Assembly: GCF_030816915.1 (NCBI RefSeq)
Contig: NZ_JAUSYN010000002.1
Location: 5,593,501 to 5,657,500, forward strand
Reading direction: 5' to 3'
From: Streptomyces sp. B3I8
Lineage (GTDB): Bacteria; Actinomycetota; Actinomycetes; Streptomycetales; Streptomycetaceae
Length of the DNA stretch: 64,000 nucleotides
This document shows positions 1-64,000 of this stretch, piece after piece. The notes under the pieces are model-generated. The model was not told the DNA's origin, did no database searches, and saw only the letters and a list, made by a program, of their open reading frames with translations. The translations under genes were made by a program, and so were the position numbers. How positions within the stretch are numbered: the stretch's first letter is position 1; each line of letters opens with the position of its first letter.

Positions 1-725
1 ACCACGAGGGCGCCCGCGAGCTGACCCGGCGGCTGGCCGGCTCGGTGCGCACGGTCACGTACGGGGCGGCCGACGACGCCGACGTGCGCGTGCTGTCCGT
101 CGTGCCGCACGGGCTGACCAGCGAGGTCACCGTCGAGCTGGACGGTGCCCCGCTCACCTTCACCGTCTCCGTCCCCGGCCGGCACTACGCGCACAACGCG
201 GTCGCCGCGCTCGTGGCCGGCCGGGCGCTCGGCATCCCGGCCGTCGAGCTGGCCCCCGCCCTCGCCGCCTACCGGGGTGTCAAGCGGCGTCTTCAGCTCA
301 AGGGCGAGGCGGCCGGCGTCCAGGTCGTCGACTCCTACGCGCACCACCCCACCGAGATGACCGCCGACCTGGAGGCGATGCGCTCCGGGACCGAGGGCCG
401 CATCCTCGTCGTCTTCCAGCCGCACCTGTTCTCCCGCACCCAGGAGCTGGGCAAGGAGATGGGGCAGGCCCTCGCCCTCGCGGACGCCTCGCTCGTCCTC
501 GACATCTATCCCGCCCGCGAGGACCCGATCCCCGGCATCACTAGCGAGCTGATCATCGACGCGGCCCGGGCCGCCGGCGCCGACGTGCGTACCGTGCACG
601 GCATGGACGAGGTGCCCGAGGCCGTCGCGGGAATGACGGAGCCCGGCGATCTCGTTCTCACCATGGGCGCCGGAGACGTGACCGACCTCGGTCCGCGCAT
701 CCTGGAGCGCCTCGCGCGACGGTAG
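1..725 (+). CDS. murC: UDP-N-acetylmuramate--L-alanine ligase, C-terminal part
   Basis: The reading frame is already open at the left edge (codons start at base 3) and ends with TAG at 723-725, so only about 240 C-terminal residues are present. MurC adds L-alanine to UDP-MurNAc using ATP, the first step of the cytoplasmic peptide-stem pathway of peptidoglycan. Visible Mur-ligase features are HNAVAALVAGRALGIP from the central domain, the C-terminal-domain motif SYAHHPTEM, PHLFSRTQELG, LDIYPAREDPIPGI and TMGAGDVTDLG. These are typical of MurC rather than MurD, MurE or MurF. The N-terminal nucleotide-binding half lies outside the window. msrB follows 74 bp downstream on the same strand. Confidence 0.96.
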   Translation, partial: HEGARELTRRLAGSVRTVTYGAADDADVRVLSVVPHGLTSEVTVELDGAPLTFTVSVPGRHYAHNAVAALVAGRALGIPAVELAPALAAYRGVKRRLQLKGEAAGVQVVDSYAHHPTEMTADLEAMRSGTEGRILVVFQPHLFSRTQELGKEMGQALALADASLVLDIYPAREDPIPGITSELIIDAARAAGADVRTVHGMDEVPEAVAGMTEPGDLVLTMGAGDVTDLGPRILERLARR

Positions 726-799
726 CCGTCGCGGCAGCGGCGGTGGCGCCGACAACGGGTCAACGGGTCCACGGATCTACGGGTAAAGGGGTGGCAGTC

Positions 800-1207
800 A
801 TGGCGTACGACGTCGACAAGCCGGACGAGCAGTGGCGCGCGGAGCTGAACCCGGCGGAGTACGCGGTGCTCCGCCAGGCCGCCACGGAGCCGGCGTTCAC
901 CGGTGAGTACACCGACACCAAGACCGAGGGCGTGTACTCCTGCCGCGCCTGCGGTGCCGAACTGTTCACCTCCGGCACCAAGTTCGAGTCCCACTGCGGA
1001 TGGCCGTCCTTCTACGACCCGAAGGACACCGACGCGGTGGAGCTGATCCAGGACCGGACCCACGGGATGGTCCGCACCGAGGTGCGCTGCGCCCGGTGCG
1101 GTTCACACCTCGGGCACGTGTTCGAGGGAGAGGGGTACCCCACCCCCACGGACCAGCGGTACTGCATCAACAGCATCTCGCTGCGACTGGCGCCCGACGA
1201 GAGCTGA
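800..1207 (+). CDS. msrB: Peptide-methionine (R)-S-oxide reductase MsrB
   Basis: A 135-residue cytoplasmic repair enzyme that reduces the R-epimer of methionine sulfoxide in proteins. Two zinc-binding Cys pairs are visible (SCRACGAELF and CARCGSHLGHVFEG), with the family motif HCGWPSFY and the catalytic cysteine in RYCINSISLRL near the C-terminus. Length fits a free-standing MsrB. I chose the ATG at 800 because the purine-rich GGGTAAAGGGG lies just upstream; the frame stays open to 743, but that extension has no family character. A strong hairpin lies 5 bp after the stop codon. Confidence 0.95.
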   Translation: MAYDVDKPDEQWRAELNPAEYAVLRQAATEPAFTGEYTDTKTEGVYSCRACGAELFTSGTKFESHCGWPSFYDPKDTDAVELIQDRTHGMVRTEVRCARCGSHLGHVFEGEGYPTPTDQRYCINSISLRLAPDES

Positions 1208-1211
1208 CAGA

Positions 1212-1241
1212 GGCCGCCAGGGGTGTTCGCCCCTGGCGGCC
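1212..1241. terminator. Bidirectional hairpin terminator between msrB and the TPR gene
   Basis: Perfect 12-bp inverted repeat GGCCGCCAGGGG / CCCCTGGCGGCC with a six-base loop (TGTTCG). It sits between convergent stop codons at 1207 (plus) and 1267 (minus). There is no U-run, as is usual in Streptomyces. Confidence 0.85.
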
Positions 1242-1266
1242 GTGGCCGGTCGGCCCTTCCGGCCGG

Positions 1267-3456
1267 TCAGTTCTCCCAGCCGGTCCACGCCTCCAGCTCG
1301 TCCTCGGTGACCTCGTACTCGGCCGTCACCCGCTCGGCCTCCGCCGTGGCCCCGCGGGCCCGCAGGATCCGGACGAGGACCACCGCCGCGTGCCACGCCG
1401 TCTCGTCCCAGGGGTCGTCCTCGCCCCCGGCCGGTACGTTTAGGGCGGCGCGGGCCGCCTCCTCCGCGGCGTCCGGGGCGCCGAGCAGGAGCCGGATGCT
1501 CGCCAGCCCGGCCAGCACATCGCCCAGCAGCCGCACGGCCTCGTCGAGACCCGTGCCGTCCGTCGTTTCCCGGCCCGCCGCTGCCGCCCTTCCCCCTCCC
1601 GCGTCGGCCGCTCCGTCCCGCGTCGCCGCTCCGACGGGCGTCGGCGCGGTGAGCAGGGCGCGGGCCGCCTCCAGCTGTCCTGCCGCCTCCTCGGTCCGCC
1701 CCTCGGCATACAGCACACGGGCGCAGGCGAACCGTAGTCCGGCCCGGTCCTCGACCGGGGCCGCCGTTGCCTCCGCTCCGGCCAGCGCGGCCTCCGCGTC
1801 GGCCAGCAGCGCGCCCACCGTCGCCGGGTCCGGACGGCAGGACAGGGCCCGGCGGAGCGCGGCCAGCCGCTCCGCGGTCCGGCCGGCCGCGGCGAAGCCA
1901 CGGGCGGCCGCCGCGTGGCGGCGCGACGCCTCCGGCCCGTACCCCAACCACCGGCCGAGCAGGTCCTCCAGCTCCGGACGCGGGGGCAGCCCGGGTATCT
2001 CCCCGGTCCGGGACCCGGTCCCGGAGCCCGGCTCGTCGTCCAGGAGGGACCGCAGATGGCGGGCGGCCTCCCTCCGCAGACGGCCGTCGGCGTAGGCGTG
2101 GGCCAGCAGCAGGCGGCAGCGGTCGGCGTCCTCGGTCATGCCGAGGCGGTTCAGCTCACGCACCGCTTCCTCCGCGGCCTCCTGCGCCTCCTGCGTCCGC
2201 TTCACCTCCAGCAGTGCCTCGGCGACGGCGACCCGGGTGCGCGCCGCGGTCGCGAGGTCGCCTGCGGCGGTCGCGGCGGCCACCCGCTCGACCAGCGGCC
2301 GGACGCGCTCCGCGCCGGGCTCGGAATCCGTGTGGGCGGCGGTGGAGAACACGGACAGCGGCAGCGGCTCCCCGATCGGTCCGGCCGCCATCCACCGGCC
2401 GAGCCGGGTGCTCTGGTGGTCGTTGCCGTTGCGGGTGTCGAAGCGGGCCGCGATCCCCCGGGCCCGCTCCCGCAGTTCGACGGCGAGCGCGGCCACCGTG
2501 ACGTCCGGGCGGCGCCGCCCCTTTGCCGTCGGGAACCGCAGCGTCCGCCCGCCCTCGCCGTGCCGCTCCAGCTCGCTCAGCACGGCCACCGCCGCCGCCG
2601 CGAACTCCCCCTCGGCGAGCGGGGTCCGGGCGTCGTCCAGCCAGGACAGATGGCGCTCGACCAGGTCCAGTCCCCGCAGTGCGTTGCCGGTGTGCACGCA
2701 GAACAGCAGGTGCAGAGCCAGCTCGGCCAGGTGGTGCGGGTTGTCGCGGATCCGCCGGTAGGCGGTGCGGTGGGCCTCGACGGCCTGCGCGCCGCGCCCG
2801 GCGCGGACGTAGGGCAGCAGCAGTTCGGAGTTGATCCACTGCGGCTGCTCGGAACACCCCGAGGTGCGGGCCGGCTCCCCGATCCGTATCGCCTCCTCGT
2901 CCCGGCCCAGCGCGACCAGGGTGCGCACCTGGCTGCTCGGCACGCAGCCGGAGCAGTCCGACAGCCCGTCGCGCCGGGTGCGGGACATCTGCTCGTAGAA
3001 GTCCTGCGCCCGGTCCAGCTCACCCACACTCTCCGCGATCAGCCCGCGGTGCTGGAGCACGGCGTGCATGCTGTGGCCGCCGCGCCGGTACCGGCGCTCC
3101 ATGTCGTCCAACAGGTCATGGGCACGCCCCAGCGGGATCTCCGGAAACTGGTGGACGCTGTAGATCATCCACTTGATGTTCCACAGCAGCCGGTGCTCGG
3201 CACCCGCGCCGAACCGCTCGGGCTCGCGGTCGTAGGCCGCCAGGCACCAGGAGTAGGCGAGGAACGCCTTGGCCGGGACCCAGCCGTGCTGGAACACCGA
3301 TGTGGCGTTCATCCGTACGTCGAAGGCGAACTCCACCAGGCCGAGCGCGTCCGCGTGGCGCATCACCTCCTCCAGGGCCGCGAACTTCGCGGGCCCCTTC
3401 GGCATGGCGAACGTGGTGCGGTAGAGCTCGCGCACCTGCTGTTCGGTACGGCTCAT
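1267..3456 (-). CDS. Large TPR-like helical protein coupled to Hsp90
   Basis: A protein of 729 residues, almost entirely helical and rich in Ala, Arg, Leu and Glu. Many stretches look like tetratricopeptide helices, for example LDRAQDFYEQMSRTRRDGL, LGRDEEAIRIGEPAR and KRTQEAQEAAEEAVREL. No catalytic motif, signal peptide or membrane segment is seen. The start ATG at 3456 overlaps the stop codon of the upstream Hsp90-like gene (ATGA), so the two are almost certainly co-transcribed and translationally coupled. The frame stays open far upstream, but that part lies antisense to nothing and inside the Hsp90 gene in another frame, so it is not coding. A co-chaperone or scaffold role is inferred from this coupling, not shown. 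The C-terminal third could be a separate domain. Confidence 0.85.
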   Translation of the reverse strand: MSRTEQQVRELYRTTFAMPKGPAKFAALEEVMRHADALGLVEFAFDVRMNATSVFQHGWVPAKAFLAYSWCLAAYDREPERFGAGAEHRLLWNIKWMIYSVHQFPEIPLGRAHDLLDDMERRYRRGGHSMHAVLQHRGLIAESVGELDRAQDFYEQMSRTRRDGLSDCSGCVPSSQVRTLVALGRDEEAIRIGEPARTSGCSEQPQWINSELLLPYVRAGRGAQAVEAHRTAYRRIRDNPHHLAELALHLLFCVHTGNALRGLDLVERHLSWLDDARTPLAEGEFAAAAVAVLSELERHGEGGRTLRFPTAKGRRRPDVTVAALAVELRERARGIAARFDTRNGNDHQSTRLGRWMAAGPIGEPLPLSVFSTAAHTDSEPGAERVRPLVERVAAATAAGDLATAARTRVAVAEALLEVKRTQEAQEAAEEAVRELNRLGMTEDADRCRLLLAHAYADGRLRREAARHLRSLLDDEPGSGTGSRTGEIPGLPPRPELEDLLGRWLGYGPEASRRHAAAARGFAAAGRTAERLAALRRALSCRPDPATVGALLADAEAALAGAEATAAPVEDRAGLRFACARVLYAEGRTEEAAGQLEAARALLTAPTPVGAATRDGAADAGGGRAAAAGRETTDGTGLDEAVRLLGDVLAGLASIRLLLGAPDAAEEAARAALNVPAGGEDDPWDETAWHAAVVLVRILRARGATAEAERVTAEYEVTEDELEAWTGWEN

Positions 3457-5267
3457 CGGGCACCCCCGGCGACGGCCCGGCCGATGAGGCCGAGGAAGGA
3501 CTGGTTGAGCACGGCGGTGTCGGCCGGGCGCAGGGGATGGTGGCCGAGCAGCAGCGCCTGCACGTACAGGCCCTCCAGACAGGTCGCGCGCAGTTCGGCG
3601 TCCTCCAGCGCCAGCACCTGGCGGGCCAGCGCGTTGCGGTGGTTGAGGACCAGACGGGGGCGGGGCTCCTCGGCGGTCTCGAAGCTGCCGAGGATCGACG
3701 CCCACACGTCGTCCGCCCGCTCCTTGGCCTCCCGCAGGTCGACCTGGAAGGCGGTGTCGTCGTCGAGGAGATACAGCGCCGGGAGCCCGGACGGCTCGAA
3801 GGCCCGTACGAGGAGGTCGCAGCCGAGGCGGGCGAGCACCCGGTCGGCGGCGGCGAGGGTGACGGCGAGGGCCTGCTCCTCGGCGGAGGCCAGCCGCTCC
3901 AGGTGCGTCGTCAGGTCGGCCGCGCGCAGCGGCTCCGCCTCGACCTGTTCGCCCACGGTGGCCAGCCGGTCGATGATCTGCGCGTCGTACACGTAGCCGG
4001 CGTTGACCACGGCGAGCCCCTGGGCGGCGGCCACGGGGGCGAGCTGGCGGAACTCGTCGACCAGCGGGGTGAAGCGCACCACCCCGTACCGCTCCCGGAA
4101 CTCGGCCAGGGTCAGCGGGCCGACGTTGGTCTCCATCGGCCAGTAGTCCGTGACCAGCCGCAGCATCTCGTCGTCGTGCAGGGCCAGCGCCTTCACGCCC
4201 AGGTGGTGGACACGCAGGAACTCCCGCAGCCGGGCGGGGCTCTGCCGGCTGAGCCGGACCAGCCAGTCGCGCAGGCCCGCGCCGAGCGCGTCCCGCGTGC
4301 CCTCCAGCAGGGAGTCCTCGTACAGCGCCTCGCGGCTCGCGGTGGGCCGCAGCTCCGAGGTGTCCGCGACGCAGCGGACGAAGAAGGCCCACTCCGGCAG
4401 CAGCCGCTCGGCGCCCTCGGAGAGCAGCATCTGCTTGAGGTAGACGCGGTGCCGGGCGGGAACCGCGGGGTTGGCGGGCATCGGCAGGACGAAGGCGACG
4501 CCGCGCAGCCCGGACTCCGCGGCGTCGAGGTCCACCACGTCGAAGGGGGTGAAGCCGAACACCTGCTCGCAGTACGACCCCAGCCGGGCCCGGCGTTCGC
4601 CCGGGTCCTCGCCGGCGGGGCGGTCCCAGGGGGCGGGGCCGCCGGTGACCTCGGCGCCGTCCACCGTGACCGTGTGCGGGAGATGGGCGCCGTAGTGGGT
4701 CACCAACTCGGTGACGGCCTCCCGGGTGAGGAGGTGCTCACAGCCGGGGCGGGGCCGCAGGGTGACCGTGGTGCCCGGCTCGGCACGCTGGGCGTCGGCC
4801 GGGGCCGGACGCACCGTGTAGCTGCCGTCGGAGCGGCCGTGCCACAGCACCGTGGGCTCGCCGGCGCGGCGGGTGATCACCTCGATGGCGTCGGACACCA
4901 TGAAGCAGGACAGCAGCCCGATGCCGAACTGCCCGAGGAACTCGTGCCGCGCGAAGCCCAGCTCGTCCCGCTTGGAGCTGCGGCCGATGGTGGCGAGCAG
5001 TTCGTGGACCTGCGCCTCGGTCAGACCGATGCCGTTGTCCTCGATCGTCAGGGAGCCGTCCCCGGTGGCCTCACCGGATGTCAGGCCGATCCGGCCGATC
5101 GGGCCGGGTGCCTCGCCGGCGTCCGTGCCGTGCGTGCCGTGCGCGGCGGTGATCGCGTCCACCGCGTTCTGCAGCAGCTCGCGGATGTACACCTGCGGGC
5201 TGGTGTAGAGGTGATGGCTCAACAGGTCGACGATCCCGCGCAGATCGACACGGAAGGTTTGGCTCAC
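3453..5267 (-). CDS. Hsp90-family molecular chaperone (HtpG-like)
   Basis: A 604-residue GHKL ATPase, slightly shorter than E. coli HtpG. N-terminal ATP-site motifs are present in order: YIRELLQNAVDAI (the helix with the Mg-binding Asn), IEDNGIGLTEAQVHELLATIG (motif with the adenine-contacting Asp) and FLGQFGIGLLSCFMVSD (lid and glycine motif). The middle domain includes FVLPMPANP and RVYLKQMLLSEGAERLLPEW, and RELRPTASREALYEDS-like sequence (seen as LRPTASREALYED) is typical of Hsp90. The C-terminus ends GRAVAGGAR, with no MEEVD. The start is GTG at 5267 with GGGGAGAG upstream. Its stop overlaps the start of the TPR gene by 4 bp. A perfect palindrome lies upstream at 5315-5328. It is a divergent Streptomyces Hsp90, so I give no htpG symbol. 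Confidence 0.92.
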   Translation of the reverse strand: MSQTFRVDLRGIVDLLSHHLYTSPQVYIRELLQNAVDAITAAHGTHGTDAGEAPGPIGRIGLTSGEATGDGSLTIEDNGIGLTEAQVHELLATIGRSSKRDELGFARHEFLGQFGIGLLSCFMVSDAIEVITRRAGEPTVLWHGRSDGSYTVRPAPADAQRAEPGTTVTLRPRPGCEHLLTREAVTELVTHYGAHLPHTVTVDGAEVTGGPAPWDRPAGEDPGERRARLGSYCEQVFGFTPFDVVDLDAAESGLRGVAFVLPMPANPAVPARHRVYLKQMLLSEGAERLLPEWAFFVRCVADTSELRPTASREALYEDSLLEGTRDALGAGLRDWLVRLSRQSPARLREFLRVHHLGVKALALHDDEMLRLVTDYWPMETNVGPLTLAEFRERYGVVRFTPLVDEFRQLAPVAAAQGLAVVNAGYVYDAQIIDRLATVGEQVEAEPLRAADLTTHLERLASAEEQALAVTLAAADRVLARLGCDLLVRAFEPSGLPALYLLDDDTAFQVDLREAKERADDVWASILGSFETAEEPRPRLVLNHRNALARQVLALEDAELRATCLEGLYVQALLLGHHPLRPADTAVLNQSFLGLIGRAVAGGAR

Positions 5268-5314
5268 GGACTCTCCCCGGACATGGATACCCCCCGGGGG
5301 AAGGACGAGCCCCG

Positions 5315-5328
5315 GTGCTGATCAGCAC
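5315..5328. promoter_or_regulatory. Palindrome upstream of the Hsp90-TPR pair
   Basis: The perfect 14-bp palindrome GTGCTGATCAGCAC lies about 50 bp upstream of the GTG start of the Hsp90-like gene. It does not match CIRCE or the HspR HAIR element as I know them, so the regulator is unknown. It could be an operator or part of a transcript-end structure for the upstream lipoprotein gene. Confidence 0.4.
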
Positions 5329-5463
5329 TTTAGGGCCGGATACTGACAACGCCGAACGAATATCGCGCACACGTTCGGGGGTGGCGATCGGCGGGGAGCG
5401 GGGAGCGGGGAGCGGACGGCGGGACCGTGCCGTCGGCCACCCGTGACATCAGGCGGCCCGCCG

Positions 5464-6219
5464 TCAGCCCCCCGTGCCGTCGCGCAGTGCCGTCAGCTTC
5501 ACCGACGACGAGTTGCCGGACACCGGGACCTCGCCCCCGGTCCACCGCACCGACAGGTGGTCCCGCTCGTCCGGGGGCGTGACCAGCAGCGAGACCGGGG
5601 TGGCGGTACGCGCCTCGCTCAGCTCCGGGTTGGAGAACGACACCCCCGCCCACGCGCTGTGGCCCGGCGTCAGCCTGATCGTCGTCTTCGTGTCGCCGGT
5701 GCGCACGGGGTCCGGGCCGAGCTGCTTGCCGGAGGCGTCCGTGAAGGCGGCGCCCGGGTAGCCGCGCACGGTGCAGGTGCGGTGCGAGGTGTTGGTCAGC
5801 ACCACGGAGAAGTTCTCCTGCCCGGCACCGGGATGGTTCGCGCCGAGCGAGGCGGCCAGCTCCGAGGTGTGACAGCGGGCGCCCGAAGCGGACGAGGAGT
5901 CGCCGTTCGACGCCCCCCGCGTGCCCTTCGTTCCGTCCGACGCGCCGGGGGCCGCGGAGGCGGAGTCCGAGCCGCTCCCGCCGCCCGGGCCGGTCGTGGC
6001 GCTGCCGCCGGAGGCCCGGCCGGTCGTGGCGCCAGAGGTGTGCGGGCCGCTCGTGGAGCCGTCGTCCGCACCGCAGGCGGCGACGAGGCCGAGCGCCCCG
6101 GTCACCGCGACGAGGGCCGCGGCCCGACGGAGGGCGGAGGACCGCCGCGGCCGCCGTACGGGGGTGGGGGAGGGGGAGTCAGTGGGGGAAGCAGGTGACG
6201 TGGGGGGAAGGACGGTCAT
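5464..6219 (-). CDS. DUF4232 lipoprotein
   Basis: A protein of 251 residues. The chosen ATG at 6219 has AGGAG 10 bp upstream; the frame is open to 6330 but that part reads as non-coding. The basic N-terminus is followed by a hydrophobic stretch and the lipobox LVAACG, so it should be lipid-anchored outside the membrane. A Ser/Gly/Thr-rich linker of about 75 residues follows. The C-terminal 130 residues carry DUF4232 character: RCHTSELAASLG, NFSVVLTNTSHRTCTVRGYPG and HSAWAGVSFSNPEL, with Cys residues that could pair. DUF4232 proteins are common secreted actinobacterial proteins of unknown function. Confidence 0.85.
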   Translation of the reverse strand: MTVLPPTSPASPTDSPSPTPVRRPRRSSALRRAAALVAVTGALGLVAACGADDGSTSGPHTSGATTGRASGGSATTGPGGGSGSDSASAAPGASDGTKGTRGASNGDSSSASGARCHTSELAASLGANHPGAGQENFSVVLTNTSHRTCTVRGYPGAAFTDASGKQLGPDPVRTGDTKTTIRLTPGHSAWAGVSFSNPELSEARTATPVSLLVTPPDERDHLSVRWTGGEVPVSGNSSSVKLTALRDGTGG

Positions 6220-6312
6220 CTCGACAACACTCCTGGAGTCGCATCGCGCGTGCTCGGCGAGCCGGCGCACGGCGGCAGGCTGCCCCCTCATGGTGGTCCG
6301 ATGCGGGGTGAT

Positions 6313-6347
6313 GCGGGAAAATCTCGACAAACGCGAGACTTTTCCGC
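6313..6347. repeat. Imperfect inverted repeat in divergent promoter region
   Basis: Arms GCGGGAAAATCTCG and CGAGACTTTTCCGC match at 12 of 14 positions around a short spacer (ACAAAC plus one G). It is unusually A/T-containing for this genome and sits about 95 bp upstream of the lipoprotein start and about 205 bp upstream of the ABC operon. It could be an operator for either gene. Confidence 0.5.
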
Positions 6348-6440
6348 AGAGCGATCAAGGCCGGCCCGGCCGATCATGGCTCGTGGACGCGCCGTGGCCC
6401 GAAGGTCGCCCGCCATACCGCCGCAACACCGGCCGTCTAC

Positions 6441-6486
6441 ACTCTCCCCCTACGGCCTGCGTGACTCTCCCCCCACGGCCTGCTTG
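6441..6486. repeat. 23-bp tandem direct repeat upstream of ABC operon
   Basis: Two adjacent 23-bp units, the first beginning ACTCTCCCCCTACGGCCTGC and the second ACTCTCCCCCCACGGCCTGC, identical at 21 of 23 positions. They end 65 bp upstream of the TTG start of the ABC ATPase gene. Direct repeats at this position could bind a regulator or span the promoter. Confidence 0.6.
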
Positions 6487-6551
6487 TCAGTGATCATAAA
6501 AGTGACCCGAACAAAGCAGTTCCCGGCCACACCCGAAGGGTTTGCGGCGTC

Positions 6552-7676
6552 TTGATACGCATAGATTCAGTCACGAAGCGATACCCGGACGGCACAGTGG
6601 CGGTCGACCGCCTGTCGCTGGAGATTCCGGACCGCTCCATCACGGTGCTCGTCGGACCGTCCGGCTGCGGCAAGACGACGACCCTGCGGATGATCAACCG
6701 GATGATCGAGCCCAGCGAGGGCACCATCCTGATCGACGGCGTCGACATCCAGAAGCAGCCGGTCAACACGCTGCGCCGGGGCATGGGCTACGTCATCCAG
6801 AACGCGGGCCTCTTCCAGCACCGCACGATCGTCGACAACATCGCGACCGTGCCCCGGCTGCTGGGCTGGAGCAAGGACCGGGCGCGCGGCCGGGCCCGGG
6901 AACTGATGACGCGGGTCGGACTGGACGCCTCGCTCGCGAGCCGTTACCCGTACCAGCTCTCCGGCGGCCAGCAGCAGCGCGTCGGTGTCGCCCGCGCGCT
7001 CGCCGCGGACCCGCCCGTGCTGCTGATGGACGAGCCGTTCTCCGCCGTCGACCCGATCGTGCGCAAGGGCCTCCAGGAGGAACTGCTGCGCATCCAGGAG
7101 GAGCTGGGCAAGACCATCGTCTTCGTCACGCACGACATCGACGAGGCGATCCGGCTCGGCACCATGGTCGCCGTGATGCGCACCGGCGGCCACCTCGCGC
7201 AGTTCGCGCCGCCCGCCGAACTGCTCTCCTCGCCCGCCGACGCCTTCGTCGAGGACTTCCTCGGCGCCGACCGCGGCATCCGCCGGCTGTCCTTCTTCAC
7301 CACCGCCGGTCTGGAACTGACCACCACCCCCGTCGTCGCCGTCGACACCACCGCCGAGCAACTGGCCGCGCGCGAGGCGGAGAACACCGCCCCGTACCTC
7401 CTCGTCACCGACCTCGACGGCAAACCGCTCGGCTGGTGCGCCCCGGAGGAATTCCCCGGCGCCGAGCCCGGCCAACTGCTGTCCTACGGCAGGCCGTTCG
7501 AGTCCGGCAAGGACTCGCTGCGGGCCGCCCTGGACTGCGCGGTGCTCTCGCCCACCGGCTGGGCGGTCGCCGTCGACGCAGAGGGCCGGGCCGTCGGCGT
7601 CGCCTCCCAGGAGACCATCGGCGAGGCCATCCGCGCCGCGCACGCCGAGCGCCGGAAGGCGGACGTCGCCGGATGA
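6552..7676 (+). CDS. Quaternary-amine (OpuC/ProV-type) ABC transporter ATPase
   Basis: A 374-residue ATPase that should energise uptake of glycine betaine, choline, carnitine or a related quaternary amine. The Walker A motif is GPSGCGKTTTL, the Q-loop region is YVIQNAGLFQHRTI, the signature is LSGGQQQRVGVARAL, and Walker B is VLLMDEPFSAVDP, followed by the switch His in FVTHDIDEAI. The last ~120 residues (from about 255) form the C-terminal regulatory extension with two CBS-like repeats (PYLLVTDLDGKPLGW and GWAVAVDAEGRAVGVAS), typical of osmoprotectant ATPases. The start is TTG at 6552 after GAAGGG. The stop overlaps the next start (ATGA). Confidence 0.93.
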   Translation: MIRIDSVTKRYPDGTVAVDRLSLEIPDRSITVLVGPSGCGKTTTLRMINRMIEPSEGTILIDGVDIQKQPVNTLRRGMGYVIQNAGLFQHRTIVDNIATVPRLLGWSKDRARGRARELMTRVGLDASLASRYPYQLSGGQQQRVGVARALAADPPVLLMDEPFSAVDPIVRKGLQEELLRIQEELGKTIVFVTHDIDEAIRLGTMVAVMRTGGHLAQFAPPAELLSSPADAFVEDFLGADRGIRRLSFFTTAGLELTTTPVVAVDTTAEQLAAREAENTAPYLLVTDLDGKPLGWCAPEEFPGAEPGQLLSYGRPFESGKDSLRAALDCAVLSPTGWAVAVDAEGRAVGVASQETIGEAIRAAHAERRKADVAG

Positions 7677-8449
7677 ACGGCTTCTTCGACATTCCGAGCG
7701 ACCTCCAGCACAGCTGGCTCGGCCTGATCGGGCTGCACCTGCGCGAGGCGCTGATCCCGGTCCTGGCCGGGCTCGTCCTGGCGCTGCCCATCGGGCAGCT
7801 GTGCGTCCGGCTGCGCTGGCTGTACCCGCCGGTGCTGTGGGTGACGACCGTGCTGTACGCCGTCCCGTCGCTGGCGTTCTTCGTCGTCCTGATCGACTAC
7901 ACCGGCCAGAGCGAGACGACGGTGATGATCCCGCTCGCCGTGTACAGCCTGGTGGTGCTGGTCCCCGCCATCGTCGACGGCGTCCGCTCGGTCCCGCAGG
8001 AGACCCTCGCCGCCGCCACCGCCATGGGCTTCGGACCCGTACGCCGCTACCTCCAGGTGCAGTTGCCGATCGCCGTACCCGCCCTCATCGCGGGGCTGCG
8101 GATCGCCACGGTCTCCAGCATCTCCCTGGTCAGCGTCGGCACCCTCATCGGCAACCAGGGCGCGCTCGGCAACCTGCTCGCCGACGCGATGTTCTACCAC
8201 CGCACCGCGCTCGCGGTGAACTCCGTGGTCACCACGGCCGTCCTCGCCATCGTCATCGACGCCCTGCTGGTGCTGCTGCGCAAGGTGCTCACCCCCTGGG
8301 CACCGCCCTCCTCCGGCGGTACCCGGACGGCCCGGCGCGGCGGCCGCCGACGGCTGCCCGGCCGGCCCGCGCAGGAGCAGACCGTACGGCCCGAACCGGC
8401 CGCGCCCGCCGTGCAGGGCGCCGCACCCGTGAAGGACACCGCCCGATGA
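7673..8449 (+). CDS. Quaternary-amine ABC transporter permease (first)
   Basis: A 258-residue inner-membrane permease of the BPD transport family with about five or six hydrophobic helices (for example LIPVLAGLVLALPIGQLCVR and ALAVNSVVTTAVLAIVIDAL). The EAA cytoplasmic loop is seen as LAAATAMGFGPVRRYLQVQLP. The ATG at 7673 overlaps the stop of the ATPase gene, and its own stop overlaps the start of the next permease. It pairs with that second permease as the OpuCB/OpuCD-like pore. The C-terminal ~45 residues are Arg/Pro/Ala-rich and probably cytoplasmic. Confidence 0.92.
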   Translation: MNGFFDIPSDLQHSWLGLIGLHLREALIPVLAGLVLALPIGQLCVRLRWLYPPVLWVTTVLYAVPSLAFFVVLIDYTGQSETTVMIPLAVYSLVVLVPAIVDGVRSVPQETLAAATAMGFGPVRRYLQVQLPIAVPALIAGLRIATVSSISLVSVGTLIGNQGALGNLLADAMFYHRTALAVNSVVTTAVLAIVIDALLVLLRKVLTPWAPPSSGGTRTARRGGRRRLPGRPAQEQTVRPEPAAPAVQGAAPVKDTAR

Positions 8450-9111
8450 ACGTCCTGAACTTCATCAACGACTTCTTCAGCGACAGCGCCCACTGGCACG
8501 GCTACGACGGCATCCCGCACCGCCTCCTCGAACACGTCCAGTACTCGTTGATCGCGCTGGCCATCGCCGCCGCGATCGGCCTGCCGGTCGGCCTGATCAC
8601 CGGCCACACCGGGCGCGGCGGCACCGCGCTCGCCCTCATCGCCACCGCGGCCCGGGCACTGCCCAGCTTCGGCCTGCTGGTGCTGATGTTCGTCCTGCTC
8701 GGCCTCGGACTGCTGCCGGTGATGATCCCGCTGGTGGTGCTCGCCGTGCCGCCCATCCTCGTCACCACCTACGAGGCGGTCCGCACGGTCGAGCCCGCCC
8801 CCGTCGACGCGGCCCGGGGCATGGGCATGACCGAGCCGCGCATCCTGTTCCAGGTCGAACTGCCGGTCGCGCTCCCGCTGATTTTCAGTGGCCTGCGCTC
8901 GGCCGCCATCCAGATCGTCTCCACGGCCACGATCGCCGCGTACGTCAGCCTCGGCGGACTCGGCCGGTACATCGTCGACGGGCTCTACCAGCGCAACTAC
9001 GAGAAGGTCGTGGGCGGCGCGACCCTGGTGGCGGTACTGGCCCTGGTCACCCTCGGACTGTTCTGGGCGGCGGCGAGGGCGGCGGTCTCACCGGGGGTGC
9101 GCCGCAGCTGA
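8446..9111 (+). CDS. Quaternary-amine ABC transporter permease (second)
   Basis: A 221-residue BPD-type permease. It has hydrophobic segments such as YSLIALAIAAAIGLPVGLI and GLLVLMFVLLGLGLLPVMIP, and the EAA loop DAARGMGMTEPRILFQVELP that docks on the ATPase. The ATG at 8446 overlaps the preceding stop (ATGA), so three genes form a tight operon. The binding protein expected in this system is absent here; a candidate lies at 16303-17259. A short palindrome (CTGAGG-AGG-CCTCAG, 9109-9123) overlaps the stop and may end the transcript. Confidence 0.93.
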   Translation: MNVLNFINDFFSDSAHWHGYDGIPHRLLEHVQYSLIALAIAAAIGLPVGLITGHTGRGGTALALIATAARALPSFGLLVLMFVLLGLGLLPVMIPLVVLAVPPILVTTYEAVRTVEPAPVDAARGMGMTEPRILFQVELPVALPLIFSGLRSAAIQIVSTATIAAYVSLGGLGRYIVDGLYQRNYEKVVGGATLVAVLALVTLGLFWAAARAAVSPGVRRS

Positions 9112-9142
9112 GGAGGCCTCAGGGTCTGCCGTTCGGGAGGCG

Positions 9143-10090
9143 TCACAGGTGTTTCGCGTAGAAGGCCGCCAGCGTCTCCACCGCCCGGCCGACGTACTCG
9201 GGCCGGTCGTACAGGTCGTAGTGGCTCGCGCCCTCGACGACCAGAAGGTCCTTCGGGCCCCTCGCCCTCGCGAACAGTTCCCGCCCCTCCCGGCAGGAGC
9301 CGAAGGACCCGGTCCGGTCGCCGACCACGATCTGGAGGGGCTGGGTCAGCAACTCCTCCACCAGGTGGAAGGCGTCGAACGCGAGCATCGACGCGATACT
9401 CCGGTGCGCCAGCCGGTTGACCGACCGCTCGTGCCCGCCGCGCGGCGTGAGGTAGTAGTCGACCGCCTCGATCAGGTCGACGTCGGTGACCCCCGCCTCC
9501 GCCGGGTCCCCGAGATCCTCGGGGAGCCATGTCGTGAGCGACGGGGCCCCGCCGCGGGCCTCGGCCGTGCGCCGGTTCCCCACCTTTGCCAGCCGCTCGG
9601 CGACAGAACCGCCGGCCCGGCGGGCCCGGCCGATGTTCACGGGCACGACCGTGCCCACCGCCCTGAGGCGCCGCTCGGTCAGGGCGGCGTTGACCGCGTA
9701 ACCGCCGCCCGCGCACACGCCGAGCACGCCGATGCGCTCCTCGTCCACGAAGGGCAGGGTGGTCAGGAAGTCGACGGCGGACCTGATGTCCTCCACGCGG
9801 GTGGCCGGCTCCTCCAGGTGCCTGGGCTCGCCGCCGCTCGCGCCCTGGTGGGAGGCATCGAACGCGAGCGTGACGTACCCCCGCGCCGCCAGGTGCCGGG
9901 CGTAGACCCCGGCCGTCTGCTCCTTCACTCCGTTGCCCGGGTGGACGCAGACGAGCGCCGGGTGCCGCCGTCCCTCCGCGGTGTCGAAGCCCGGCGGCAC
10001 ACGGAGGTGCGCGGCGAGGGCGACGCCACGGCTGTCGAAGGTCACGGGGGCCGGAACGGGGCCAGTGGTGTCTGTGCGAACGGTGTCCAT
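9143..10090 (-). CDS. Alpha/beta hydrolase (dienelactone hydrolase-like)
   Basis: A 315-residue cytoplasmic alpha/beta hydrolase. Motifs include VCVHPGNGVKEQ (oxyanion region), GYVTLAFDASHQGASGGEP and the nucleophile elbow GVLGVCAGGGYAV, in which Cys occupies the nucleophile position as in dienelactone hydrolases and the YcjY group. A candidate acid lies in LQIVVGDRTGS and the His in EGASHYDLYDRPEY near the C-terminus. The substrate is not predictable. The ATG at 10090 is 74 bp from the divergently transcribed AraC regulator, which suggests that regulator may control it. Convergent with the ABC operon. Confidence 0.9.
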   Translation of the reverse strand: MDTVRTDTTGPVPAPVTFDSRGVALAAHLRVPPGFDTAEGRRHPALVCVHPGNGVKEQTAGVYARHLAARGYVTLAFDASHQGASGGEPRHLEEPATRVEDIRSAVDFLTTLPFVDEERIGVLGVCAGGGYAVNAALTERRLRAVGTVVPVNIGRARRAGGSVAERLAKVGNRRTAEARGGAPSLTTWLPEDLGDPAEAGVTDVDLIEAVDYYLTPRGGHERSVNRLAHRSIASMLAFDAFHLVEELLTQPLQIVVGDRTGSFGSCREGRELFARARGPKDLLVVEGASHYDLYDRPEYVGRAVETLAAFYAKHL

Positions 10091-10164
10091 ACGAGGAAGT
10101 CTGCCGACCGTACAGTGGACTGTGAATGCTCCACGGTCCCCCGTACTTGATCCGGAGTCCGCCC

Positions 10165-11148
10165 ATGGCCGCCGCTGACCCGCTCTCGGACGTGCTCGCT
10201 CTGGTGCGCGCGCGGTGTGAGATCACCGGCGGTCTGCGGGCCGGCGGCCGGTGGTCCCTGCGCTCCGGGCCGCACGCGGCGCAGGTCAAACTGGACGCCG
10301 TCACACACGGCTCCTGCCTGCTCCTCGCCGGCGGCCGGCCCCCGCTGCGACTGACCGCGGGTGACGTCGTCGTCCTGAACGGCGCCGGCTCCGTGGTGCT
10401 CTGCGGCGAACCGGGGGAGACCCCGGACGGGGGACCGGGGGAGACCACGGACGGCGGACCGGGGCAGACCACGGTGGAAGAGCCGGACCTCCCCCCGTCC
10501 GCGCCCGGCACGCTCCACCGGCTCGGCAGCGGTGAGGACGTGACGATCGTCGGCGGGCACGTGGAGCTCGATCCGGCCGCCGCCGAGTGGTTCACCGCGG
10601 CGCTGCCCGACGTCCTGCACGCCCACGCCGGCGCGCACGGCGTCGAGGCGGCGCGGATGCGGAGCCTGCTGGAGCAGATCGTCGAGGAGACGGCACAGGA
10701 CCGCCCGGGCGCCGCGTTCGCCCGCCACCAGCACGCTCAGCTCCTGCTGCTGCACGCCCTGCGCGTCGGACTGCGCGGCGGGGCGGGGGTGTTGCGCCCC
10801 GGCTGGCTGCGCCTGCTCGCGGACGCACGGCTGCGGCTCGCCGTGGAGGCCGTGCACGCCGATCCCGGACACCCCTGGGAGCTGCGGGAGCTGGCCTCGG
10901 TGGCGGGCATGTCGCGCAGTCACTTCGCCGGGCGGTTCCGCGAGGTGGCGGGCGAGACACCGCTGGCGTACGTGTCCCACTGGCGGCTACGGCTTGCGCG
11001 GCAGGCGCTGCGGGACTCCGACACGACGGTCGCCGCGCTCGGCGAACGCCTCGGGTACGCCTCGGAGAGCTCCTTCAGCCACGCGTTCAGCCGTGTCGTC
11101 GGGATGTCTCCGGGGCGGTACCGCCGGACCGCCGCGCGGGGGAGCTGA
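10165..11148 (+). CDS. AraC-family regulator with cupin-type sensor domain
   Basis: A 327-residue transcription factor. The N-terminal ~200 residues resemble the AraC-associated cupin domain (LADVLALVRARCEITGGL-like start, GRWSLRSGPHAAQVKLD, LTAGDVVVLNGAG). The C-terminal ~100 residues are the double helix-turn-helix: HPWELRELASVAGMSRSHFA and ALGERLGYASESSFSHAFSR, ending GMSPGRYRR. I chose ATG 10165 because GGAG lies 7 bp upstream; an in-frame ATG at 10126 has no site. A Pro/Gly/Asp-rich insert near residues 85-115 contains short repeats of a PGETxDGGP-type motif. It probably acts on the divergent hydrolase gene. Confidence 0.9.
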   Translation: MAAADPLSDVLALVRARCEITGGLRAGGRWSLRSGPHAAQVKLDAVTHGSCLLLAGGRPPLRLTAGDVVVLNGAGSVVLCGEPGETPDGGPGETTDGGPGQTTVEEPDLPPSAPGTLHRLGSGEDVTIVGGHVELDPAAAEWFTAALPDVLHAHAGAHGVEAARMRSLLEQIVEETAQDRPGAAFARHQHAQLLLLHALRVGLRGGAGVLRPGWLRLLADARLRLAVEAVHADPGHPWELRELASVAGMSRSHFAGRFREVAGETPLAYVSHWRLRLARQALRDSDTTVAALGERLGYASESSFSHAFSRVVGMSPGRYRRTAARGS

Positions 11149-11192
11149 GAGGAGACAAGGAGCGAAGGCAGGGACTCATCCCTCCCAAGGGA

Positions 11193-11828
11193 TCACCCCT
11201 GCGTGCGTGCCAGCGCCAGCTCCAGCACCGTCAGCAGCGCGTCGCGCACCGAGCCGCGCTCGCGCGCGTCGAACACCACGACCGGCACCTGGTCGGCCAT
11301 GTCCAGCGCCCACCGCACCTCGTCCAGTGAATGCTCCACGATCCCGTCGAACGCGTTCAACGCGACCGCGAACGGGATGCCCCGGTGCTCGAAGTAGTCG
11401 ACGGCCGCGTAGCAGTCGTCGAGCCGCCGGCTGTCGACGATGACCAGACCGCCGACCGCGCCCTCCACGAGGTCGTCCCACATGAACCCGAACCGGTCCT
11501 GGCCGGGCGTGCCGAACAGGTACAGCTTCAGGGTCGGGTCGATGGTGATGCAGCCGAAGTCCATCGCGACCGTGGTGGTGGTCTTGGCCGGGGTGTGACT
11601 GAGGTCGTCCACCCCCGCCGCGACCTCGGTGATGGCCGCTTCGGTGGTGAGCGGCTCGATCTCCGAGATGGAGCCGACGGCGGTGGTCTTGCCCACGCCG
11701 AAGCCGCCCGCGATCACCAGTTTGACCGGCAGCGGCGGCCGTTCGGCGGTCACCGCGCCGCCGTGGGCGGCCGGTTCAGTCGGAGTCACGGAGTACCCCC
11801 CGGGAGTCGGGGATGGCACGGAGGCCAT
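11193..11828 (-). CDS. cvnD: Conservon Ras-like GTPase CvnD
   Basis: A 211-residue (from ATG 11828) or 198-residue (from GTG 11789) small GTPase. The P-loop is IAGGFGVGKTTAVGSISEIE, the switch-II region is FGTPGQDRFGFMWDDLVEGA, and the specificity motif is the unusual LNAFDG instead of NKxD, as in other conservon GTPases. Fourth gene of a cvnABCD unit. Conservon proteins form a membrane-associated complex likened to G-protein-coupled signalling in Streptomyces. The ATG start overlaps cvnC by 53 bp and has GAAGGG 7 bp upstream; the GTG start would give a more usual short overlap. Confidence 0.93.
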   Translation of the reverse strand: MASVPSPTPGGYSVTPTEPAAHGGAVTAERPPLPVKLVIAGGFGVGKTTAVGSISEIEPLTTEAAITEVAAGVDDLSHTPAKTTTTVAMDFGCITIDPTLKLYLFGTPGQDRFGFMWDDLVEGAVGGLVIVDSRRLDDCYAAVDYFEHRGIPFAVALNAFDGIVEHSLDEVRWALDMADQVPVVVFDARERGSVRDALLTVLELALARTQG

Positions 11829-12216
11829 CGATAACCCTTCGCAGTACGGAAGCGTCGCGGATGATGTCGGTGCGTGGTACGTGCACCGACAGTTGTCCGT
11901 CGGCGCGCAGGTCCTCGGCCAGGACGCGGACCACGTTCAGATGCAGCCGCAGCCGGGCCGCGATCTCCGCGAGGGACTGCGGCCGCCGGCAGGCGGCGAC
12001 GATGTCGTGCTGCTCGAACGACAGGCGTTCGAGCGCGTCGATCCCCGCGGTGGTGGCCACCATCTGGGTCTCGACGGGGATCGGCCGGCCGGACGCGGTG
12101 CCCGCCACCCGGCCCGCGGTGACCAGGAACGGCCGGACCGCGGGGGCCGGGCCGACGGGGGTTCCGTCGGGGCCGGTGAAGCCGTGCGCGCCCGGGGGTG
12201 CTTGGCCGTCCGCCAT
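11776..12216 (-). CDS. cvnC: Conservon DUF742 protein CvnC
   Basis: A 146-residue protein with DUF742 features: PFLVTAGRVAGTASGRPIPVETQMVAT (here split as VRPFLVTAGR and IPVETQMVA), RLSFEQHDIVAACR, SLAEIAARLRLHLNVVRVLAEDL, then QLSVHVP. The centre resembles a winged-helix fold, and such proteins are third members of conservons. The N-terminal 35 residues are Pro/Gly-rich. A gap of 37 bp separates it from cvnB upstream, and it overlaps cvnD downstream. Confidence 0.93.
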   Translation of the reverse strand: MADGQAPPGAHGFTGPDGTPVGPAPAVRPFLVTAGRVAGTASGRPIPVETQMVATTAGIDALERLSFEQHDIVAACRRPQSLAEIAARLRLHLNVVRVLAEDLRADGQLSVHVPRTDIIRDASVLRRVIDGLRAIPDSRGVLRDSD

Positions 12217-12253
12217 CGGTTTTTTCTTCCTCCCTCGACCCGGTGGCGACCGG

Positions 12254-12730
12254 TCATCCAGCCGACGCGGCGCCGACGCTGTTCTTCAGTTCCAGTACGA
12301 GCTGAGGGCTCAGCGCGGTGCCGGCGCGGTTGGCGAACAGGGTCATCTCGTAGGCGATGTTGCCGAGCTTGGCCTCCTTGTCGGTGACCACGCCGAGGAC
12401 GGCGCCGCTGCCGATCGCGGAGACCAGGACGTGGCCACCCTCCAGGTCGATGATGACCTTGTTGAGCCCGCCCAGACCGTAGTTGCCGGAAGCGCCGGAC
12501 GCCAGGCTCGTGATGCCGGAGACGATCGCCGCGAGCCGTTCCGAGTCGGCGTGCTCGCGCAGTTCGGAGACGGCGATGAGCAGACCGTCGGACGACACGG
12601 CGATGGCGTCGACGACGCCGGCGGTCTCGGTGGCGAAACGATTCAGGAGCCAGGTGAAGTCGGCCGCGGCAGCCCGCAGGTCCGTCGGCGAGGCCCCGCC
12701 CATGGAGGTGTCACCTGTCGACGTTGTCAC
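12254..12730 (-). CDS. cvnB: Conservon roadblock/LC7 protein CvnB
   Basis: A 158-residue protein of the roadblock/LC7 family, which often acts with small Ras-like GTPases as in MglA/MglB. Key stretches are FTWLLNRFATETAGVVDAIA, VSSDGLLIAVSELREHADSE, GLGGLNKVIIDLEGGHVLVS and GAVLGVVTDKEAKLGNIAYE. The GTG start at 12730 overlaps the cvnA stop (GTGA), so it is translationally coupled to the kinase-like gene. Confidence 0.94.
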   Translation of the reverse strand: MTTSTGDTSMGGASPTDLRAAAADFTWLLNRFATETAGVVDAIAVSSDGLLIAVSELREHADSERLAAIVSGITSLASGASGNYGLGGLNKVIIDLEGGHVLVSAIGSGAVLGVVTDKEAKLGNIAYEMTLFANRAGTALSPQLVLELKNSVGAASAG

Positions 12731-15700
12731 TGCTCCGCTCCTTCCGGGAGGTGGTTCTGGTCGTGCGTGGCGCGGGTGGTGGCTGAGGACGTGGGGGATA
12801 CCGGGGGAAGCGTACGTCGGCCGTCGGCGGCGTCGGCGCGCGCGTCCCGGTTTGCGCGCTCGACGGCCGCCTCGAACTCCTCGAGCGCGGAGCGGACGGC
12901 GTCGGCGTCGGCGGGCCGCAGTGGCTCGGCGGCCCGCTGCGCGGCCGTGTCCGCGAACGTGGTCCGCAGGGTCGCCCCCCGCACGCGCCGCCGCAACGGC
13001 CGGGCGCCGTCGCCCGGTTCCTCCGGGCCGGTCGCGGCCGCGCCGCCCCGGGGGGCGGGTGGTACGACGGCGCCGGACCGGCCGCCCGGCGAGGCACCGG
13101 TGGCGGCCTCGTCGTGGGTGCGCGGGATGTCGGCCTCGTGCGGCCGGGAGGTTCCGGCGCCCGCCCCGGCCCCCGCCTCGGGCTCGCGCCCGTAACCGAA
13201 CTCGTCGGCCACGTAGGGCCGGTCCCGCTCGGGATGCTCCCGCCCGGTCCGCGCGGAGGTATCGGATCGTTCGGCCGGGGTGGCGGCCGGGGGCGTCGGC
13301 GTCCCCGCGGAGGGGAGCGCTTCGTCCGCAGCCGGCCGGGAGGTGCCCGGCCGGACCGGGACGTACCCCGTGCCGCGGCCGCCGCCCTCGGACGCCCGCC
13401 CGGCGGACGTTCCTGCCCCGGGCGTCCGTCCTGCGGGGGCCGTCTCCGCCCGGTCCCCCGCGGGGACCGTCTCCTCCTGGTCCCCGCGGGGAACGCGGCG
13501 GGGGAGCGGGACGAGCGGGTCGCCGTCGGCCGATGCCGTCTCGCCCCCTGCCCGCCCGGCCTCCGCCGCGCGGCGGGCGGCCCAGGCCGGGGTGCGGCCG
13601 GTGCCGCGTCCGGCTTCCGCCGGCGCCGGGGCGGAGGCCGGCTCCGGATGCGCGGTGCTGTCCGGCTCCGCGTCGGCCGCGGGCCGTTCGTCGCGCCTGC
13701 CGTCCGTCGGAGAGGATCCCGTCGGCAGGGCCCTGCGGGGTTCCGAGGGGGTGACGGCGCCCGGCTCCACCGGGTCCGCGGCGCGGCCCTCCGGGCTCGC
13801 CGCCGGCGCCACCACGTCCCGTTCGATGTCCCGTTCGACGTTCCGTTCCACGGCGGCCGACGAGGACGGCCGCGACGGCTCGGCCGCGAGCGGGCTCAGC
13901 GCCAGCAGCAGCGTCGACGGCAGTGCGATGTGCGAGGTGACGCCGCCGCCCGGGGTCCGGGACAGCGTCACGGTCACACCCCAGCGGCGCGCCAGCGTGC
14001 CCACCACGAACAGGCCCAGCACCTTCGTCGGCACCAGGTCCAGCCGCTCGCGGCGCACCAGCCGCGCGTTCTCCTCGGCGAGCCGCTCCGCGCTCATGCC
14101 CAGGCCGTGGTCGGCGATCTCGATGTGCGCGACGCCGTCGCCGTCCGCCCGCACCGCCACCTCGACAGGGCTGCGCGCGGGCGAGAACGCCACCGCGTTC
14201 TCGATCAGTTCGGCCACCATCAGCGTCAGGTCGCCGATGATGTCCGGCTCGACCATGACCTCCGTGTCGGCGCGCAGCGACACCCGCTGGTAGCCCTCGA
14301 CCTGCCCGAGCGCGGCCCTTACGACGTTGGTGAGCGCGGTCGGTCCGGAGTCCAGCACGGTCTCGCGGATGCCGGCCAGCAGCATCAGGCTGTCGGCGTT
14401 GCGGCGCAGACGCACGGCGATGTGGTCGATGCGGTACAGCCGGTCCAGCAGCGCGGGGTCGGTCTCGCCGCGCTCGACCGCGTCGATCAGCGCGAGCTGA
14501 CGGGCGGTCAGGTTGCTGACCCGGCGTCCCACGTTGCCGAACATCTCGGCGACGTTGCGCCGGCTGAGCACCTGGCGTTCCAGCAGCGCCGCCGCCGTGC
14601 CCTGCACATGGTTGAACGCCTCGGCGAGCTCGCCGATCTCGTCGCGCACGACGACCGGCACCTCGCTCAGCCTCGGCGGCCCCGCGTCCTCCGCGTCGTC
14701 GTCGGCGACCCGGGCCAGTTCGCGCCCCGCCACCTCGGCGACCTGCTGCGCGGCTCCGGTCAGCGCCGTCACCGGCCGCACCACGGAACGTCGTACGGCG
14801 ACCGAGAAGCCGAGCCAGAGGACGAACCCGAGCAGTGCCGCGGCGAGCAGCCAGCCGGCCCGCCACCAGGAGTCGGAGGAGGCGCTGTCGGCCCGGTGGG
14901 CGATCTGGCCGGTCAGCGAGGTGGTGATCTTCAGCCGGGACTCGGCCTGGGCCCGGTAGTCCGGGTAGGTGGCCAGGGACGAGGTGAACGCCCGGCGCAG
15001 TTGGGTCGGCCCCTTGGCCTGCAACGCGCTCGGGTCGACCTGGAGTTCGGCGTACTGCTGGGCGATCGTGGCCATCGGGCCGTCGCGCTCCATGCTGCCC
15101 AGCTGGTCCGCCTGCTCCTCGGTGGCGAAGCGGCTGAAGCGGTCGGCCTGGTACGTGTAGAGCTGGTAGGCGCCGACCGCGCTGTTGAACTGGATCAGCG
15201 CGTTGCTGTCACCCGTGGTCGCGGAGAACACGTCGGTCTCGAACGCGCTGTGCGCGGCGTCGGCGCGCAGCAGCGACTCCAGCAGATTGCCGGTGAAGGT
15301 GGCCGCGAGCGCGGTGTTGCGGTCCAGGCCGAGCCCGTCGATCAGGCCCTTGGCCACGCTGGTGTACGTGGGGTCGATGTTGTCGGCGGGCAGATACCCC
15401 GCCTCGACGTTCTCCCGGAGGCTGGTGAGACCGTTGACCTCGCGCAGGGCCTGTGCCTCGGTGCCGGGGAGCCGGTCGCCGAAGGTGTCGCGCACCTTGT
15501 CCACCTGCGCGTCCACGGCCGCCTGCGCCTTGCGGTACCCCGTGGTGGACGGCCGGTCCGCCTTGCCGGCGGCCTCGTACCGCACGGAGAGCAGCATCGC
15601 CTGCTGGTACTCGTTCTGCACCTGGTCGACCAGGGCGGCCACCTGCACGCTGTTCCGCACCAGGTCGGCGGCGTCCGCCGCGTCGCGGGCCTGTCCCACC

Positions 15701-15870
15701 TGGTCGGCGATGAGGTACGACAGCAGCATCGCGACCACCGCGAGCGGGACGCCGACGAGGGCGTTGAGCTTGCGCCGGAAGGGCCACCGGTCGGCGAAGC
15801 GACGAATACCGCTCGGCGGCGACGGCGGTGCCGGCGCGGGGGTGGACGCGTCCACCACGTTCGTGGACAC
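12727..15870 (-). CDS. cvnA: Conservon sensor kinase-like membrane protein CvnA
   Basis: A 1047-residue protein. Order of parts: short Pro-rich N-terminus; membrane helix about residues 35-58 (ALVGVPLAVVAMLLSYLIA); extracytoplasmic region of about 280 residues of the nitrate/nitrite-sensing (NIT) type; second helix about 335-360 (LLAAALLGFVLWLGFSVAV); HAMP linker; dimerisation stretch with RIDHIAVRLRRNADSLMLLAG; and an ATPase domain with ELIENAVAFSP (N box), IADHGLGMSAERL (G1) and LGLFVVGTLARRWG plus TPGGGVTSHIALP (G2). The last ~390 residues are a disordered Pro/Ala/Glu/Arg tail. It is the first gene of the conservon. The stimulus is unknown. Confidence 0.95.
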   Translation of the reverse strand: MSTNVVDASTPAPAPPSPPSGIRRFADRWPFRRKLNALVGVPLAVVAMLLSYLIADQVGQARDAADAADLVRNSVQVAALVDQVQNEYQQAMLLSVRYEAAGKADRPSTTGYRKAQAAVDAQVDKVRDTFGDRLPGTEAQALREVNGLTSLRENVEAGYLPADNIDPTYTSVAKGLIDGLGLDRNTALAATFTGNLLESLLRADAAHSAFETDVFSATTGDSNALIQFNSAVGAYQLYTYQADRFSRFATEEQADQLGSMERDGPMATIAQQYAELQVDPSALQAKGPTQLRRAFTSSLATYPDYRAQAESRLKITTSLTGQIAHRADSASSDSWWRAGWLLAAALLGFVLWLGFSVAVRRSVVRPVTALTGAAQQVAEVAGRELARVADDDAEDAGPPRLSEVPVVVRDEIGELAEAFNHVQGTAAALLERQVLSRRNVAEMFGNVGRRVSNLTARQLALIDAVERGETDPALLDRLYRIDHIAVRLRRNADSLMLLAGIRETVLDSGPTALTNVVRAALGQVEGYQRVSLRADTEVMVEPDIIGDLTLMVAELIENAVAFSPARSPVEVAVRADGDGVAHIEIADHGLGMSAERLAEENARLVRRERLDLVPTKVLGLFVVGTLARRWGVTVTLSRTPGGGVTSHIALPSTLLLALSPLAAEPSRPSSSAAVERNVERDIERDVVAPAASPEGRAADPVEPGAVTPSEPRRALPTGSSPTDGRRDERPAADAEPDSTAHPEPASAPAPAEAGRGTGRTPAWAARRAAEAGRAGGETASADGDPLVPLPRRVPRGDQEETVPAGDRAETAPAGRTPGAGTSAGRASEGGGRGTGYVPVRPGTSRPAADEALPSAGTPTPPAATPAERSDTSARTGREHPERDRPYVADEFGYGREPEAGAGAGAGTSRPHEADIPRTHDEAATGASPGGRSGAVVPPAPRGGAAATGPEEPGDGARPLRRRVRGATLRTTFADTAAQRAAEPLRPADADAVRSALEEFEAAVERANRDARADAADGRRTLPPVSPTSSATTRATHDQNHLPEGAEQ

Positions 15871-16302
15871 CGAGCCTCCTTGTGGGCGTCATCACGGCGC
15901 GCAAGGTTCACGAGACCGTTGATCGGATGATGATCGGTTTCGGACAGGGGGCACCGCAGTTCCCACTGGGCGACATCCGCGCGCCCATGCCGGCCACACC
16001 GCTCCCCGTGGTCAACTTCGGTGAGAGTACCGTCTCTTGTGATCGCGGATGGGCACGCTATGTCAAGAATCCGTTACAACCCCACCAGTCCCACCAGTGA
16101 ACACCCACCACATCTTCACAACAAGTGACCCACGGAAATCGCTTGTTGACCGGAAGGCACTTGACTAGTCGAGAAGCGGCTGGATTGGATCAGTCGGGTG
16201 CGGTGCCGGAATGACGCGTACCGTCGTCCTCGGCATGTGCCCCGAGGCCTCGCGCCTGTGCGGCCGTGCCCGCCCTCCACCCCAAAGTCCGGAACGGGAA
16301 TT
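15871..16302. promoter_or_regulatory. 432-bp divergent region between cvnA and the binding-protein gene
   Basis: Holds the promoters of the conservon (minus) and of the binding-protein/lyase pair (plus). A plausible plus promoter is TTGACT (16161-16166) with an 18-bp spacer and TTGGAT (16185-16190), leaving a leader of roughly 105 nt. The part from about 16030 to 16170 is richer in A/T than its surroundings. No ORF with coding character is seen. Confidence 0.5.
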
Positions 16303-17259
16303 GTGACTACCGCGAAGAGCAGCAGGTCCAGTAAGAGACGATCCGGAGCGGCGGCCGTAGCGCTCGCCGCCGCCACGGCCCTCCTGGCGGCGGGGTGCGG
16401 ATCGGACGACAAGAGCGACGATCCGCTCGCGGGCGAGAAGTCGGGCGGCGACACGGTCGTCGTCGGCTCCAACAACTTCGCCGAGAGCATCCTCCTCGCC
16501 GACATCTACGGCGAGGCGCTGAAGGCCAAGGGCGTCAAGGTCGACTACAAGCCCAACATCGGCAGCCGCGAGACCACCTACGGTCTGCTGAAGAACGGCT
16601 CCATCACCGTGCTGCCCGAGTACAACGGCGCGCTGCTGGCCTACCTCGACGCCAAGGCCACCCCGAAGACGGTCGCCGAGACCACCGCCGCGATCAACGC
16701 GAAGCTGGACAAGAAGCTGGAGCTCCTGGAGCCGGCCGCCGCGCAGGACAAGGACTCGGTCACGGTCAACGCGGACGCCGCGAAGAAGCACGGGCTGACC
16801 GACAAGTCCACCATCGCCGACCTCAAGGACATCGCGTCCGACCTGGTCATCGGCGGCTCCCCGGAGTTCCAGACCCGACAGCAGGGCCTCAAGGGCCTGA
16901 AGTCGGTGTACGGCGTGGAGTTCAAGTCCTTCAAGGCGCTCGACGCGGGCGGCCCGCTCACCCAGGCGGCGCTGAAGAAGAACACGGTCCAGGCGGCCGA
17001 CCTCTTCACCACCGACCCGACCATCACCAAGGAGAAGTTCGTCGTCCTCCAGGACCCGGAGAACCTCTTCGGGTTCGAGAACGTGCAGCCGCTCGTCTAC
17101 AAGGGCGGACTCTCCAAGGAGGCCGCGGCCGCGCTGAACGCGGTCTCGGCCAAGCTCGACACGGCCGCGCTGCTGGACCTGGACGCGAAGGTGCAGCTCG
17201 AGAACAAGGACCCGCTGGACGTGGCCAAGACCTGGCTGAAGTCCGCCGGCCTCGGCTGA
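16303..17259 (+). CDS. Orphan quaternary-amine ABC substrate-binding lipoprotein
   Basis: A 318-residue extracellular lipoprotein. Signal peptide with basic start (KSSRSSKRR), hydrophobic core and lipobox LLAAGCG. The mature part matches OpuAC/ProX-type binding proteins: VVVGSNNFAESILLADIYGE, PNIGSRETTYGLLKNGSI, VLPEYNGALLAYLD and NLFGFENVQPLVYKGGLS. Ligands of this family are glycine betaine, choline, carnitine, ergothioneine and similar. The start is GTG 16303, preceded by GGAACGGGAA. No permease or ATPase gene adjoins it; the matching OpuC-like set is at 6552-9111. The next gene, a lyase-like protein, begins 16 bp after its stop, so the two look co-transcribed. Confidence 0.9.
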   Translation: MTTAKSSRSSKRRSGAAAVALAAATALLAAGCGSDDKSDDPLAGEKSGGDTVVVGSNNFAESILLADIYGEALKAKGVKVDYKPNIGSRETTYGLLKNGSITVLPEYNGALLAYLDAKATPKTVAETTAAINAKLDKKLELLEPAAAQDKDSVTVNADAAKKHGLTDKSTIADLKDIASDLVIGGSPEFQTRQQGLKGLKSVYGVEFKSFKALDAGGPLTQAALKKNTVQAADLFTTDPTITKEKFVVLQDPENLFGFENVQPLVYKGGLSKEAAAALNAVSAKLDTAALLDLDAKVQLENKDPLDVAKTWLKSAGLG

Positions 17260-17275
17260 CGCGGGAGCACCGCGC

Positions 17276-19030
17276 GTGAGCACGACCGCCGACGAGCCGA
17301 CCCGGGCGCCCTCCGCCGAGGGTGCCCGGGGCCTGCCGGACGGGACGGGGGCGCACGCCCGCGTCGTCCTGGACGGTGCCGGGCTGGACGTCGGCGGCGT
17401 GGTCCGGCTCGCCGACCACGACGCCGTGCCGGACGTCCCCGCCGAGCCGCTCGCCCGGGTCCGGCACGCCTGGCAGGCGGCCGAGCGGCTCGCCGCGCGC
17501 GGCCGGCTCTACGGGCGCGGCACCGGGGTCGGCGCCCACCGGCAGATCGCCGTCGACGAGGCCGACCTGGCCGGCCACGGCCTGCGCCTGCTGCGCAGCC
17601 ACGCGGGCGGCGCGGGCGCGGTGCTGCCCGCCCGGCAGGCGCGCGCGATGCTCGCCGTCCGTGCCAACCAGCTCCTGGCCGGCGGCTCCGGCATCCACCC
17701 CGACTTCGTCGAGGCCCTCGCCGAGGCACTGCGCCTGGGCGTCCACCCGGCGATCACGGAGTACGGCTCGGTGGGCACGGGCGACCTCACGGCCCTGGCC
17801 CAGACCGGCCTCGCCCTCCTTGGCGAACACCCCTGGCTGGGCGCCCCGAGTGACGCGTCCGGACCGGGCGCCGGGCACCCGCGCGCCGGTTCCCCGCGCG
17901 GCGTCGGCCCGTACGAGGACGGCTCCCCGATACCCGTCCCGCGTCGACCGCGGTCCGGCACGGCCGCCTCCCGACCGCAGGCGGCCCCGCAGCCGCAGGC
18001 CATTGCGCAGCCGCAGTCCGGCACGACTGCGCCCCGACCGCAGCCCGCCCCGCGACCGCGTGCCGCCCCGGCGGCGGGTGCGGGTCTGCCCGCGCCCGTC
18101 ATGCTGCGGCCCGGGGACGCGCTCGCGCTGCTCAGCAGCAGCGCGCTCACCCTCGGCCAGGCAGCGCTCGCCTGCCACGACCTCACGGTGCTGCTGCGGG
18201 CCGCGCACGCCGTGGCCGCGCTGTCGCTCCTCGCCGTCTCCGGTTCGACCGAGGCGTACGCCGCGCCCGTGCACGCGGTACGTCCCTACCCGGGCCCCGC
18301 GCGCGCGGCCGCCGAGGTGCGGCGGCTGCTCGGCCTGCCCGACCGGCCCCCGCCCGGCGGCGGGCGGCGCGTCCAGGACCCCTACGGCTTCCGCGCCTTC
18401 CCGCAGGTGCACGGTGCCGCGCTCGACGCCGCCGAACGGCTGCGGCACGTCGTCGAGACCGAGATCAACTGCCCCACCGAGAACCCGCTCATCGTCCCCG
18501 ACGAGGACACCGCCTACCACCACGGCGGCTTCTACGCCGCACCTCTGGGCCTCGCCCTCGACGCAGCCGACCTCGCCCTGCTCGGCACCGCCCAGCTCTC
18601 CGCCGCGCGACTGGCCGGGCTCGGCCGCGCGGACCTCACCGGGCTGCCCGCCTTCCTCGCCGAGGGCCCCGCCGGGAGCTCCGGCACGATGATCATGGAG
18701 TACACCGCGCACTCCGCCCTCGCCGAACTGCGCGCGTCGGCGTCCCCCGCCTCGGCGGGCCACGCCGTGCTCTCCCACGGCCTGGAGGAGGCGGCCGGCT
18801 TCGCCTCCCAGGCGGCCCGCCAGGCCCTGCGCGCGGTGGACGCCTACCGTACGGTCCTGGCCTGCGAGCTCGTGGTGGCAGTACGGGCGCTGCGCCTGAG
18901 CGGCACCACGCCGGACATGCCGGCATTCACCGTGGCATCCGCCGTCCTCCCCCCACAAACGGAGGACCGCCCCCTGACCCCCGACATCTCCGAGGCAACA
19001 GACCTACTCCCGCACCTGGCCCACCTGTGA
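17276..19030 (+). CDS. HAL/PAL-superfamily protein with variant MIO triad
   Basis: A 584-residue member of the aromatic amino-acid ammonia-lyase superfamily. Conserved landmarks are YGRGTGVG (the catalytic-Tyr loop, about residue 79), QARAMLAVRANQLLAGGSG, VQDPYGFRAFPQVHGA, NCPTENPLI and HHGGFYAAPLGLALD. The MIO-forming Ala-Ser-Gly is replaced by Gly-Thr-Gly at about residues 167-169 (SVGTGDLTAL), so the normal cofactor may not form. An insertion of about 85 residues rich in Pro, Gln, Ala and Arg follows (about 190-275), and the GNF motif is GGF. It could act on a substrate with a good leaving group, be a divergent lyase, or be inactive. It is 16 bp downstream of an orphan quaternary-amine binding protein. 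Confidence 0.85.
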   Translation: MSTTADEPTRAPSAEGARGLPDGTGAHARVVLDGAGLDVGGVVRLADHDAVPDVPAEPLARVRHAWQAAERLAARGRLYGRGTGVGAHRQIAVDEADLAGHGLRLLRSHAGGAGAVLPARQARAMLAVRANQLLAGGSGIHPDFVEALAEALRLGVHPAITEYGSVGTGDLTALAQTGLALLGEHPWLGAPSDASGPGAGHPRAGSPRGVGPYEDGSPIPVPRRPRSGTAASRPQAAPQPQAIAQPQSGTTAPRPQPAPRPRAAPAAGAGLPAPVMLRPGDALALLSSSALTLGQAALACHDLTVLLRAAHAVAALSLLAVSGSTEAYAAPVHAVRPYPGPARAAAEVRRLLGLPDRPPPGGGRRVQDPYGFRAFPQVHGAALDAAERLRHVVETEINCPTENPLIVPDEDTAYHHGGFYAAPLGLALDAADLALLGTAQLSAARLAGLGRADLTGLPAFLAEGPAGSSGTMIMEYTAHSALAELRASASPASAGHAVLSHGLEEAAGFASQAARQALRAVDAYRTVLACELVVAVRALRLSGTTPDMPAFTVASAVLPPQTEDRPLTPDISEATDLLPHLAHL

Positions 19031-19358
19031 CCCACCGCGCACAGGGGCGCGGGGAACCGCGCGCAACCACAACGCACCCGCACGGTGGGGGCCGTGCCGC
19101 CCGGCCAGGGGCCACTTCCTGGCATCCGGGGGCCTCACCCCCGTGAAGGGGTGCGGGGAACCGCGCGCAACCACAACGCCCCCGCACCGCGGGAGCCGTA
19201 CCGCGCCCGGCCAGGGGGAACCGCCTCCCCATCCGGGGGCAGGGGCATCGCCGCGTATGCGGGGGCAGAGGGGCCCCGCCCGCCCCCAGCGAGGGAAACG
19301 CATCCCCCCACCCCCGCCGGCCGGGCCGACCGCCTCCCCACCCCCCGGCCCGAAAGGG
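19031..19358. repeat. Intergenic region with two half-copies of a dispersed repeat
   Basis: Between convergent genes. It contains two direct copies, 19041-19085 and 19146-19190, of a segment built as GCGGGGAACCGCGCGCAACC followed by ACAACGCxCCCGCAC. This is the right arm and tail of the palindromic family seen fully at 26001, 41460 and 54440. The rest is C/G-rich, low-complexity sequence, with an inverted repeat CCCGAAAGGG-type stretch next to the methyltransferase stop (about 19350-19372). No gene seen. Confidence 0.75.
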
Positions 19359-20210
19359 TCAGCCCTTTCGGGCCACCGCTCCGTACATCGCGATGTCCTC
19401 GTCCCTGATCCCCTGCTCACCCGTCCCGTCCGGGTGCCACTTGTGCACCTGGACGATGCCGGGCTCGACCAGGTCGAGGCCCGCGAAGAACTCGTGCGCC
19501 TCGTCGATCGTCCGCAGCCGCATCGGCATGTTCCGCGCCTCGTACTCGCGGGCCACCCGTCCGACCTCCTGCGGTGCGAACTCGGCGGTGCCGATGGTCA
19601 TCGCCAGGTAGCTCCCCGACGGCAGCGGCTCCAGCAGCCGCCGTACGACCCCCACCGCGTCGTCCACGTCGAGCATGAAGTGGACGATCGCGATGACTGT
19701 CAGGGCCACCGGCTGCGACAGGTCGAGCGTCTCCCGCAGTTCCGGCGCGTCCAGGATGCTCCCCGGGTCCCGCATGTCCGCCTCGACGTACGCGGTCTTC
19801 CCCTCGGGCGTGCTGGCCAGCAGCCCCTGGGAGAGGGTCAGCACGATCGGGTCGTTGTCGACGTAGACCACCCGGGACGCGGGCGCCACCGACTGGGCGA
19901 TCTCGTGCAGGTTGGGGGAGGTGGGGATGCCGGTGCCGATGTCGAGGAACTGCCGGATCCCGGCCTCCTCGGCCAGCCACCGCACCGCGCGGTTCATCCA
20001 GTCGCGGTTGGCGCGCATGTGGATCGGGAGCGCCGGCCACTCCCGCGCCATGGCGTCGCCCGCCTCCTTGTCGGCCGGGTAGTAGTCCTTCCCGCCCAGG
20101 ATGTAGTCGTAGATGCGCGCGGAATGCGCGCTCTCGGTGTCGATACGGTCGGCAGGCCATCCGTTGTCGGGCAACGCGGCCCTCCCATCACGTCGTAGGT
20201 GAAGTGGCAA
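19359..20210 (-). CDS. SAM-dependent methyltransferase, SAV2177 / DUF574 family
   Basis: A 283-residue protein of the actinobacterial SAV2177-type methyltransferase family. Diagnostic N-terminal motif: SARIYDYILGGKDYYPADKE. The SAM-binding motif is FLDIGTGIPTSPN, followed by RVVYVDNDPIVL and ADMRDPGSIL. The family's substrates are unknown; members are very numerous in Streptomyces. The start codon appears to be TTG at 20210 because no in-frame ATG or GTG precedes the conserved region within the frame; the ribosome site is weak, so the exact start is uncertain. Downstream of the XRE regulator gene by 77 bp on the same strand, so possibly co-transcribed. Confidence 0.88.
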   Translation of the reverse strand: MPLHLRRDGRAALPDNGWPADRIDTESAHSARIYDYILGGKDYYPADKEAGDAMAREWPALPIHMRANRDWMNRAVRWLAEEAGIRQFLDIGTGIPTSPNLHEIAQSVAPASRVVYVDNDPIVLTLSQGLLASTPEGKTAYVEADMRDPGSILDAPELRETLDLSQPVALTVIAIVHFMLDVDDAVGVVRRLLEPLPSGSYLAMTIGTAEFAPQEVGRVAREYEARNMPMRLRTIDEAHEFFAGLDLVEPGIVQVHKWHPDGTGEQGIRDEDIAMYGAVARKG

Positions 20211-20287
20211 CGTCCACAGGAGACCAGGAGTTTCCGGGAACCCTCAAGTACCCCGGGAACCCCAAGTCCCTTGCTGACCAGGTCCGT

Positions 20288-21163
20288 TCACAGTTCCTTG
20301 CGGATCTCACGGAGCACGGACTCGGTCATGCGGGCCGGTGCCGCCTGCGCACCGAGCCGGTCCAGCGCCTCGCGGTACACCACCACGTCGTCCCGTTTGT
20401 CCAGATAGACGGCGCCCACCATCCCGTTCAGGTACACGATGTCCGGCAGTTCCCGGGCCCGGAACCGGAACACGTGGTAGGCACCCGCCCGCATCGCCGG
20501 GTGCGGACCGTTGGCGAAGGGCATGATCTGCACCGTCACCTGTGGCAGCCGGTTGACCTCCGTGAGGTGGTCGATCTGCTCCCGCATCACCTCCGTACCG
20601 CCCACCGGCCACCGCAGCACCGTCTCGTCCAGCACCACCCACACCCGCGGCACCGTCGGCCGTGACAGCAGCTCCTGCCGCCGCATCCGCAGCTGCACCC
20701 GCCGCTCGGTCGCCTCGGCCGACGCGTGCGGGTTCCCGGCGGTGATCAGCGCCCGCGCGTACGCCTCCGTCTGCAGCAGCCCCGGCACGAACTGCGGCTC
20801 GTAGGCACGGATCTGCAGGGCCGCCTGCTCCAGGCTCAGATACGCCGCGAACCAGTCCGGCAGCACGTCCCGGTAGGTGTGCCACCAGCCGCGCTTGTTG
20901 GCCTCGCGCGCGGACTTGAGGAAGGTGTCGATCTCCTGCTGGTCGGTGACGCCGTACGTCTGCAGCAGTTTCTCGACGTCCGGCAGCCGCAGCCGGGCCA
21001 CCTTCGCGGACTCCATCCGCCGGATCGTCGAGTGGCTGACGCCGATCGCCTCACCGGCCTCCTCGAAGGTGAGCCCGGCCCGGCTGCGCAGTTCCTCGAG
21101 CTGACGGCCGAGGATCATGCGCAGCACGGACGGCGCTCCGCCCCAGTCGGTCTCCGCGGTCAC
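20288..21163 (-). CDS. XRE-type regulator with DUF5753 domain (WhiJ-like)
   Basis: A 291-residue regulator. The N-terminal helix-turn-helix spans about residues 15-70 (LGRQLEELRSRAGLTFEEAG, AIGVSHSTIRRMESAKV). The rest is DUF5753: WWHTYRDVLPDWFAAYLSLE, IRAYEPQFVPGLLQTEAYAR, VWVVLDETVLRWPVGG and TVQIMPFANGPHPAMRAG. These proteins are the DNA-binding members of WhiJ/AbaA-like loci, usually with a small DUF397 protein and an anti-sigma-like ATPase. Here the ATPase gene is divergent, but no DUF397 gene is seen. The start is GTG 21163 with GAGGGGG just upstream. Confidence 0.93.
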   Translation of the reverse strand: MTAETDWGGAPSVLRMILGRQLEELRSRAGLTFEEAGEAIGVSHSTIRRMESAKVARLRLPDVEKLLQTYGVTDQQEIDTFLKSAREANKRGWWHTYRDVLPDWFAAYLSLEQAALQIRAYEPQFVPGLLQTEAYARALITAGNPHASAEATERRVQLRMRRQELLSRPTVPRVWVVLDETVLRWPVGGTEVMREQIDHLTEVNRLPQVTVQIMPFANGPHPAMRAGAYHVFRFRARELPDIVYLNGMVGAVYLDKRDDVVVYREALDRLGAQAAPARMTESVLREIRKEL

Positions 21164-21509
21164 GCCACCCCCTCACGTCGGGTTCACCTCGGGCACACAT
21201 CATGTGCGGAGTCACAGTCTGTCACGACCGTCCGCCCGCCGAGGCGGCTTGTGCCCCACACATTGCAATTTTCAACTTGCCGGTTGCGGGCCGTCGTTGG
21301 CAGGTGCCACAGTGTCCATACCGTCAGGCATCGGCGAACGGCGACACGCGCAGTCCGGTGGGGGGACATGGGACTGCTGCCGGTCCCGTTCCGACGCGGG
21401 CCGACAGGGCCCCGTGACCATGGCGGGCCACCCCGGACCCGCGACGACGCACGGGCGGCAGCGCACCGGCACCGTCCGCGGTGCGACGGCAGACGAAAGG
21501 CGAACGGCG
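21164..21509. promoter_or_regulatory. Divergent promoter region with AT-rich motif
   Basis: A 346-bp region between the XRE regulator and the ATPase gene. Its striking element is the AT-rich TTGCAATTTTCAACTTGC at 21263-21280, whose GCAA/TTGC ends form a short inverted repeat. In a genome this GC-rich it is a likely promoter or operator, presumably bound by the adjacent regulator. Open frames here lack coding character. Confidence 0.55.
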
Positions 21510-22124
21510 ATGGCTCCGCCCTCCTCCCCGCAGCCGTTGGGCCGGCCCCCGGGCTCCGGCCGGCCCGCACCCCGGGCGGGCATCTTCGGACTCCCGGCCG
21601 CCCCCGCCTCCGTCGGACTCGCCCGCGGCCATGTGCGCGGCCTCCTGGAGGACTGGGAGTTCGACCCCGAGACCTGCGACAACGCCGTCCTCGTCACCTC
21701 GGAGCTGGTCACCAACGCGGTGATGCACACCGCGAGCGACCGCATCGTGTGCAGGCTGCGCACGGACGGTGACCGTATCCGCATCGAGGTCGAGGACGAG
21801 AGCCGCGGCCCCACCCTGCCCGAGCAGCGCATCTCCCGCCCCGACGACCAGGGCGGCCGGGGGCTGATGCTGGTCGGCGTGCTCAGCAGCGACTGGGGCG
21901 TACGGGACAGCCCGTACGGGCCCGGCCGCATCGTCTGGGCGGAGCTGATCCCCGAGGGCCCCGACCCCGACCTCGACCAGGACCCGGCCCTGGGCTTCAC
22001 CCCCGTACCGACCCTGGCGCCGGCCGTCACCTCCCTGGCGCCCTCCGCCTCCGTGCACGACATCCGGCCCGTCCCCCGCCTGGCCGAAGGAACGCACCCG
22101 CATGAACCCTCAGCGCACCCCTGA
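21510..22124 (+). CDS. Anti-sigma-like ATP-binding protein (HATPase)
   Basis: A 204-residue protein with a single GHKL ATPase fold of the RsbW/SpoIIAB-like type frequent in Streptomyces. Motifs: NAVLVTSELVTNAVMHT (N box), IRIEVEDESRGPTLPEQR (G1 with the Asp), GGRGLMLVGVLSSDWGVR (G2), GRIVWAEL. Such proteins may bind or phosphorylate anti-anti-sigma factors. I chose ATG 21510, which has AAAGG 9 bp upstream; the frame is open to 21117 and a GTG or ATG near 21411-21417 is also possible. The C-terminal ~50 residues are Pro/Asp-rich. Divergent from the XRE regulator and overlapping the next gene by 23 bp. Confidence 0.85.
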   Translation: MAPPSSPQPLGRPPGSGRPAPRAGIFGLPAAPASVGLARGHVRGLLEDWEFDPETCDNAVLVTSELVTNAVMHTASDRIVCRLRTDGDRIRIEVEDESRGPTLPEQRISRPDDQGGRGLMLVGVLSSDWGVRDSPYGPGRIVWAELIPEGPDPDLDQDPALGFTPVPTLAPAVTSLAPSASVHDIRPVPRLAEGTHPHEPSAHP

Positions 22125-22608
22125 CCCCTGCCCCCGGCCCGAGCGGCTCCCCGACGCACGCCGCCACATGCACGGCGTCCCGATCGCCGACGCGCCCCCG
22201 CGCACGCCCGGTCCCGCCATCCCCGAGACGCCCCCGGGCACCCTCGGTCTGCCGATCCCCGACGACCTGTCCGGCGGACTCGGCCACGACGCGGTGGGCA
22301 CCACACCCGAGCACGGCAGACGGATCATGGAGTGTCTGCCCCGCATCGGCTGCGTCTTCGCCGACGACCGCCAATGGTGGTGGGTCGTCCCCACGGGGTC
22401 CCAGATCGGGGTGGCCTGGCCGTCCTCCACGCGGTACGCCGTCGGTGCGACGCTCACCGGGCGGCGCGGCCGGGGTCCGGCCGGGCGGGTCCGGCTGATC
22501 CACCGGCCCGACCACGACTCGCCCTACACCCCGCCGCTCCCGCTGTACTTCCTCACCTGCCGTCTCGCGGGCATCACCCCGCGATGGTCACCGGCCTCCG
22601 TGGGCTGA
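22102..22608 (+). CDS. Hypothetical Streptomyces protein
   Basis: A 168-residue protein that I do not recognise as a characterised family. The N-terminal 70 residues are Pro-rich with repeated P-x-I/P-x-T segments (GPAIPETPPGTLGLPIPDD). The C-terminal half is more structured, with CVFADDRQWWWVVPTGSQIG and YAVGATLTGRRG. No signal peptide, membrane segment or catalytic motif. The ATG at 22102 lies 23 bp inside the end of the ATPase gene, suggesting co-expression with it. Confidence 0.75.
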   Translation: MNPQRTPDPCPRPERLPDARRHMHGVPIADAPPRTPGPAIPETPPGTLGLPIPDDLSGGLGHDAVGTTPEHGRRIMECLPRIGCVFADDRQWWWVVPTGSQIGVAWPSSTRYAVGATLTGRRGRGPAGRVRLIHRPDHDSPYTPPLPLYFLTCRLAGITPRWSPASVG

Positions 22609-22679
22609 ACCGTCCGCCGCGGGGTACCCGGGGTTCTCCGGTTGCGCCCGGGCGGAAGGGATGGCAGGACGGTAGGACC

Positions 22680-23486
22680 ATGAACACTGACAGCGACAGC
22701 ACACTCCCGCACGCGGTCCTCTCCAGCGACTCGGTCTTCGGAGCGCCGTGCTGGGTGAGTCTGACGACCCGCGACCTCGACGTCGCCGGGGCGTTCTACA
22801 CGGCGGTGCTCGGCTGGACCTTCCGCACCGGCCGCCTCGGCGCACGGTTCCGCACGGCGCTGGCCGACGACGTGCCCGTCGCGGGCCTGGCCGCCGTCGC
22901 CTCGGTGTACCGGATGGCGGCTGCCTGGACGCCGTACTTCGCCGTGCCGAGCGCGGACGACGCGGTGGCCCGCAGCAGGGAGCGCGGCGGTACGACGGCG
23001 GTCGGCCCGCTCGCCTTCCCGCCGGGCCGCGCCGCCGTCCTGGCCGACCGGGACGGAGCCGTCTTCGGCATCTGGGAGGGGCAGTTGGCGACCGGCTGGG
23101 AGGAGTGGCGCAAGGCCGCCCCGGTCTCCGTCCGCCTGCACACCCGGGACGCCTTCGACGCGGCGATCTTCTACGGCGAGGTGCTGCAGTGGGCGACCGG
23201 GAGCGAGGGGTGCTGCGAGGTGCAGTACGACGGCGCGGAGGTCGTCCTGCGCAGCGCCGGGGAGACGGTGGCCCGCATCCACTCGGGCGCGCTGGGCGCC
23301 GCCCCGGACCCCACGATCCGCCCGCACTGGCAGGTCCACTTCACCGTGGACGACGTACCGGCGTGCGTGGCGGCGGCGCGGGCGCACGGGGGAGGCGTGG
23401 TGCGGTGGGCGGACGGCGCGCGCGAAGCGGTCCTGACGGACCCCGACGGCGCGAGTTTCACGGTGCGGGAGGAAACGGCGGCGTAG
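22680..23486 (+). CDS. VOC-family protein (two glyoxalase-like domains)
   Basis: A 268-residue cytoplasmic protein with two tandem vicinal-oxygen-chelate modules. The first begins CWVSLTTRDLDVAGAFYTAV (about residues 20-40) and ends in VLADRDGAVFGIWEG. The second runs from VRLHTRDAFDAAIFYGEVLQ (about 145) to LTDPDGASFTVREE. VOC proteins include glyoxalases, dioxygenases and resistance proteins; no substrate can be assigned. The ATG at 22680 is preceded by GGTAGGA. Its 3' end overlaps the convergent DUF6114 gene by 29 bp. Confidence 0.88.
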   Translation: MNTDSDSTLPHAVLSSDSVFGAPCWVSLTTRDLDVAGAFYTAVLGWTFRTGRLGARFRTALADDVPVAGLAAVASVYRMAAAWTPYFAVPSADDAVARSRERGGTTAVGPLAFPPGRAAVLADRDGAVFGIWEGQLATGWEEWRKAAPVSVRLHTRDAFDAAIFYGEVLQWATGSEGCCEVQYDGAEVVLRSAGETVARIHSGALGAAPDPTIRPHWQVHFTVDDVPACVAAARAHGGGVVRWADGAREAVLTDPDGASFTVREETAA

Positions 23487-23967
23487 AGCCGCCCGCGCGG
23501 GGCGCGGGGATCCGTGCGGCACCGGCCGATGTCGCCCACGTCGGGGCCGTATCCCCCTCGGCCCCCCGGTTCCTCTTGTTCTGCTTGTTCCGTCGCCGCA
23601 ACCACCTGCCGCGCGGCTCCTGGTCCGGCATCCACCCGAAGATCAGACAGGCCCCGACCAGCCCCAGCAGCAGTCCCACCAGGAACCCGCCCAGGTTCGA
23701 CGTCAGCCACGTGCCCAGCGCCGACAGGGCGCCCACCAGCGAGTAGAACAACCGCTGACCGGGGCTCAGCAGTGTCAGCACGCCGCACAGCACCATCACC
23801 GTCGGCAGCAGATATCCCGCCACGCCCTGCATGCCGACATGCAGCACCACCTTCATCGACGCCTTTTCGGTGAGCAGGATCTCCCCGCCCCCCAGGGTCA
23901 GCAGCACACCGCCCCAGAACGGGCGCCGCGCCCGCCAGCCGCGGAACCCGCCACCACCGGCACCCAC
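23458..23967 (-). CDS. DUF6114 membrane protein
   Basis: A 169-residue integral membrane protein of the DUF6114 type. It has about four hydrophobic helices: WGGVLLTLGGGEILL, GVAGYLLPTVMVLCGVLTLL, LVGALSALGTWLTSNLGGF and LVGLLLGLVGACLIFGW. A basic, disordered tail of about 50 residues follows. GTG start at 23967, one base from the stop of the DUF6230 gene, so the pair is one transcriptional unit. The family is typical of Actinobacteria and of unknown function. Confidence 0.82.
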   Translation of the reverse strand: MGAGGGGFRGWRARRPFWGGVLLTLGGGEILLTEKASMKVVLHVGMQGVAGYLLPTVMVLCGVLTLLSPGQRLFYSLVGALSALGTWLTSNLGGFLVGLLLGLVGACLIFGWMPDQEPRGRWLRRRNKQNKRNRGAEGDTAPTWATSAGAARIPAPRAGGSTPPFPPAP

Positions 23968-23968
23968 G

Positions 23969-24637
23969 TCAGCACCCGGAGTCGGAGAAGCGCATCTTCA
24001 GCCCCGGCAGCTTGAAGACCCCCGCCGTGGTGGCGTAGTTGGTCTGCCGCAGGTTCTTGATGTGCACGGTGTCGGCCTGCTGCCCGAACACCCCCGGCCT
24101 GCCCTGCACCCCGGCCTTGGACATGGTGCTCGCGTCGTTGCCGATCTCGATGTTCTTGAACGCCGCGTCGCCCGAGAGCTGCGTGGAGTCGGTGGTGAGG
24201 TCCCGGGCTGTCACCTTGGTGTCCCCGCCCCCCGCGGTGATCAGCAGATTCGTGCCGCCGAGGTCCACGCTCTGGCAGAGCTTGGTGAGCGTCGCCTTCT
24301 TGATCGCGGAGGTGATGACCAGCACCTGCCCGCCTGTGTCGCCGGCGTTGGGGCTGTCCTCCGTCATGCTGTCGAGATCACCGAACTGTTCGAACCCGGT
24401 GCCGTCGAGCTCGGTCGCGGTGACCGTGAACGGCATGCCGGAGATGAAGAACTGCACACCCAGCGCACCCTGGGCGGTCGCGACGATCAGTCCCGCCGCG
24501 ATCGCGGTGGCGGGCACCGCCAGGACGGCGGCGCGACGCAGACGTACGCGTCCGCGTCTTTCGCCCCCGGCGGAACCGCTCTCCGGGGGCTCGGGCAGGC
24601 CGGCGGTGGATGCCGTGTGGTCCGAGGACGAGGCCAT
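23969..24637 (-). CDS. DUF6230 membrane-anchored secreted protein
   Basis: A 222-residue protein. A basic stretch (RRGRVRLRR) precedes one hydrophobic segment (AVLAVPATAIAAGLIVATAQ) at about residues 36-58, with no lipobox and no clear AxA cleavage motif, so it may be a signal anchor. The extracytoplasmic part is beta-rich and Thr/Gly-rich (ISGMPFTVTATELDGTGFEQ, VLVITSAIKKATLTKLCQSV), with Cys near residues 131 and 222 that could pair. DUF6230 genes usually precede DUF6114 genes in Streptomyces; the pair is of unknown function. Promoter-like sequence lies at 24787-24816. Confidence 0.82.
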   Translation of the reverse strand: MASSSDHTASTAGLPEPPESGSAGGERRGRVRLRRAAVLAVPATAIAAGLIVATAQGALGVQFFISGMPFTVTATELDGTGFEQFGDLDSMTEDSPNAGDTGGQVLVITSAIKKATLTKLCQSVDLGGTNLLITAGGGDTKVTARDLTTDSTQLSGDAAFKNIEIGNDASTMSKAGVQGRPGVFGQQADTVHIKNLRQTNYATTAGVFKLPGLKMRFSDSGC

Positions 24638-24786
24638 GTCTACTCCTGGGCGCAGTCAATGCGGAGGGAACCTAACCGGATTCACTGGCGCGTTGTCCTG
24701 GCGCGGACAGCGCCTGCCGCGCACGCCTCCTCCCGCCTCCCGGCGTGCACAAGGGCTTGCTCGTTACGCGGCAGTAGCCATCAAGG

Positions 24787-24816
24787 AAGTTACCGATGGT
24801 TACACCAAGGGGTCAA
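24787..24816 (-). promoter_or_regulatory. Promoter candidate for the DUF6230-DUF6114 operon
   Basis: On the minus strand: TTGACC, 18-bp spacer, TAACTT. The spacer and -10 contain GTAACCATCGGTAACTT, where GTAACxxxxGGTAAC recurs as a direct repeat and could be an operator. About 150 bp upstream of the translation start. Confidence 0.45.
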
Positions 24817-24942
24817 GAGAGCTGTGGCAGAGGGATGTTGATTGTGGTGATCGCGTGTCGGGGGCCTTCCGGCCGCGTCCGGGCTGACCTGCGCGCACGC
24901 CCGGCAGGTGGCGGTTCGTCCGACGAACTCCCGCGCGAACCC

Positions 24943-25966
<1,024 letters not shown>

Positions 25967-26000
25967 CCCGAGGGCTCCGCCCCCCGGACCCCCGAAAAGA

Positions 26001-26086
26001 TCGCGCAGTTCCCCGCACCCTGGAAGGGGCGCAGCGCCCTTTGAAGGGCGCGGGGAACTGCGCGACCAGCCACAACGCACCCGCAC
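26001..26086. repeat. Full copy of dispersed palindromic element
   Basis: Perfect 16-bp arms TCGCGCAGTTCCCCGC (26001-26016) and GCGGGGAACTGCGCGA (26050-26065), with an inner hairpin (AAGGGGC / GCGCCCTT) in the loop. It is preceded by GGCTCCGCCCCCCGGACCCC-CGAAAAGA and followed by the family tail CCAGCCACAACGCACCCGCA. It lies downstream of the secreted-protein gene and may act as a terminator. Confidence 0.85.
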
Positions 26087-26164
26087 CCGCCCACGCACGC
26101 ACTCACCCGAGCCCTCACCACCCACGAGCTCTCCCCGTCCGCCCCCGACTCCCCCTCTCGGGGT

Positions 26165-26187
26165 GAAAGGGGCGGAGCCCCTTGGAG
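26165..26187. terminator. Short GC hairpin AAGGGGCGGAGCCCCTT
   Basis: The stem AAGGGGC-GGA-GCCCCTT is nearly identical to the hairpin at 48613-48636 and related to the one at 36865-36885. It lies about 75 bp upstream of the 26261 gene, so it could end transcripts from the gene upstream. Confidence 0.5.
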
Positions 26188-26260
26188 GGACGGGACGGGA
26201 CGGGCAGGGGCGGCAGGGGCGGCGGGGGCGAAACACCTTTCGCCCCGCTAGCGTGGGCGG

Positions 26261-26842
26261 ATGCCGAGTCAGACGCCCCCACCGCCGGCCCCGCCGGCCC
26301 CACCGGTGTGCGCCGGGTGCGGCGCACCCACCCGCCGCGTCGCCGACACCGTCGCGGACCCCGCCTCCCTCCACGACGACCTCGCCGACCGCCTCGCCAA
26401 GGCCCCCGCGGTCGCCTCCCGCGGCACCACCGCCCTCCACGCCGTCGAAGGCCTGATCATGGCCGGCGTGGGGATCGCCCTCGCCCAGGGCGGCCTCGCC
26501 GGCCACACCACCGTGCCCACCGTCGGCGGCACCCTCCTCGCCCTCATCGCGCTGACCGGCACCGCGCTCGTCGTCCGCAACGAGACCCGCGGCCGCGCCG
26601 CCGTCACCGCCGGCGAGCCCCGCGCCGACGCCCTGTGGCGACCGGCGCACCACTGTCCCGGCTGCGCGTCGGTCTCCTGCCCCGGCGGCGAACCGTGGCA
26701 GGGTCGGCTGACGCCGGAACAGTTCCGGAAACTGGTGTGGACCGAGGCGGGGTACGGCGGGGAGCTGGAGGAACGGGCCCGTACGGCCGACGTGCCGCCC
26801 GGGACCCTCCCCCGTCCCCGAGGAGCAGAGAACCATGTCTGA
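26261..26842 (+). CDS. Hypothetical membrane protein with two zinc-ribbon-like Cys clusters
   Basis: A 193-residue protein that I do not recognise. After a Pro-rich start comes CAGCGAPTRRVADTVADP, then a central hydrophobic pair of helices (HAVEGLIMAGVGIALAQGGL and GGTLLALIALTGTALVV), then HHCPGCASVSCPGGEPW. The Cys pairs at the two ends could bind one metal together across the membrane hairpin if both face the cytoplasm. The next gene's ATG (26835) overlaps its end by 8 bp, pointing to co-expression with the DUF89 protein. Confidence 0.78.
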   Translation: MPSQTPPPPAPPAPPVCAGCGAPTRRVADTVADPASLHDDLADRLAKAPAVASRGTTALHAVEGLIMAGVGIALAQGGLAGHTTVPTVGGTLLALIALTGTALVVRNETRGRAAVTAGEPRADALWRPAHHCPGCASVSCPGGEPWQGRLTPEQFRKLVWTEAGYGGELEERARTADVPPGTLPRPRGAENHV

Positions 26843-28028
26843 GGCCGCCGCCCCCGCCCCCGTGATCGTGAGCGACGACCCCGCCTCCTTCCCCCACGGC
26901 GTCCTGGCGGAACGCCACCCCGCGCTCGTCGCCCGCGTCCTGGACACCGTCCCCTACGGCCCCGACGAGCGGGCCGCGCTCACCGCGCTGCTCGACAACC
27001 ACCTCAAGGGCGTGGTCGAACCGCCCGAACCCGGTGCCCGGGACGCCGAGCGCTGGACGGAGGAGTGGGGGCTGGCCGAGCACCTCGGCCGCTCCTGGTT
27101 CGCGGCGCCGTTCCTGTGGGCCGAGAGCTACTTCTACCGCCGCTTCCTCGACGCGCTCGGCTACTTCGGCACCGGGCCCTGGCGCGGCGTCGACCCGTTC
27201 CGCCCGTTCAAACTCGCCGAGCTCGCCGGGCCGGAGACCGACGAGGAACTCGCGGCCCTCGACGCGCTCGCCGACCGCCCGCCGGCCGAGCGCGCCGCCG
27301 CCCTGCTGCACGGCTCCCTGTGGGGCAACAGCGCGGACCTCGGCTTCCGGCTCTCCGTCGAGAGCGGCCACGGAGCGGGCACGGGCGCCGGGCCCGCCGC
27401 CGACGCCCGCCTCGTCGCCGACGACAGCGAGACACTGTGGTCGATGCTGCCCGTCCCCACCCTGTGCCTGGTCGCCGACAACGCCGGGCGCGAACTCGTC
27501 CCCGACCTGCTGCTCGTCGACCATCTGCTGCGCCACGGCGGCGCCGAGCGCGCCGTGCTGCACGTCAAACCCCACCCCTACTACGTCTCCGACGCGACCA
27601 CCGCCGACGTCCTGGACGCGATCGACCGGCTGCACCGCGCGCCCGGCGAGGCGGGTGCCGCCGGGCGCCGGCTGTGGTCGGCGCTGGCCGGCGGCCGGCT
27701 CGTCCTGCGTGCCCACCCGTTCTCCTGCGCGCCCCTGCCGTACGCCGACATGCCCGACGACCTGCGCCGCGAGTTCGCCGCCGCCGACCTCACGATCCTC
27801 AAGGGCGACCTCAACTACCGCCGCCTGGTGGGCGACCGGCTCTGGCCGCCGACCACGCCGTTCGCCCGGCCGACCGCGTACTTCCCCGGCCCGGTGGTGG
27901 CGCTGCGCACCCTGAAGTCCGACGTGATCACCGGACTCGACCCGCACACGGAGACCACCCTCGTCGAGACGGAGGGGCAGCGCTGGCGCACCAGCGGGGC
28001 GCACGCGCTGATCCAGGTGCGCCCCTGA
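26835..28028 (+). CDS. DUF89 / ARMT1-like protein
   Basis: A 397-residue cytoplasmic protein of the DUF89 family, whose characterised members are metal-dependent phosphatases of damaged phospho-metabolites; the human relative ARMT1 was also reported as a carboxyl methyltransferase. Conserved elements: SWFAAPFLWAESYFYRRFLD, LHGSLWGNSADLGFRLS, CLVADNAGRELVPDLLLVDH (metal-binding DN motif), LTILKGDLNYRRLVGDRLWP and VALRTLKSDVITGLD. Length fits the eukaryotic-type class III group. The substrate is unknown. It is overlapped by the preceding small gene and sits 128 bp upstream of geoA. Confidence 0.9.
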   Translation: MSEAAAPAPVIVSDDPASFPHGVLAERHPALVARVLDTVPYGPDERAALTALLDNHLKGVVEPPEPGARDAERWTEEWGLAEHLGRSWFAAPFLWAESYFYRRFLDALGYFGTGPWRGVDPFRPFKLAELAGPETDEELAALDALADRPPAERAAALLHGSLWGNSADLGFRLSVESGHGAGTGAGPAADARLVADDSETLWSMLPVPTLCLVADNAGRELVPDLLLVDHLLRHGGAERAVLHVKPHPYYVSDATTADVLDAIDRLHRAPGEAGAAGRRLWSALAGGRLVLRAHPFSCAPLPYADMPDDLRREFAAADLTILKGDLNYRRLVGDRLWPPTTPFARPTAYFPGPVVALRTLKSDVITGLDPHTETTLVETEGQRWRTSGAHALIQVRP

Positions 28029-28105
28029 CGAGCCCCGTACATCCCCCTGACGCGCCCCGGTACCACCCCGACAACCCCGCGCCACCGCTTCACGCGATGG
28101 TGTGA

Positions 28106-30315
<2,210 letters not shown>

Positions 30316-30316
<1 letters not shown>

Positions 30317-30388
30317 AGGGGCGCGGGGCTGTGCCGATCCGCGGCAACCGCCGCGGGGCGCGACCGGCCACGACGAACCCGCACCCGG
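30316..30388. repeat. Diverged copy of the dispersed element
   Basis: Immediately after geoA: GAAGGGGCGCGGGGCTGTG, an internal stem (CCGCGGCAACCGCCGCGG), then GCGCGACCGGCCACGACGAACCCGCAC, which matches the family tail. The left arm is missing, so it is a partial or diverged copy. Confidence 0.55.
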
Positions 30389-30515
30389 CGACAAGGGAAA
30401 CCGTCACGCCGGCCGCCCGTTCACCCCCCCGGCGCGGCGCCGTCGCGCCCAGCGCTGCTCGAGGCGGCGCCCGTGACAGGCAATCCACTCGCATCCACCC
30501 CCGCCGGGAGGCAGG

Positions 30516-31676
30516 ATGGCGGCAGTGGACCTTGGAGGCACGATGGCCGTCGCCACGGGGAGTGACCCCGCCCTCTTCACCGCCGCCGACTACGCGGCCC
30601 GGATGCGCCGCGCCGCGAGGAGCGCCGCCGACGCCGGGCTCGACGGCGTACTGATCGCACCCGGACCGGACCTGCTGTGGCTGACCGGCTACCGGCCGGT
30701 GGAGACCGAGCGGCTCACCCTCCTCGTGCTGCGCGCCGGCCAGGACCCCGTCCTGGTGGTGCCGACCCTGGAGGCTCCCGACGCGGCCGGCTCCGCCGGC
30801 GGCCCCGCGCTCACCCTGCGCGACTGGACCGACGGCCAGGACCCGTACGAGGCCGCCGGCTCCCTCCTCGTACCCGCCGGCCGCTTCGGGATCAGCGACA
30901 ACGCCTGGGCGATGCACCTGCTCGGCCTGCGCCGACGGCTCCCGGACTCGGACCATGTCGCGCTCACCGAGGCGCTGCCGATGCTCCGCGCCGTCAAGGA
31001 CGCCGCCGAACTGGAGCGGCTCGCCGCGGCGGGCGCCGCCGCGGACGCCGCGTTCGAGGAGATCCGAAAGGTGGCCTTCGCCGGTCGCCGGGAGCGGGAG
31101 GTCGCCGCCGACCTCGCCGCACTGCTGCTCCGCCACGGCCACTCCCAGGTGGACTTCACCGTCGTCGGCTCCGGCCCCAACGGCGCCAACCCGCACCACG
31201 AGGCCGACGACCGCGTCATCGAACGCGGCGACATGGTCGTTCTGGACTTCGGCGGCCTCAAGCACGGCTACGGCTCCGACACCACCCGCACCGTCCACGT
31301 CGGCGAGCCCACCGACGAGGAACGCCGCGTCCACGACATCGTCCGGCAGGCCCAGGAGGCCGGATTCCGGGCGGTGCGGCCCGGCGCCGCCTGCCAGGAC
31401 GTCGACCGGGCGGCCCGCGAGGTCATCGCCGACGCCGGCTACGGCGAGTACTTCATCCACCGCACCGGGCACGGCATCGGCGTCACCACGCACGAGCCGC
31501 CGTACATGATCGAGGGCGAGGAACAGCCGCTCGTCCCCGGCATGTGCTTCTCCGTCGAACCCGGCATCTATCTGCCCGGACGCTTCGGGGTGCGCATCGA
31601 GGACATCGTGACGGTCACCGAGGACGGCGGCCGGCGCCTGAACAACACCGAACGGGAGATGGTGCTCGTCGAGTGA
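30516..31676 (+). CDS. M24-family aminopeptidase (Xaa-Pro dipeptidase type)
   Basis: A 386-residue metallopeptidase of the pita-bread fold. The N-terminal creatinase-like domain spans about residues 1-150 (DGVLIAPGPDLLWLTGYRPV). The catalytic domain shows the metal ligands in VVLDFGGLKHGYGSDTTRTV (two Asp), RTGHGIGVTTHE (His), FSVEPGIYLPG (Glu) and VRIEDIVTVTEDG (Glu). It should remove or hydrolyse N-terminal residues next to proline in the cytoplasm. Both ATG 30516 and ATG 30543 have GGAGG-type sites; the shorter form begins MAVATGSDPALF and may be the real one. A phosphotransferase-like gene follows 102 bp downstream. Confidence 0.92.
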   Translation: MAAVDLGGTMAVATGSDPALFTAADYAARMRRAARSAADAGLDGVLIAPGPDLLWLTGYRPVETERLTLLVLRAGQDPVLVVPTLEAPDAAGSAGGPALTLRDWTDGQDPYEAAGSLLVPAGRFGISDNAWAMHLLGLRRRLPDSDHVALTEALPMLRAVKDAAELERLAAAGAAADAAFEEIRKVAFAGRREREVAADLAALLLRHGHSQVDFTVVGSGPNGANPHHEADDRVIERGDMVVLDFGGLKHGYGSDTTRTVHVGEPTDEERRVHDIVRQAQEAGFRAVRPGAACQDVDRAAREVIADAGYGEYFIHRTGHGIGVTTHEPPYMIEGEEQPLVPGMCFSVEPGIYLPGRFGVRIEDIVTVTEDGGRRLNNTEREMVLVE

Positions 31677-31778
31677 CCCGCGCGGCACGACGGCCGCCCG
31701 GCCACCGGAAGCGAAGCCCGAACCGCCGGACCCCGGCGGCGAGGCCCGTACCCCCGAGACGACAACGGCGCGACGACC

Positions 31779-32744
31779 ATGACCCAGGCACCCACACCGA
31801 CGGCGGACACCGTACGCCGGCTCGTCGACACCCTCCTGGCGAAGGAGGCGCCCGACGAGGCGCCCACCGGGGTGTCCGGGCCGGGTGGCGCCCCCGAGGT
31901 GCGGCTCGCCGCCGAGGACGAGGACGGCACCGTCTGGTGGGTCGGCGGCCGGTACGTCCTGCGACTGGCGTCCCACCGCGACGCCACCGTGCGCAGGCGC
32001 CGCGAGCTGCGGCTGCGCGACCTGGTCCGGCCGTACGTGCCGCTCGCCGTGCCCGTCGGCGTCGCCCACGGCGAGTGGGCCCCCGGCCGCGCCTACACCC
32101 TCGACACCCGGCTGACCGGCGCCGGTGCCGAGGACCGGAGCGTGTCCGCCGTCGGCGAGGCCGACCTCGCGGCGTTCCTGACCGGGCTGCGCGAGGTGCC
32201 CGTACGGCAGGCGGAGACGCTCGGCGTGCCGCGCCGGGCGCCACGCCCCCTGGACGCGCTGCGCGGATCCGCGGACGGCGCCGCGCGGCGGCTGGGCGCG
32301 GCCGACGAGTTCGACCCGGCCCGGCTCGCCCCGTTCACGGCCACCGCCGCCGCACAGCTCGCCGCGCAGCCGGGGGCGGCCGTCCTCGTCCACCACTCGC
32401 TCACCGGCGCCCACCTGGTGGTCGGCGACGACGGCAGGGTGCGCGGGGTGCTCGGCTGGGGCGACGCGGTGACCGGCGACCCCGCCGAGGACATCGCCGG
32501 GCTCGCCCGCGCGGTCGGCGCCCCCGCCGCCGTACGCGCCGCGACCCTCGCCGGCTATGGGCCCCGCCCCTGCCTGCGCGGCCTGTGGCTGGCCCGCTGC
32601 GACGCACTGCTCCACCTCGCCACCCGCCTCGACACCCCCACCGGTGACCCGCTGCCCCTGCTCCGCCACCGCCTGCGCCGCGCCTGGGAACCGATCCTGC
32701 TGGAACGCGTCACGGACCTGCGGGGCGAAGCGGGGGAGTTGTAA
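31779..32744 (+). CDS. Aminoglycoside-phosphotransferase-like protein lacking catalytic Asp residues
   Basis: A 321-residue protein with the overall layout of Streptomyces APH-like kinases: a Val/Trp-rich N-lobe (TVWWVGGRYVLRLASHRDAT), a helical linker and a C-lobe. The catalytic loop, normally HGDLxxxxLLV, reads VHHSLTGAHLVVGDDG, so the base Asp is Ser at about 207. The metal Asp of the next motif (normally LDWGDA) is Gly at about 226 in VLGWGDAVTGDP. Other C-lobe features remain (DIAGLARAVGAP). It is probably a pseudokinase or binding protein. It follows the M24 peptidase gene on the same strand. Confidence 0.82.
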   Translation: MTQAPTPTADTVRRLVDTLLAKEAPDEAPTGVSGPGGAPEVRLAAEDEDGTVWWVGGRYVLRLASHRDATVRRRRELRLRDLVRPYVPLAVPVGVAHGEWAPGRAYTLDTRLTGAGAEDRSVSAVGEADLAAFLTGLREVPVRQAETLGVPRRAPRPLDALRGSADGAARRLGAADEFDPARLAPFTATAAAQLAAQPGAAVLVHHSLTGAHLVVGDDGRVRGVLGWGDAVTGDPAEDIAGLARAVGAPAAVRAATLAGYGPRPCLRGLWLARCDALLHLATRLDTPTGDPLPLLRHRLRRAWEPILLERVTDLRGEAGEL

Positions 32745-32816
32745 GGCGTACGTCCGCCCCGGGCGCCGACGGCAGGTGCCGCCTCGGCTCACACCACTCC
32801 CGCACCGTCTGTCACC

Positions 32817-34249
32817 GTGCCGCGCGGGTACGCGGCACAGGTGGCTACTCCACCCGCACCGACGTCCGCCGGCTCTCCCCGGCACGGCACCCCGCGGCAG
32901 GACGGCGCCTCCCCGCTCAAGAAGGCGCTCACCACCCCCCTGCTGTACTTCTTCATCCTCGGCGATGTGCTGGGCGCCGGCGTCTACGTCCTCATCGGTC
33001 AGATCGCCGCGGAGTCGGGTGGCGCCGTGTGGGTGCCGCTCCTCCTGGCCCTGCTCCTGTCCCTGCTCACGGCCGCCTCGTACGCCGAACTCAGCACGAA
33101 GTACCCCGGGCCGGCGGCGCCTCCCACTACACGACCCTCGCCAACGGGCCGTTCACCGGCTTCCTCGCCGGGTTCTCCATGCCGGCCGCGGGCGTCGTGT
33201 CCGTTGCCGCGCCGGCCCGTGGCTTCGCCGGCGACTACCTGTCCGCCTTCGTCAGCCTGCCCGTGGTGGCGGTGGCGGCCGTCTTCCTGTGCCTCCTCGC
33301 CCTGCTGAACGCCCGCGGCATCAGCGAGTCCACGCGCGCCAACGTGGCGGCGACGCTCGTCGAGGTGGGCGGCCTCCTCCTCGTCATCGGTCTCGGCGTC
33401 CGGCTGTTCCTGCGCGGCGACGGCGACCCCGGCCGGCTCGTCCATCTCGGCACCGCCGACTCCGGGGCGGCCGCCGGTGTGCTGAGCGGGACCGTGCTGG
33501 CCTACTACTCCTTCGTCGGCTTCGAGACCTCCGTCAACGTCGCCGAGGAGACCCGCGACCCGCGCCGCTCCTACCCCCGCGCCCTCTTCGGCGCGCTGGT
33601 GACGGCCGGGGCCGTCTACGTCCTCGTGGGCATCGTCGCCTCGGCCGCCGTCCCCACCGGACGGCCGGCCGCGTTCAGCGGTCCGCTGCTGGAAGTGGTG
33701 AGGGAGGCGGGCGGGGTGCCGCCCAAGGTGTTCAGCGCCATCGCCCTGGTGGCCGTCGCCGACGGCGCGCTGCTCACCGGCATCATGAGCTCGCGGCTGG
33801 CCTTCGGCATGGCGCGGGACGGTCTGCTGCCCCGCTTCCTCACCCGCGTCCTCCCCGGGCGCCGCACCCCGTGGGCCTCGACAGCGGTCACGACCGCCCT
33901 GTCCTTCCTGCCGGCGCTCACCGGGGACGTGGCGACCCTCGCCTCCACCCTCGTACTGCTGCTCCTCGTGGTGTTCTTCCTGGTCGACACCGCGGTCCTC
34001 GTCCAGCGGCGGGACCGTACGACGCGGCCGCACTTCCGCGCGTACACCGTCGTCCCGGTCCTGGGTGCGGCCTCCTGCGTGGCGCCGGCCACCCGGGTCG
34101 ACGGCGACGTCCGGGTACGCGGGCTGATCGTCCTCGCGGTCGGCCTGGTCCTGGGCGCCGTCGCCACCGTGCACCGGCGCCGCGATGCCGGTGATCAGGC
34201 CGGCCGGCCCGTCGGCGAACCGGCGGGCGAACCGGCGGACGGGGCCTGA
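32817..34249 (+). pseudogene. APC-family amino-acid permease, frameshifted
   Basis: Two overlapping frames together encode one permease of about 477 residues. The first (from GTG 32817 or GTG 32841) gives LLYFFILGDVLGAGVYVLIG and TAASYAELSTKYP; the second continues with RAGGASHYTTLANGPFTGFL, FVGFETSVNVAEETRDPRRS, LLTGIMSSRLAFGMARDGLL and further membrane helices to the stop at 34249. The junction is at 33105-33111, where CCCCGGG occurs; one extra C would restore YPRAGGASHY and give an exact open frame. The rest looks intact, so it is either a recent inactivation or a sequencing error in a G/C run. The family moves basic or other amino acids across the inner membrane. Confidence 0.85.
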
Positions 34250-34251
34250 GG

Positions 34252-34303
34252 CGCCGGGCTCCCGGCCGGAGCGGCGGGCCGGCCCCGCCGCCGGAGCCCG
34301 GCG
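34252..34303. terminator. Hairpin between convergent permease and treZ
   Basis: Outer arms CGCCGGGCTC (34252-34261) and GAGCCCGGCG (34294-34303) match perfectly, and the inner sequence is also self-complementary (GGCGGG...CCCGCC). It lies between stop codons at 34249 and 34311. Confidence 0.8.
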
Positions 34304-34310
34304 ACGGCCC

Positions 34311-36059
34311 CTACTCGCGCAGCAGGACGACGGCCGACTCGCCCGGCAGCGACAGCACCCCGTCCGCGTCCGGCGCGGACACCGGCTCCCACGCGGCCAG
34401 GACACGCGCCCCGCGCGGCCCCAGCGGGACGCGGACCGGCTCCGTGCCGAGATTGACCGCCACCCGGACGTCACCGCGGCGGAAGGCCAGCCAGCGCGCG
34501 GCCTCGTCGAAGGTGACCTTCACGTCGGACAGATCGGGATCGGTCAGGTCCGGCTGGGCGTGCCGCAGCGCGATCAGCTCCCGGTACCAGGCCAGCACGC
34601 GCGCGTGCACACCGCCGCCCGGCTCCGACCAGTCCAGGCAGGAGCGGTCCCGGGTGGCGGGGTCCTGCGGGTCGGGCACGTCCTCCTCGGCCCAGCCGTG
34701 CGCCGCGAACTCCCGGCGCCTGCCGTCGCGCACGGCCGCGGCGAGCTCCGCATCGGTGTGGTCGGTGAAGAACTGCCAGGGCGTGCCGGCCGCCCACTCC
34801 TCGCCCATGAACAGCATCGGCGTGAACGGCGCGGTCAGCATCAGCGTCGCCGCGCAGGCCAGCAGCCCGGGGGAGAGGGAGGCGGCGAGCCGGTCGCCCT
34901 GCGCACGGTTGCCTACCTGGTCGTGGGTCTGGGTGTAGCCCAGCAGCCGGTGCGCCGACATCCGTGTGCGGTCCAGCGGACGGCCGTGGGAGCGGCCCCG
35001 GAACGTCGAGTACGTGCCGTCGTGGAAGAAGCCGTGGGAGAGGGTCTTGGCGAGCGCGGCGAGCGGGGCGCGGGCGAAGTCCTCGTAGTAGCCCTGTCCC
35101 TCGCCGGTCAGGGCGGTGTGCAGGGCGTGGTGGAAGTCGTCGTTCCACTGCGCGTGCAGCCCGAGGCCGCCCTCGGGGCGTGGGGTGATCAGCCGCGGGT
35201 CGGCGAGGTCGGACTCGGCGATCAGGAACAGCGGACGGTCCAGCTCGGCGGCGAGCGCGTCGACGGCGGTGGACAGTTCCTCCAGGAAGTGGCACGCGCG
35301 TGTGTCGTGCAGCGCGTGCACGGCGTCCAGGCGCAGCCCGTCCAGGCGGTAGTCGCGCAGCCAGGCCAGCGCGCTGCCGAGCAGGAAGGCGCGCACCTCG
35401 TCGGAGCCGGGCGCGTCCAGATTGACGGCGACGCCCCACGGGGTGTGGTGGGTGTCGGTGAAGTACGGGCCGAACGCGGGCAGGTGGTTCCCGGACGGAC
35501 CGAGGTGGTTGTGCACCACGTCCAGGACCACACCCAGGCCCAGCTCGTGCGCCCGGTCCACGAACCGCTTCAGCGCCTCGGGGCCGCCGTACGGCTCGTG
35601 CACGGCCCACAGCGACACGCCCTCGTAACCCCAGCCGTGCCGGCCGGGGAAGGGACACAGCGGCATCAACTCCACGTGGGTGACGCCCAGTTCCACGAGG
35701 TGCCCGAGCCGGGCGGCGGCCGCGTCCAGGGTCCCCTCGGGGGTGTACGTGCCCACGTGCAGTTCGTACAGGACCGCGCCCGGCAGCCCGCGCCCCGGCC
35801 AGGGGGCGCGCCACTCGTACCGGTCCTGGTCGACCACCGCGCCGAGCCCGTCCGGGCCGTCGGGCTGGCGGCGGGAGCGGGGATCGGGCAGGACCGGGCC
35901 GCCGTCCAGGGCGAACCCGTAGCGCGAACCGTCGTCGGCCGGCGCCTCCGTACGCCACCATCCGGCGCGCTCCGGATCGGGCTCCATCGTGCGCGTGGCG
36001 CCGTCGCAGTGGAGCGTCACCCGGTCCTCGGCCTGCGGAGCCCACACCTCGAACTGCAC
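34311..36059 (-). CDS. treZ: Malto-oligosyltrehalose trehalohydrolase
   Basis: A 582-residue GH13 enzyme that releases trehalose from maltooligosyl-trehalose made by TreY. N-terminal CBM48-like domain (FEVWAPQAEDRVTLHCDGA), then the barrel: LYELHVGTYTPEGTLDAA, VELMPLCPFPGRHGWGYEGV, LDVVHNHLGPSGNH, DGLRLDAVHAL (nucleophile Asp), FLIAESDLADPRL (acid/base Glu), QTHDQVGNRAQGDRL. I chose GTG 36059 (VQFEVWAPQ) with GAGGGGGAA upstream; the frame is open to 36131 without family similarity. treY and glgX lie further right on the same strand, but three plus-strand genes intervene. Confidence 0.95.
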   Translation of the reverse strand: MQFEVWAPQAEDRVTLHCDGATRTMEPDPERAGWWRTEAPADDGSRYGFALDGGPVLPDPRSRRQPDGPDGLGAVVDQDRYEWRAPWPGRGLPGAVLYELHVGTYTPEGTLDAAAARLGHLVELGVTHVELMPLCPFPGRHGWGYEGVSLWAVHEPYGGPEALKRFVDRAHELGLGVVLDVVHNHLGPSGNHLPAFGPYFTDTHHTPWGVAVNLDAPGSDEVRAFLLGSALAWLRDYRLDGLRLDAVHALHDTRACHFLEELSTAVDALAAELDRPLFLIAESDLADPRLITPRPEGGLGLHAQWNDDFHHALHTALTGEGQGYYEDFARAPLAALAKTLSHGFFHDGTYSTFRGRSHGRPLDRTRMSAHRLLGYTQTHDQVGNRAQGDRLAASLSPGLLACAATLMLTAPFTPMLFMGEEWAAGTPWQFFTDHTDAELAAAVRDGRRREFAAHGWAEEDVPDPQDPATRDRSCLDWSEPGGGVHARVLAWYRELIALRHAQPDLTDPDLSDVKVTFDEAARWLAFRRGDVRVAVNLGTEPVRVPLGPRGARVLAAWEPVSAPDADGVLSLPGESAVVLLRE

Positions 36060-36251
36060 GGACGGTTCCCCCTCGTGTGTCGTTCGTCCTGCTTCGCCTG
36101 TTTGTGACGTGGTCCGTCCATGGTGCGTCACACTCGATCAATCCTCTCCGGAACCGACCCGTTTGACACGCCGGACGACGCCGGCGGGGCACGGGAACCG
36201 GCCCCGGGGGCTCGCTGGACACCTCGGCGCCGCTGCCCGACAATCACCCGT

Positions 36252-36803
36252 GTGACGTCGTCCTTCGAGTTCCCCACGTACCCCGCGCGGCTGTCGGACA
36301 ACGACCGTGACCGGGCGCTGAAGGTGCTCCGTGACGGTGTCGTCCTCGGCCGCATCTCGCACGACACCTTCATCCGGCGCATGGAGCTGGCACTGACCGC
36401 GCGCGTCCCCGAGGAACTGGCCGCACTCACCGCGGACCTGCCGCCGCGCGCGCCGTTGTCGCGGTTCGTCTACGGCAGCGTCGAGGCGCTGTCCGGCTTC
36501 ACGGTGAAGCTGCGCCGGGCCTGGCTCTCCGAACGTCTGCCGAAGCTGCCGCTGCCGCGGCCGGATCGGATGTATCCGCTCCGGATAGGGCGGGACCCGG
36601 CGAGCGGACTGCGTCTGAGCCACGAGTCGGTCTCCCGGGTCCACGCGGAACTCAGCCGCCAGGGCGGCCTCTGGGTCCTCCGCGACCTCGGCTCCACGAA
36701 CGGCACGTCCGTGAACGGACGGCGGGTGATCGGAGCGGCGGTGGTGCGCGACGGTGACCTGGTCACCTTCGGCACGATGATGTTCCGGCTGGCGTCGGAC
36801 TGA
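36252..36803 (+). CDS. DUF1707 and FHA domain protein
   Basis: A 183-residue cytoplasmic protein. The N-terminal DUF1707 segment (about residues 10-65) reads ARLSDNDRDRALKVLRDGVV then GRISHDTFIRRME. A forkhead-associated domain fills the C-terminal 80 residues: RIGRDPASGLRLSHESVSRV with the phosphothreonine-binding Arg and Ser/His, then RDLGSTNGTSVNGRRV. It should bind phosphothreonine peptides, so it probably reads out Ser/Thr kinase signalling; no kinase gene is in the window. The start is GTG 36252. Divergent from treZ with a 192-bp spacer. Confidence 0.92.
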   Translation: MTSSFEFPTYPARLSDNDRDRALKVLRDGVVLGRISHDTFIRRMELALTARVPEELAALTADLPPRAPLSRFVYGSVEALSGFTVKLRRAWLSERLPKLPLPRPDRMYPLRIGRDPASGLRLSHESVSRVHAELSRQGGLWVLRDLGSTNGTSVNGRRVIGAAVVRDGDLVTFGTMMFRLASD

Positions 36804-37145
36804 ACGAGGGGCGCGGGGCCGCGCCGATGTGCGGCTCCGCCGCGTGGGCGCGTGCTTCCCGGGGGTTGGGGGGGCGGAGCCCCCGGGGGACGGCGGGGGC
36901 GCCCCCTGCTCATGGGGGTCCCCCCTGCTCATGGGGGTCCCCCCTGCTCGAACGGAGTTGAGAGCTTGGGGGAGGAGTTGAGAGCTTGGGGGAGGGAAGG
37001 GGCGGCGGGGGCGAAGACCCGCCGTGCGCCCCGTTGACGCGGGCGCCCTCGGTGACTGAATGTAGAGGGCCGCTGTACAACACGTGAAACCGACGGAGTC
37101 ACCCCGCGGAGGTGTGTCCTGCCCACGCTCCTCCGCTATCCCACC
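36804..37145. repeat. Repeat-rich 342-bp intergenic region
   Basis: In order: a partial dispersed element (GAGGGGCGCGGGGCCGCGCC); the module TGTGCGGCTCCGCCGCGTGG at 36829-36848, also present near 48477 and, inverted, near 41550; a hairpin GGGGGCGGAGCCCCC at about 36868; two copies of a 19-bp unit containing CTGCTCATGGGGGTCCCCC (36907-36944); and two copies of the 20-bp unit GGAGTTGAGAGCTTGGGGGA (36954-36993). From about 37040 sequence becomes less repetitive and must contain the peptidase promoter. No gene is seen. Confidence 0.75.
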
Positions 37146-38495
37146 GTGGACGACCTCGCTCTCCACGCCGCCGCCCTCGCCGCCCGTCACCCCGGCGCCG
37201 CCCGCCTCCGTCACGTCGGGACCTCCCGCGCCGGCACTCCCCTCCGGCTGCTCTCCGTCGGCCACGGCTCCCGCCACGCCCTGGTCGTGGCCGGCCCGCA
37301 CGCCAACGAACCCGTCGGCGGCGCCACGGCCCTCCGCCTCGCCGAGCGGCTCCTCGCCGGCTCCCCGCCGGCCGGCGACGACGCCGACGTCACCTGGAAC
37401 TTCCTGCTCTGCCTCGACCCCGACGGCGCCCGCCGCAACGAGGGCTGGCTGCGCGGCCCCTACACCCTCGGCCACTACTTCCGGCACTTCTTCCGCCCCG
37501 GCTTCACCGAACAGCCCGAGTGGCTCCCGGACGGCGCCGACCGCGCCGCGCTCCCCGAGACCCGCGCCCTCCTCGCCCTCCAGGACGAGCTGCGCCCCTT
37601 CTTCCACTGCTCGCTGCACGGTGTCGACGTCGGCGGCGGCTTCGTCGAGCTCACCCGCGACCTGCCCGGCCTCGACCGGCGCGTCGCGCACACCGCCGCC
37701 CGCCTGGGCATCCCGCGCGAACTGGGCCCGTACGACACCCTGTACTGGCCCAGTCTCGGCCCCGCCGTCTACCGCATCCCGCCCCCGCGCCGCGGCGACC
37801 TCGCCGCCGCCATCACCGAGGCCGCCGTCGAGTCGACCTGGTACCACCCGCACCGCTACGGCACCGTCACCGCCGTCGTCGAGGCACCCATGTGGGGCGT
37901 GCCCGCGGTGGCGGACGCCACTCCGGCCGCCGATCCGGAAACGTTTCTGCGCACCGTGGCCCGCGCCCTGCGCCATGACACCGGGCTCCTCGACGGCCTC
38001 CTCGCCCGGCTCCGCCCCCTGCTGGCCGGCGTGCCCGACGCCGACCGGCTGCTCGCCCCGGTGGACGACTATTTACTGGTCAGCCCCGGCCTGGCCGACT
38101 CCTGGGACCCCGACGTGCACGACCCCGCGGCCCGTCCGCTCCCGGTGTGCGACACCGCCCACCTGACCGCGCTCGGCATCTCGGGGCGCCGGGTCGCCCT
38201 GCGTACCGCCGGGCTGCTGCACCGGCTCGCGACCGCCGCCGGGCCCGACGCGGCCGGTCTGCTGCCCCGCCTGGACGCGCTGATCGACGGCTGGTGCGCG
38301 GACTACCGCGACCACTACGGGGCGCGCTGGATCCCCGTCGCCCGCCAGGTGGAGTACCAGTCGCGCGTGGTTCTCGCCGCCTCCCGGCTGGCCGCCCGGC
38401 GGCAGACGCGGGCGCCGCGCGCCGCGGAGGCGCGGCCCCGATCGGGTGAGCCGGAGTGGGGGGCGGGAACCGCCGTGCCGATGCACAGGGAATGA
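37146..38495 (+). CDS. M14-family zinc carboxypeptidase-like protein
   Basis: A 449-residue protein (from GTG 37146) of the M14 metallocarboxypeptidase fold. Zinc ligands are recognisable in VVAGPHANEPVGGATALRLA (HxxE) and in FFHCSLHGVDVGGGFVELT (third His); the catalytic Glu may lie in TAVVEAPMWGVP. No signal peptide is seen, so it is probably cytoplasmic. The best ribosome site, GGAGGTG at 37108-37114, fits a CTG at 37119 that would add nine residues (LPTLLRYPT), which look like part of the family N-terminus; the GTG has no good site. Its stop overlaps the SSI gene start (ATGA). Confidence 0.85.
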   Translation: MDDLALHAAALAARHPGAARLRHVGTSRAGTPLRLLSVGHGSRHALVVAGPHANEPVGGATALRLAERLLAGSPPAGDDADVTWNFLLCLDPDGARRNEGWLRGPYTLGHYFRHFFRPGFTEQPEWLPDGADRAALPETRALLALQDELRPFFHCSLHGVDVGGGFVELTRDLPGLDRRVAHTAARLGIPRELGPYDTLYWPSLGPAVYRIPPPRRGDLAAAITEAAVESTWYHPHRYGTVTAVVEAPMWGVPAVADATPAADPETFLRTVARALRHDTGLLDGLLARLRPLLAGVPDADRLLAPVDDYLLVSPGLADSWDPDVHDPAARPLPVCDTAHLTALGISGRRVALRTAGLLHRLATAAGPDAAGLLPRLDALIDGWCADYRDHYGARWIPVARQVEYQSRVVLAASRLAARRQTRAPRAAEARPRSGEPEWGAGTAVPMHRE

Positions 38496-38980
38496 CGCAT
38501 CCGACCACCGCGCTCCGCGCGGCCCTCCTCGCCGCCGTGACCCTGCTGACGGCGACCCCGGCCCACGCCGTACCGGCCCCCGCGACCCCGGCCCACGCCG
38601 TCCCCGGGCGGCACGCACCGGGCGACCACCTGTACCTGACGCTGACCCCCGGCGACGCCCACGCGCACGCCACCGGCACCGCCGACCGCACCCTGCTGCT
38701 GTGCGACCCGCCCCGGGGCCACGTGCGCGCCGACCGTGCCTGTGCCGAGCTCGACGGGGCGGGGGGCGACATCGACCGCATCCCGAGCCGGGACACGTTC
38801 TGCCCGATGGTCTATGCCCCGGTCACCGCCAGGGCCGACGGCCGGTGGGGCGGCCGCCGGGTGACGTACGAACGCACGTTCCCCAACCGTTGTGTGCTCG
38901 GCGCCCGGACGGGTGCCGTGTTCGCGTTCACCGACGACCGCCCAGGGCCGGACGGCCGCCCGCTCCCGGACCGGCGCTGA
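38492..38980 (+). CDS. Subtilisin-inhibitor-like (SSI) secreted protease inhibitor
   Basis: A 162-residue secreted protein: signal peptide ALRAALLAAVTLLTATPAHA, then a short Pro/Ala linker with a second PAHAVPG. The inhibitor domain has the SSI Cys pattern: LLLCDPPRGHVRADRACAEL (first pair) and DTFCPMVYAPVTAR through TFPNRCVLGARTGAVFAF (second pair). The reactive-site loop CPMVYAPV gives P1 Met, as in S. albogriseolus SSI, so it should inhibit subtilisin-like serine proteases. The ATG at 38492 overlaps the stop of the M14 peptidase gene; translation is probably coupled. Convergent with treY, 18 bp apart. Confidence 0.93.
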   Translation: MTHPTTALRAALLAAVTLLTATPAHAVPAPATPAHAVPGRHAPGDHLYLTLTPGDAHAHATGTADRTLLLCDPPRGHVRADRACAELDGAGGDIDRIPSRDTFCPMVYAPVTARADGRWGGRRVTYERTFPNRCVLGARTGAVFAFTDDRPGPDGRPLPDRR

Positions 38981-38998
38981 CCCGGCGGGCGCGCACCG

Positions 38999-41350
38999 TC
39001 ACTCGTCCCCGGCGCGTTCGAGCAGCGCCACCGGCAGCGGCGAGAACAGCTCCGCCACCCGCACCCGGCCCTCGAACCGCCGCTCCGGGGCGAACAGGTC
39101 GCTCCAGCGGCCCGGCGGCAGCGGGAGCACCGTCTCCCGCCAGCCGCCCGCCTCCGCGAGCCGCAGCGACAGCCGGGTGACCGCGGTGAGGACCCGCCCG
39201 GAGCGCGTGAACGCCAGGCAGTGCGCCGCGCCCGGCCCCTCCGCCCACAGCGGGGCGTACGTCGCCGCCGCGCCGAACAGCTCCGGGCGCCGGGCGCGCA
39301 GCCGCAGCGCGGCCGCGGTGACCGCCTCCTTCGCCGAGGCGCCCTCCTGCGGCGCGAACGGCGCCCGGTTGTCGGGGTCGACCAGCGCCCGGTACTCGCC
39401 CTCGGTGCCCTGGTAGACATCCGGCACGCCCGGCATCGTCAGATGCGTCAGGGTGGCCCCCAGGACGTTGGCCCGGATGTGCGGGGTGAGCGCGGCGCGG
39501 AAGTCCGTCACGTGGCGTCCGCCGGGCCCGCACGGGCCCCCGTCCACGAACGCCGCGACCTGCTCCTCGTATCCGGCGTCCTGCTCGGTCCAGGACGTGT
39601 GGAGCTTCGCCTCCCGCGCGTGCTTGAGCAGCGCCTCCCGCAGCCGGTCCGCGTCCGGGAGGCCGAGCCCCAGCAGGGTCTGCCAGGCCGCCCAGGCCAG
39701 GGCGCCGTCGGGCGCCTCGGGGCCGGTGCGGGCCGCCTCGGCGAGCACCCCGGCCCAGCGCTCGGGGCACTCGGTGAGCACGGCGACCGCCGCCCGCACG
39801 TCCGAGCTGCGCTTGGTGTCGTGGGTGGACAGCACGGTCCCGGTCAGCGGCCAGTCGCTCTGCAGGCGCGTGCAGTACGCGTGGAAGTCGCCGGGAGAGA
39901 GCCCGGGCGCGCCCGGGTCGCCGCCCACCTCGTTCGCCGACAGCAGCGGCACGTAGCGGTAGAACGCGGTGTCCTCCAGCGACTTGGCGCGCAGCGCGGA
40001 GGCGGTCTGCGCGAACCGGGTGCGGAACTCCTCGTGCCCCGCCCCGTCCCCGGCCCGCCCCAGCGCCAGGTCCCGTACGACGCTCACCGCGTGTGCCTCC
40101 TCCGGCACCCGGAAGGCCGCGCGGGCCTCGGCGGCGGCCTCCTCGGTGACGACCGCCTCGGCGTCGGTGGAGTCGTAGGGCCGGTAGACCTCCATGCGGA
40201 CCAGCAGCTCCCGCAGCGCGGTGCGCAGCGCCCAGGGGGCGTGATCGCGCAGGGCGGGGTCGGGTGAGCCGGCGCAGACCCGTACGGCGGCCCGGGTGAG
40301 CCGGTCCACCTCGGTGGCCAGTTCGTGGTCGAGGGTCTCGTACGCCGCCCGGCGCGCGGTGGCCGTCCAGTCGCCCCCGGCGTCCGGCTCGGGGGCCGCG
40401 AAGTCGCGGTAGCGCGCCAGCAGTTCGCGGGCGCCGTCGGGGTCGGTGAGGACGCCGTCGACGCGGCGCAGGGCGTCGTAGCCGGTGGTGCCGGCCACCG
40501 GCCAGGCCGGGGAGAGCACCTCACGGTCGGCGAGGATCTTCTCCACGACGGTCCACCGGCCGCCGGTCGCCTCGTCGAGGCGGCGCAGATATCCGTCGGG
40601 GTCGGCGAGGCCGTCCGGGTGGTCCACGCGCAGCCCGTGGATCACGTCCTCGTCGAGCAGTCGCAGCACGGTGGCGTGCGTGGCGTCGAACACGTCGGGG
40701 TCCTCCACGCGGACGCCGATGAGGTCGGAGATGCTGAAGAACCTGCGGTAGTTCAGCTCGGTGCGGGCCAGCCGCCACCAGGCGGGGCGGTACCACTGGG
40801 CGTCGATCAGCCGCGGCAGCGGCAGCTTCGCGGTGCCCTCGCGGAGCGGGAAGACGTGGTCGTGGTAGCGCAGGACGTCGCCGTCGACGGTGAGGTGGTC
40901 GATCTCGGCGCCGAGCGGATGGCCGAGGACGGGCAGCAGCAGTCGGCCGCCCTGCGCCTCCCAGTCGATGTCGAACCAGCGCGCGTACGGGGACTTCGGG
41001 CCCTCGCGCAGGACCTCCCACAGGGCGTGGTTGTGGCGGGGGGACATCGCCATGTGGTTGGGGACGATGTCCACGATCAGGCCGAGGCCGTGCTCGCGTG
41101 CCGTCGCCGACAGCGAGCGCAGGGCCGCCTCGCCGCCGAGTTCCTCCCGGACGCGGGAGTGGTCGACGACGTCGTAGCCGTGGAGGGAGCCGGGCACGGC
41201 CTCCAGGACGGGGGAGAGGTGGAGGTGGGAGACGCCGAGCGGGGCGAGGTAGGGGACGGCTGCCTCGGCGGCGGCGAACGGGAACCCGGGCTGCAGTTGC
41301 AGGCGGTAGGTGGCCGTGGGCGGCGGCGACGGGGGGCGCTCAGGTGTCAT
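38999..41350 (-). CDS. treY: Malto-oligosyltrehalose synthase
   Basis: A 783-residue GH13 enzyme that isomerises the reducing-end alpha-1,4 bond of malto-oligosaccharides to the alpha,alpha-1,1 bond of trehalose. Features: ATYRLQLQPGFPFAAAEAAV at the start, LHLSPVLEAVPGSLHGYDVV, LIVDIVPNHMAMSPRHNHAL, GLRVDHPDGLADPDGYLRRL (nucleophile Asp region), WTVVEKILADREVLSPAWPV (Glu) and VLSTHDTKRSSDVRAA, then MPGVPDVYQGTE. ATG 41350 was chosen because the family begins there; upstream frame to 41545 is not protein-like. With treZ it makes trehalose from glycogen-derived chains, and GlgX next to it trims branches. Confidence 0.96.
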   Translation of the reverse strand: MTPERPPSPPPTATYRLQLQPGFPFAAAEAAVPYLAPLGVSHLHLSPVLEAVPGSLHGYDVVDHSRVREELGGEAALRSLSATAREHGLGLIVDIVPNHMAMSPRHNHALWEVLREGPKSPYARWFDIDWEAQGGRLLLPVLGHPLGAEIDHLTVDGDVLRYHDHVFPLREGTAKLPLPRLIDAQWYRPAWWRLARTELNYRRFFSISDLIGVRVEDPDVFDATHATVLRLLDEDVIHGLRVDHPDGLADPDGYLRRLDEATGGRWTVVEKILADREVLSPAWPVAGTTGYDALRRVDGVLTDPDGARELLARYRDFAAPEPDAGGDWTATARRAAYETLDHELATEVDRLTRAAVRVCAGSPDPALRDHAPWALRTALRELLVRMEVYRPYDSTDAEAVVTEEAAAEARAAFRVPEEAHAVSVVRDLALGRAGDGAGHEEFRTRFAQTASALRAKSLEDTAFYRYVPLLSANEVGGDPGAPGLSPGDFHAYCTRLQSDWPLTGTVLSTHDTKRSSDVRAAVAVLTECPERWAGVLAEAARTGPEAPDGALAWAAWQTLLGLGLPDADRLREALLKHAREAKLHTSWTEQDAGYEEQVAAFVDGGPCGPGGRHVTDFRAALTPHIRANVLGATLTHLTMPGVPDVYQGTEGEYRALVDPDNRAPFAPQEGASAKEAVTAAALRLRARRPELFGAAATYAPLWAEGPGAAHCLAFTRSGRVLTAVTRLSLRLAEAGGWRETVLPLPPGRWSDLFAPERRFEGRVRVAELFSPLPVALLERAGDE

Positions 41351-41459
41351 GGGGACGTACGTACCCGCGATGCGGGGTTTTGTGTCTGCGGCGAGTGGGT
41401 GGGGGCCGTTCCGGGGCCGGTTCCCGGGTCGTGCGGCGAGTGCGGGTGGGTGGGGGCTG

Positions 41460-41530
41460 CTCGCGCGGTTCCCCGCGTCCCTTGAGAGCGGGGAACCGCG
41501 CGAGGGGCCACGACGCACCGCACCCACCGG
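41460..41530. repeat. Full copy of dispersed palindromic element
   Basis: Perfect 17-bp arms CTCGCGCGGTTCCCCGC (41460-41476) and GCGGGGAACCGCGCGAG (41488-41504), loop GTCCCTTGAGA, followed by GGGCCACGACGCACCGCACC, the family tail. It lies downstream of glgX and upstream of treY (both minus strand). A further inverted copy of the GGCTCCGCCGCGTGGGCG module is at about 41550-41572. Confidence 0.85.
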
Positions 41531-41579
41531 ACAGCCGGACCCCACGGGAAGCGCACGCCCACGCGGCGGAGCCGCGTCC

Positions 41580-43694
41580 TTACGGTGCGCGGTGCAGCAC
41601 CGTCATGCTGCGGTCGGTCAGGGTGAGGTGGTCGCCCTTCTTGAGTTTCCGGTCCTTGTCCGTGGGGGTTCCTTCGGGGTGGGCCGTGTCGACGACCACC
41701 TGCCATTCGCCGCCCTGGCCCACCGGGACCTCGAACTCCAGGGGCTCGTGGAACGCGTTGAACATCAGCAGGAACGAGTCGTCCTGGATGCGTTCGCCGC
41801 GCGGGCCGGGTTCGGAGATCGCGTCGCCGTTGAGGAACACGGTCAGGGCGCTGGCCTGCGCGGAGTCCCAGTCCTGCTGGGTCATCTCGTTGCCCTCGGG
41901 GGTGAACCAGGCGATGTCCGACAGCTCGTCGTGGGTTCCCTCCACGGGGCGGCCGTGGAAGAAGCGGCGGCGGCGCAGAACGGGGTGGTCGCGGCGCAGC
42001 CAGACCATCGCCCGGGTGAAGGCCAGCAGGTCGCTGTTCCCCCCGGGTTCGGGCCAGTCGACCCAGGACAGCTCGTTGTCCTGGCAGTACGCGTTGTTGT
42101 TGCCCCGCTGGGTGCGGGCCAGCTCGTCGCCGTGGCTGAGCATGGGCACGCCCTGGGAGAGCATCAGCGTGGCGATGAAGTTCCGCATCTGCCGGCCGCG
42201 CAGGGCCAGGATGTCCGGGTCGTCGGTGTCGCCCTCGGCGCCGCAGTTCCAGGACCGGTTGTGGCTCTCGCCGTCCCGGTTGTCCTCGCCGTTGGCGTCG
42301 TTGTGCTTGTCGTTGTACGCGACCAGGTCGTGGAGCGTGAAGCCGTCGTGGCAGGTGACGAAGTTGATCGAGGCGAGCGGGCGGCGGCCGTCGTCCTGGT
42401 AGAGGTCGGAGGAGCCGGTGAGCCGGGAGGCGAACTCCGCGAGCGCCCGCGGCTCGCCCCGCCACAGGTCTCGCACGGTGTCCCGGTACTTGCCGTTCCA
42501 CTCCGTCCACAGCGGCGGGAAGTTGCCCACCTGGTAGCCGCCCTCGCCGACGTCCCAGGGCTCGGCGATCAGCTTCACCTGGGAGACGACCGGGTCCTGC
42601 TGGACCAGGTCGAAGAAGGACGACAGCCGGTCCACCTCGTGGAACTGCCGGGCCAGGGTCGCCGCGAGGTCGAAGCGGAAGCCGTCGACATGCATGTCGG
42701 TGACCCAGTAGCGCAGCGAGTCCATGATCAGTTGCAGGACGTGCGGGGACCGCATGAGCAGGGAGTTCCCGGTCCCGGTGGTGTCCATGTAGTACTGCGG
42801 GTCGTCGGTGAGCCGGTAGTACGAGGGGTTGTCGATGCCTTTGAAGGAGAGCGTCGGACCCAGGTGGTTGCCCTCGGCGGTGTGGTTGTAGACGACGTCG
42901 AGGATGACCTCGATGCCGGCCTCGTGCAGCGCCCGGACGGCGGACTTGAACTCCAGCACCTGCTGGCCGCGGTCGCCCCAGGAGGCGTAGGCGTTGTGCG
43001 GGGCGAAGAAGCCGATGGTGTTGTAGCCCCAGTAGTTGTTGAGGCCCATGTCGACCAGACGGTGGTCGTTGACGAACTGGTGTACGGGCATCACCTCGAG
43101 CGCGGTGACGCCCAGTTCCGTCAGGTGTTCGATGATCGCGGGGTGGGCCAGCGCCGCGTAGGTGCCGCGCAGCTCCTCCGGCAGCTCCGGGTGGCGCATC
43201 GTCAGGCCCTTGACGTGGGCCTCGTAGATCACCGTGTCGTGGTAGCCGTGCCGGGGCGGGCGGTCGTCCCCCCAGTCGAAGTAGGGATTGACCACGACCG
43301 AGGCCATCGTGTGCGGGGCCGAATCGAGGTCGTTGCGCCGGCCGGGCTCGTCGAAGTGGTAGCCGTACACCTCCTCGCCCCAGTCGACCGCCCCGCTGAT
43401 CGCGCGCGCGTACGGGTCGAGCAGCAGCTTCGCCGAATTGCAGCGCAGCCCGCGCTCGGGGGCGTAGGGGCCGTGCACGCGGTAGCCGTACCGCTGCCCC
43501 GGCATGATGCCCGGCAGATAGGCGTGCCGGACGAACGCGTCGGTCTCGCGCATCTCCACCGCGGTCTCGGAACCGTCGTCGTGCAGCAGACACAGCTCGA
43601 TGCGGTGGGCGGCCTCCGAGAAGACCGCGAAGTTGGTGCCGGCGCCGTCGTACGTGGCGCCGAGGGGATACGCCTCTCCAGGCCAGACCTGCAT
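41580..43694 (-). CDS. glgX: Glycogen debranching enzyme GlgX
   Basis: A 704-residue GH13 isoamylase-type enzyme that cleaves alpha-1,6 branches of glycogen or limit dextrin. N-terminal CBM48 domain (WPGEAYPLGATYDGAGTNFA), then VIYEAHVKGLTMRHPELPEE, NYWGYNTIGFFAPHNAYASW, DVVYNHTAEGNHLGPTLSFK, DGFRFDLAATLAR (nucleophile), KLIAEPWDVGEGGYQVGNFP (acid/base Glu) and VTCHDGFTLHDLVAYNDKHN. ATG 43694 was chosen, with GGAAGAG about 10 bp upstream; a GTG two codons earlier is also possible. It sits upstream of treY in the same direction, 229 bp apart, and should feed linear chains to TreY. Confidence 0.95.
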   Translation of the reverse strand: MQVWPGEAYPLGATYDGAGTNFAVFSEAAHRIELCLLHDDGSETAVEMRETDAFVRHAYLPGIMPGQRYGYRVHGPYAPERGLRCNSAKLLLDPYARAISGAVDWGEEVYGYHFDEPGRRNDLDSAPHTMASVVVNPYFDWGDDRPPRHGYHDTVIYEAHVKGLTMRHPELPEELRGTYAALAHPAIIEHLTELGVTALEVMPVHQFVNDHRLVDMGLNNYWGYNTIGFFAPHNAYASWGDRGQQVLEFKSAVRALHEAGIEVILDVVYNHTAEGNHLGPTLSFKGIDNPSYYRLTDDPQYYMDTTGTGNSLLMRSPHVLQLIMDSLRYWVTDMHVDGFRFDLAATLARQFHEVDRLSSFFDLVQQDPVVSQVKLIAEPWDVGEGGYQVGNFPPLWTEWNGKYRDTVRDLWRGEPRALAEFASRLTGSSDLYQDDGRRPLASINFVTCHDGFTLHDLVAYNDKHNDANGEDNRDGESHNRSWNCGAEGDTDDPDILALRGRQMRNFIATLMLSQGVPMLSHGDELARTQRGNNNAYCQDNELSWVDWPEPGGNSDLLAFTRAMVWLRRDHPVLRRRRFFHGRPVEGTHDELSDIAWFTPEGNEMTQQDWDSAQASALTVFLNGDAISEPGPRGERIQDDSFLLMFNAFHEPLEFEVPVGQGGEWQVVVDTAHPEGTPTDKDRKLKKGDHLTLTDRSMTVLHRAP

Positions 43695-43885
43695 GGACAC
43701 ATCTCTTCCAGTAGTTCCGAACCCCGAGGGGCGACGACAGGTCGAGTTTCCCCGAAAAGGGGGGAACCACCCATGACTTACGTCCCTCTTACCCGGCGAC
43801 CAGTGCGTACGCCGCCTATGGAGTACGCCGAACCAGTGGGGAATCAACACTGTCTTCCCGGATGCCCGGGGGAGCAGGGGGAAAC

Positions 43886-44707
43886 GTGCGCAGAAAAGTG
43901 CACCGCCATCTGGGGAAGGTGGTGGCGGGCGCGGCGATCGCTGTGGCGGGGACGGCGGCGATGCTCGCCGTCACACTGCCCGGATCGGCGGGAGCGTCCG
44001 GCAATGGGAACGGGAACGGGTCCGGCACCGCGAGCGGCTCGGCGGCCCGGGCGGGCGCGGCCGGTGACGCCGCCGCCGTACCGCCCGGCGTCGTCGAGGA
44101 GCCGCCCGCCGTGGGGAAGAAGGGCGTCGGCAGCGACCCGCTCACCGACGACGAGACCGCCAGGGTGGTGAAGATCGCCGCCGGCCCGCAGGCCCTTGCC
44201 CGTACCGAGAACGTCGAGGGCGACAAGGGCCCGGAGCGGCTGAGCGTGGCACTCGCCGAGCCCGACGAGGACGAACTCGACGTCACCTCGGCGCCCCGCC
44301 GCGCGGACGTCACGTACTACGACTACAAGAACGACACCCTCGTCACCAAGACCGTCAACCTCGACACCGGCAAGGTCGAGGACACCGGCACCCAGCACGG
44401 CGTCCAGCCGCCGCTCAGCCACGACGAGACGGTGGAGGCGGCCCGGCTGCTGATCGCCGACCCGCTCGGCGCCGGGCTCAGGGCCGACTACAAGGACGCC
44501 ACCGGCAAGAAGCTGGCCTCGCCGGACCAGCTCCGGCTGGACAGCATGGTCTACCGCGCCTCGTCCGGCGCCCAGCCGGCCGCGCTCGACAAGTGCGGCG
44601 AGCACCGCTGTGTGCGGCTCTTCCCGAAGGTGAAGAACGGCCCGTGGATCGACAGCCGCGACCTGATCATCGACCTCAGCGCCCGCAAGGTCGCCAAGCT
44701 GCACTGA
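43886..44707 (+). CDS. Secreted protein like the N-terminal domains of copper amine oxidase
   Basis: A 273-residue exported protein from GTG 43886 (AGGGGGAAAC upstream). Basic N-terminus and one hydrophobic segment (VVAGAAIAVAGTAAMLAVTL), then a Gly/Ser/Asn/Ala linker. Residues from about 75 resemble the N2/N3 domains of copper amine oxidases: SDPLTDDETARVVKIAAGPQ, PERLSVALAEPDEDELDV, RRADVTYYDYKNDTLVTKTV and VNLDTGKVEDTGTQHGVQPP followed by LSHDETVEAARLLIADPLG. One Cys pair near the C-terminus (KCGEHRCVRLF). The catalytic part is encoded by the next gene, 76 bp downstream. The domain match is from memory of the family and is an inference. Confidence 0.75.
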   Translation: MRRKVHRHLGKVVAGAAIAVAGTAAMLAVTLPGSAGASGNGNGNGSGTASGSAARAGAAGDAAAVPPGVVEEPPAVGKKGVGSDPLTDDETARVVKIAAGPQALARTENVEGDKGPERLSVALAEPDEDELDVTSAPRRADVTYYDYKNDTLVTKTVNLDTGKVEDTGTQHGVQPPLSHDETVEAARLLIADPLGAGLRADYKDATGKKLASPDQLRLDSMVYRASSGAQPAALDKCGEHRCVRLFPKVKNGPWIDSRDLIIDLSARKVAKLH

Positions 44708-44783
44708 CCGGGGCCGGCCCGATCAGGCCCGCCCCTCCCGCGTTCTTCGTTCTTCCCTGCTCTCGGCAAGGAGTCTCTTCGTC

Positions 44784-46118
44784 ATGCGTGTGAACAGAAT
44801 CAGCGGTGCCCGCAGGCGGGCCGCCGTCGGCCTGTCGGTGGCCGCCCTCGCCGCCGGCTGGACGTCGGCCGCCGGACCCGCCTCCGCGGAGCCCGCCGCA
44901 CAGCCCAAGGCTGCCCCCGCTGCGGCCGAGCCCGACTGCAGCGCCGCCTACCGGATCGAACAGAAGCTCTCCACCGGGACCACCTGGCGGATGTGCTGGA
45001 GCTACGAGGCCGAGGCAGGACTCGTCCTGTCCGACGTCTCCTACCAGCCCCCCGGCGAGAGCGCCCCCATCAAGGTGCTCTCCACCGCCAAGCTCGCCCA
45101 GATCCACGTCCCCTACGACAACGGCTCCGCCGAGTACAGCGACCTCACCGGCGCCGGCTTCGGCCAGGGGCTGATGGAGATGGCGCCCGGGGAGTGCCCC
45201 GGCGGCACCATCAAGAGCGTCAAGGTGCCCGAGGCCTGGGACCCCGAGCACGAGAACGTCAAGGGCCTGTGCACCACCACCCGCGCCCGCGGCCACGCCT
45301 ACCGCATGGAGGCCGACACCGGGAACAAGGTGTTCCAGGAACAGGGCAAGGACCTGCTCGTCTACACCGTCAACCAGACCGGCTGGTACGAGTACATCAC
45401 TGAGTGGCGGTTCCAGGACGACGGCACCATCCACATGAACGTCGGCGCCACCGGCACCCTCGCGCCCGGCGACTACAACGCCACCGACGGCCGCGGCTGG
45501 CCGCTCGGCAAGGGCGCCCGCGCCTACGCCACCAGCCACAGCCACAACGTCTTCTGGCGGCTCAACTTCGCCCTCGACGGCTCCTCCAAGGCCAAGGTCG
45601 AGCAGTACGACTCCAAGGTCACCGCGGCCGCCAACGGCAACGAGGGCCCCACCAACAAGACCACCCGCACCAAGGTCACCAAGGAACTCGCGGGCGACGC
45701 CGCCAACATGCGCTGGTGGCGCGTGGTCAGCGAGAGCGGCAAGAACAAGGACCAGCACGCGCGCAGCTACGAGATCGTCCCCGGACCCAGCGCCAAGTAC
45801 CCGGGCCGCAGCTACACCAAGCACGACATCTACTTCACCCAGTACAAGAAGTGCGAGCAGTTCGCCAGCGACAACCTGCGCAACTGTGGGTCGGGCGCGG
45901 GGAAGTCGGTCGACAAGTGGGCCAACGGCGAGACCCTCAAGCACCCCGTCGTCTGGGTCAACGTCGGCTTCCACCACATCGCCCGCGACGAGGACCAGCA
46001 GCCCATGCCCGTGCACTGGCAGGGCTTCTCGCTCGCACCGCGCGACGTGACGGCCATGAATCCGCTCACACCCGCCGAACTCGCGGACCAGAACGGCGAT
46101 TACGACTCGGGTAGTTGA
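44784..46118 (+). CDS. Copper amine oxidase-like catalytic-domain protein (secreted)
   Basis: A 444-residue exported protein; the signal contains RRR then AAVGLSVAALAAGWTSAAGP and ends ASAEPA. It matches only the C-terminal catalytic domain of copper amine oxidases. Copper ligands: SHSHNVFWRLNFALDG (H252-x-H254) and VWVNVGFHHIARDED (His 397 or 398), followed by QQPMPVHWQGFSL and MNP. The topaquinone Tyr is at about 202 in TGWYEYITEWRFQDDGTIHM, but the usual Asn before it is Trp. The catalytic-base region, normally FDAGEYGLG, reads LTGAGFGQG, so the Asp seems missing. It may be a noncatalytic or altered oxidase. RBS AAGGAG at 44768-44773. Confidence 0.85.
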   Translation: MRVNRISGARRRAAVGLSVAALAAGWTSAAGPASAEPAAQPKAAPAAAEPDCSAAYRIEQKLSTGTTWRMCWSYEAEAGLVLSDVSYQPPGESAPIKVLSTAKLAQIHVPYDNGSAEYSDLTGAGFGQGLMEMAPGECPGGTIKSVKVPEAWDPEHENVKGLCTTTRARGHAYRMEADTGNKVFQEQGKDLLVYTVNQTGWYEYITEWRFQDDGTIHMNVGATGTLAPGDYNATDGRGWPLGKGARAYATSHSHNVFWRLNFALDGSSKAKVEQYDSKVTAAANGNEGPTNKTTRTKVTKELAGDAANMRWWRVVSESGKNKDQHARSYEIVPGPSAKYPGRSYTKHDIYFTQYKKCEQFASDNLRNCGSGAGKSVDKWANGETLKHPVVWVNVGFHHIARDEDQQPMPVHWQGFSLAPRDVTAMNPLTPAELADQNGDYDSGS

Positions 46119-46222
46119 GGAACGAACCCTGTCCATCCGGCTGCACCGCCGACCGCTCCCGGAGTACCCTTCCTTGATCGTTGGGACGGGTTGTTCACGG
46201 GGGAACGGAAGGCGGTGCACGG

Positions 46223-47470
46223 GTGGGCTCGGGAGGGCTGGAGCTGCCTCCTGGTGACGAGGGTCACGAGGAACGGGGTGGCAACTCCGCGGACGTCCCA
46301 CCCGGCGCGGTGTCGCTGGCCCGGCCGATGGAGCGCGGCTCCATCGGCCCGGAACTGGACTGGAACGCCGACGCCTGGCACGAGGTGCGCACCCGCGCCC
46401 AGCGGGCGGGCCGCGCGTACATCTGGCTGAATCTGGTCGAGCAGCGGCTGCGCGCGGTCGTGGCCGCCGTCCTGCGCCCGATCTACGAACCCGTCCACGG
46501 CGACGACTGGGTCGTCGCCGCGGCCGGGCCGGCCGGCCAGGAGTGGGTGCAACGGGCCGTCGCCGTACGAGAGGTGAGCCGCCGCAAGGGCTATCTGCTC
46601 GACCCGGCCGACGACAACGTGCTCAGCTTCCTCACCCTGCCCCAGCTCCGCGAGCTGATGGTGCAGCATTGGCCGTGCTTCGAGCCCTACATGGACGAGC
46701 GCCGCGACGTCGAACTCGCCATGGACGAGCTGGAGGTGACGCGCAACGTCGTCTCCCGCAACCGGGCGCTGTCCGAGGCCGTGCTCGCCCAGGCCGAACG
46801 GGCCTCCGCCCGGCTCCTGGAGATCCTCGGCGCCGGCAGCGACGTGCCCTCCGCCCGTCGGCTGCCCGTCGACGCGGTCGAGGACCTGGTCGGCGAGCGG
46901 TACGCCGACGTGGTCGCCGTCCACCCCGACCGGGTGCGGCTGCTGCGCCAGTTCCCCGCCGAGGACATCTTCGGCTCCGCCCGCCGGCTCGACGCCGTAG
47001 GCATCGGGCTCAACCTGCTGGTGCAGAACTTCTCCGGCCGGCGGCTGGTCCGGCTCGCCGAGTCCGGCACCCGGGTGCGGCTGCTGTTCCTCAACCCGGC
47101 CTCCAGCGCGGTCAAGCGCCGCGAACGCGAACTGGGGATGAAACGGGGTGAACTGGGGCGCTCGGTGGAGATGAACATCCTGCACATGCGGCGCGTGCGC
47201 TCCCGGCTGCGCGACCCCGACGCCTTCCAGATCCAGGTCTACGACGACACCCCCCGCTTCTCCGCCTACCTGGTCGACGGGGACGGCTCCGACGGCATCG
47301 CGGTGGTGCAGTCCTATCTGCGGGGCGCCCGCGGCATGGAGACCCCGGTGATGGTGCTGCGCGGTGCCGGCCGGGTGGTGAAGGCGGACGACGTGATGGA
47401 CGCCGGGCTCTTCCCCACCTACCGGGAGGAGTTCGAGACCTCCTGGGCGGACTCGCGGCCGGTCTCCTGA
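46223..47470 (+). CDS. SAV2148-family protein (HEPN / PLD-like)
   Basis: A 415-residue protein typical of Streptomyces. It starts VGSGGLELPPGDEGHEERGG, a conserved family beginning, from GTG 46223 with GGAAGG upstream. Middle helices (AYIWLNLVEQRLRAVVAAVL, QHWPCFEPYMDERRDVELAM) are of the HEPN type. The C-terminal third resembles a phospholipase-D-like or DUF5919 fold: IGLNLLVQNFSGRRLVRLAE, GTRVRLLFLNPASSAVKRRE. No transmembrane segment. Function unknown; HEPN domains often occur in RNases of toxin systems, but the RxxxxH motif was not found. A strong hairpin follows 18 bp after the stop. Confidence 0.88.
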   Translation: MGSGGLELPPGDEGHEERGGNSADVPPGAVSLARPMERGSIGPELDWNADAWHEVRTRAQRAGRAYIWLNLVEQRLRAVVAAVLRPIYEPVHGDDWVVAAAGPAGQEWVQRAVAVREVSRRKGYLLDPADDNVLSFLTLPQLRELMVQHWPCFEPYMDERRDVELAMDELEVTRNVVSRNRALSEAVLAQAERASARLLEILGAGSDVPSARRLPVDAVEDLVGERYADVVAVHPDRVRLLRQFPAEDIFGSARRLDAVGIGLNLLVQNFSGRRLVRLAESGTRVRLLFLNPASSAVKRRERELGMKRGELGRSVEMNILHMRRVRSRLRDPDAFQIQVYDDTPRFSAYLVDGDGSDGIAVVQSYLRGARGMETPVMVLRGAGRVVKADDVMDAGLFPTYREEFETSWADSRPVS

Positions 47471-47488
47471 GGTGCCCCGATGCGCCCC

Positions 47489-47524
47489 CCGATGTGCCTC
47501 GACGCGCCCTGCGAGGCACATCGG
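47489..47524. terminator. Hairpin terminator after the SAV2148 gene
   Basis: Perfect 12-bp arms CCGATGTGCCTC and GAGGCACATCGG with a 12-base loop. Located 18 bp after the stop at 47470. Confidence 0.85.
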
Positions 47525-47690
47525 AGGTGCCCCCGAGTGCCTTTGTGGTGCCCCCTGAGAGGGTCCCCGGAGGGCAGGGTTCGCGGGGTCCCGCCGGGGC
47601 CGCTGAGCGGAATCCCCTGTTCGGATTGTCAGTGGCGCATGCGAAGGTGATGACCACTGGGGGAACGCACCACCACGAAGGGGGACCGTC

Positions 47691-48428
47691 ATGGCCTGGC
47701 ACCGGGAGCTGCTGGTCGGCTTCGACCTGGAGACGACGGGCACGGACCCGTACGAGGCACGCATCGTCACCGGGGCGGTGATCGAGGTCAGGGACGGGGA
47801 ACGCCAAGGACACCGGCAGTGGCTGGCCGACCCGGGCGTGGAGATCCCCGAGGACGCCATCGCCGTGCACGGCATCACCAATGAACGCGCGGCGGCCGAG
47901 GGCTCCCCTCCGGACCGGGTGGCGGACGCGATCGCCGAGGTCCTGACCGGGTACTGGCGCGCGGGCGTGCCCGTCGTCGCCTACAACGCGGCGTTCGACC
48001 TCACCCTGCTCAGCGCGGAACTGCGGCGCCACGGGCTGCCGTCGCTGCGCGAGCGGCTGGACGGCGCGGACCCGGCGCCCGTCGTCGACCCCTACACCGT
48101 CGACCGGCGGGTGGAGCGCTACCGGCGCGGAAAGCGGAACCTTGAGGCGGTCTGCGGGGAGTACGGCGTCGTGCTCGGCACCGCGCACGACGCGACGGCG
48201 GACGCGGTGGCCGCGGCGCGGCTGACGACCGCGATAGCCGACCGCCACCCGAAGATCGCGTCCCTCACCCCGGCGGAGCTGCACGCCCGTCAGATCGAGT
48301 GGTACGCGGACTGGGCGGCGGACTTCCAGGCGTTCCTGCGCCGCAAGGGCGCCGACGACGCGGTCGTCGACGGCCGCTGGCCCCTCCGGGAACCGGCGGA
48401 GGAAACGGTGCGCGGGGGCGCCTCCTAG
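47691..48428 (+). CDS. DnaQ-like 3'-5' exonuclease
   Basis: A 245-residue DEDDh exonuclease like the proofreading subunit of DNA polymerase III or an RNase T-like enzyme. The four acidic positions and His are in LVGFDLETTGTDPYEARIVT (D, E), VVAYNAAFDLTLLSAELRRH (D) and TAHDATADAVAAARL (H, D), and AIAVHGITNERAA is also conserved. No polymerase-interaction or GIY-YIG domain is attached. The ATG 47691 has GAAGGGG upstream. Stand-alone relatives are frequent in Streptomyces and not assigned to one process. Confidence 0.92.
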   Translation: MAWHRELLVGFDLETTGTDPYEARIVTGAVIEVRDGERQGHRQWLADPGVEIPEDAIAVHGITNERAAAEGSPPDRVADAIAEVLTGYWRAGVPVVAYNAAFDLTLLSAELRRHGLPSLRERLDGADPAPVVDPYTVDRRVERYRRGKRNLEAVCGEYGVVLGTAHDATADAVAAARLTTAIADRHPKIASLTPAELHARQIEWYADWAADFQAFLRRKGADDAVVDGRWPLREPAEETVRGGAS

Positions 48429-48473
48429 CCCGACACCGAGGGCTCGCCATGCCCTGTGAGGGACGGGCTGTGT

Positions 48474-48640
48474 CGGCTGTGCGGCTCCGCCGCGTGGGCG
48501 CGAGCAAAGGGGCGCGGAGAACTGCGCGACCAGCCACAGCGCACCCGCCCACGTACCCCACCCACCCGAGCACTCCCGCGCACTCTCCCGCCCCCGGCTG
48601 CCTCTCCCGGGGTGCAAGGGGCGGAGCCCCTTGCAGATAC
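48474..48640. repeat. Intergenic repeat cluster between convergent genes
   Basis: Contains TGTGCGGCTCCGCCGCGTGG (48477-48496, shared with 36829), a right-arm-plus-tail copy of the dispersed element (48507-48549, with GGAGAACTGCGCGACCAGCC, then ACAGCGCACCCGCC), and a strong hairpin TGCAAGGGG-CGGA-GCCCCTTGCA at 48613-48636. The last probably ends transcripts from both sides. Confidence 0.75.
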
Positions 48641-48666
48641 GGGAAGGGCAGGGGCGGCGGGAGATC

Positions 48667-49542
48667 TCAGAACGGATACCACCGCACCTCCGGGTCACCG
48701 TCGCGCAGCGACCGCACCCGGCGCTCGAACTCGGCGAGAGCCGCGTCGCCGGCCGGCGCATGCTGCGCCACCCACGCGCAGCTCGCCGTCTCCCGCGCCC
48801 CGCGCAGCACCGCGCACCCCTCCCACTCCCGCACATCCCACCCGTACTCCCGGGTGAAGGCGTCGTAGGCCTCGTTCCCGAGCCCGTACCGGTCGCGCGA
48901 GAGTGCCATCACCACCAGGTCGTGCTCCCGCAGATCGGAGGAGAACGTCTCCAGGTCCACCAGCACCGGGCCGTCCGGGCCCACGTGCACATTGCGCGGC
49001 AGCGCGTCCCCGTGGATCGGCCCCGGCGGCAGGTGCGGGACGAGCGCGGCCGCGGCCGCCGCGAAGCCGTCCCGGCGCTCCCGCAGATACGCCGCGTCCT
49101 CCGGGTCGATCGCGTCCCCCGCGAGCCGCAGCCACCGCTCCACCCCGCCCAGCAGCTCCCGGCGCGGCAGCGCGAGGCCGGGGTCGGGCAGGGCGTGCAC
49201 CTGCCGCAGCAGTGCGGCGAGATCGCGCGGTCCGGCCGGCCGGACCGCGTCCGGCAGCCGGTGCCACACGGTCACCGGGTGTCCCTCGACCAGCAGCGGC
49301 TCGGGCACGGCCGCCCGCACCGCGGGAACGCCCGCCTCGGCCAGCCACCCGGCGACGGCCAGTTCGCGGCGGGCCCGCGCGGGCAGGTCCGCGTCGTCCC
49401 GGCCGACCTTGACGACCAGGTCGCCGGTGTCGAACACCGCGTTCTCGCCGAGGGCGAGAAGCCGCGCCTCCCGGGCCGCCCGTCCCCCACCGGGCACCAC
49501 GTCCGCCTCCGCGAGTACCTCGCGTGCCCGGGCCTCGTCCAT
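48667..49542 (-). CDS. Aminoglycoside phosphotransferase-family kinase
   Basis: A 291-residue kinase-like protein with intact catalytic motifs, unlike the relative at 31779. N-lobe: ALGENAVFDTGDLVVKVGRD (Lys). Catalytic loop: GPIHGDALPRNVHVGPDG (Asp base and Asn). Metal motif: PVLVDLETFSSDLREHDLVV. It should phosphorylate a small hydroxylated molecule; substrate unknown. ATG 49542 has GGCGGAGGCGG upstream; the frame is open to 49641 with an Arg-rich stretch that is not protein-like. Convergent with the DnaQ-like gene. Confidence 0.88.
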   Translation of the reverse strand: MDEARAREVLAEADVVPGGGRAAREARLLALGENAVFDTGDLVVKVGRDDADLPARARRELAVAGWLAEAGVPAVRAAVPEPLLVEGHPVTVWHRLPDAVRPAGPRDLAALLRQVHALPDPGLALPRRELLGGVERWLRLAGDAIDPEDAAYLRERRDGFAAAAAALVPHLPPGPIHGDALPRNVHVGPDGPVLVDLETFSSDLREHDLVVMALSRDRYGLGNEAYDAFTREYGWDVREWEGCAVLRGARETASCAWVAQHAPAGDAALAEFERRVRSLRDGDPEVRWYPF

Positions 49543-49890
49543 CGTCCGCCTCCGCCTTCCGTGATCCCCGTGACTGGATCTCCGCGATCGATCCTCGCGA
49601 TCGGATCTCCGTGATCGTTCACGCGTCGGAAAGTGTCGCACTCACGGCGACCGAGGGAATTTCACGGGGGCCGGTTCCACGCGTGCGGTGAAAGACCGGC
49701 GCACTTCACGTCACGGGCGGATCACTTGATAACGCTCGGATAACGCGGGGCTCGCCTGGCATGGCCGTCGACCCTTCTCACCCCTTGGACCGTTACCCCC
49801 CGCAGAAGGTTGTGCTCCCCGGATGTTGCTCTCTTGGTAAGAGCCTTCTTAACGTGGGATGAACTCCAATCGAAGCCAGGGAGTTGGCCC
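49543..49890. promoter_or_regulatory. 348-bp divergent region with direct repeats
   Basis: Separates the kinase gene (minus) and the CDP-alcohol transferase gene (plus). It includes GATC-containing repeats (GGATCTCCGCGATCGATCCT then GATCGGATCTCCGTGATCG, about 49576-49616), the octamer GATAACGC twice (49728-49746), and a small hairpin CTCTTGGTAAGAG near 49831. No reliable -35/-10 pair and no ORF assigned. Confidence 0.55.
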
Positions 49891-51201
49891 ATGCCATCGA
49901 AACACCGGGACGTGCCCGACCTCGCCGAGGTGCGCCGTCTCGTCCAGAAGAAGCGCGACGCGTGGTGGACCGTGCTCCTCGTCGACCCGGTCGCCACACC
50001 CCTTGTGCGGCTGGTCGCGAAGCGCACGCGCATCACACCGAACCAGATCACCTGGGGCGCGCTGCTGCTCGGCCTCGTCGCGGCGGGCTGCTTCTGGCAG
50101 GGGGACTGGCAGTGGCTGATCATCGGCGCCGTCGTCTACCACGTCAGCTTCATCCTGGACTGCATGGACGGCAAGGTCGCCCGGCTCACCGGCCAGGGTT
50201 CGGTCTTCGGCGCCTGGCTCGACTACATCTTCGACCGGGTCCGCGTCATGGCCTGTGCCGTCGCCCTGATGGCCGGTCAGTACCACCGCACCGATGACAC
50301 GCTGTACATCTGGCTCGCCGCCGTGGTGATCTTCCTCGACGGGCTGAGGTACCTCAACTCGCTCGAGATCTTCAAGACCCGGCACAGCATGCGCAAGCAG
50401 ATCAAGGCCCGCCTGCGCGCGGCCCGCCGTGCCGAGAACGCCTCCCAGGTCGCCTTCATGGAGGACCTGCTGCGGGACAACCCGTCGGCGGACATCGAGC
50501 AGGACCTGCGCCGCGCCGCCGAGGAGGGCACCCGTGCCCTGACCGCCGAGGACGGCGGGCTGCTGTCCGAGGCGCAGGGCGCCGCGCTGCTGGCCGAGGC
50601 CGAGGTGCGGGAGGGCGGGCCGACGACGGCGACGGGTACCTCCGTCCCGGCCGCCGATGCCGGCCAGGACACCGTCGGCGCGCACATCCCCGCGCCCCGG
50701 GCAGCCGAGGGTGCCGAGGCCCCTGGCGCCGAGGGCGCCGGAACCGGCGACGGCGCCGCGACCGCCGAGGGCGCCGCGGAGTCCACCGGAGGGAAGGGCC
50801 TGCCGCGCAACGCCCGGGTCATCGACCTGCACCAGGAGTTCCGCCACCGCTTCCCGGCCTACCTGCGGTTCCGCTCCTTCCTGCTGCGGCACCGCATCCG
50901 TACGCACCTGATCAGCGGCATCGAGTTCCAGATGGGCGTCTTCATCGTCGGCCCGCTGATCAACGCGGTCATCCCGACCACGATCGTGGCCGGCGCGCTG
51001 CTGCTGGTGTTCGAGCTCGCCATCGTCTACAAGCTGCTGCTGTCGACGCGCGACTTCGCCCGCACCATCGACTCCTTCGACCGTGAGGCGGCGGCCCGCG
51101 CGGCCGCGGCCGCCGAGGAGGCCGCCGCCCTCGGGGTGACGGTTCCCGGCGAGGGGAGCGCGGACGCGACGGCGCAGGGCGCAGCGACCCAGGGCGTCTG
51201 A
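49891..51201 (+). CDS. CDP-alcohol phosphatidyltransferase-family membrane enzyme
   Basis: A 436-residue integral membrane protein. The signature is DCMDGKVARLTGQGSVFGAW then LDYIFD, matching DGx2ARx8Gx3Dx3D, so it should transfer a phospho-alcohol from a CDP-activated lipid or head group, as in phosphatidylinositol-phosphate synthesis. Helices: ALLLGLVAAGCFW, WLIIGAVVYHVSFIL, VFIVGPLINAVIPTTIVAGA. An insert of about 140 residues (about 180-320) with charged helices and a low-complexity Ala/Glu/Gly stretch separates the active-site half from the last helices. ATG 49891 with AGGGAG upstream. The product is not predictable. A strong hairpin follows. Confidence 0.88.
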   Translation: MPSKHRDVPDLAEVRRLVQKKRDAWWTVLLVDPVATPLVRLVAKRTRITPNQITWGALLLGLVAAGCFWQGDWQWLIIGAVVYHVSFILDCMDGKVARLTGQGSVFGAWLDYIFDRVRVMACAVALMAGQYHRTDDTLYIWLAAVVIFLDGLRYLNSLEIFKTRHSMRKQIKARLRAARRAENASQVAFMEDLLRDNPSADIEQDLRRAAEEGTRALTAEDGGLLSEAQGAALLAEAEVREGGPTTATGTSVPAADAGQDTVGAHIPAPRAAEGAEAPGAEGAGTGDGAATAEGAAESTGGKGLPRNARVIDLHQEFRHRFPAYLRFRSFLLRHRIRTHLISGIEFQMGVFIVGPLINAVIPTTIVAGALLLVFELAIVYKLLLSTRDFARTIDSFDREAAARAAAAAEEAAALGVTVPGEGSADATAQGAATQGV

Positions 51202-51245
51202 GCCGTACCCGCACGCCGGCCGGTCGGCCGGCAAAGGCGAAGGGC

Positions 51246-51301
51246 GACGGCGAAGGGCGGGGCCGGGGTGGACATCCACCCCGGCCCCGCCCTTCGCCGT
51301 C
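51246..51301. terminator. 27-bp perfect bidirectional terminator
   Basis: Arms begin GACGGCGAAGGGCGGGGCCG (51246) and end CGGCCCCGCCCTTCGCCGTC (51301); they are perfectly complementary over 27 bp around a CA centre. It lies between stop codons of convergent genes, ending 4 bp before the MMPL stop. Confidence 0.92.
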
Positions 51302-51305
51302 CCTC

Positions 51306-53588
51306 TCAGATCCGTACCGTCTCCCCCTCGACCGTCGCCGCCGGCCACGCCGGCGCCACCGGCTCCGGCACCGACTCGTCGTGGGTGAGGTCGGGCAGCC
51401 GGCGCAGCCACTTCGGGAAGTACCAGTTGCGCTCGCCCAGCAGCGCCATCACCGCCGGGAGCAGCACGCCCCGGATGACGGTCGCGTCGATCAGCACCGC
51501 CGCCGCCAGGCCCACCCCCATCTGCTTCATGGACTGCATCGACAGCGTGCCGAAGATGGCGAACACGGCGACCATGATGACCGCGGCACTGGTGACGACG
51601 CCCGCCGTGGTGACCACACCGTGGGTGATCGCGTCCCGCGTCGTAAGGCCGCGCAGCCGCGCCTCGCGGATCCGGGAGACCACGAACACGTGGTAGTCCA
51701 TGCTCAGCCCGAACAGGATGACGAAGAGGAACAGCGGCAGCCAGGTGATGATGGCGCCCACGCCCTCCGCGCCCACCAGGGACGCGCCCCAGCCGTGCTG
51801 GAAGACCGCGACGAGGATGCCGTACGCGGCGCCCACCGACAGCAGGTTGAGCAGGATCGAGGTGATCGCCACCGTCAGCGAGCGGAACGACAGCAGCATC
51901 AGCACGAAGGCGAAGACCACGACGAACGCGAACACCGGGACGACGGCTCCGGCGAGTTGGTCGTTGAAGTCCTTCGAGCCGGCCACCTCGCCGGTGATGG
52001 GCGCCCGCACCCCGTCGACCTTGCCGAGCGTGGCCGGCCGCACCTCGTCGCGCAGCGTGTCCAGGCTCCGGCCCGCCTTGTCCAGGTCCGAGCCGCCGAC
52101 CAGCGGCACGTACACGAGGGCCAGGTTCTTCGCGTCGTTCACCTTGACCTCGACCGGGCCGCGCGAGGCGCCCGAACTCACCGCCCGCTCACGGAAGTCG
52201 TCGAGGGCGGCCCGCACCTCGGGGGCGTTGATGTCCTTCGCGTCGACGACCACCTCGGCGGGGCCCGAACCGCCCGGGAAGGCGTCGTTGACCCGGTCGT
52301 ACGTGGCGACGATCGGCAGCGAGTCGCCGAACTCCTGGTCCAGCGTGAGGTTCTGCGTCTTCATGCCGAGCGCGGGCGCGGCGATCGCCAGCAGCGTGCC
52401 GGCCGCGACGACCAGCGAGACGGCGGGCCTGGCCAGCACCACCCGGAGCACCGCGCCCCAGAACCGCGAACCCTCCCGCGCGGTGCGGCCGCGGCGCTCG
52501 GCCCGGCGCTGCCTCGCCTCGGGGCTGAGGTAGGGCACGCGCCCCTTCTCCACCCGCTCGCCCAGCAGCGAGAGCAGCGCGGGCAGCACGGTGACGGAAC
52601 CGACCATCGCGACCGCCACCACCATCAGCGAGGCCAGCCCCATCGCCTCGAACTCGGCGATCCCGGTGAACAGCATGCCCGCCATCGCCACGCACACCGT
52701 GACACCGGAGACCACGATCGCGCGGCCACTGGTCGCGGCGGCGATCCGCAGCGCGGTCGCCCCGTCCCGGCCCGCCGTCCGCTCCTCCCGCTCCCGGCGC
52801 AGGTAGAACAGGCAGTAGTCGACGCCGACGGCCAGGCCGACCAGCAGCATGACCGAGTTGGCGGTGTCGCTCATCGGCACGAGATGGCTGACGACCCCCA
52901 TCAGACCCATCGTGGCGACGATCGCGGTGATCGACAGCGCCACCGGCAGCAGCGCCGCGACCAGCGCGCCGAACGCGATCAGCAGAATGCCGAGCGCCAC
53001 GGGGACGGCGGAGAGCTCCGCCTGCTGGAAGTCGCTGCCGAAGGCGTCGTCGAACGTCTTCTGGATGCTCGCGCCGCCCACCTCCTCGATCCGCAGCGAC
53101 TCGTGCCCCTGCTGTACGCCCTCGACGGCGTCGAGCACCGGCTCGACCCGCTCGCCGGCGGTGTCCGCGTCGCCGCGCATGTCGAACTGGACGAGCGCGC
53201 TGCGGCCGTCCTCGGAGATCGTCTTCGTGTCGTAGGGCGAGGACACGTCCGTCACCCTGCCGGTGCCCTCGACCGCCTTGATCACGGCGGTGACGGCGGC
53301 GTGGAAGGCCGGGTCCGTGGCCCTGGTGCCGCCGCCCTTCGCCTGGACCAGTACGGACTCGCTCGCCGGTTCGTCGACGCCGGCGTCCTCCAGGATCCGC
53401 GCGGCGGTGTGCGTCTCACCGCTGAGCTGGTCGCTCTCCTTGACGTCGACCCGGCCCGCCACCGACCCGAGTCCCATCGCGACGGCGACGAACAGCACCC
53501 AGATGCCGACGGCGGCCCATCGGTGCCGAGCGCTCCAGCCGCCGGCGCGGGCGGCGATGCCGCGCACCCGTGTGTTGCCGTTTCCCAT
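51306..53588 (-). CDS. MMPL / RND-superfamily transporter
   Basis: A 760-residue inner-membrane transporter with two MMPL modules. Helix 1 (WAAVGIWVLFVAVAMGLGSV) is followed by a large outer loop; then five helices including the conserved GLAVGVDYCLFYLRREREE; then the second loop, and helices with FVILFGLSMDYHVFVVSRIR and AVLIDATVIRGVLLPAVMAL. The Asp-Tyr pairs belong to the proton-relay region of the family. It could export lipids or drugs. ATG 53588 (MGNGNTRVRG); AAGGGGG lies about 12 bp upstream. Upstream is a nested palindrome at 53655-53685. Confidence 0.93.
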   Translation of the reverse strand: MGNGNTRVRGIAARAGGWSARHRWAAVGIWVLFVAVAMGLGSVAGRVDVKESDQLSGETHTAARILEDAGVDEPASESVLVQAKGGGTRATDPAFHAAVTAVIKAVEGTGRVTDVSSPYDTKTISEDGRSALVQFDMRGDADTAGERVEPVLDAVEGVQQGHESLRIEEVGGASIQKTFDDAFGSDFQQAELSAVPVALGILLIAFGALVAALLPVALSITAIVATMGLMGVVSHLVPMSDTANSVMLLVGLAVGVDYCLFYLRREREERTAGRDGATALRIAAATSGRAIVVSGVTVCVAMAGMLFTGIAEFEAMGLASLMVVAVAMVGSVTVLPALLSLLGERVEKGRVPYLSPEARQRRAERRGRTAREGSRFWGAVLRVVLARPAVSLVVAAGTLLAIAAPALGMKTQNLTLDQEFGDSLPIVATYDRVNDAFPGGSGPAEVVVDAKDINAPEVRAALDDFRERAVSSGASRGPVEVKVNDAKNLALVYVPLVGGSDLDKAGRSLDTLRDEVRPATLGKVDGVRAPITGEVAGSKDFNDQLAGAVVPVFAFVVVFAFVLMLLSFRSLTVAITSILLNLLSVGAAYGILVAVFQHGWGASLVGAEGVGAIITWLPLFLFVILFGLSMDYHVFVVSRIREARLRGLTTRDAITHGVVTTAGVVTSAAVIMVAVFAIFGTLSMQSMKQMGVGLAAAVLIDATVIRGVLLPAVMALLGERNWYFPKWLRRLPDLTHDESVPEPVAPAWPAATVEGETVRI

Positions 53589-53654
53589 GACGGGCCAGCC
53601 CCCTTGTGCGTGGTGGCGGCCCCCTGCCGTCACCCGGTGCTTCGAAGGTATGTG

Positions 53655-53685
53655 CCGGACAAGAGCGTCTCTTCGTACTGTCCGG
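53655..53685. promoter_or_regulatory. Nested palindrome upstream of MMPL transporter
   Basis: Outer arms CCGGACA and TGTCCGG enclose the inner palindrome AAGAG-CGT-CTCTT. It is 67 bp upstream of the MMPL start and 130 bp from the divergent DUF1697 gene. It has the size of a TetR- or MarR-type operator, but no such regulator gene is nearby. Confidence 0.5.
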
Positions 53686-53814
53686 TGAACCCTGTGGGCC
53701 CTTCCTCCTTCCTGCGGACCGCACCGCCCTCCCCACGAGGGACGAGCCTGGCCCCTACACGTAAGGAATTTGTCGGGGGGCGCCGCTCAGGGTCGGCGGT
53801 CCTAGGGTGGGCGC

Positions 53815-54360
53815 ATGACGACGTACTCCGCGCTGCTGCGCGGGATCAATGTGGGCGGCAACAAGAAGGTGCCGATGGCCGACCTGCGCGCACTGCTGAC
53901 GGAGTCGGGGTACGGCGGCGTGCGCACGTATCTGCAGAGCGGCCAGGCCGTGTTCACGGCGGAGCGGGGCGACGAGGAGTCCCTGGCCGCGGACCTCGCG
54001 GCGGCGGTGGAGAAGCGGTTCGGCTTCGCGGTGGACGTCCTCGTCCGCGACCACGCGTATCTGCGGGCGGTGCGGCAGGGGTGTCCGTTCCCCGCGGACC
54101 GGCTGGAGGGCAGGCAGCTCCACGCGACGTTCTTCTCGGCACCGGTGGACGAGGAACGCTTCGCGTCGGTGGCGCGGGAGAGGTTCCTGCCGGAGGAGTT
54201 CCGGCTCGGGGACAGGGTGCTGTACCTGTACGCGCCGGAGGGACTGGGGCGGTCGAAGCTGGCGGTGGCGTTGGCGTCGCGGCGGGTGGTGGGAGATGTC
54301 GTCGCGACGACCCGCAACTGGAACACGGTCCGCAAGCTGGAGGAACTGACGGCGGTCTGA
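53815..54360 (+). CDS. DUF1697 protein
   Basis: A 181-residue cytoplasmic protein of the DUF1697 family. It begins TTYSALLRGINVGGNKKVPM, followed by ADLRALLTESGYGGVRTYLQ, SGQAVFTAERGDEE and TRNWNTVRKLEEL near the end. All are family hallmarks. Function unknown; the family is widespread in bacteria and usually monocistronic. Divergent from the MMPL gene, convergent with cbiX. Confidence 0.92.
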   Translation: MTTYSALLRGINVGGNKKVPMADLRALLTESGYGGVRTYLQSGQAVFTAERGDEESLAADLAAAVEKRFGFAVDVLVRDHAYLRAVRQGCPFPADRLEGRQLHATFFSAPVDEERFASVARERFLPEEFRLGDRVLYLYAPEGLGRSKLAVALASRRVVGDVVATTRNWNTVRKLEELTAV

Positions 54361-54403
54361 GCCGCCCGGGGGTTCTCGCGCCCCCGCCGACCCTTCCCGT
54401 CCC

Positions 54404-54504
54404 GACCCCGGGGGCTCCGCCCCCGGACCCCGAAAAGATCGCGCGGTTGCCCGCGCCCCTGTCAGGGGCGCGGGCAACCGCGCGGCCGGCCACGACGCGC
54501 CCGC
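54404..54504. repeat. Full copy of dispersed palindromic element
   Basis: Leader GGGGGCTCCGCCCCCGGACC-CCGAAAAGAT, then 22-bp perfect arms: CGCGCGGTTGCCCGCGCCCC-TG (54440-54461) and CAGGGGCGCGGGCAACCGCG-CG (54463-54484), then the tail GCCGGCCACGACGCGCCCGC. Relative to the copy at 26001, both an A-T and a C-G pair are changed with compensation. It lies between convergent genes and probably ends both transcripts. Confidence 0.88.
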
Positions 54505-54541
54505 AGCCGCCGTGCGACAGGAGCCCCCGGCCCGGAAGGCG

Positions 54542-55285
54542 TCACGCGCCCACGGCCGCCGACAGACGCGGCAGCGCCGCCTCGTCGTACCGGTGCAGGA
54601 GGACGCGGGCGACCTCCTGCGACGGGCCCAGGACGTCGGCCAGGACGTCCGCCCCGGCCGCCCCCCGCGCGATCCGGTCCGGCAACCGCCCCGGCGCCAG
54701 CACGTACGGTGCCACAGCCACCCGCCGGCACCCCATCGCCCGCAACTCCCGCACCGCCTCCTCCGTACGGGGCAACACCGCGGAGGCGAACGCAGGCCGC
54801 ACGGCGCACCAACCGGTGTGCCGCCACTCCCGCGCGATTTCTGCGATCACTGCGATCGCCTCCGGGTCACTGGACCCCGCCGAGGCCAGTACGACCCCGG
54901 TCGAGGACTTCATCGCGGGGTCGAGCCCCGCCTCGTACAGCCGCCGCTCGAGACCCGCCAGCAACAGCGGCGAGGGCCCGAGCACCTCCGCCTGCCGGAT
55001 CCGCAGTCCGCGCGGCGCCTGCCGCAGTACCGCCGGGATGTCGGACTTGGCGTGGAAGGCCCGGGTGAGCAGCAGCGGCAGCGCCACCACGTCCCGTACG
55101 CCCTGAGCAGCCAGCGACTCCAGCACGCCCGGCACCGAGGGCACGTTGAAGTCCAGGAACCCGGTCTCCACGCGCACCCCCGGCCGCAGCGACCGCACCC
55201 GCCGTACCAGGGCGTGCACGGTCGCGGCGTGCCGCGGGTCGCGGCTGCCGTGGGCGATGACCAGGAGGACCGGTTGGCTGCGCAT
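54542..55285 (-). CDS. Sirohydrochlorin chelatase-like protein (CbiX/SirB family)
   Basis: A 247-residue cytoplasmic protein with two CbiX-like halves. First half: PVLLVIAHGSRDPRHAATVH (metal-binding His), VETGFLDFNVPSVPGVLESL, VVALPLLLTRAFHAKSDIPA (second His). Second half: TGVVLASAGSSDPEAIAVIA and VAVAPYVLAPGRLPDRIARG, where one His is lost. It should insert iron (or cobalt) into sirohydrochlorin. It is the last gene of the sulfur operon, 5 bp after ssuC, so its role is most likely siroheme formation for the sulfite reductase CysI. ATG 55285 chosen. Confidence 0.88.
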   Translation of the reverse strand: MRSQPVLLVIAHGSRDPRHAATVHALVRRVRSLRPGVRVETGFLDFNVPSVPGVLESLAAQGVRDVVALPLLLTRAFHAKSDIPAVLRQAPRGLRIRQAEVLGPSPLLLAGLERRLYEAGLDPAMKSSTGVVLASAGSSDPEAIAVIAEIAREWRHTGWCAVRPAFASAVLPRTEEAVRELRAMGCRRVAVAPYVLAPGRLPDRIARGAAGADVLADVLGPSQEVARVLLHRYDEAALPRLSAAVGA

Positions 55286-55290
55286 GGGTG

Positions 55291-56211
55291 TCAGTTCCTC
55301 ACCAGGAGGCCGCGGCTGCGCAGGACCCACCGCTCCAGCGGACTGAAGATCAGCAGGTCGATGGCGATGCCGACGATCAGGATGAGCAGGATGGCCTCGA
55401 ACACCATCGACATGTCGCTGGCGTTGCGGCCGTTCTCCAGGAGCTGGCCGAGCCCGACGCCGAGGTCGGGGAAGGACGCGATGATCTCCGCGGCCATCAG
55501 CGACCGCCAGGAGAACGCCCAGCCCTGCTTCAAGCCTGCCACATACCCCGGCAGCGCGGCCGGGAGCACGATGTGCCAGGTGCCCTTCAGCCCCGTCGCG
55601 CCCAGGGTGCGGCCCGCCCGCAGGAACAGCGGGGGCACCTGGTCGACGCCGGAGACCAGCCCGTTGGCGATGGAGGGCACCGCGCCGAGCAGGATCACCG
55701 CGTACATCATCGAGTTGTCCAGGCCCAGCCAGATCACGGCCGGCGGCACCCACGCCACCGACGGCAGCGACTGCAGACCGGACAGGATCGGGCCGATCGC
55801 CGCCCGCACGAACTTCACCCGCGCCACCAGCAGCCCCAGCGGGGTGCCGATGACCAGGGCGAAGAGGAAGCCGAGCAGACCGCGCGAGACGCTGGTCCAG
55901 ATGTAACCGAGCAGATCGCCCCTGAGCCAGGCTTCGTGGACCTCGCCCCACACGGCCGACGGCGAGGGCAGCTTCGTCGGGTCGTCGACGACCTTGAAGG
56001 AGATCAGCGCCTGCCAGACCACCAGGATCAACGCGACGGCGACGACCGGCGGCAGAATCTTGTCGATCAGGGTGCGCCGCAGCGGCGGGCGGCCGGAGGC
56101 GGTGGACTCCAGCGCGTCGAGGCCGGCCTCGACACCGGCCAACTCGTCCCCGCCCCCGGCGGCCTCGTGCTCCGCGCCTCGGGGGTCCGTGCTCGTCTCA
56201 GTGCTGGCCAT
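55291..56211 (-). CDS. ssuC: Sulfonate/taurine-type ABC transporter permease
   Basis: A 306-residue inner-membrane permease. After a charged N-terminal tail of about 50 residues come helices ILPPVVAVALILVVWQALIS, GLLGFLFALVIGTPLGLLVA, MYAVILLGAVPSIANGLVSG and AILLILIVGIAIDLLIF. The EAA loop is RAGRTLGATGLKGTWHIVLP. ATG 56211 overlaps the stop of the ATPase gene by 14 bp. Family level (nitrate/sulfonate/taurine) is firm; the sulfonate role follows from the sulfur operon. The ssu name is by analogy. Confidence 0.85.
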   Translation of the reverse strand: MASTETSTDPRGAEHEAAGGGDELAGVEAGLDALESTASGRPPLRRTLIDKILPPVVAVALILVVWQALISFKVVDDPTKLPSPSAVWGEVHEAWLRGDLLGYIWTSVSRGLLGFLFALVIGTPLGLLVARVKFVRAAIGPILSGLQSLPSVAWVPPAVIWLGLDNSMMYAVILLGAVPSIANGLVSGVDQVPPLFLRAGRTLGATGLKGTWHIVLPAALPGYVAGLKQGWAFSWRSLMAAEIIASFPDLGVGLGQLLENGRNASDMSMVFEAILLILIVGIAIDLLIFSPLERWVLRSRGLLVRN

Positions 56212-56986
56212 GGCGGCGGATCTCCCCACGCAGGACTTCGGTGATCTCGACGGACAGTTCCGCCACGGGCGCGTCCTCGATACGGCGCGGCTGCGGGATG
56301 TCGACCGTCCACTGGCGCGCCACCCGCCCCGGCCGCGACGACAGCAGCACGACGCGCTGCGCGAGCCGCACCGCCTCGCGCACGTTGTGCGTGACGAACA
56401 GGACGGAGACCCCCGTCTCGGCCCAGATGCGGGTCAGTTCGTCGTGCAGCACGTCCCGGGTGATGGCGTCGAGCGCGGCGAACGGCTCGTCCATCAGCAG
56501 CAGCCTGCTGTCCTGCGCGAGCGCGCGGGCCAGCGCCACCCGCTGCCGCATGCCGCCGGACAGCTCGTGCACCCGCTTGCCGTGCGCGCCCCTCAGCCGG
56601 ACGAGGCCGAGCAGCTCCTCGGCCCGCTCGCGGCGGTCGGCCTTGGGCACCCCGCGCAGCCGCAGGGCCAGTTCTATGTTCTTCCCTGCCGTCAGCCAGG
56701 GGAACAGGGCGTGCTCCTGGAACATCAGCGCCGGGCGGCCGTCGGTCGAGATGCTGCCCGACGACGGGGCGTCGAGCCCCGCCACCAGGTTCAGCAGCGT
56801 GGACTTGCCGCAGCCCGACGCCCCCAGGAGGGTGACGAACTCGCCCGGCGCGACATCGAGGGTGATGTCGTCCAGGACGAGCTGCCGCCCGGCGGGTCCG
56901 GCGAAGGACTTCGAGACGTGCTCGATACGGGCGGCGTGCCGCACCGCCTCGTCCTCGGCCGCCTTGGCGAGTGTGGTCGTGGCCAT
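56198..56986 (-). CDS. ssuB: Sulfonate/taurine-type ABC transporter ATPase
   Basis: A 262-residue ATPase. Walker A LLGASGCGKSTLLNLVAGLD, Q-loop LMFQEHALFPWLTAGKNIEL, signature LSGGMRQRVALARALAQDSR, Walker B LLLMDEPFAALDAITRDVLH, His switch SVLFVTHNVREAV. I moved the start to ATG 56986 because AGGAGG ends 8 bp before it; the GTG at 56995 overlaps the ribosome site itself. Lies between ssuA and ssuC. Confidence 0.88.
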   Translation of the reverse strand: MATTTLAKAAEDEAVRHAARIEHVSKSFAGPAGRQLVLDDITLDVAPGEFVTLLGASGCGKSTLLNLVAGLDAPSSGSISTDGRPALMFQEHALFPWLTAGKNIELALRLRGVPKADRRERAEELLGLVRLRGAHGKRVHELSGGMRQRVALARALAQDSRLLLMDEPFAALDAITRDVLHDELTRIWAETGVSVLFVTHNVREAVRLAQRVVLLSSRPGRVARQWTVDIPQPRRIEDAPVAELSVEITEVLRGEIRRHGQH

Positions 56987-57000
56987 GGTCGTCACCTCCT

Positions 57001-57085
57001 GGGAACGGAACGGAAGGGAACCGATCGAAAGGAAACCGAACGGAGGGGAACCGAACGGATCGGATCGCAGCGGACAGGAACGGGA
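57001..57085. repeat. Purine-rich imperfect tandem repeats between ssuA and ssuB
   Basis: Several imperfect copies of a GGAACCGAACGGA-like unit, with the variants GGGAACGGAACGGA, GGGAACCGATCGAAA and GGGGAACCGAACGGATCGGA. It fills most of the 125-bp gap between ssuA and ssuB, where other junctions of the operon are tight. On the transcribed strand it precedes the ssuB ribosome site closely. Confidence 0.7.
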
Positions 57086-57111
57086 TGCGGGTCAGCCGCC
57101 GACGCCGCCGG

Positions 57112-58248
57112 TCACTGCGTGCCCAGTCCGGCCGCGTCGACCGTGCGCGCGCCCTCCGCCTTCAGGACCTTGTTCAGGAGGGTGAGGTCGTAGATGCCGT
57201 CCAGGTCGGGCTTCTCCAGCAGGCCGGCCTTGACCGCGTGGTCGGCCTCACTGCGCAGCGTGGACGCCAGCGGGTCGTCGAGGATTGTGATCGACTTCCA
57301 CGCCGGGTCCAGGACGTCGGCCGGCAGCGCCTTGCCGGAGTCCTTCTCCAACTGCGTGTTGGCCGCCGCCTTCGCCGCGTCCTGATGGGCGTTGATCCAC
57401 TTGTTGGTCTCGACCGACGCCCTCAGCACCGCCTCGACGGCCTTCGGGTGCTCCTTGAGGAACGCCGCCCGCACCACCACGTTGGTGATCACGAACTTCC
57501 GGTCCGGCCACAGCGTCGACTCGTCGAGCAGCACCTTGCCGCCCTCGGCGACCAGCTTCGACGCCGTCGGCTCCGGCACCCACGCGCCGTCCAGCGAACC
57601 GGCCCTGAACGCGTCCGGGGTCACCTTGTTGTCGCTGCGCACGACCGTGACGTCGCCCCTGCCGCTCTGCGCGTCGACCTTCCAGCCCTGCTCGGCGATC
57701 CAGTTGAGGAACGCCACGTCCTGGGTGTTGCCGAGCTGCGGGGTGGCGATCTTCTTGCCCTGGAGGTCCTTGAGGCTCTTGACCTTCTTCGGGTTCACCA
57801 CCAGCTTGACGCCGCCCGACGCCGAACCCGAGACGATCTTCAGGCTCTTGCCGTTCGACTTGGTGTACCCGTTGATCGCGGGGGAGGGGCCGAGCCAGCC
57901 GATGTCGACGGAACCGGAGTTCAGCGCCTCGATCTCGGAGGGGCCCGCGTTGAAGACGGCGTACTTCGCCTTCGTCGCCCCCAGCTCCTTCTGGAAGAAG
58001 CCCTTCTGGTTGCCCACCAGCGCGGTGGCGTGGGTCAGGTTGCCGAAGTAGCCGATGCGTACGGAGTCCAGACCGTCGGTCTTCCTCGCGTCGGCGGCGA
58101 CCTTGGCGTCCCCGCCGGTGTCGTCGGACTTCGAGCCGTAGCCGCACGCGGCGAGCGTGAGCAGGGGGAGGGCGGCGAGCACTGTCATGCCCTTGCGCAG
58201 CAGCGGGCGCGGGATACGCGCGACACGCGGGGATCGGTTGGCAGGCAC
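57112..58248 (-). CDS. ssuA: Sulfonate/taurine-type ABC binding lipoprotein
   Basis: A 378-residue lipoprotein: basic start, core MTVLAALPLLTLAACGYG with lipobox LAAC, then the mature part. SsuA/TauA features: VRIGYFGNLTHATALVGNQK, SEIEALNSGSVDIGWLGPSP, LVVNPKKVKSLKDLQGKKIA and GSLDGAWVPEPTASKLVAEG. It should bind an aliphatic sulfonate outside the cell. GTG 58248 with AGAGGAA 9 bp upstream was chosen; a GTG at 58281 is possible. Within the cys operon but 114 bp downstream of the small ORF, so it may have its own signals. Confidence 0.88.
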   Translation of the reverse strand: MPANRSPRVARIPRPLLRKGMTVLAALPLLTLAACGYGSKSDDTGGDAKVAADARKTDGLDSVRIGYFGNLTHATALVGNQKGFFQKELGATKAKYAVFNAGPSEIEALNSGSVDIGWLGPSPAINGYTKSNGKSLKIVSGSASGGVKLVVNPKKVKSLKDLQGKKIATPQLGNTQDVAFLNWIAEQGWKVDAQSGRGDVTVVRSDNKVTPDAFRAGSLDGAWVPEPTASKLVAEGGKVLLDESTLWPDRKFVITNVVVRAAFLKEHPKAVEAVLRASVETNKWINAHQDAAKAAANTQLEKDSGKALPADVLDPAWKSITILDDPLASTLRSEADHAVKAGLLEKPDLDGIYDLTLLNKVLKAEGARTVDAAGLGTQ

Positions 58249-58362
58249 GGGAGGTGTTCCTCTCGTTGGCCCGGCGGTCACGGTTTCAGGTCGTGGCCGG
58301 GAGGTCGACGGGTCTTCGGTGACGCGGGTGGGGGGTGAGGGCGCGCAGGCAGTGCGCGTACG

Positions 58363-58470
58363 TCACCGCGCACATCGCGCGACCCCGCCCGTGCCGCTGC
58401 CGAGGGCGCCGCTGCCCACACGGCCGCCCTCCTTGGCGAACGTCGCGAAGATGTCGTCGACCCCGGTCAT
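58363..58470 (-). CDS. Possible 35-residue small ORF after cysN
   Basis: Reads MTGVDDIFATFAKEGGRVGS-GALGSGTGGVARCAR. Its ATG at 58470 is one base after the cysN stop codon, the spacing expected of a coupled gene. The Gly/Ser-rich second half and one Cys give no family. It could also be a chance frame in the spacer between cysN and ssuA. Confidence 0.3.
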   Translation of the reverse strand: MTGVDDIFATFAKEGGRVGSGALGSGTGGVARCAR

Positions 58471-58471
58471 G

Positions 58472-59815
58472 TCAGAAGTCCCAGCCCTCGTCGGCCTCGG
58501 ACTTCACCGGCTCGGGCGCGGCGAAGGACTCGCCGACCATCCCGGCGGTGAGCGTGGTGCCGTCCGACGGATCGATCAGGATGAACGAACCGGTGCGCCG
58601 GGAGTCGGCGTAGGCGTCGGCCGGGAGCGGCTCGGCGGTGCGGATCTTCACCCGGCCGATGTCGTTGGCGGCCAGCGTGCCGGGGTGCGGGTGCAGGGAC
58701 AGATCGGCCAGCGTCAGCCGGGACGGGATGTCCTTGACGATCGCCTTGACCGTGCGCGTACCGTGCTTGAGCAGCACCCGGTGGCCCACCGTCAGCGGCT
58801 GGTCGGCCACGTGGCAGACCGTCGCCTCGATGTCCTGGCTGGTGGCGGGGGCGTCCGGGGCCGGTGCGATCAGATCGCCGCGGGAGATGTCCAGGTCGTC
58901 CGCGAGCAGCAGCGTCACCGACTGCGGCGTCCACGCCACGTCGACGGGCGTGCCCAGCAGATCGATCCCGGTGACCGTCGTCGTACGGCCCGACGGCAGC
59001 ACGGTGACCGCGTCGCCGACACGGAACGTGCCGGCCGCGATCTGGCCCGCGTACCCCCGGTAGTCCGGGTGCTCGGCGGTCTGCGGACGGATCACGTACT
59101 GCACCGGGAAGCGGGCGTGGCAGTGCGCCAGGTCGTGGCTGACCGGCACGGTCTCCAGGTGTTCGAGCACCGTGGGACCGCCGTACCAGTCCATGGTCCC
59201 GGACGGCTCGACGACGTTGTCGCCCTCGAGCGCGGAGATCGGGATCGCGGTGACGTCCGGGACGCCCAGTTCCGTCGCGTACGCCGTGAACTCCTCGGCG
59301 ATCGCGGCGAACACGGACTCCTGGTGGCCGACGAGGTCCATCTTGTTGACGGCCAGCACGACGTGCGGCACCCGCAGCAGCGCGGCGATCGCGGCGTGCC
59401 GGCGGGTCTGCTCGACGACGCCGTTGCGCGCGTCGACCAGCACGACCGTCAGCTCGGCGGTGGACGCCCCGGTGACCATGTTGCGGGTGTACTGCACATG
59501 CCCCGGGGTGTCGGCGAGGATGAACCGGCGCCTGGGCGTGGCGAAGTAGCGGTAGGCCACGTCGATGGTGATGCCCTGCTCGCGCTCGGCCCGCAGACCG
59601 TCCGTCAGCAGAGCGAGGTCGGGACCTTCCTGGCCGCGTCCGGCCGACGCCCGCTCCACGGCCTCCAGTTGGTCGGTCAGGACCGACTTGGAGTCGTGCA
59701 GCAGCCGTCCGACGAGCGTGGACTTGCCGTCGTCGACCGAACCGGCCGTGGCGAACCGCAGCAGGGTGGTCTCGGGGAGCTCCGTGAGGTCCGCGGGTTC
59801 CGTGGTGGTGGTCAT
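58472..59815 (-). CDS. cysN: Sulfate adenylyltransferase subunit 1 (GTPase)
   Basis: A 447-residue GTPase that drives sulfate adenylylation to APS with CysD. It is EF-Tu-like: P-loop FATAGSVDDGKSTLVGRLLH, switch I REQGITIDVAYRYF, G3 LADTPGHVQYTRNMVTGAST, G4 VVLAVNKMDLVG, G5 IPISALEGDNVV. Two beta-barrel domains follow. No APS-kinase domain is fused; cysC is a separate gene. ATG 59815 lies 2 bp after the cysD stop codon. Confidence 0.96.
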   Translation of the reverse strand: MTTTTEPADLTELPETTLLRFATAGSVDDGKSTLVGRLLHDSKSVLTDQLEAVERASAGRGQEGPDLALLTDGLRAEREQGITIDVAYRYFATPRRRFILADTPGHVQYTRNMVTGASTAELTVVLVDARNGVVEQTRRHAAIAALLRVPHVVLAVNKMDLVGHQESVFAAIAEEFTAYATELGVPDVTAIPISALEGDNVVEPSGTMDWYGGPTVLEHLETVPVSHDLAHCHARFPVQYVIRPQTAEHPDYRGYAGQIAAGTFRVGDAVTVLPSGRTTTVTGIDLLGTPVDVAWTPQSVTLLLADDLDISRGDLIAPAPDAPATSQDIEATVCHVADQPLTVGHRVLLKHGTRTVKAIVKDIPSRLTLADLSLHPHPGTLAANDIGRVKIRTAEPLPADAYADSRRTGSFILIDPSDGTTLTAGMVGESFAAPEPVKSEADEGWDF

Positions 59816-59817
59816 GG

Positions 59818-60753
59818 CTAGAAGTACCCCTCGCGCTTGCGGTCCTCCATCGCGGCCTCCGACAGCTTGTCGTCGGCGCGGGTGGCACCGCGTTCGGTGA
59901 GCCGGGAGGCGGCGATCTCGGTGATCACCTTCTCGATGGTGTCGGCGTCGGAGTCGACCGCTCCGGTGCAGGACATGTCACCGACGGTGCGGTAGCGGAC
60001 CTGCCGCTTCTGAACCGTCTCGCCCCCCTTGGGCCCGCCCCACTCACCGGCGGTCAGCCACATGCCGTTGCGGGCGAACACCTCGCGCTCGTGGGCGAAG
60101 TAGATCTGCGGCAGCTCGATGCGCTCGCGGGCGATGTACTGCCACACGTCCAGCTCGGTCCAGTTGGACAGCGGGAAGACGCGGACATGCTCGCCGGGCG
60201 CGTGGCGGCCGTTGTACAGGTTCCACAGCTCGGGGCGCTGGCGGCGCGGGTCCCACTGGGAGAACTCGTCCCGCAGGGAGAACACGCGTTCCTTCGCCCG
60301 CGCCTTCTCCTCGTCCCTGCGCCCGCCGCCGAAGACGGCGTCGAACCTCTCGCTCTGGATCTTCTCGGTGAGCGGGACGATCTGCAGTGGGTTGCGGGTG
60401 CCGTCCGGGCGCTCCTTCAGCACCCCCCGGTCGATGTAGTCCTGCACCGAGGCGACATGCAGGCGCAGCCGGTGCCGCTCCACCGCCCGGTCGCGGTAGG
60501 CGAGGACCTCGGGGAAGTTGTGACCGGTGTCCACATGGAGCAGGGAGAACGGCACGGGGGCGGGGGTGAACGCCTTCAGCGCCAGGTGGAGCATCAGGAT
60601 GGAGTCCTTGCCACCGGAGAAGAGGATCACCGGCCGTTCGAACTCGCCCGCCACCTCGCGGAAGATGTGCACCGCCTCGGACTCCAGCGCGTCCAGGTGC
60701 GAGAGCGCGTACGGGCTGTCGGTCTCCTCGGTGACGGAGGCGACGGTCGTCAT
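59818..60753 (-). CDS. cysD: Sulfate adenylyltransferase subunit 2
   Basis: A 311-residue ATP pyrophosphatase-type enzyme that makes APS from sulfate and ATP with CysN. The PP-loop is VILFSGGKDSILMLHLALKA. Other features: LLHVDTGHNFPEVLAYRDRA, AVFGGGRRDEEKARAKERVF, FPLSNWTELDVWQYIARERI and TVQKRQVRYRTVGDMSCTGA. ATG 60753 overlaps the cysC stop (ATGA). Confidence 0.97.
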   Translation of the reverse strand: MTTVASVTEETDSPYALSHLDALESEAVHIFREVAGEFERPVILFSGGKDSILMLHLALKAFTPAPVPFSLLHVDTGHNFPEVLAYRDRAVERHRLRLHVASVQDYIDRGVLKERPDGTRNPLQIVPLTEKIQSERFDAVFGGGRRDEEKARAKERVFSLRDEFSQWDPRRQRPELWNLYNGRHAPGEHVRVFPLSNWTELDVWQYIARERIELPQIYFAHEREVFARNGMWLTAGEWGGPKGGETVQKRQVRYRTVGDMSCTGAVDSDADTIEKVITEIAASRLTERGATRADDKLSEAAMEDRKREGYF

Positions 60754-61364
60754 GCCAGACCCCTTTCGGCGAGCAGCTGGTGGACGGCGGCGGCGGACTC
60801 CACGACGGTCTGGGTGTGCGACTCGATGCGCAGATCGGGCGCGACGGGCTCCTCGTACGGGTCGTCCACACCCGTCAGCCCGGAGATCTCACCGGCGGCC
60901 TGCTTGGCGTACAGGCCCTTCACGTCCCGTGCCGAGCACACCTCCACCGGGGTGGCCACGTGCACCTCCACGTACGCGGTCCCGCCCGCCTCGTGGCGCT
61001 TCCGCACCGCCTCGCGGCTGTCGGAGTAGGGGGCGATCACCGGGACCAGCGCCGTGACGCCGTTGCGGGCCAGCAGCTCGGCGAGGAAGCCGATGCGCTG
61101 CACGTTGGTGTGCCGGTCGGCGCGGCTGAAGCCGAGGTCCGCGGTGAGGACCGCGCGGATCTCGTCGCCGTCCAGCACCTCGACGCGGCGGCCGTCGGCG
61201 CGCAGCAGGCCGGCCAGCTCGTGGGCGATGGTGGTCTTGCCGGCGCTCGGCAGACCCGTGAGCCAGACGGTGGCTCCGGTGCTCAACGGCTTCTCCCGGG
61301 GATCGTGGGGAACGGCGTGGGGATCGTCGGGGACGGCGCGGGGACCGTCGGTGGTCGTCGTCAT
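60750..61364 (-). CDS. cysC: Adenylylsulfate kinase
   Basis: A 204-residue kinase that phosphorylates APS to PAPS. P-loop VWLTGLPSAGKTTIAHELAG, then VEVLDGDEIRAVLTADLGFS, RHTNVQRIGFLAELLARNGV, PVIAPYSDSREAVRKRHEAG and VHVATPVEVCSARDVKGLYA. The N-terminal 30 residues contain a short repeat (VPDDPHAVPHDP). ATG 61364 overlaps the cysH stop. Confidence 0.96.
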   Translation of the reverse strand: MTTTTDGPRAVPDDPHAVPHDPREKPLSTGATVWLTGLPSAGKTTIAHELAGLLRADGRRVEVLDGDEIRAVLTADLGFSRADRHTNVQRIGFLAELLARNGVTALVPVIAPYSDSREAVRKRHEAGGTAYVEVHVATPVEVCSARDVKGLYAKQAAGEISGLTGVDDPYEEPVAPDLRIESHTQTVVESAAAVHQLLAERGLA

Positions 61365-62107
61365 CCGTGCAGCCCGCACTCGGTCTTGGCGCGGCCCGCC
61401 CAGCGGCCGGCGCGCGCGTCCTCGCCCTCGGCGACGCGGCGGGTGCAGGGGGCGCAGCCGACGGACGCGTAACCGTCCGTCAGCAGCGGGTTGGTGAGCA
61501 CGCCGTGCTCGGTGACGTAGGCGTCCACGTCGTCCTGCGTCCAGCGGGCGATGGGGGAGATCTTCACCTTGCGGCGCTTGTCGTCCCAGCCCACGACAGG
61601 GGTGTTCGCGCGGGTCAAGGACTCGTCGCGGCGCAGCCCGGTCGCCCAGGCCTCGTAGCCGGCCAGGCCCTCCTGGAGCGGCTTGACCTTGCGCAGGAAG
61701 CAGCACAGGTCGGGGTCGCGGTCGTGCAGCCCCGGCCCGTACTCGGCGTCCTGCTCGGCGACCGTCTGCTTCGGGGTGAGGGTCAGGACACGGACGTCCA
61801 TCACGGCCTCGACGGCGTCCCGGGTGCCGATCGTCTCGGGGAAGTGGTAGCCGGTGTCCAGGAACACCACGTCCACGCCGGGCATCGCCCGGGAGGCGAG
61901 GTGGGCGACCACCGCGTCCTCCATGGAGGAGGTCACGCAGAACCGCTTGCCGAAGGTCTTTGCCGCCCACCGGAGGATCTCCAGGGCGGAGGCGTCCTCC
62001 AGGTCGCGGCCGGCCTGCTCGGCGAGCGCCTTCAACTCGGCCTCGCGGAGCGACAGTTCGCTGTCGTCCGGCGCGGTGGCCGACCGGTCGGTGCGCACCG
62101 TGGTCAT
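61361..62107 (-). CDS. cysH: APS/PAPS reductase
   Basis: A 248-residue reductase that converts activated sulfate to sulfite with thioredoxin. Modified PP-loop (FCVTSSMEDAVVAHLASRAM), DVVFLDTGYHFPETIGTRDA, the pair CCFLRKVKPL, VGWDDKRRKVKISPIARWTQ, then SVGCAPCTRRVAEGEDARAG and the C-terminal ECGLHG with the catalytic Cys. The CC and CxxC pairs are the [4Fe-4S] ligands of APS-type reductases, although cysC lies next to it. ATG 62107 overlaps the stop of the zinc-ribbon gene. Confidence 0.95.
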   Translation of the reverse strand: MTTVRTDRSATAPDDSELSLREAELKALAEQAGRDLEDASALEILRWAAKTFGKRFCVTSSMEDAVVAHLASRAMPGVDVVFLDTGYHFPETIGTRDAVEAVMDVRVLTLTPKQTVAEQDAEYGPGLHDRDPDLCCFLRKVKPLQEGLAGYEAWATGLRRDESLTRANTPVVGWDDKRRKVKISPIARWTQDDVDAYVTEHGVLTNPLLTDGYASVGCAPCTRRVAEGEDARAGRWAGRAKTECGLHG

Positions 62108-62283
62108 CTCTGGTCCCCTCCCGTGTCGTGCCCGTGGAGTCCCTGGGCGAGCAGCCCGAGGAACTTCAACCGGAAGGCCCGGTTGCAGGCCCCGCATTCC
62201 CACGCACCGTGGCCCTCCTCGCCCGGACGCAGGTCCTCGTCGCCGCAGTAGGGGCAGTAGAACGGTGCCGCCCGCTCGCTCAC
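62104..62283 (-). CDS. Small zinc-ribbon protein within the cys operon
   Basis: A 59-residue protein: start VSERAAPFYCPYCGDEDLRP, then EEGHGAWECGACNRAFRLKF and a short helical tail. The CPYC and CGAC pairs, 18 residues apart, form a rubredoxin- or zinc-ribbon-like site. The GTG at 62283 overlaps the cysI stop (GTGA) and its stop overlaps the cysH ATG, so translation is coupled on both sides. Function unknown; its location suggests a role with sulfite reductase or APS reductase, for example metal or cluster handling or electron transfer. Confidence 0.88.
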   Translation of the reverse strand: MSERAAPFYCPYCGDEDLRPGEEGHGAWECGACNRAFRLKFLGLLAQGLHGHDTGGDQR

Positions 62284-63971
62284 GACAGCGCCTCCTCGGA
62301 GGCCCGCGCGGCCCACGTGGCGAACCGCTCGCCGTCCTCGCGCTCCACCTGGAAGCGGCGCAGGACGCGCTCGATGTAGTCGGGCAGCTCCTCGGAGGTG
62401 ACCTTCAGGCCGCGGACCTTGCGGCCGAAGGACGGCTCCAGGCCGAGCGCGCCGCCCAGGTGCACCTGGTAGCCGCCGACCTGGTTGCCCTCGGCGTCGG
62501 TGACCAGCTGGCCCTTGAGACCGATGTCCGCGGTCTGGATGCGGGCGCAGGCGTTGGGGCAGCCGTTGATGTTGATGGTGACCGGCTCCTCGAACTCCGG
62601 CAGTCGGCGCTCCAGTTCGTCGATCAGCTCGCTGCCGCGTTCCTTGGTCTCGACGATGGCCAGCTTGCAGAACTCGATGCCGGTGCAGGCCATCGTGCCG
62701 CGCCGGAACGGCGAGGGGTTCACCCTGAGGTCCAGCGCCTCCAGGCTCTCCACGAGGGAGTCCACCCGGTCCTGCGGCACGTCGAGGACGATCATCTTCT
62801 GCTCGACGGTGGTGGAGACCCGGCCCGAGCCGTGGGCCTCGGCGAGCTCGGCGATCTTGGTGAGCAGCGAGCCGTCGAGCCGGCCGACGCGCGGGGCGAA
62901 GCCCACGTAGAAGCGGCCGTCCTTCTGGCGGTGGACGCCGATGTGGTCGCGCCAGGCCTGCGCGGGCATCTCGGGCGCGGGGCCGTCGATCAGCTTGCGG
63001 TGCAGGTACTCGTCCTCCAGGACCTGGCGGAACTTCTCCGCGCCCCAGTCCGCGAGCAGGAACTTCAACCGGGCGCGGTTGCGCAGCCGCCGGTAGCCGT
63101 AGTCGCGGAAGATCGAGGTGACGCCCTCCCACACGTCCGGCACCTCGGCCTCGGGCACCCAGGCGCCCAGCCGCTCACCGAACCTGGGGTTGGTGGACAG
63201 CCCGCCGCCGACCCACAGGTCGAAGCCGGGGCCGTGTTCGGGGTGGACGACGCCGACGAAGGAGATGTCGTTGATCTCGTGTGCCACGTCGAGCAGCGGG
63301 GAACCGGAGACGGCCGTCTTGAACTTGCGGGGCAGGTTGGAGAAGCGCGGGTCGCCGACGTAGCGGCGGACGATCTCGTCCAGCGCGGGCGTGCCGTCGA
63401 TGATCTCGTCCTCGGCCACGCCGGCGACCGGCGAGCCGAGCATGCCGCGCGGGCAGTCGCCGCACGCCTCGGTGGTGGACAGGCCGACGGACTCCAGCCG
63501 CTCCCAGATGGCGGGCACGTCCTCGACGCGCACCCAGTGGAACTGGATGTTCTGCCGGTCGGTGATGTCCGCGGTGCCGCGCGCGTAGGTCTCGGAGACC
63601 TCGCCGACGGCCCGCAGCTGCTCGGTGGTGAGCCGTCCGCCGGTGATACGGACGCGCATCATGAAGTACTCGTCCTCCAGCTCCTCCGGCTCCAGCACGC
63701 CCGTGCGGCCGCCGTCGATCCCGGGGCGGCGCTGGGTGTACAGACCCCACCAGCGGAAACGTCCCCGCAGATCGTTGGGGTCGATGGAGTCGAAACCGCT
63801 CTTGGAGTAGATCGTCTCAATGCGTGTCCGCACATTGAGACCGTCGTCGTCCTTCTTGAGCTGCTCGTTGCCGTTCAGCGGGGTGAAGTGCCCCACGGCC
63901 CACTGACCCTCGCCGCGGTGACGGCTCACCTTGCGGCGGGGCGCGGCGGAATTGCGAGGGGTGGCGGCCAT
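62280..63971 (-). CDS. cysI: Ferredoxin-dependent sulfite reductase (NirA/SirA type)
   Basis: A 563-residue siroheme [4Fe-4S] enzyme that reduces sulfite to sulfide. Two homologous halves, each beginning with a ferredoxin-like segment (FMMRVRITGGRLTTEQLRAV and FYVGFAPRVGRLDGSLLTKI), with siroheme-binding DITDRQNIQFHWVRVEDVPA and LPRKFKTAVSG. Cluster ligands are CTGIEFC and NGCPNAC, with GGYQVHLGGALG following. Ferredoxin-type length and motifs rather than NADPH-type CysI. ATG 63971. First gene of the visible operon; its promoter lies beyond the right edge. Confidence 0.95.
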   Translation of the reverse strand: MAATPRNSAAPRRKVSRHRGEGQWAVGHFTPLNGNEQLKKDDDGLNVRTRIETIYSKSGFDSIDPNDLRGRFRWWGLYTQRRPGIDGGRTGVLEPEELEDEYFMMRVRITGGRLTTEQLRAVGEVSETYARGTADITDRQNIQFHWVRVEDVPAIWERLESVGLSTTEACGDCPRGMLGSPVAGVAEDEIIDGTPALDEIVRRYVGDPRFSNLPRKFKTAVSGSPLLDVAHEINDISFVGVVHPEHGPGFDLWVGGGLSTNPRFGERLGAWVPEAEVPDVWEGVTSIFRDYGYRRLRNRARLKFLLADWGAEKFRQVLEDEYLHRKLIDGPAPEMPAQAWRDHIGVHRQKDGRFYVGFAPRVGRLDGSLLTKIAELAEAHGSGRVSTTVEQKMIVLDVPQDRVDSLVESLEALDLRVNPSPFRRGTMACTGIEFCKLAIVETKERGSELIDELERRLPEFEEPVTININGCPNACARIQTADIGLKGQLVTDAEGNQVGGYQVHLGGALGLEPSFGRKVRGLKVTSEELPDYIERVLRRFQVEREDGERFATWAARASEEALS

Positions 63972-64000
63972 GCGGATACGTCCTTCGGGACAGCGGTGAG

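Follow-up and report, generated by a model that had tools for sequence, protein, structure and literature searches.

A binding protein and an MIO-less lyase encoded by adjacent genes

The window, a 64,000-nucleotide stretch of the Streptomyces sp. B3I8 genome, contains on its forward strand a gene for a substrate-binding protein (SBP) directly followed by a gene for a lyase. The pair and its elements are as follows:

16303–17259, + strand: OpuC-type substrate-binding lipoprotein (SBP), 318 amino acids, PF04069, GTG start
17260–17275, + strand: 16-bp gap, read directly, with a GGGAG ribosome-binding-like stretch ahead of the GTG of the lyase
17276–19030, + strand: MIO-less lyase of the HAL/PAL/ergothionase fold, 584 amino acids, PF00221
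17765–17788, + strand: shortened MIO loop GSVGTGDL, lyase residues 164–171, one residue deleted relative to GSVGASGDL of HAL
17837–18085, + strand: hypervariable Pro/Ala/Gly-rich insert, lyase residues 188–270, from a length comparison of 10 relatives
18134–18145, + strand: SSSA motif, aligned with Asn195-Gly-Thr-Gln of HAL; SSNA-like in ergothionases

Both gene positions and the 16-bp spacing agree with the preliminary description of this DNA. Its assignment of the first product as an OpuAC-type lipoprotein is borne out by a profile match to the OpuAC domain (PF04069, 178.2 bits) and by the lipobox LLAAGC, read directly in the sequence, and that of the second to the ammonia-lyase superfamily by a match to Lyase_aromatic (PF00221, 362 bits). 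The lyase scores 285.5 bits against the NCBIfam HutH equivalog, far below the cut-off of 539.15. Throughout the 7.98 Mb genome, PF00221 yields four matches in three proteins, the window lyase being matched twice. The other two proteins are an ordinary HutH with a CSG (Cys-Ser-Gly) loop, encoded separately from the window lyase, and a lyase with an ASG loop. No hut genes lie directly beside the window lyase.

The insert of the lyase (residues 188–270) is of low complexity and has low confidence in the predicted model. Across ten orthologues its length varies freely from 6 to 285 amino acids, while the core retains 72–91% identity to the window lyase in nine of them and 64–70% in L018.

Shortened MIO loop

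Relatives were compared in three sets: the best 120 of 3285 matches to the window lyase (Streptomyces search) and the best 120 of 4335 matches to a Nonomuraea member (Nonomuraea search), each including the query's own cluster, and the best 120 matches listed for the Treponema denticola ergothionase (ergothionase search). Aligned with HAL, the loop of the window lyase is one residue shorter (GSVG-TGDL versus GSVGASGDL). G-T-G-D together with the gap is found in 120/120 sequences of the Streptomyces search (best 120 of 3285) and 120/120 of the Nonomuraea search (best 120 of 4335). The T. denticola ergothionase also has a shortened loop (SSIGEGDI, followed by the motif SCNA, as read from its sequence), and the loop residue is deleted in all 120 ergothionase-search matches listed. 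The MIO triad had been described as Gly-Thr-Gly; the loop indeed reads G-T-G, but the 240 best-listed relatives indicate a one-residue deletion rather than a substituted triad. The proposed lack of a normal MIO holds at the sequence level, with the deletion in common with the T. denticola enzyme. Because the deletion is present in every window-family and ergothionase-search sequence listed, the alignments indicate that the normal triad is absent from the window lyase and that its loss is old and fixed.

Asn195 is required by HAL. The four positions corresponding to Asn195-Gly-Thr-Gln read SSSA in the window lyase, SSNA in 117 of the best 120 of 3285 Streptomyces-search matches, and SSGA in 115 of the best 120 of 4335 Nonomuraea-search matches; among the 120 ergothionase-search matches listed, they are Ser (112), Ser (104), Asn (120), and Ala (115). 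Asn195 itself is replaced by Ser in all of the best 120 of 3285 in the Streptomyces search. The combination of an Ala/Cys-Ser-Gly triad and Asn195 that defines HutH is absent from the window family in the alignments of both searches.

Active site of the lyase

In HAL numbering, Tyr53, Ser82-His83, Gln277, Arg283, Phe329, Met382, and Glu414 are kept in all Streptomyces-search sequences (best 120 of 3285). His83, Met382, and Glu414 hold the imidazole in HAL. Tyr53, His83, Gln277, Arg283, and Glu414 occur jointly in 120/120 and 119/120 best-listed sequences of the Streptomyces and Nonomuraea searches, respectively, and Ser82-His83 and Glu414 are invariant across all 240. Among the best 120 of 4335 in the Nonomuraea search, position 382 carries Leu (72) or Met (48), and position 329 is Phe in 112. 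The place of HAL Gln385 is occupied by Glu in 240/240 best-listed sequences of both searches, and that of His330 by Phe or Tyr, with His-His at 325–326, in all of the best 120 of 3285 in the Streptomyces search.

A different set of residues is conserved among the 120 ergothionase-search matches listed: Arg57 (118), Trp61 (120), Leu280 (118), Glu330 (118), and Lys386 (115), of which Arg57, Trp61, Glu330, and Lys386 would be substrate contacts. None of the five is found in the Streptomyces search (0/120, best 120 of 3285). These Streptomyces-search sequences have Thr at 57, Ala at 61, mostly Tyr or Phe at 280, Phe or Tyr at 330, and Tyr at 386, as well as Met382 where ergothionases have Gly. Tyr386 is also present in five of seven HAL sequences and is therefore no special mark of the family. 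The suggested active-site comparison with ergothionase thus gives a divided answer: the deletion and most of the SSNA motif are common to both, but Arg57, Trp61, Glu330, and Lys386 are missing. From these residues, we infer an imidazole-type substrate with a leaving group that does not depend on MIO, in which the sulfur of ergothioneine is more likely absent.

Phylogenetic position

A tree of 47 sequences separates, with support of 100/97, the window family and ergothionase-like sequences from HAL, aminomutase, and other MIO sequences, R. leguminosarum L039, and the Klebsiella/Rhizobium sequences. In a second tree, calculated on 42 of the 47 sequences after dropping five and removing the loop and Asn195 columns, the window family and the ergothionases lie on one side of a branch supported by 99/95; the window, ergothionase, and Klebsiella/Rhizobium types together are separated from the MIO enzymes, also with 99/95. 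Forced groupings of the Klebsiella type with the window family (p-AU 0.025) or with the ergothionases (p-AU 0.044) were worse. The trees are unrooted and the usual warning on long-branch attraction applies; because the root is not placed and long branches meet, they are support rather than proof for the grouping of the window family on the ergothionase side. With this caveat, the kinship with the ergothionase fold put forward earlier is supported also when the trait columns are removed, and the window enzyme is, judging from loop and tree, very probably an MIO-free lyase of the ergothionase side.

Ligand pocket of the binding protein

The ligand residues of EgtUC named in PMC9732360 include the aromatic F293, Y341, Y419, and Y443 as well as R379 and E375. 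These places were mapped by hand, via an iNicSnFR alignment, onto 11 SBP sequences (eight actinobacterial and three proteobacterial). Arg192 and Glu188 occupy the places of R379 and E375, and Asp151 that of Y341, in 11/11. At Y443, the actinobacterial sequences have Glu (6) or Ala (2) (Glu259 in the window SBP) and the three proteobacterial ones Gln; at Y419, all eight actinobacterial sequences have Phe (Phe235 in the window SBP) and the proteobacterial ones Leu or Thr. Of the four aromatic places, the window SBP therefore has an aromatic residue only at F293 (Tyr107) and Y419 (Phe235). By the same hand mapping, Lys242, Gly244, and the aromatic pentagon of EgtU are not found in the window SBP (Asn57, Phe59, Asp151, Glu259), nor is an equivalent of Thr296. 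According to this mapping, the pocket is not a classical quaternary-amine cage; the cage is only partly kept and the residue pattern is ambiguous. Asp151 would also suit a primary-amine ligand such as histidine.

A probable split transporter and a conservon

The region upstream of the SBP gene contains further genes for transport and regulation:

6552–7676, + strand: ABC ATPase, likely partner of the SBP (neighbourhood, profile matches)
7673–8449, + strand: ABC permease 1 (neighbourhood, profile matches)
8446–9111, + strand: ABC permease 2 (neighbourhood, profile matches)
11193–11828, − strand: conservon CvnD (PF03029 nucleotide-binding protein)
11776–12216, − strand: conservon CvnC (DUF742)
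12254–12730, − strand: conservon CvnB (Roadblock/LC7)
12727–15870, − strand: sensor kinase of the conservon (CvnA type), in divergent orientation to the SBP gene

The ATPase and the two permeases (6552–9111) are located 7 kb upstream of the SBP, beyond the divergent cvnA–D block, which we take to be a conservon. Profile search finds no OpuAC protein beside them. The genome has four OpuAC matches: the SBP, one other strong match in a 697-amino-acid frame adjoining a permease match, and two weak ones.

Gene order was compared in ten relatives retrieved with the lyase alone as query. The SBP directly precedes the lyase in 10/10 of these Streptomyces-type loci, with a spacing that is short in most, about 100 bp in L013 and about 300 bp in L018; since the lyase alone retrieved them, this pairing is not due to chance, and the adjacency whose conservation had been proposed as a check is indeed kept. 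The conservon lies divergently ahead of the SBP in all ten, and the ATPase and permeases lie ahead of the conservon in nine, other genes occupying that place in S. griseoaurantiacus (L010). The earlier view of the SBP as an orphan must accordingly be abandoned: it probably belongs to a transporter whose genes are split between two places. An OpuAC domain and a cognate-type ATPase and permeases, the gene content of an OpuC-type transporter, are present, and the SBP would pair with the distant permeases. The conservon may sense or control the transporter–lyase system. Between the transporter genes and the conservon, the window also carries a dienelactone-hydrolase-like gene and an AraC/cupin regulator (9143–11148), elsewhere found only in L009 and L010 among the ten relatives.

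MIO-less lyases in other neighbourhoods

Plasmid loci with related genes were found by tblastn with the lyase and the SBP. On a Klebsiella plasmid (L026, 4967–9837), an ATPase, two permeases, an SBP, and an MIO-less lyase form one operon, flanked by hutG-hutI-(broken permease)-hutU on one side and hutD-hutC-hutF on the other. The MIO-less lyase stands there in place of hutH; no second lyase was found in the Klebsiella stretches of 16.8 kb and 18 kb by annotation or by tblastn with five HALs. Of 895 matching records, 163 carry the Klebsiella lyase with at least 95% identity; the gene order was read in one. On plasmids of Agrobacterium and Rhizobium beringeri, ATPase, permease, permease, SBP, and MIO-less lyase genes are followed by those for a CoA transferase (presumably CaiB-type), a 3-hydroxyacyl-CoA dehydrogenase, and an enoyl-CoA hydratase, which suggests CoA-dependent use of an enoate. 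The Rhizobiaceae operons include a HutC-like regulator:

L019, 4426–12353: Rhizobiaceae operon with HutC-like regulator
L030, 5435–13424: Rhizobiaceae operon with HutC-like regulator

The Klebsiella/Rhizobium-type lyases have a three-residue loop deletion (GSVGY---LIAT) and belong to a different MIO-less branch from the window family. Hercynine fits best as the substrate of an MIO-free lyase that supplies urocanate hydratase and is encoded next to an importer of the betaine type; for the window this could apply by analogy.

Linkage between binding protein and lyase is thus seen in the Streptomyces-type loci and, for MIO-less lyases of another kind, in Rhizobiaceae and in Klebsiella, where it lies within an operon for urocanate degradation, but does not extend to Nonomuraea, where no OpuAC gene adjoins the lyase (L024) and the sole SBP match in the record by tblastn is about 245 kb away. 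The OpuC-type systems of Klebsiella L020 and Erwinia L021 adjoin an FMN monooxygenase rather than a lyase; this transporter type therefore serves several substrates.

Three further rhizobial loci were noted. In R. leguminosarum (L042, 8974–10467), the MIO triad is missing (SKGS---AGYLV) from a lyase annotated hutH; its gene neighbours are a HutC regulator and an ABC transporter of the amino-acid type, and hutF and hutI lie farther away. S. meliloti pSymA (L025, 7938–9578) encodes an ergothionase-like lyase, also annotated hutH. In Rhizobium sp. SL42 (L034, 6938–14951), the gene for a lyase with a one-residue loop deletion shares a cluster with genes for an amidohydrolase, a Zn-dependent hydrolase, a DUF917 protein, and urocanate hydratase; the cluster may encode a pathway through thiourocanate.

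Proposed function and alternatives

The reading that we favor, at a chance just short of even, is that the lyase eliminates trimethylamine from a histidine-type betaine without MIO. The OpuC-type importer (ATPase and permeases 6552–9111 with SBP 16303–17259) would take up this betaine, most likely hercynine; alternatively, it may be supplied by the cell's own EgtD. The lyase would then remove the beta proton and expel trimethylamine as ergothionase does, MIO being dispensable because a quaternary amine leaves readily by itself. HutU, encoded elsewhere in the genome, would then act on the resulting urocanate or closely related compound. EgtD (386.4 bits) and HutU (911.5 bits) both score over their cut-offs in this genome, so the host can probably make hercynine and use urocanate. 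The earlier statement that ergothionase has no MIO agrees with PMC13405746, in which the enzyme is described as lacking MIO and releasing trimethylamine.

The suggestion that the pair captures and cleaves a histidine betaine thus gains from the missing MIO, the ergothionase grouping, and the gene linkage, and loses with respect to the residues specific for ergothioneine. It is weakened by the SBP cage, which appears largely lost, with Asp151 in it. The Klebsiella/Rhizobium context is an analogy from another branch with a three-residue deletion, and the R. leguminosarum MIO-less lyase adjoins an amino-acid-type transporter. The unlinked Nonomuraea relative, the lack of an adjoining hut gene in the window, the absence of the ergothionase-conserved residues, and the long branches of the tree also count against it. 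That the substrate is a betaine we regard as about an even bet, with hercynine as the leading candidate, above ergothioneine.

An appreciable, if minor, possibility is that the same transporter serves an MIO-free lyase acting on some other compound from which a group is easily expelled, either a different betaine (aromatic or heterocyclic) or an amino-acid derivative that is not a betaine. The lyase pocket resembles neither ergothionase nor HAL (Glu at 385, Phe/Tyr at 330, His-His at 325–326), the SBP pocket is unlike known betaine binders, and the Rhizobiaceae operons carry CoA transferase, HADH, and ECH genes and not hutU, so that products may vary. Such a substrate is less easily reconciled with Ser82-His83 and Glu414, which form the imidazole side in HAL and are invariant in the 240 best-listed sequences, and with Met382, invariant in the Streptomyces search (in the Nonomuraea search, 72 of 120 sequences have Leu and 48 have Met). 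A degenerate histidine-use pair, with the SBP importing histidine or another amino acid and the lyase a former HAL that is inactive or poor on histidine, seems rather improbable. It would account for the replacement of the cage Tyr by Asp151 beside the kept Arg192 and Glu188, ProU-family histidine importers exist (HutXWV), and an ordinary HutH is already present; however, Tyr53, His83, Gln277, Arg283, and Glu414 stand together in 239 of the 240 best-listed sequences, which argues against decay, as does the high identity of the core despite the free variation of the insert.

A true ergothionase, converting ergothioneine to thiourocanate and trimethylamine, would share with the T. denticola enzyme the one-residue deletion, the SSNA motif, and the side of the tree, and S. 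coelicolor appears in a table of ergothioneine organisms (PMC7653990). We nevertheless consider it improbable, since the five ergothionase-conserved residues occur in 0/120 Streptomyces-search sequences, Met382 replaces Gly, and the SBP has Asn57 and Phe59 where EgtU-type proteins have Lys242 and Gly244; neither protein thus supports ergothioneine as the particular substrate. Cyclization of Gly-Thr-Gly to a methylated MIO-like group, making the enzyme an ordinary ammonia-lyase, is highly improbable: G-T-G and the following conserved Asp (HAL Asp145) are present, but one loop residue is missing, Ser takes the place of Asn195 in all 120 Streptomyces-search sequences listed, and the loop is shortened in the same way in ergothionase, which is reported to lack MIO.

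Trimethylamine is an exploration signal emitted by Streptomyces (PMC5207766). As described there, S. venezuelae has no cntA-like genes, and its cutCD homologues were higher in non-exploring cultures; according to PMC12211087, the genes for Streptomyces trimethylamine had been neither cloned nor mapped by 2025. If the favored reading, trimethylamine elimination from a betaine, were true, the window lyase would be a candidate source. It is a bold and improbable extension that window-type lyases are hercynine trimethylamine-lyases, a main source of the airborne exploration trimethylamine of Streptomyces and tied to the conservon sensor, and that, taken together with the Klebsiella and Rhizobium types, they represent a wide-ranging clan of MIO-free betaine lyases that has gone unrecognised.

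Comparison with known systems

Window-type genes are annotated as aromatic amino acid or histidine ammonia-lyases, although they lack the group of the ordinary mechanism; judged by the loop, this annotation is probably wrong for at least 240 protein clusters. Unlike HutH, the window lyase has neither the MIO triad nor Asn195, scores 285.5 against 539.15 bits, and lies here outside a hut operon. It is 26% identical to the T. denticola ergothionase (PDB 6s7j/6s7q), from which it differs by the loss of Arg57, Trp61, Leu280, Glu330, and Lys386, by keeping His83 and Glu414 of HAL, by its linkage to an OpuC transporter and a conservon, and by its hypervariable insert. The window SBP resembles the OpuC/ProX/EgtUC proteins in its OpuAC domain and in Arg and Glu at the places of EgtUC R379 and E375, but differs in the partly lost cage, Asp151 at Y341, and the missing equivalents of Lys242, Gly244, and Thr296. 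The closest parallel in arrangement is the Klebsiella/Rhizobiaceae plasmid system, whose lyase has either no annotation or just 'aromatic amino acid ammonia-lyase'. There too, a transporter and an OpuAC-type SBP, 43% identical to that of the window, occur directly with an MIO-less lyase, whereas the loop deletion is a different one of three residues, the operon is contiguous, and the partners are of the hut or CoA-transferase type.
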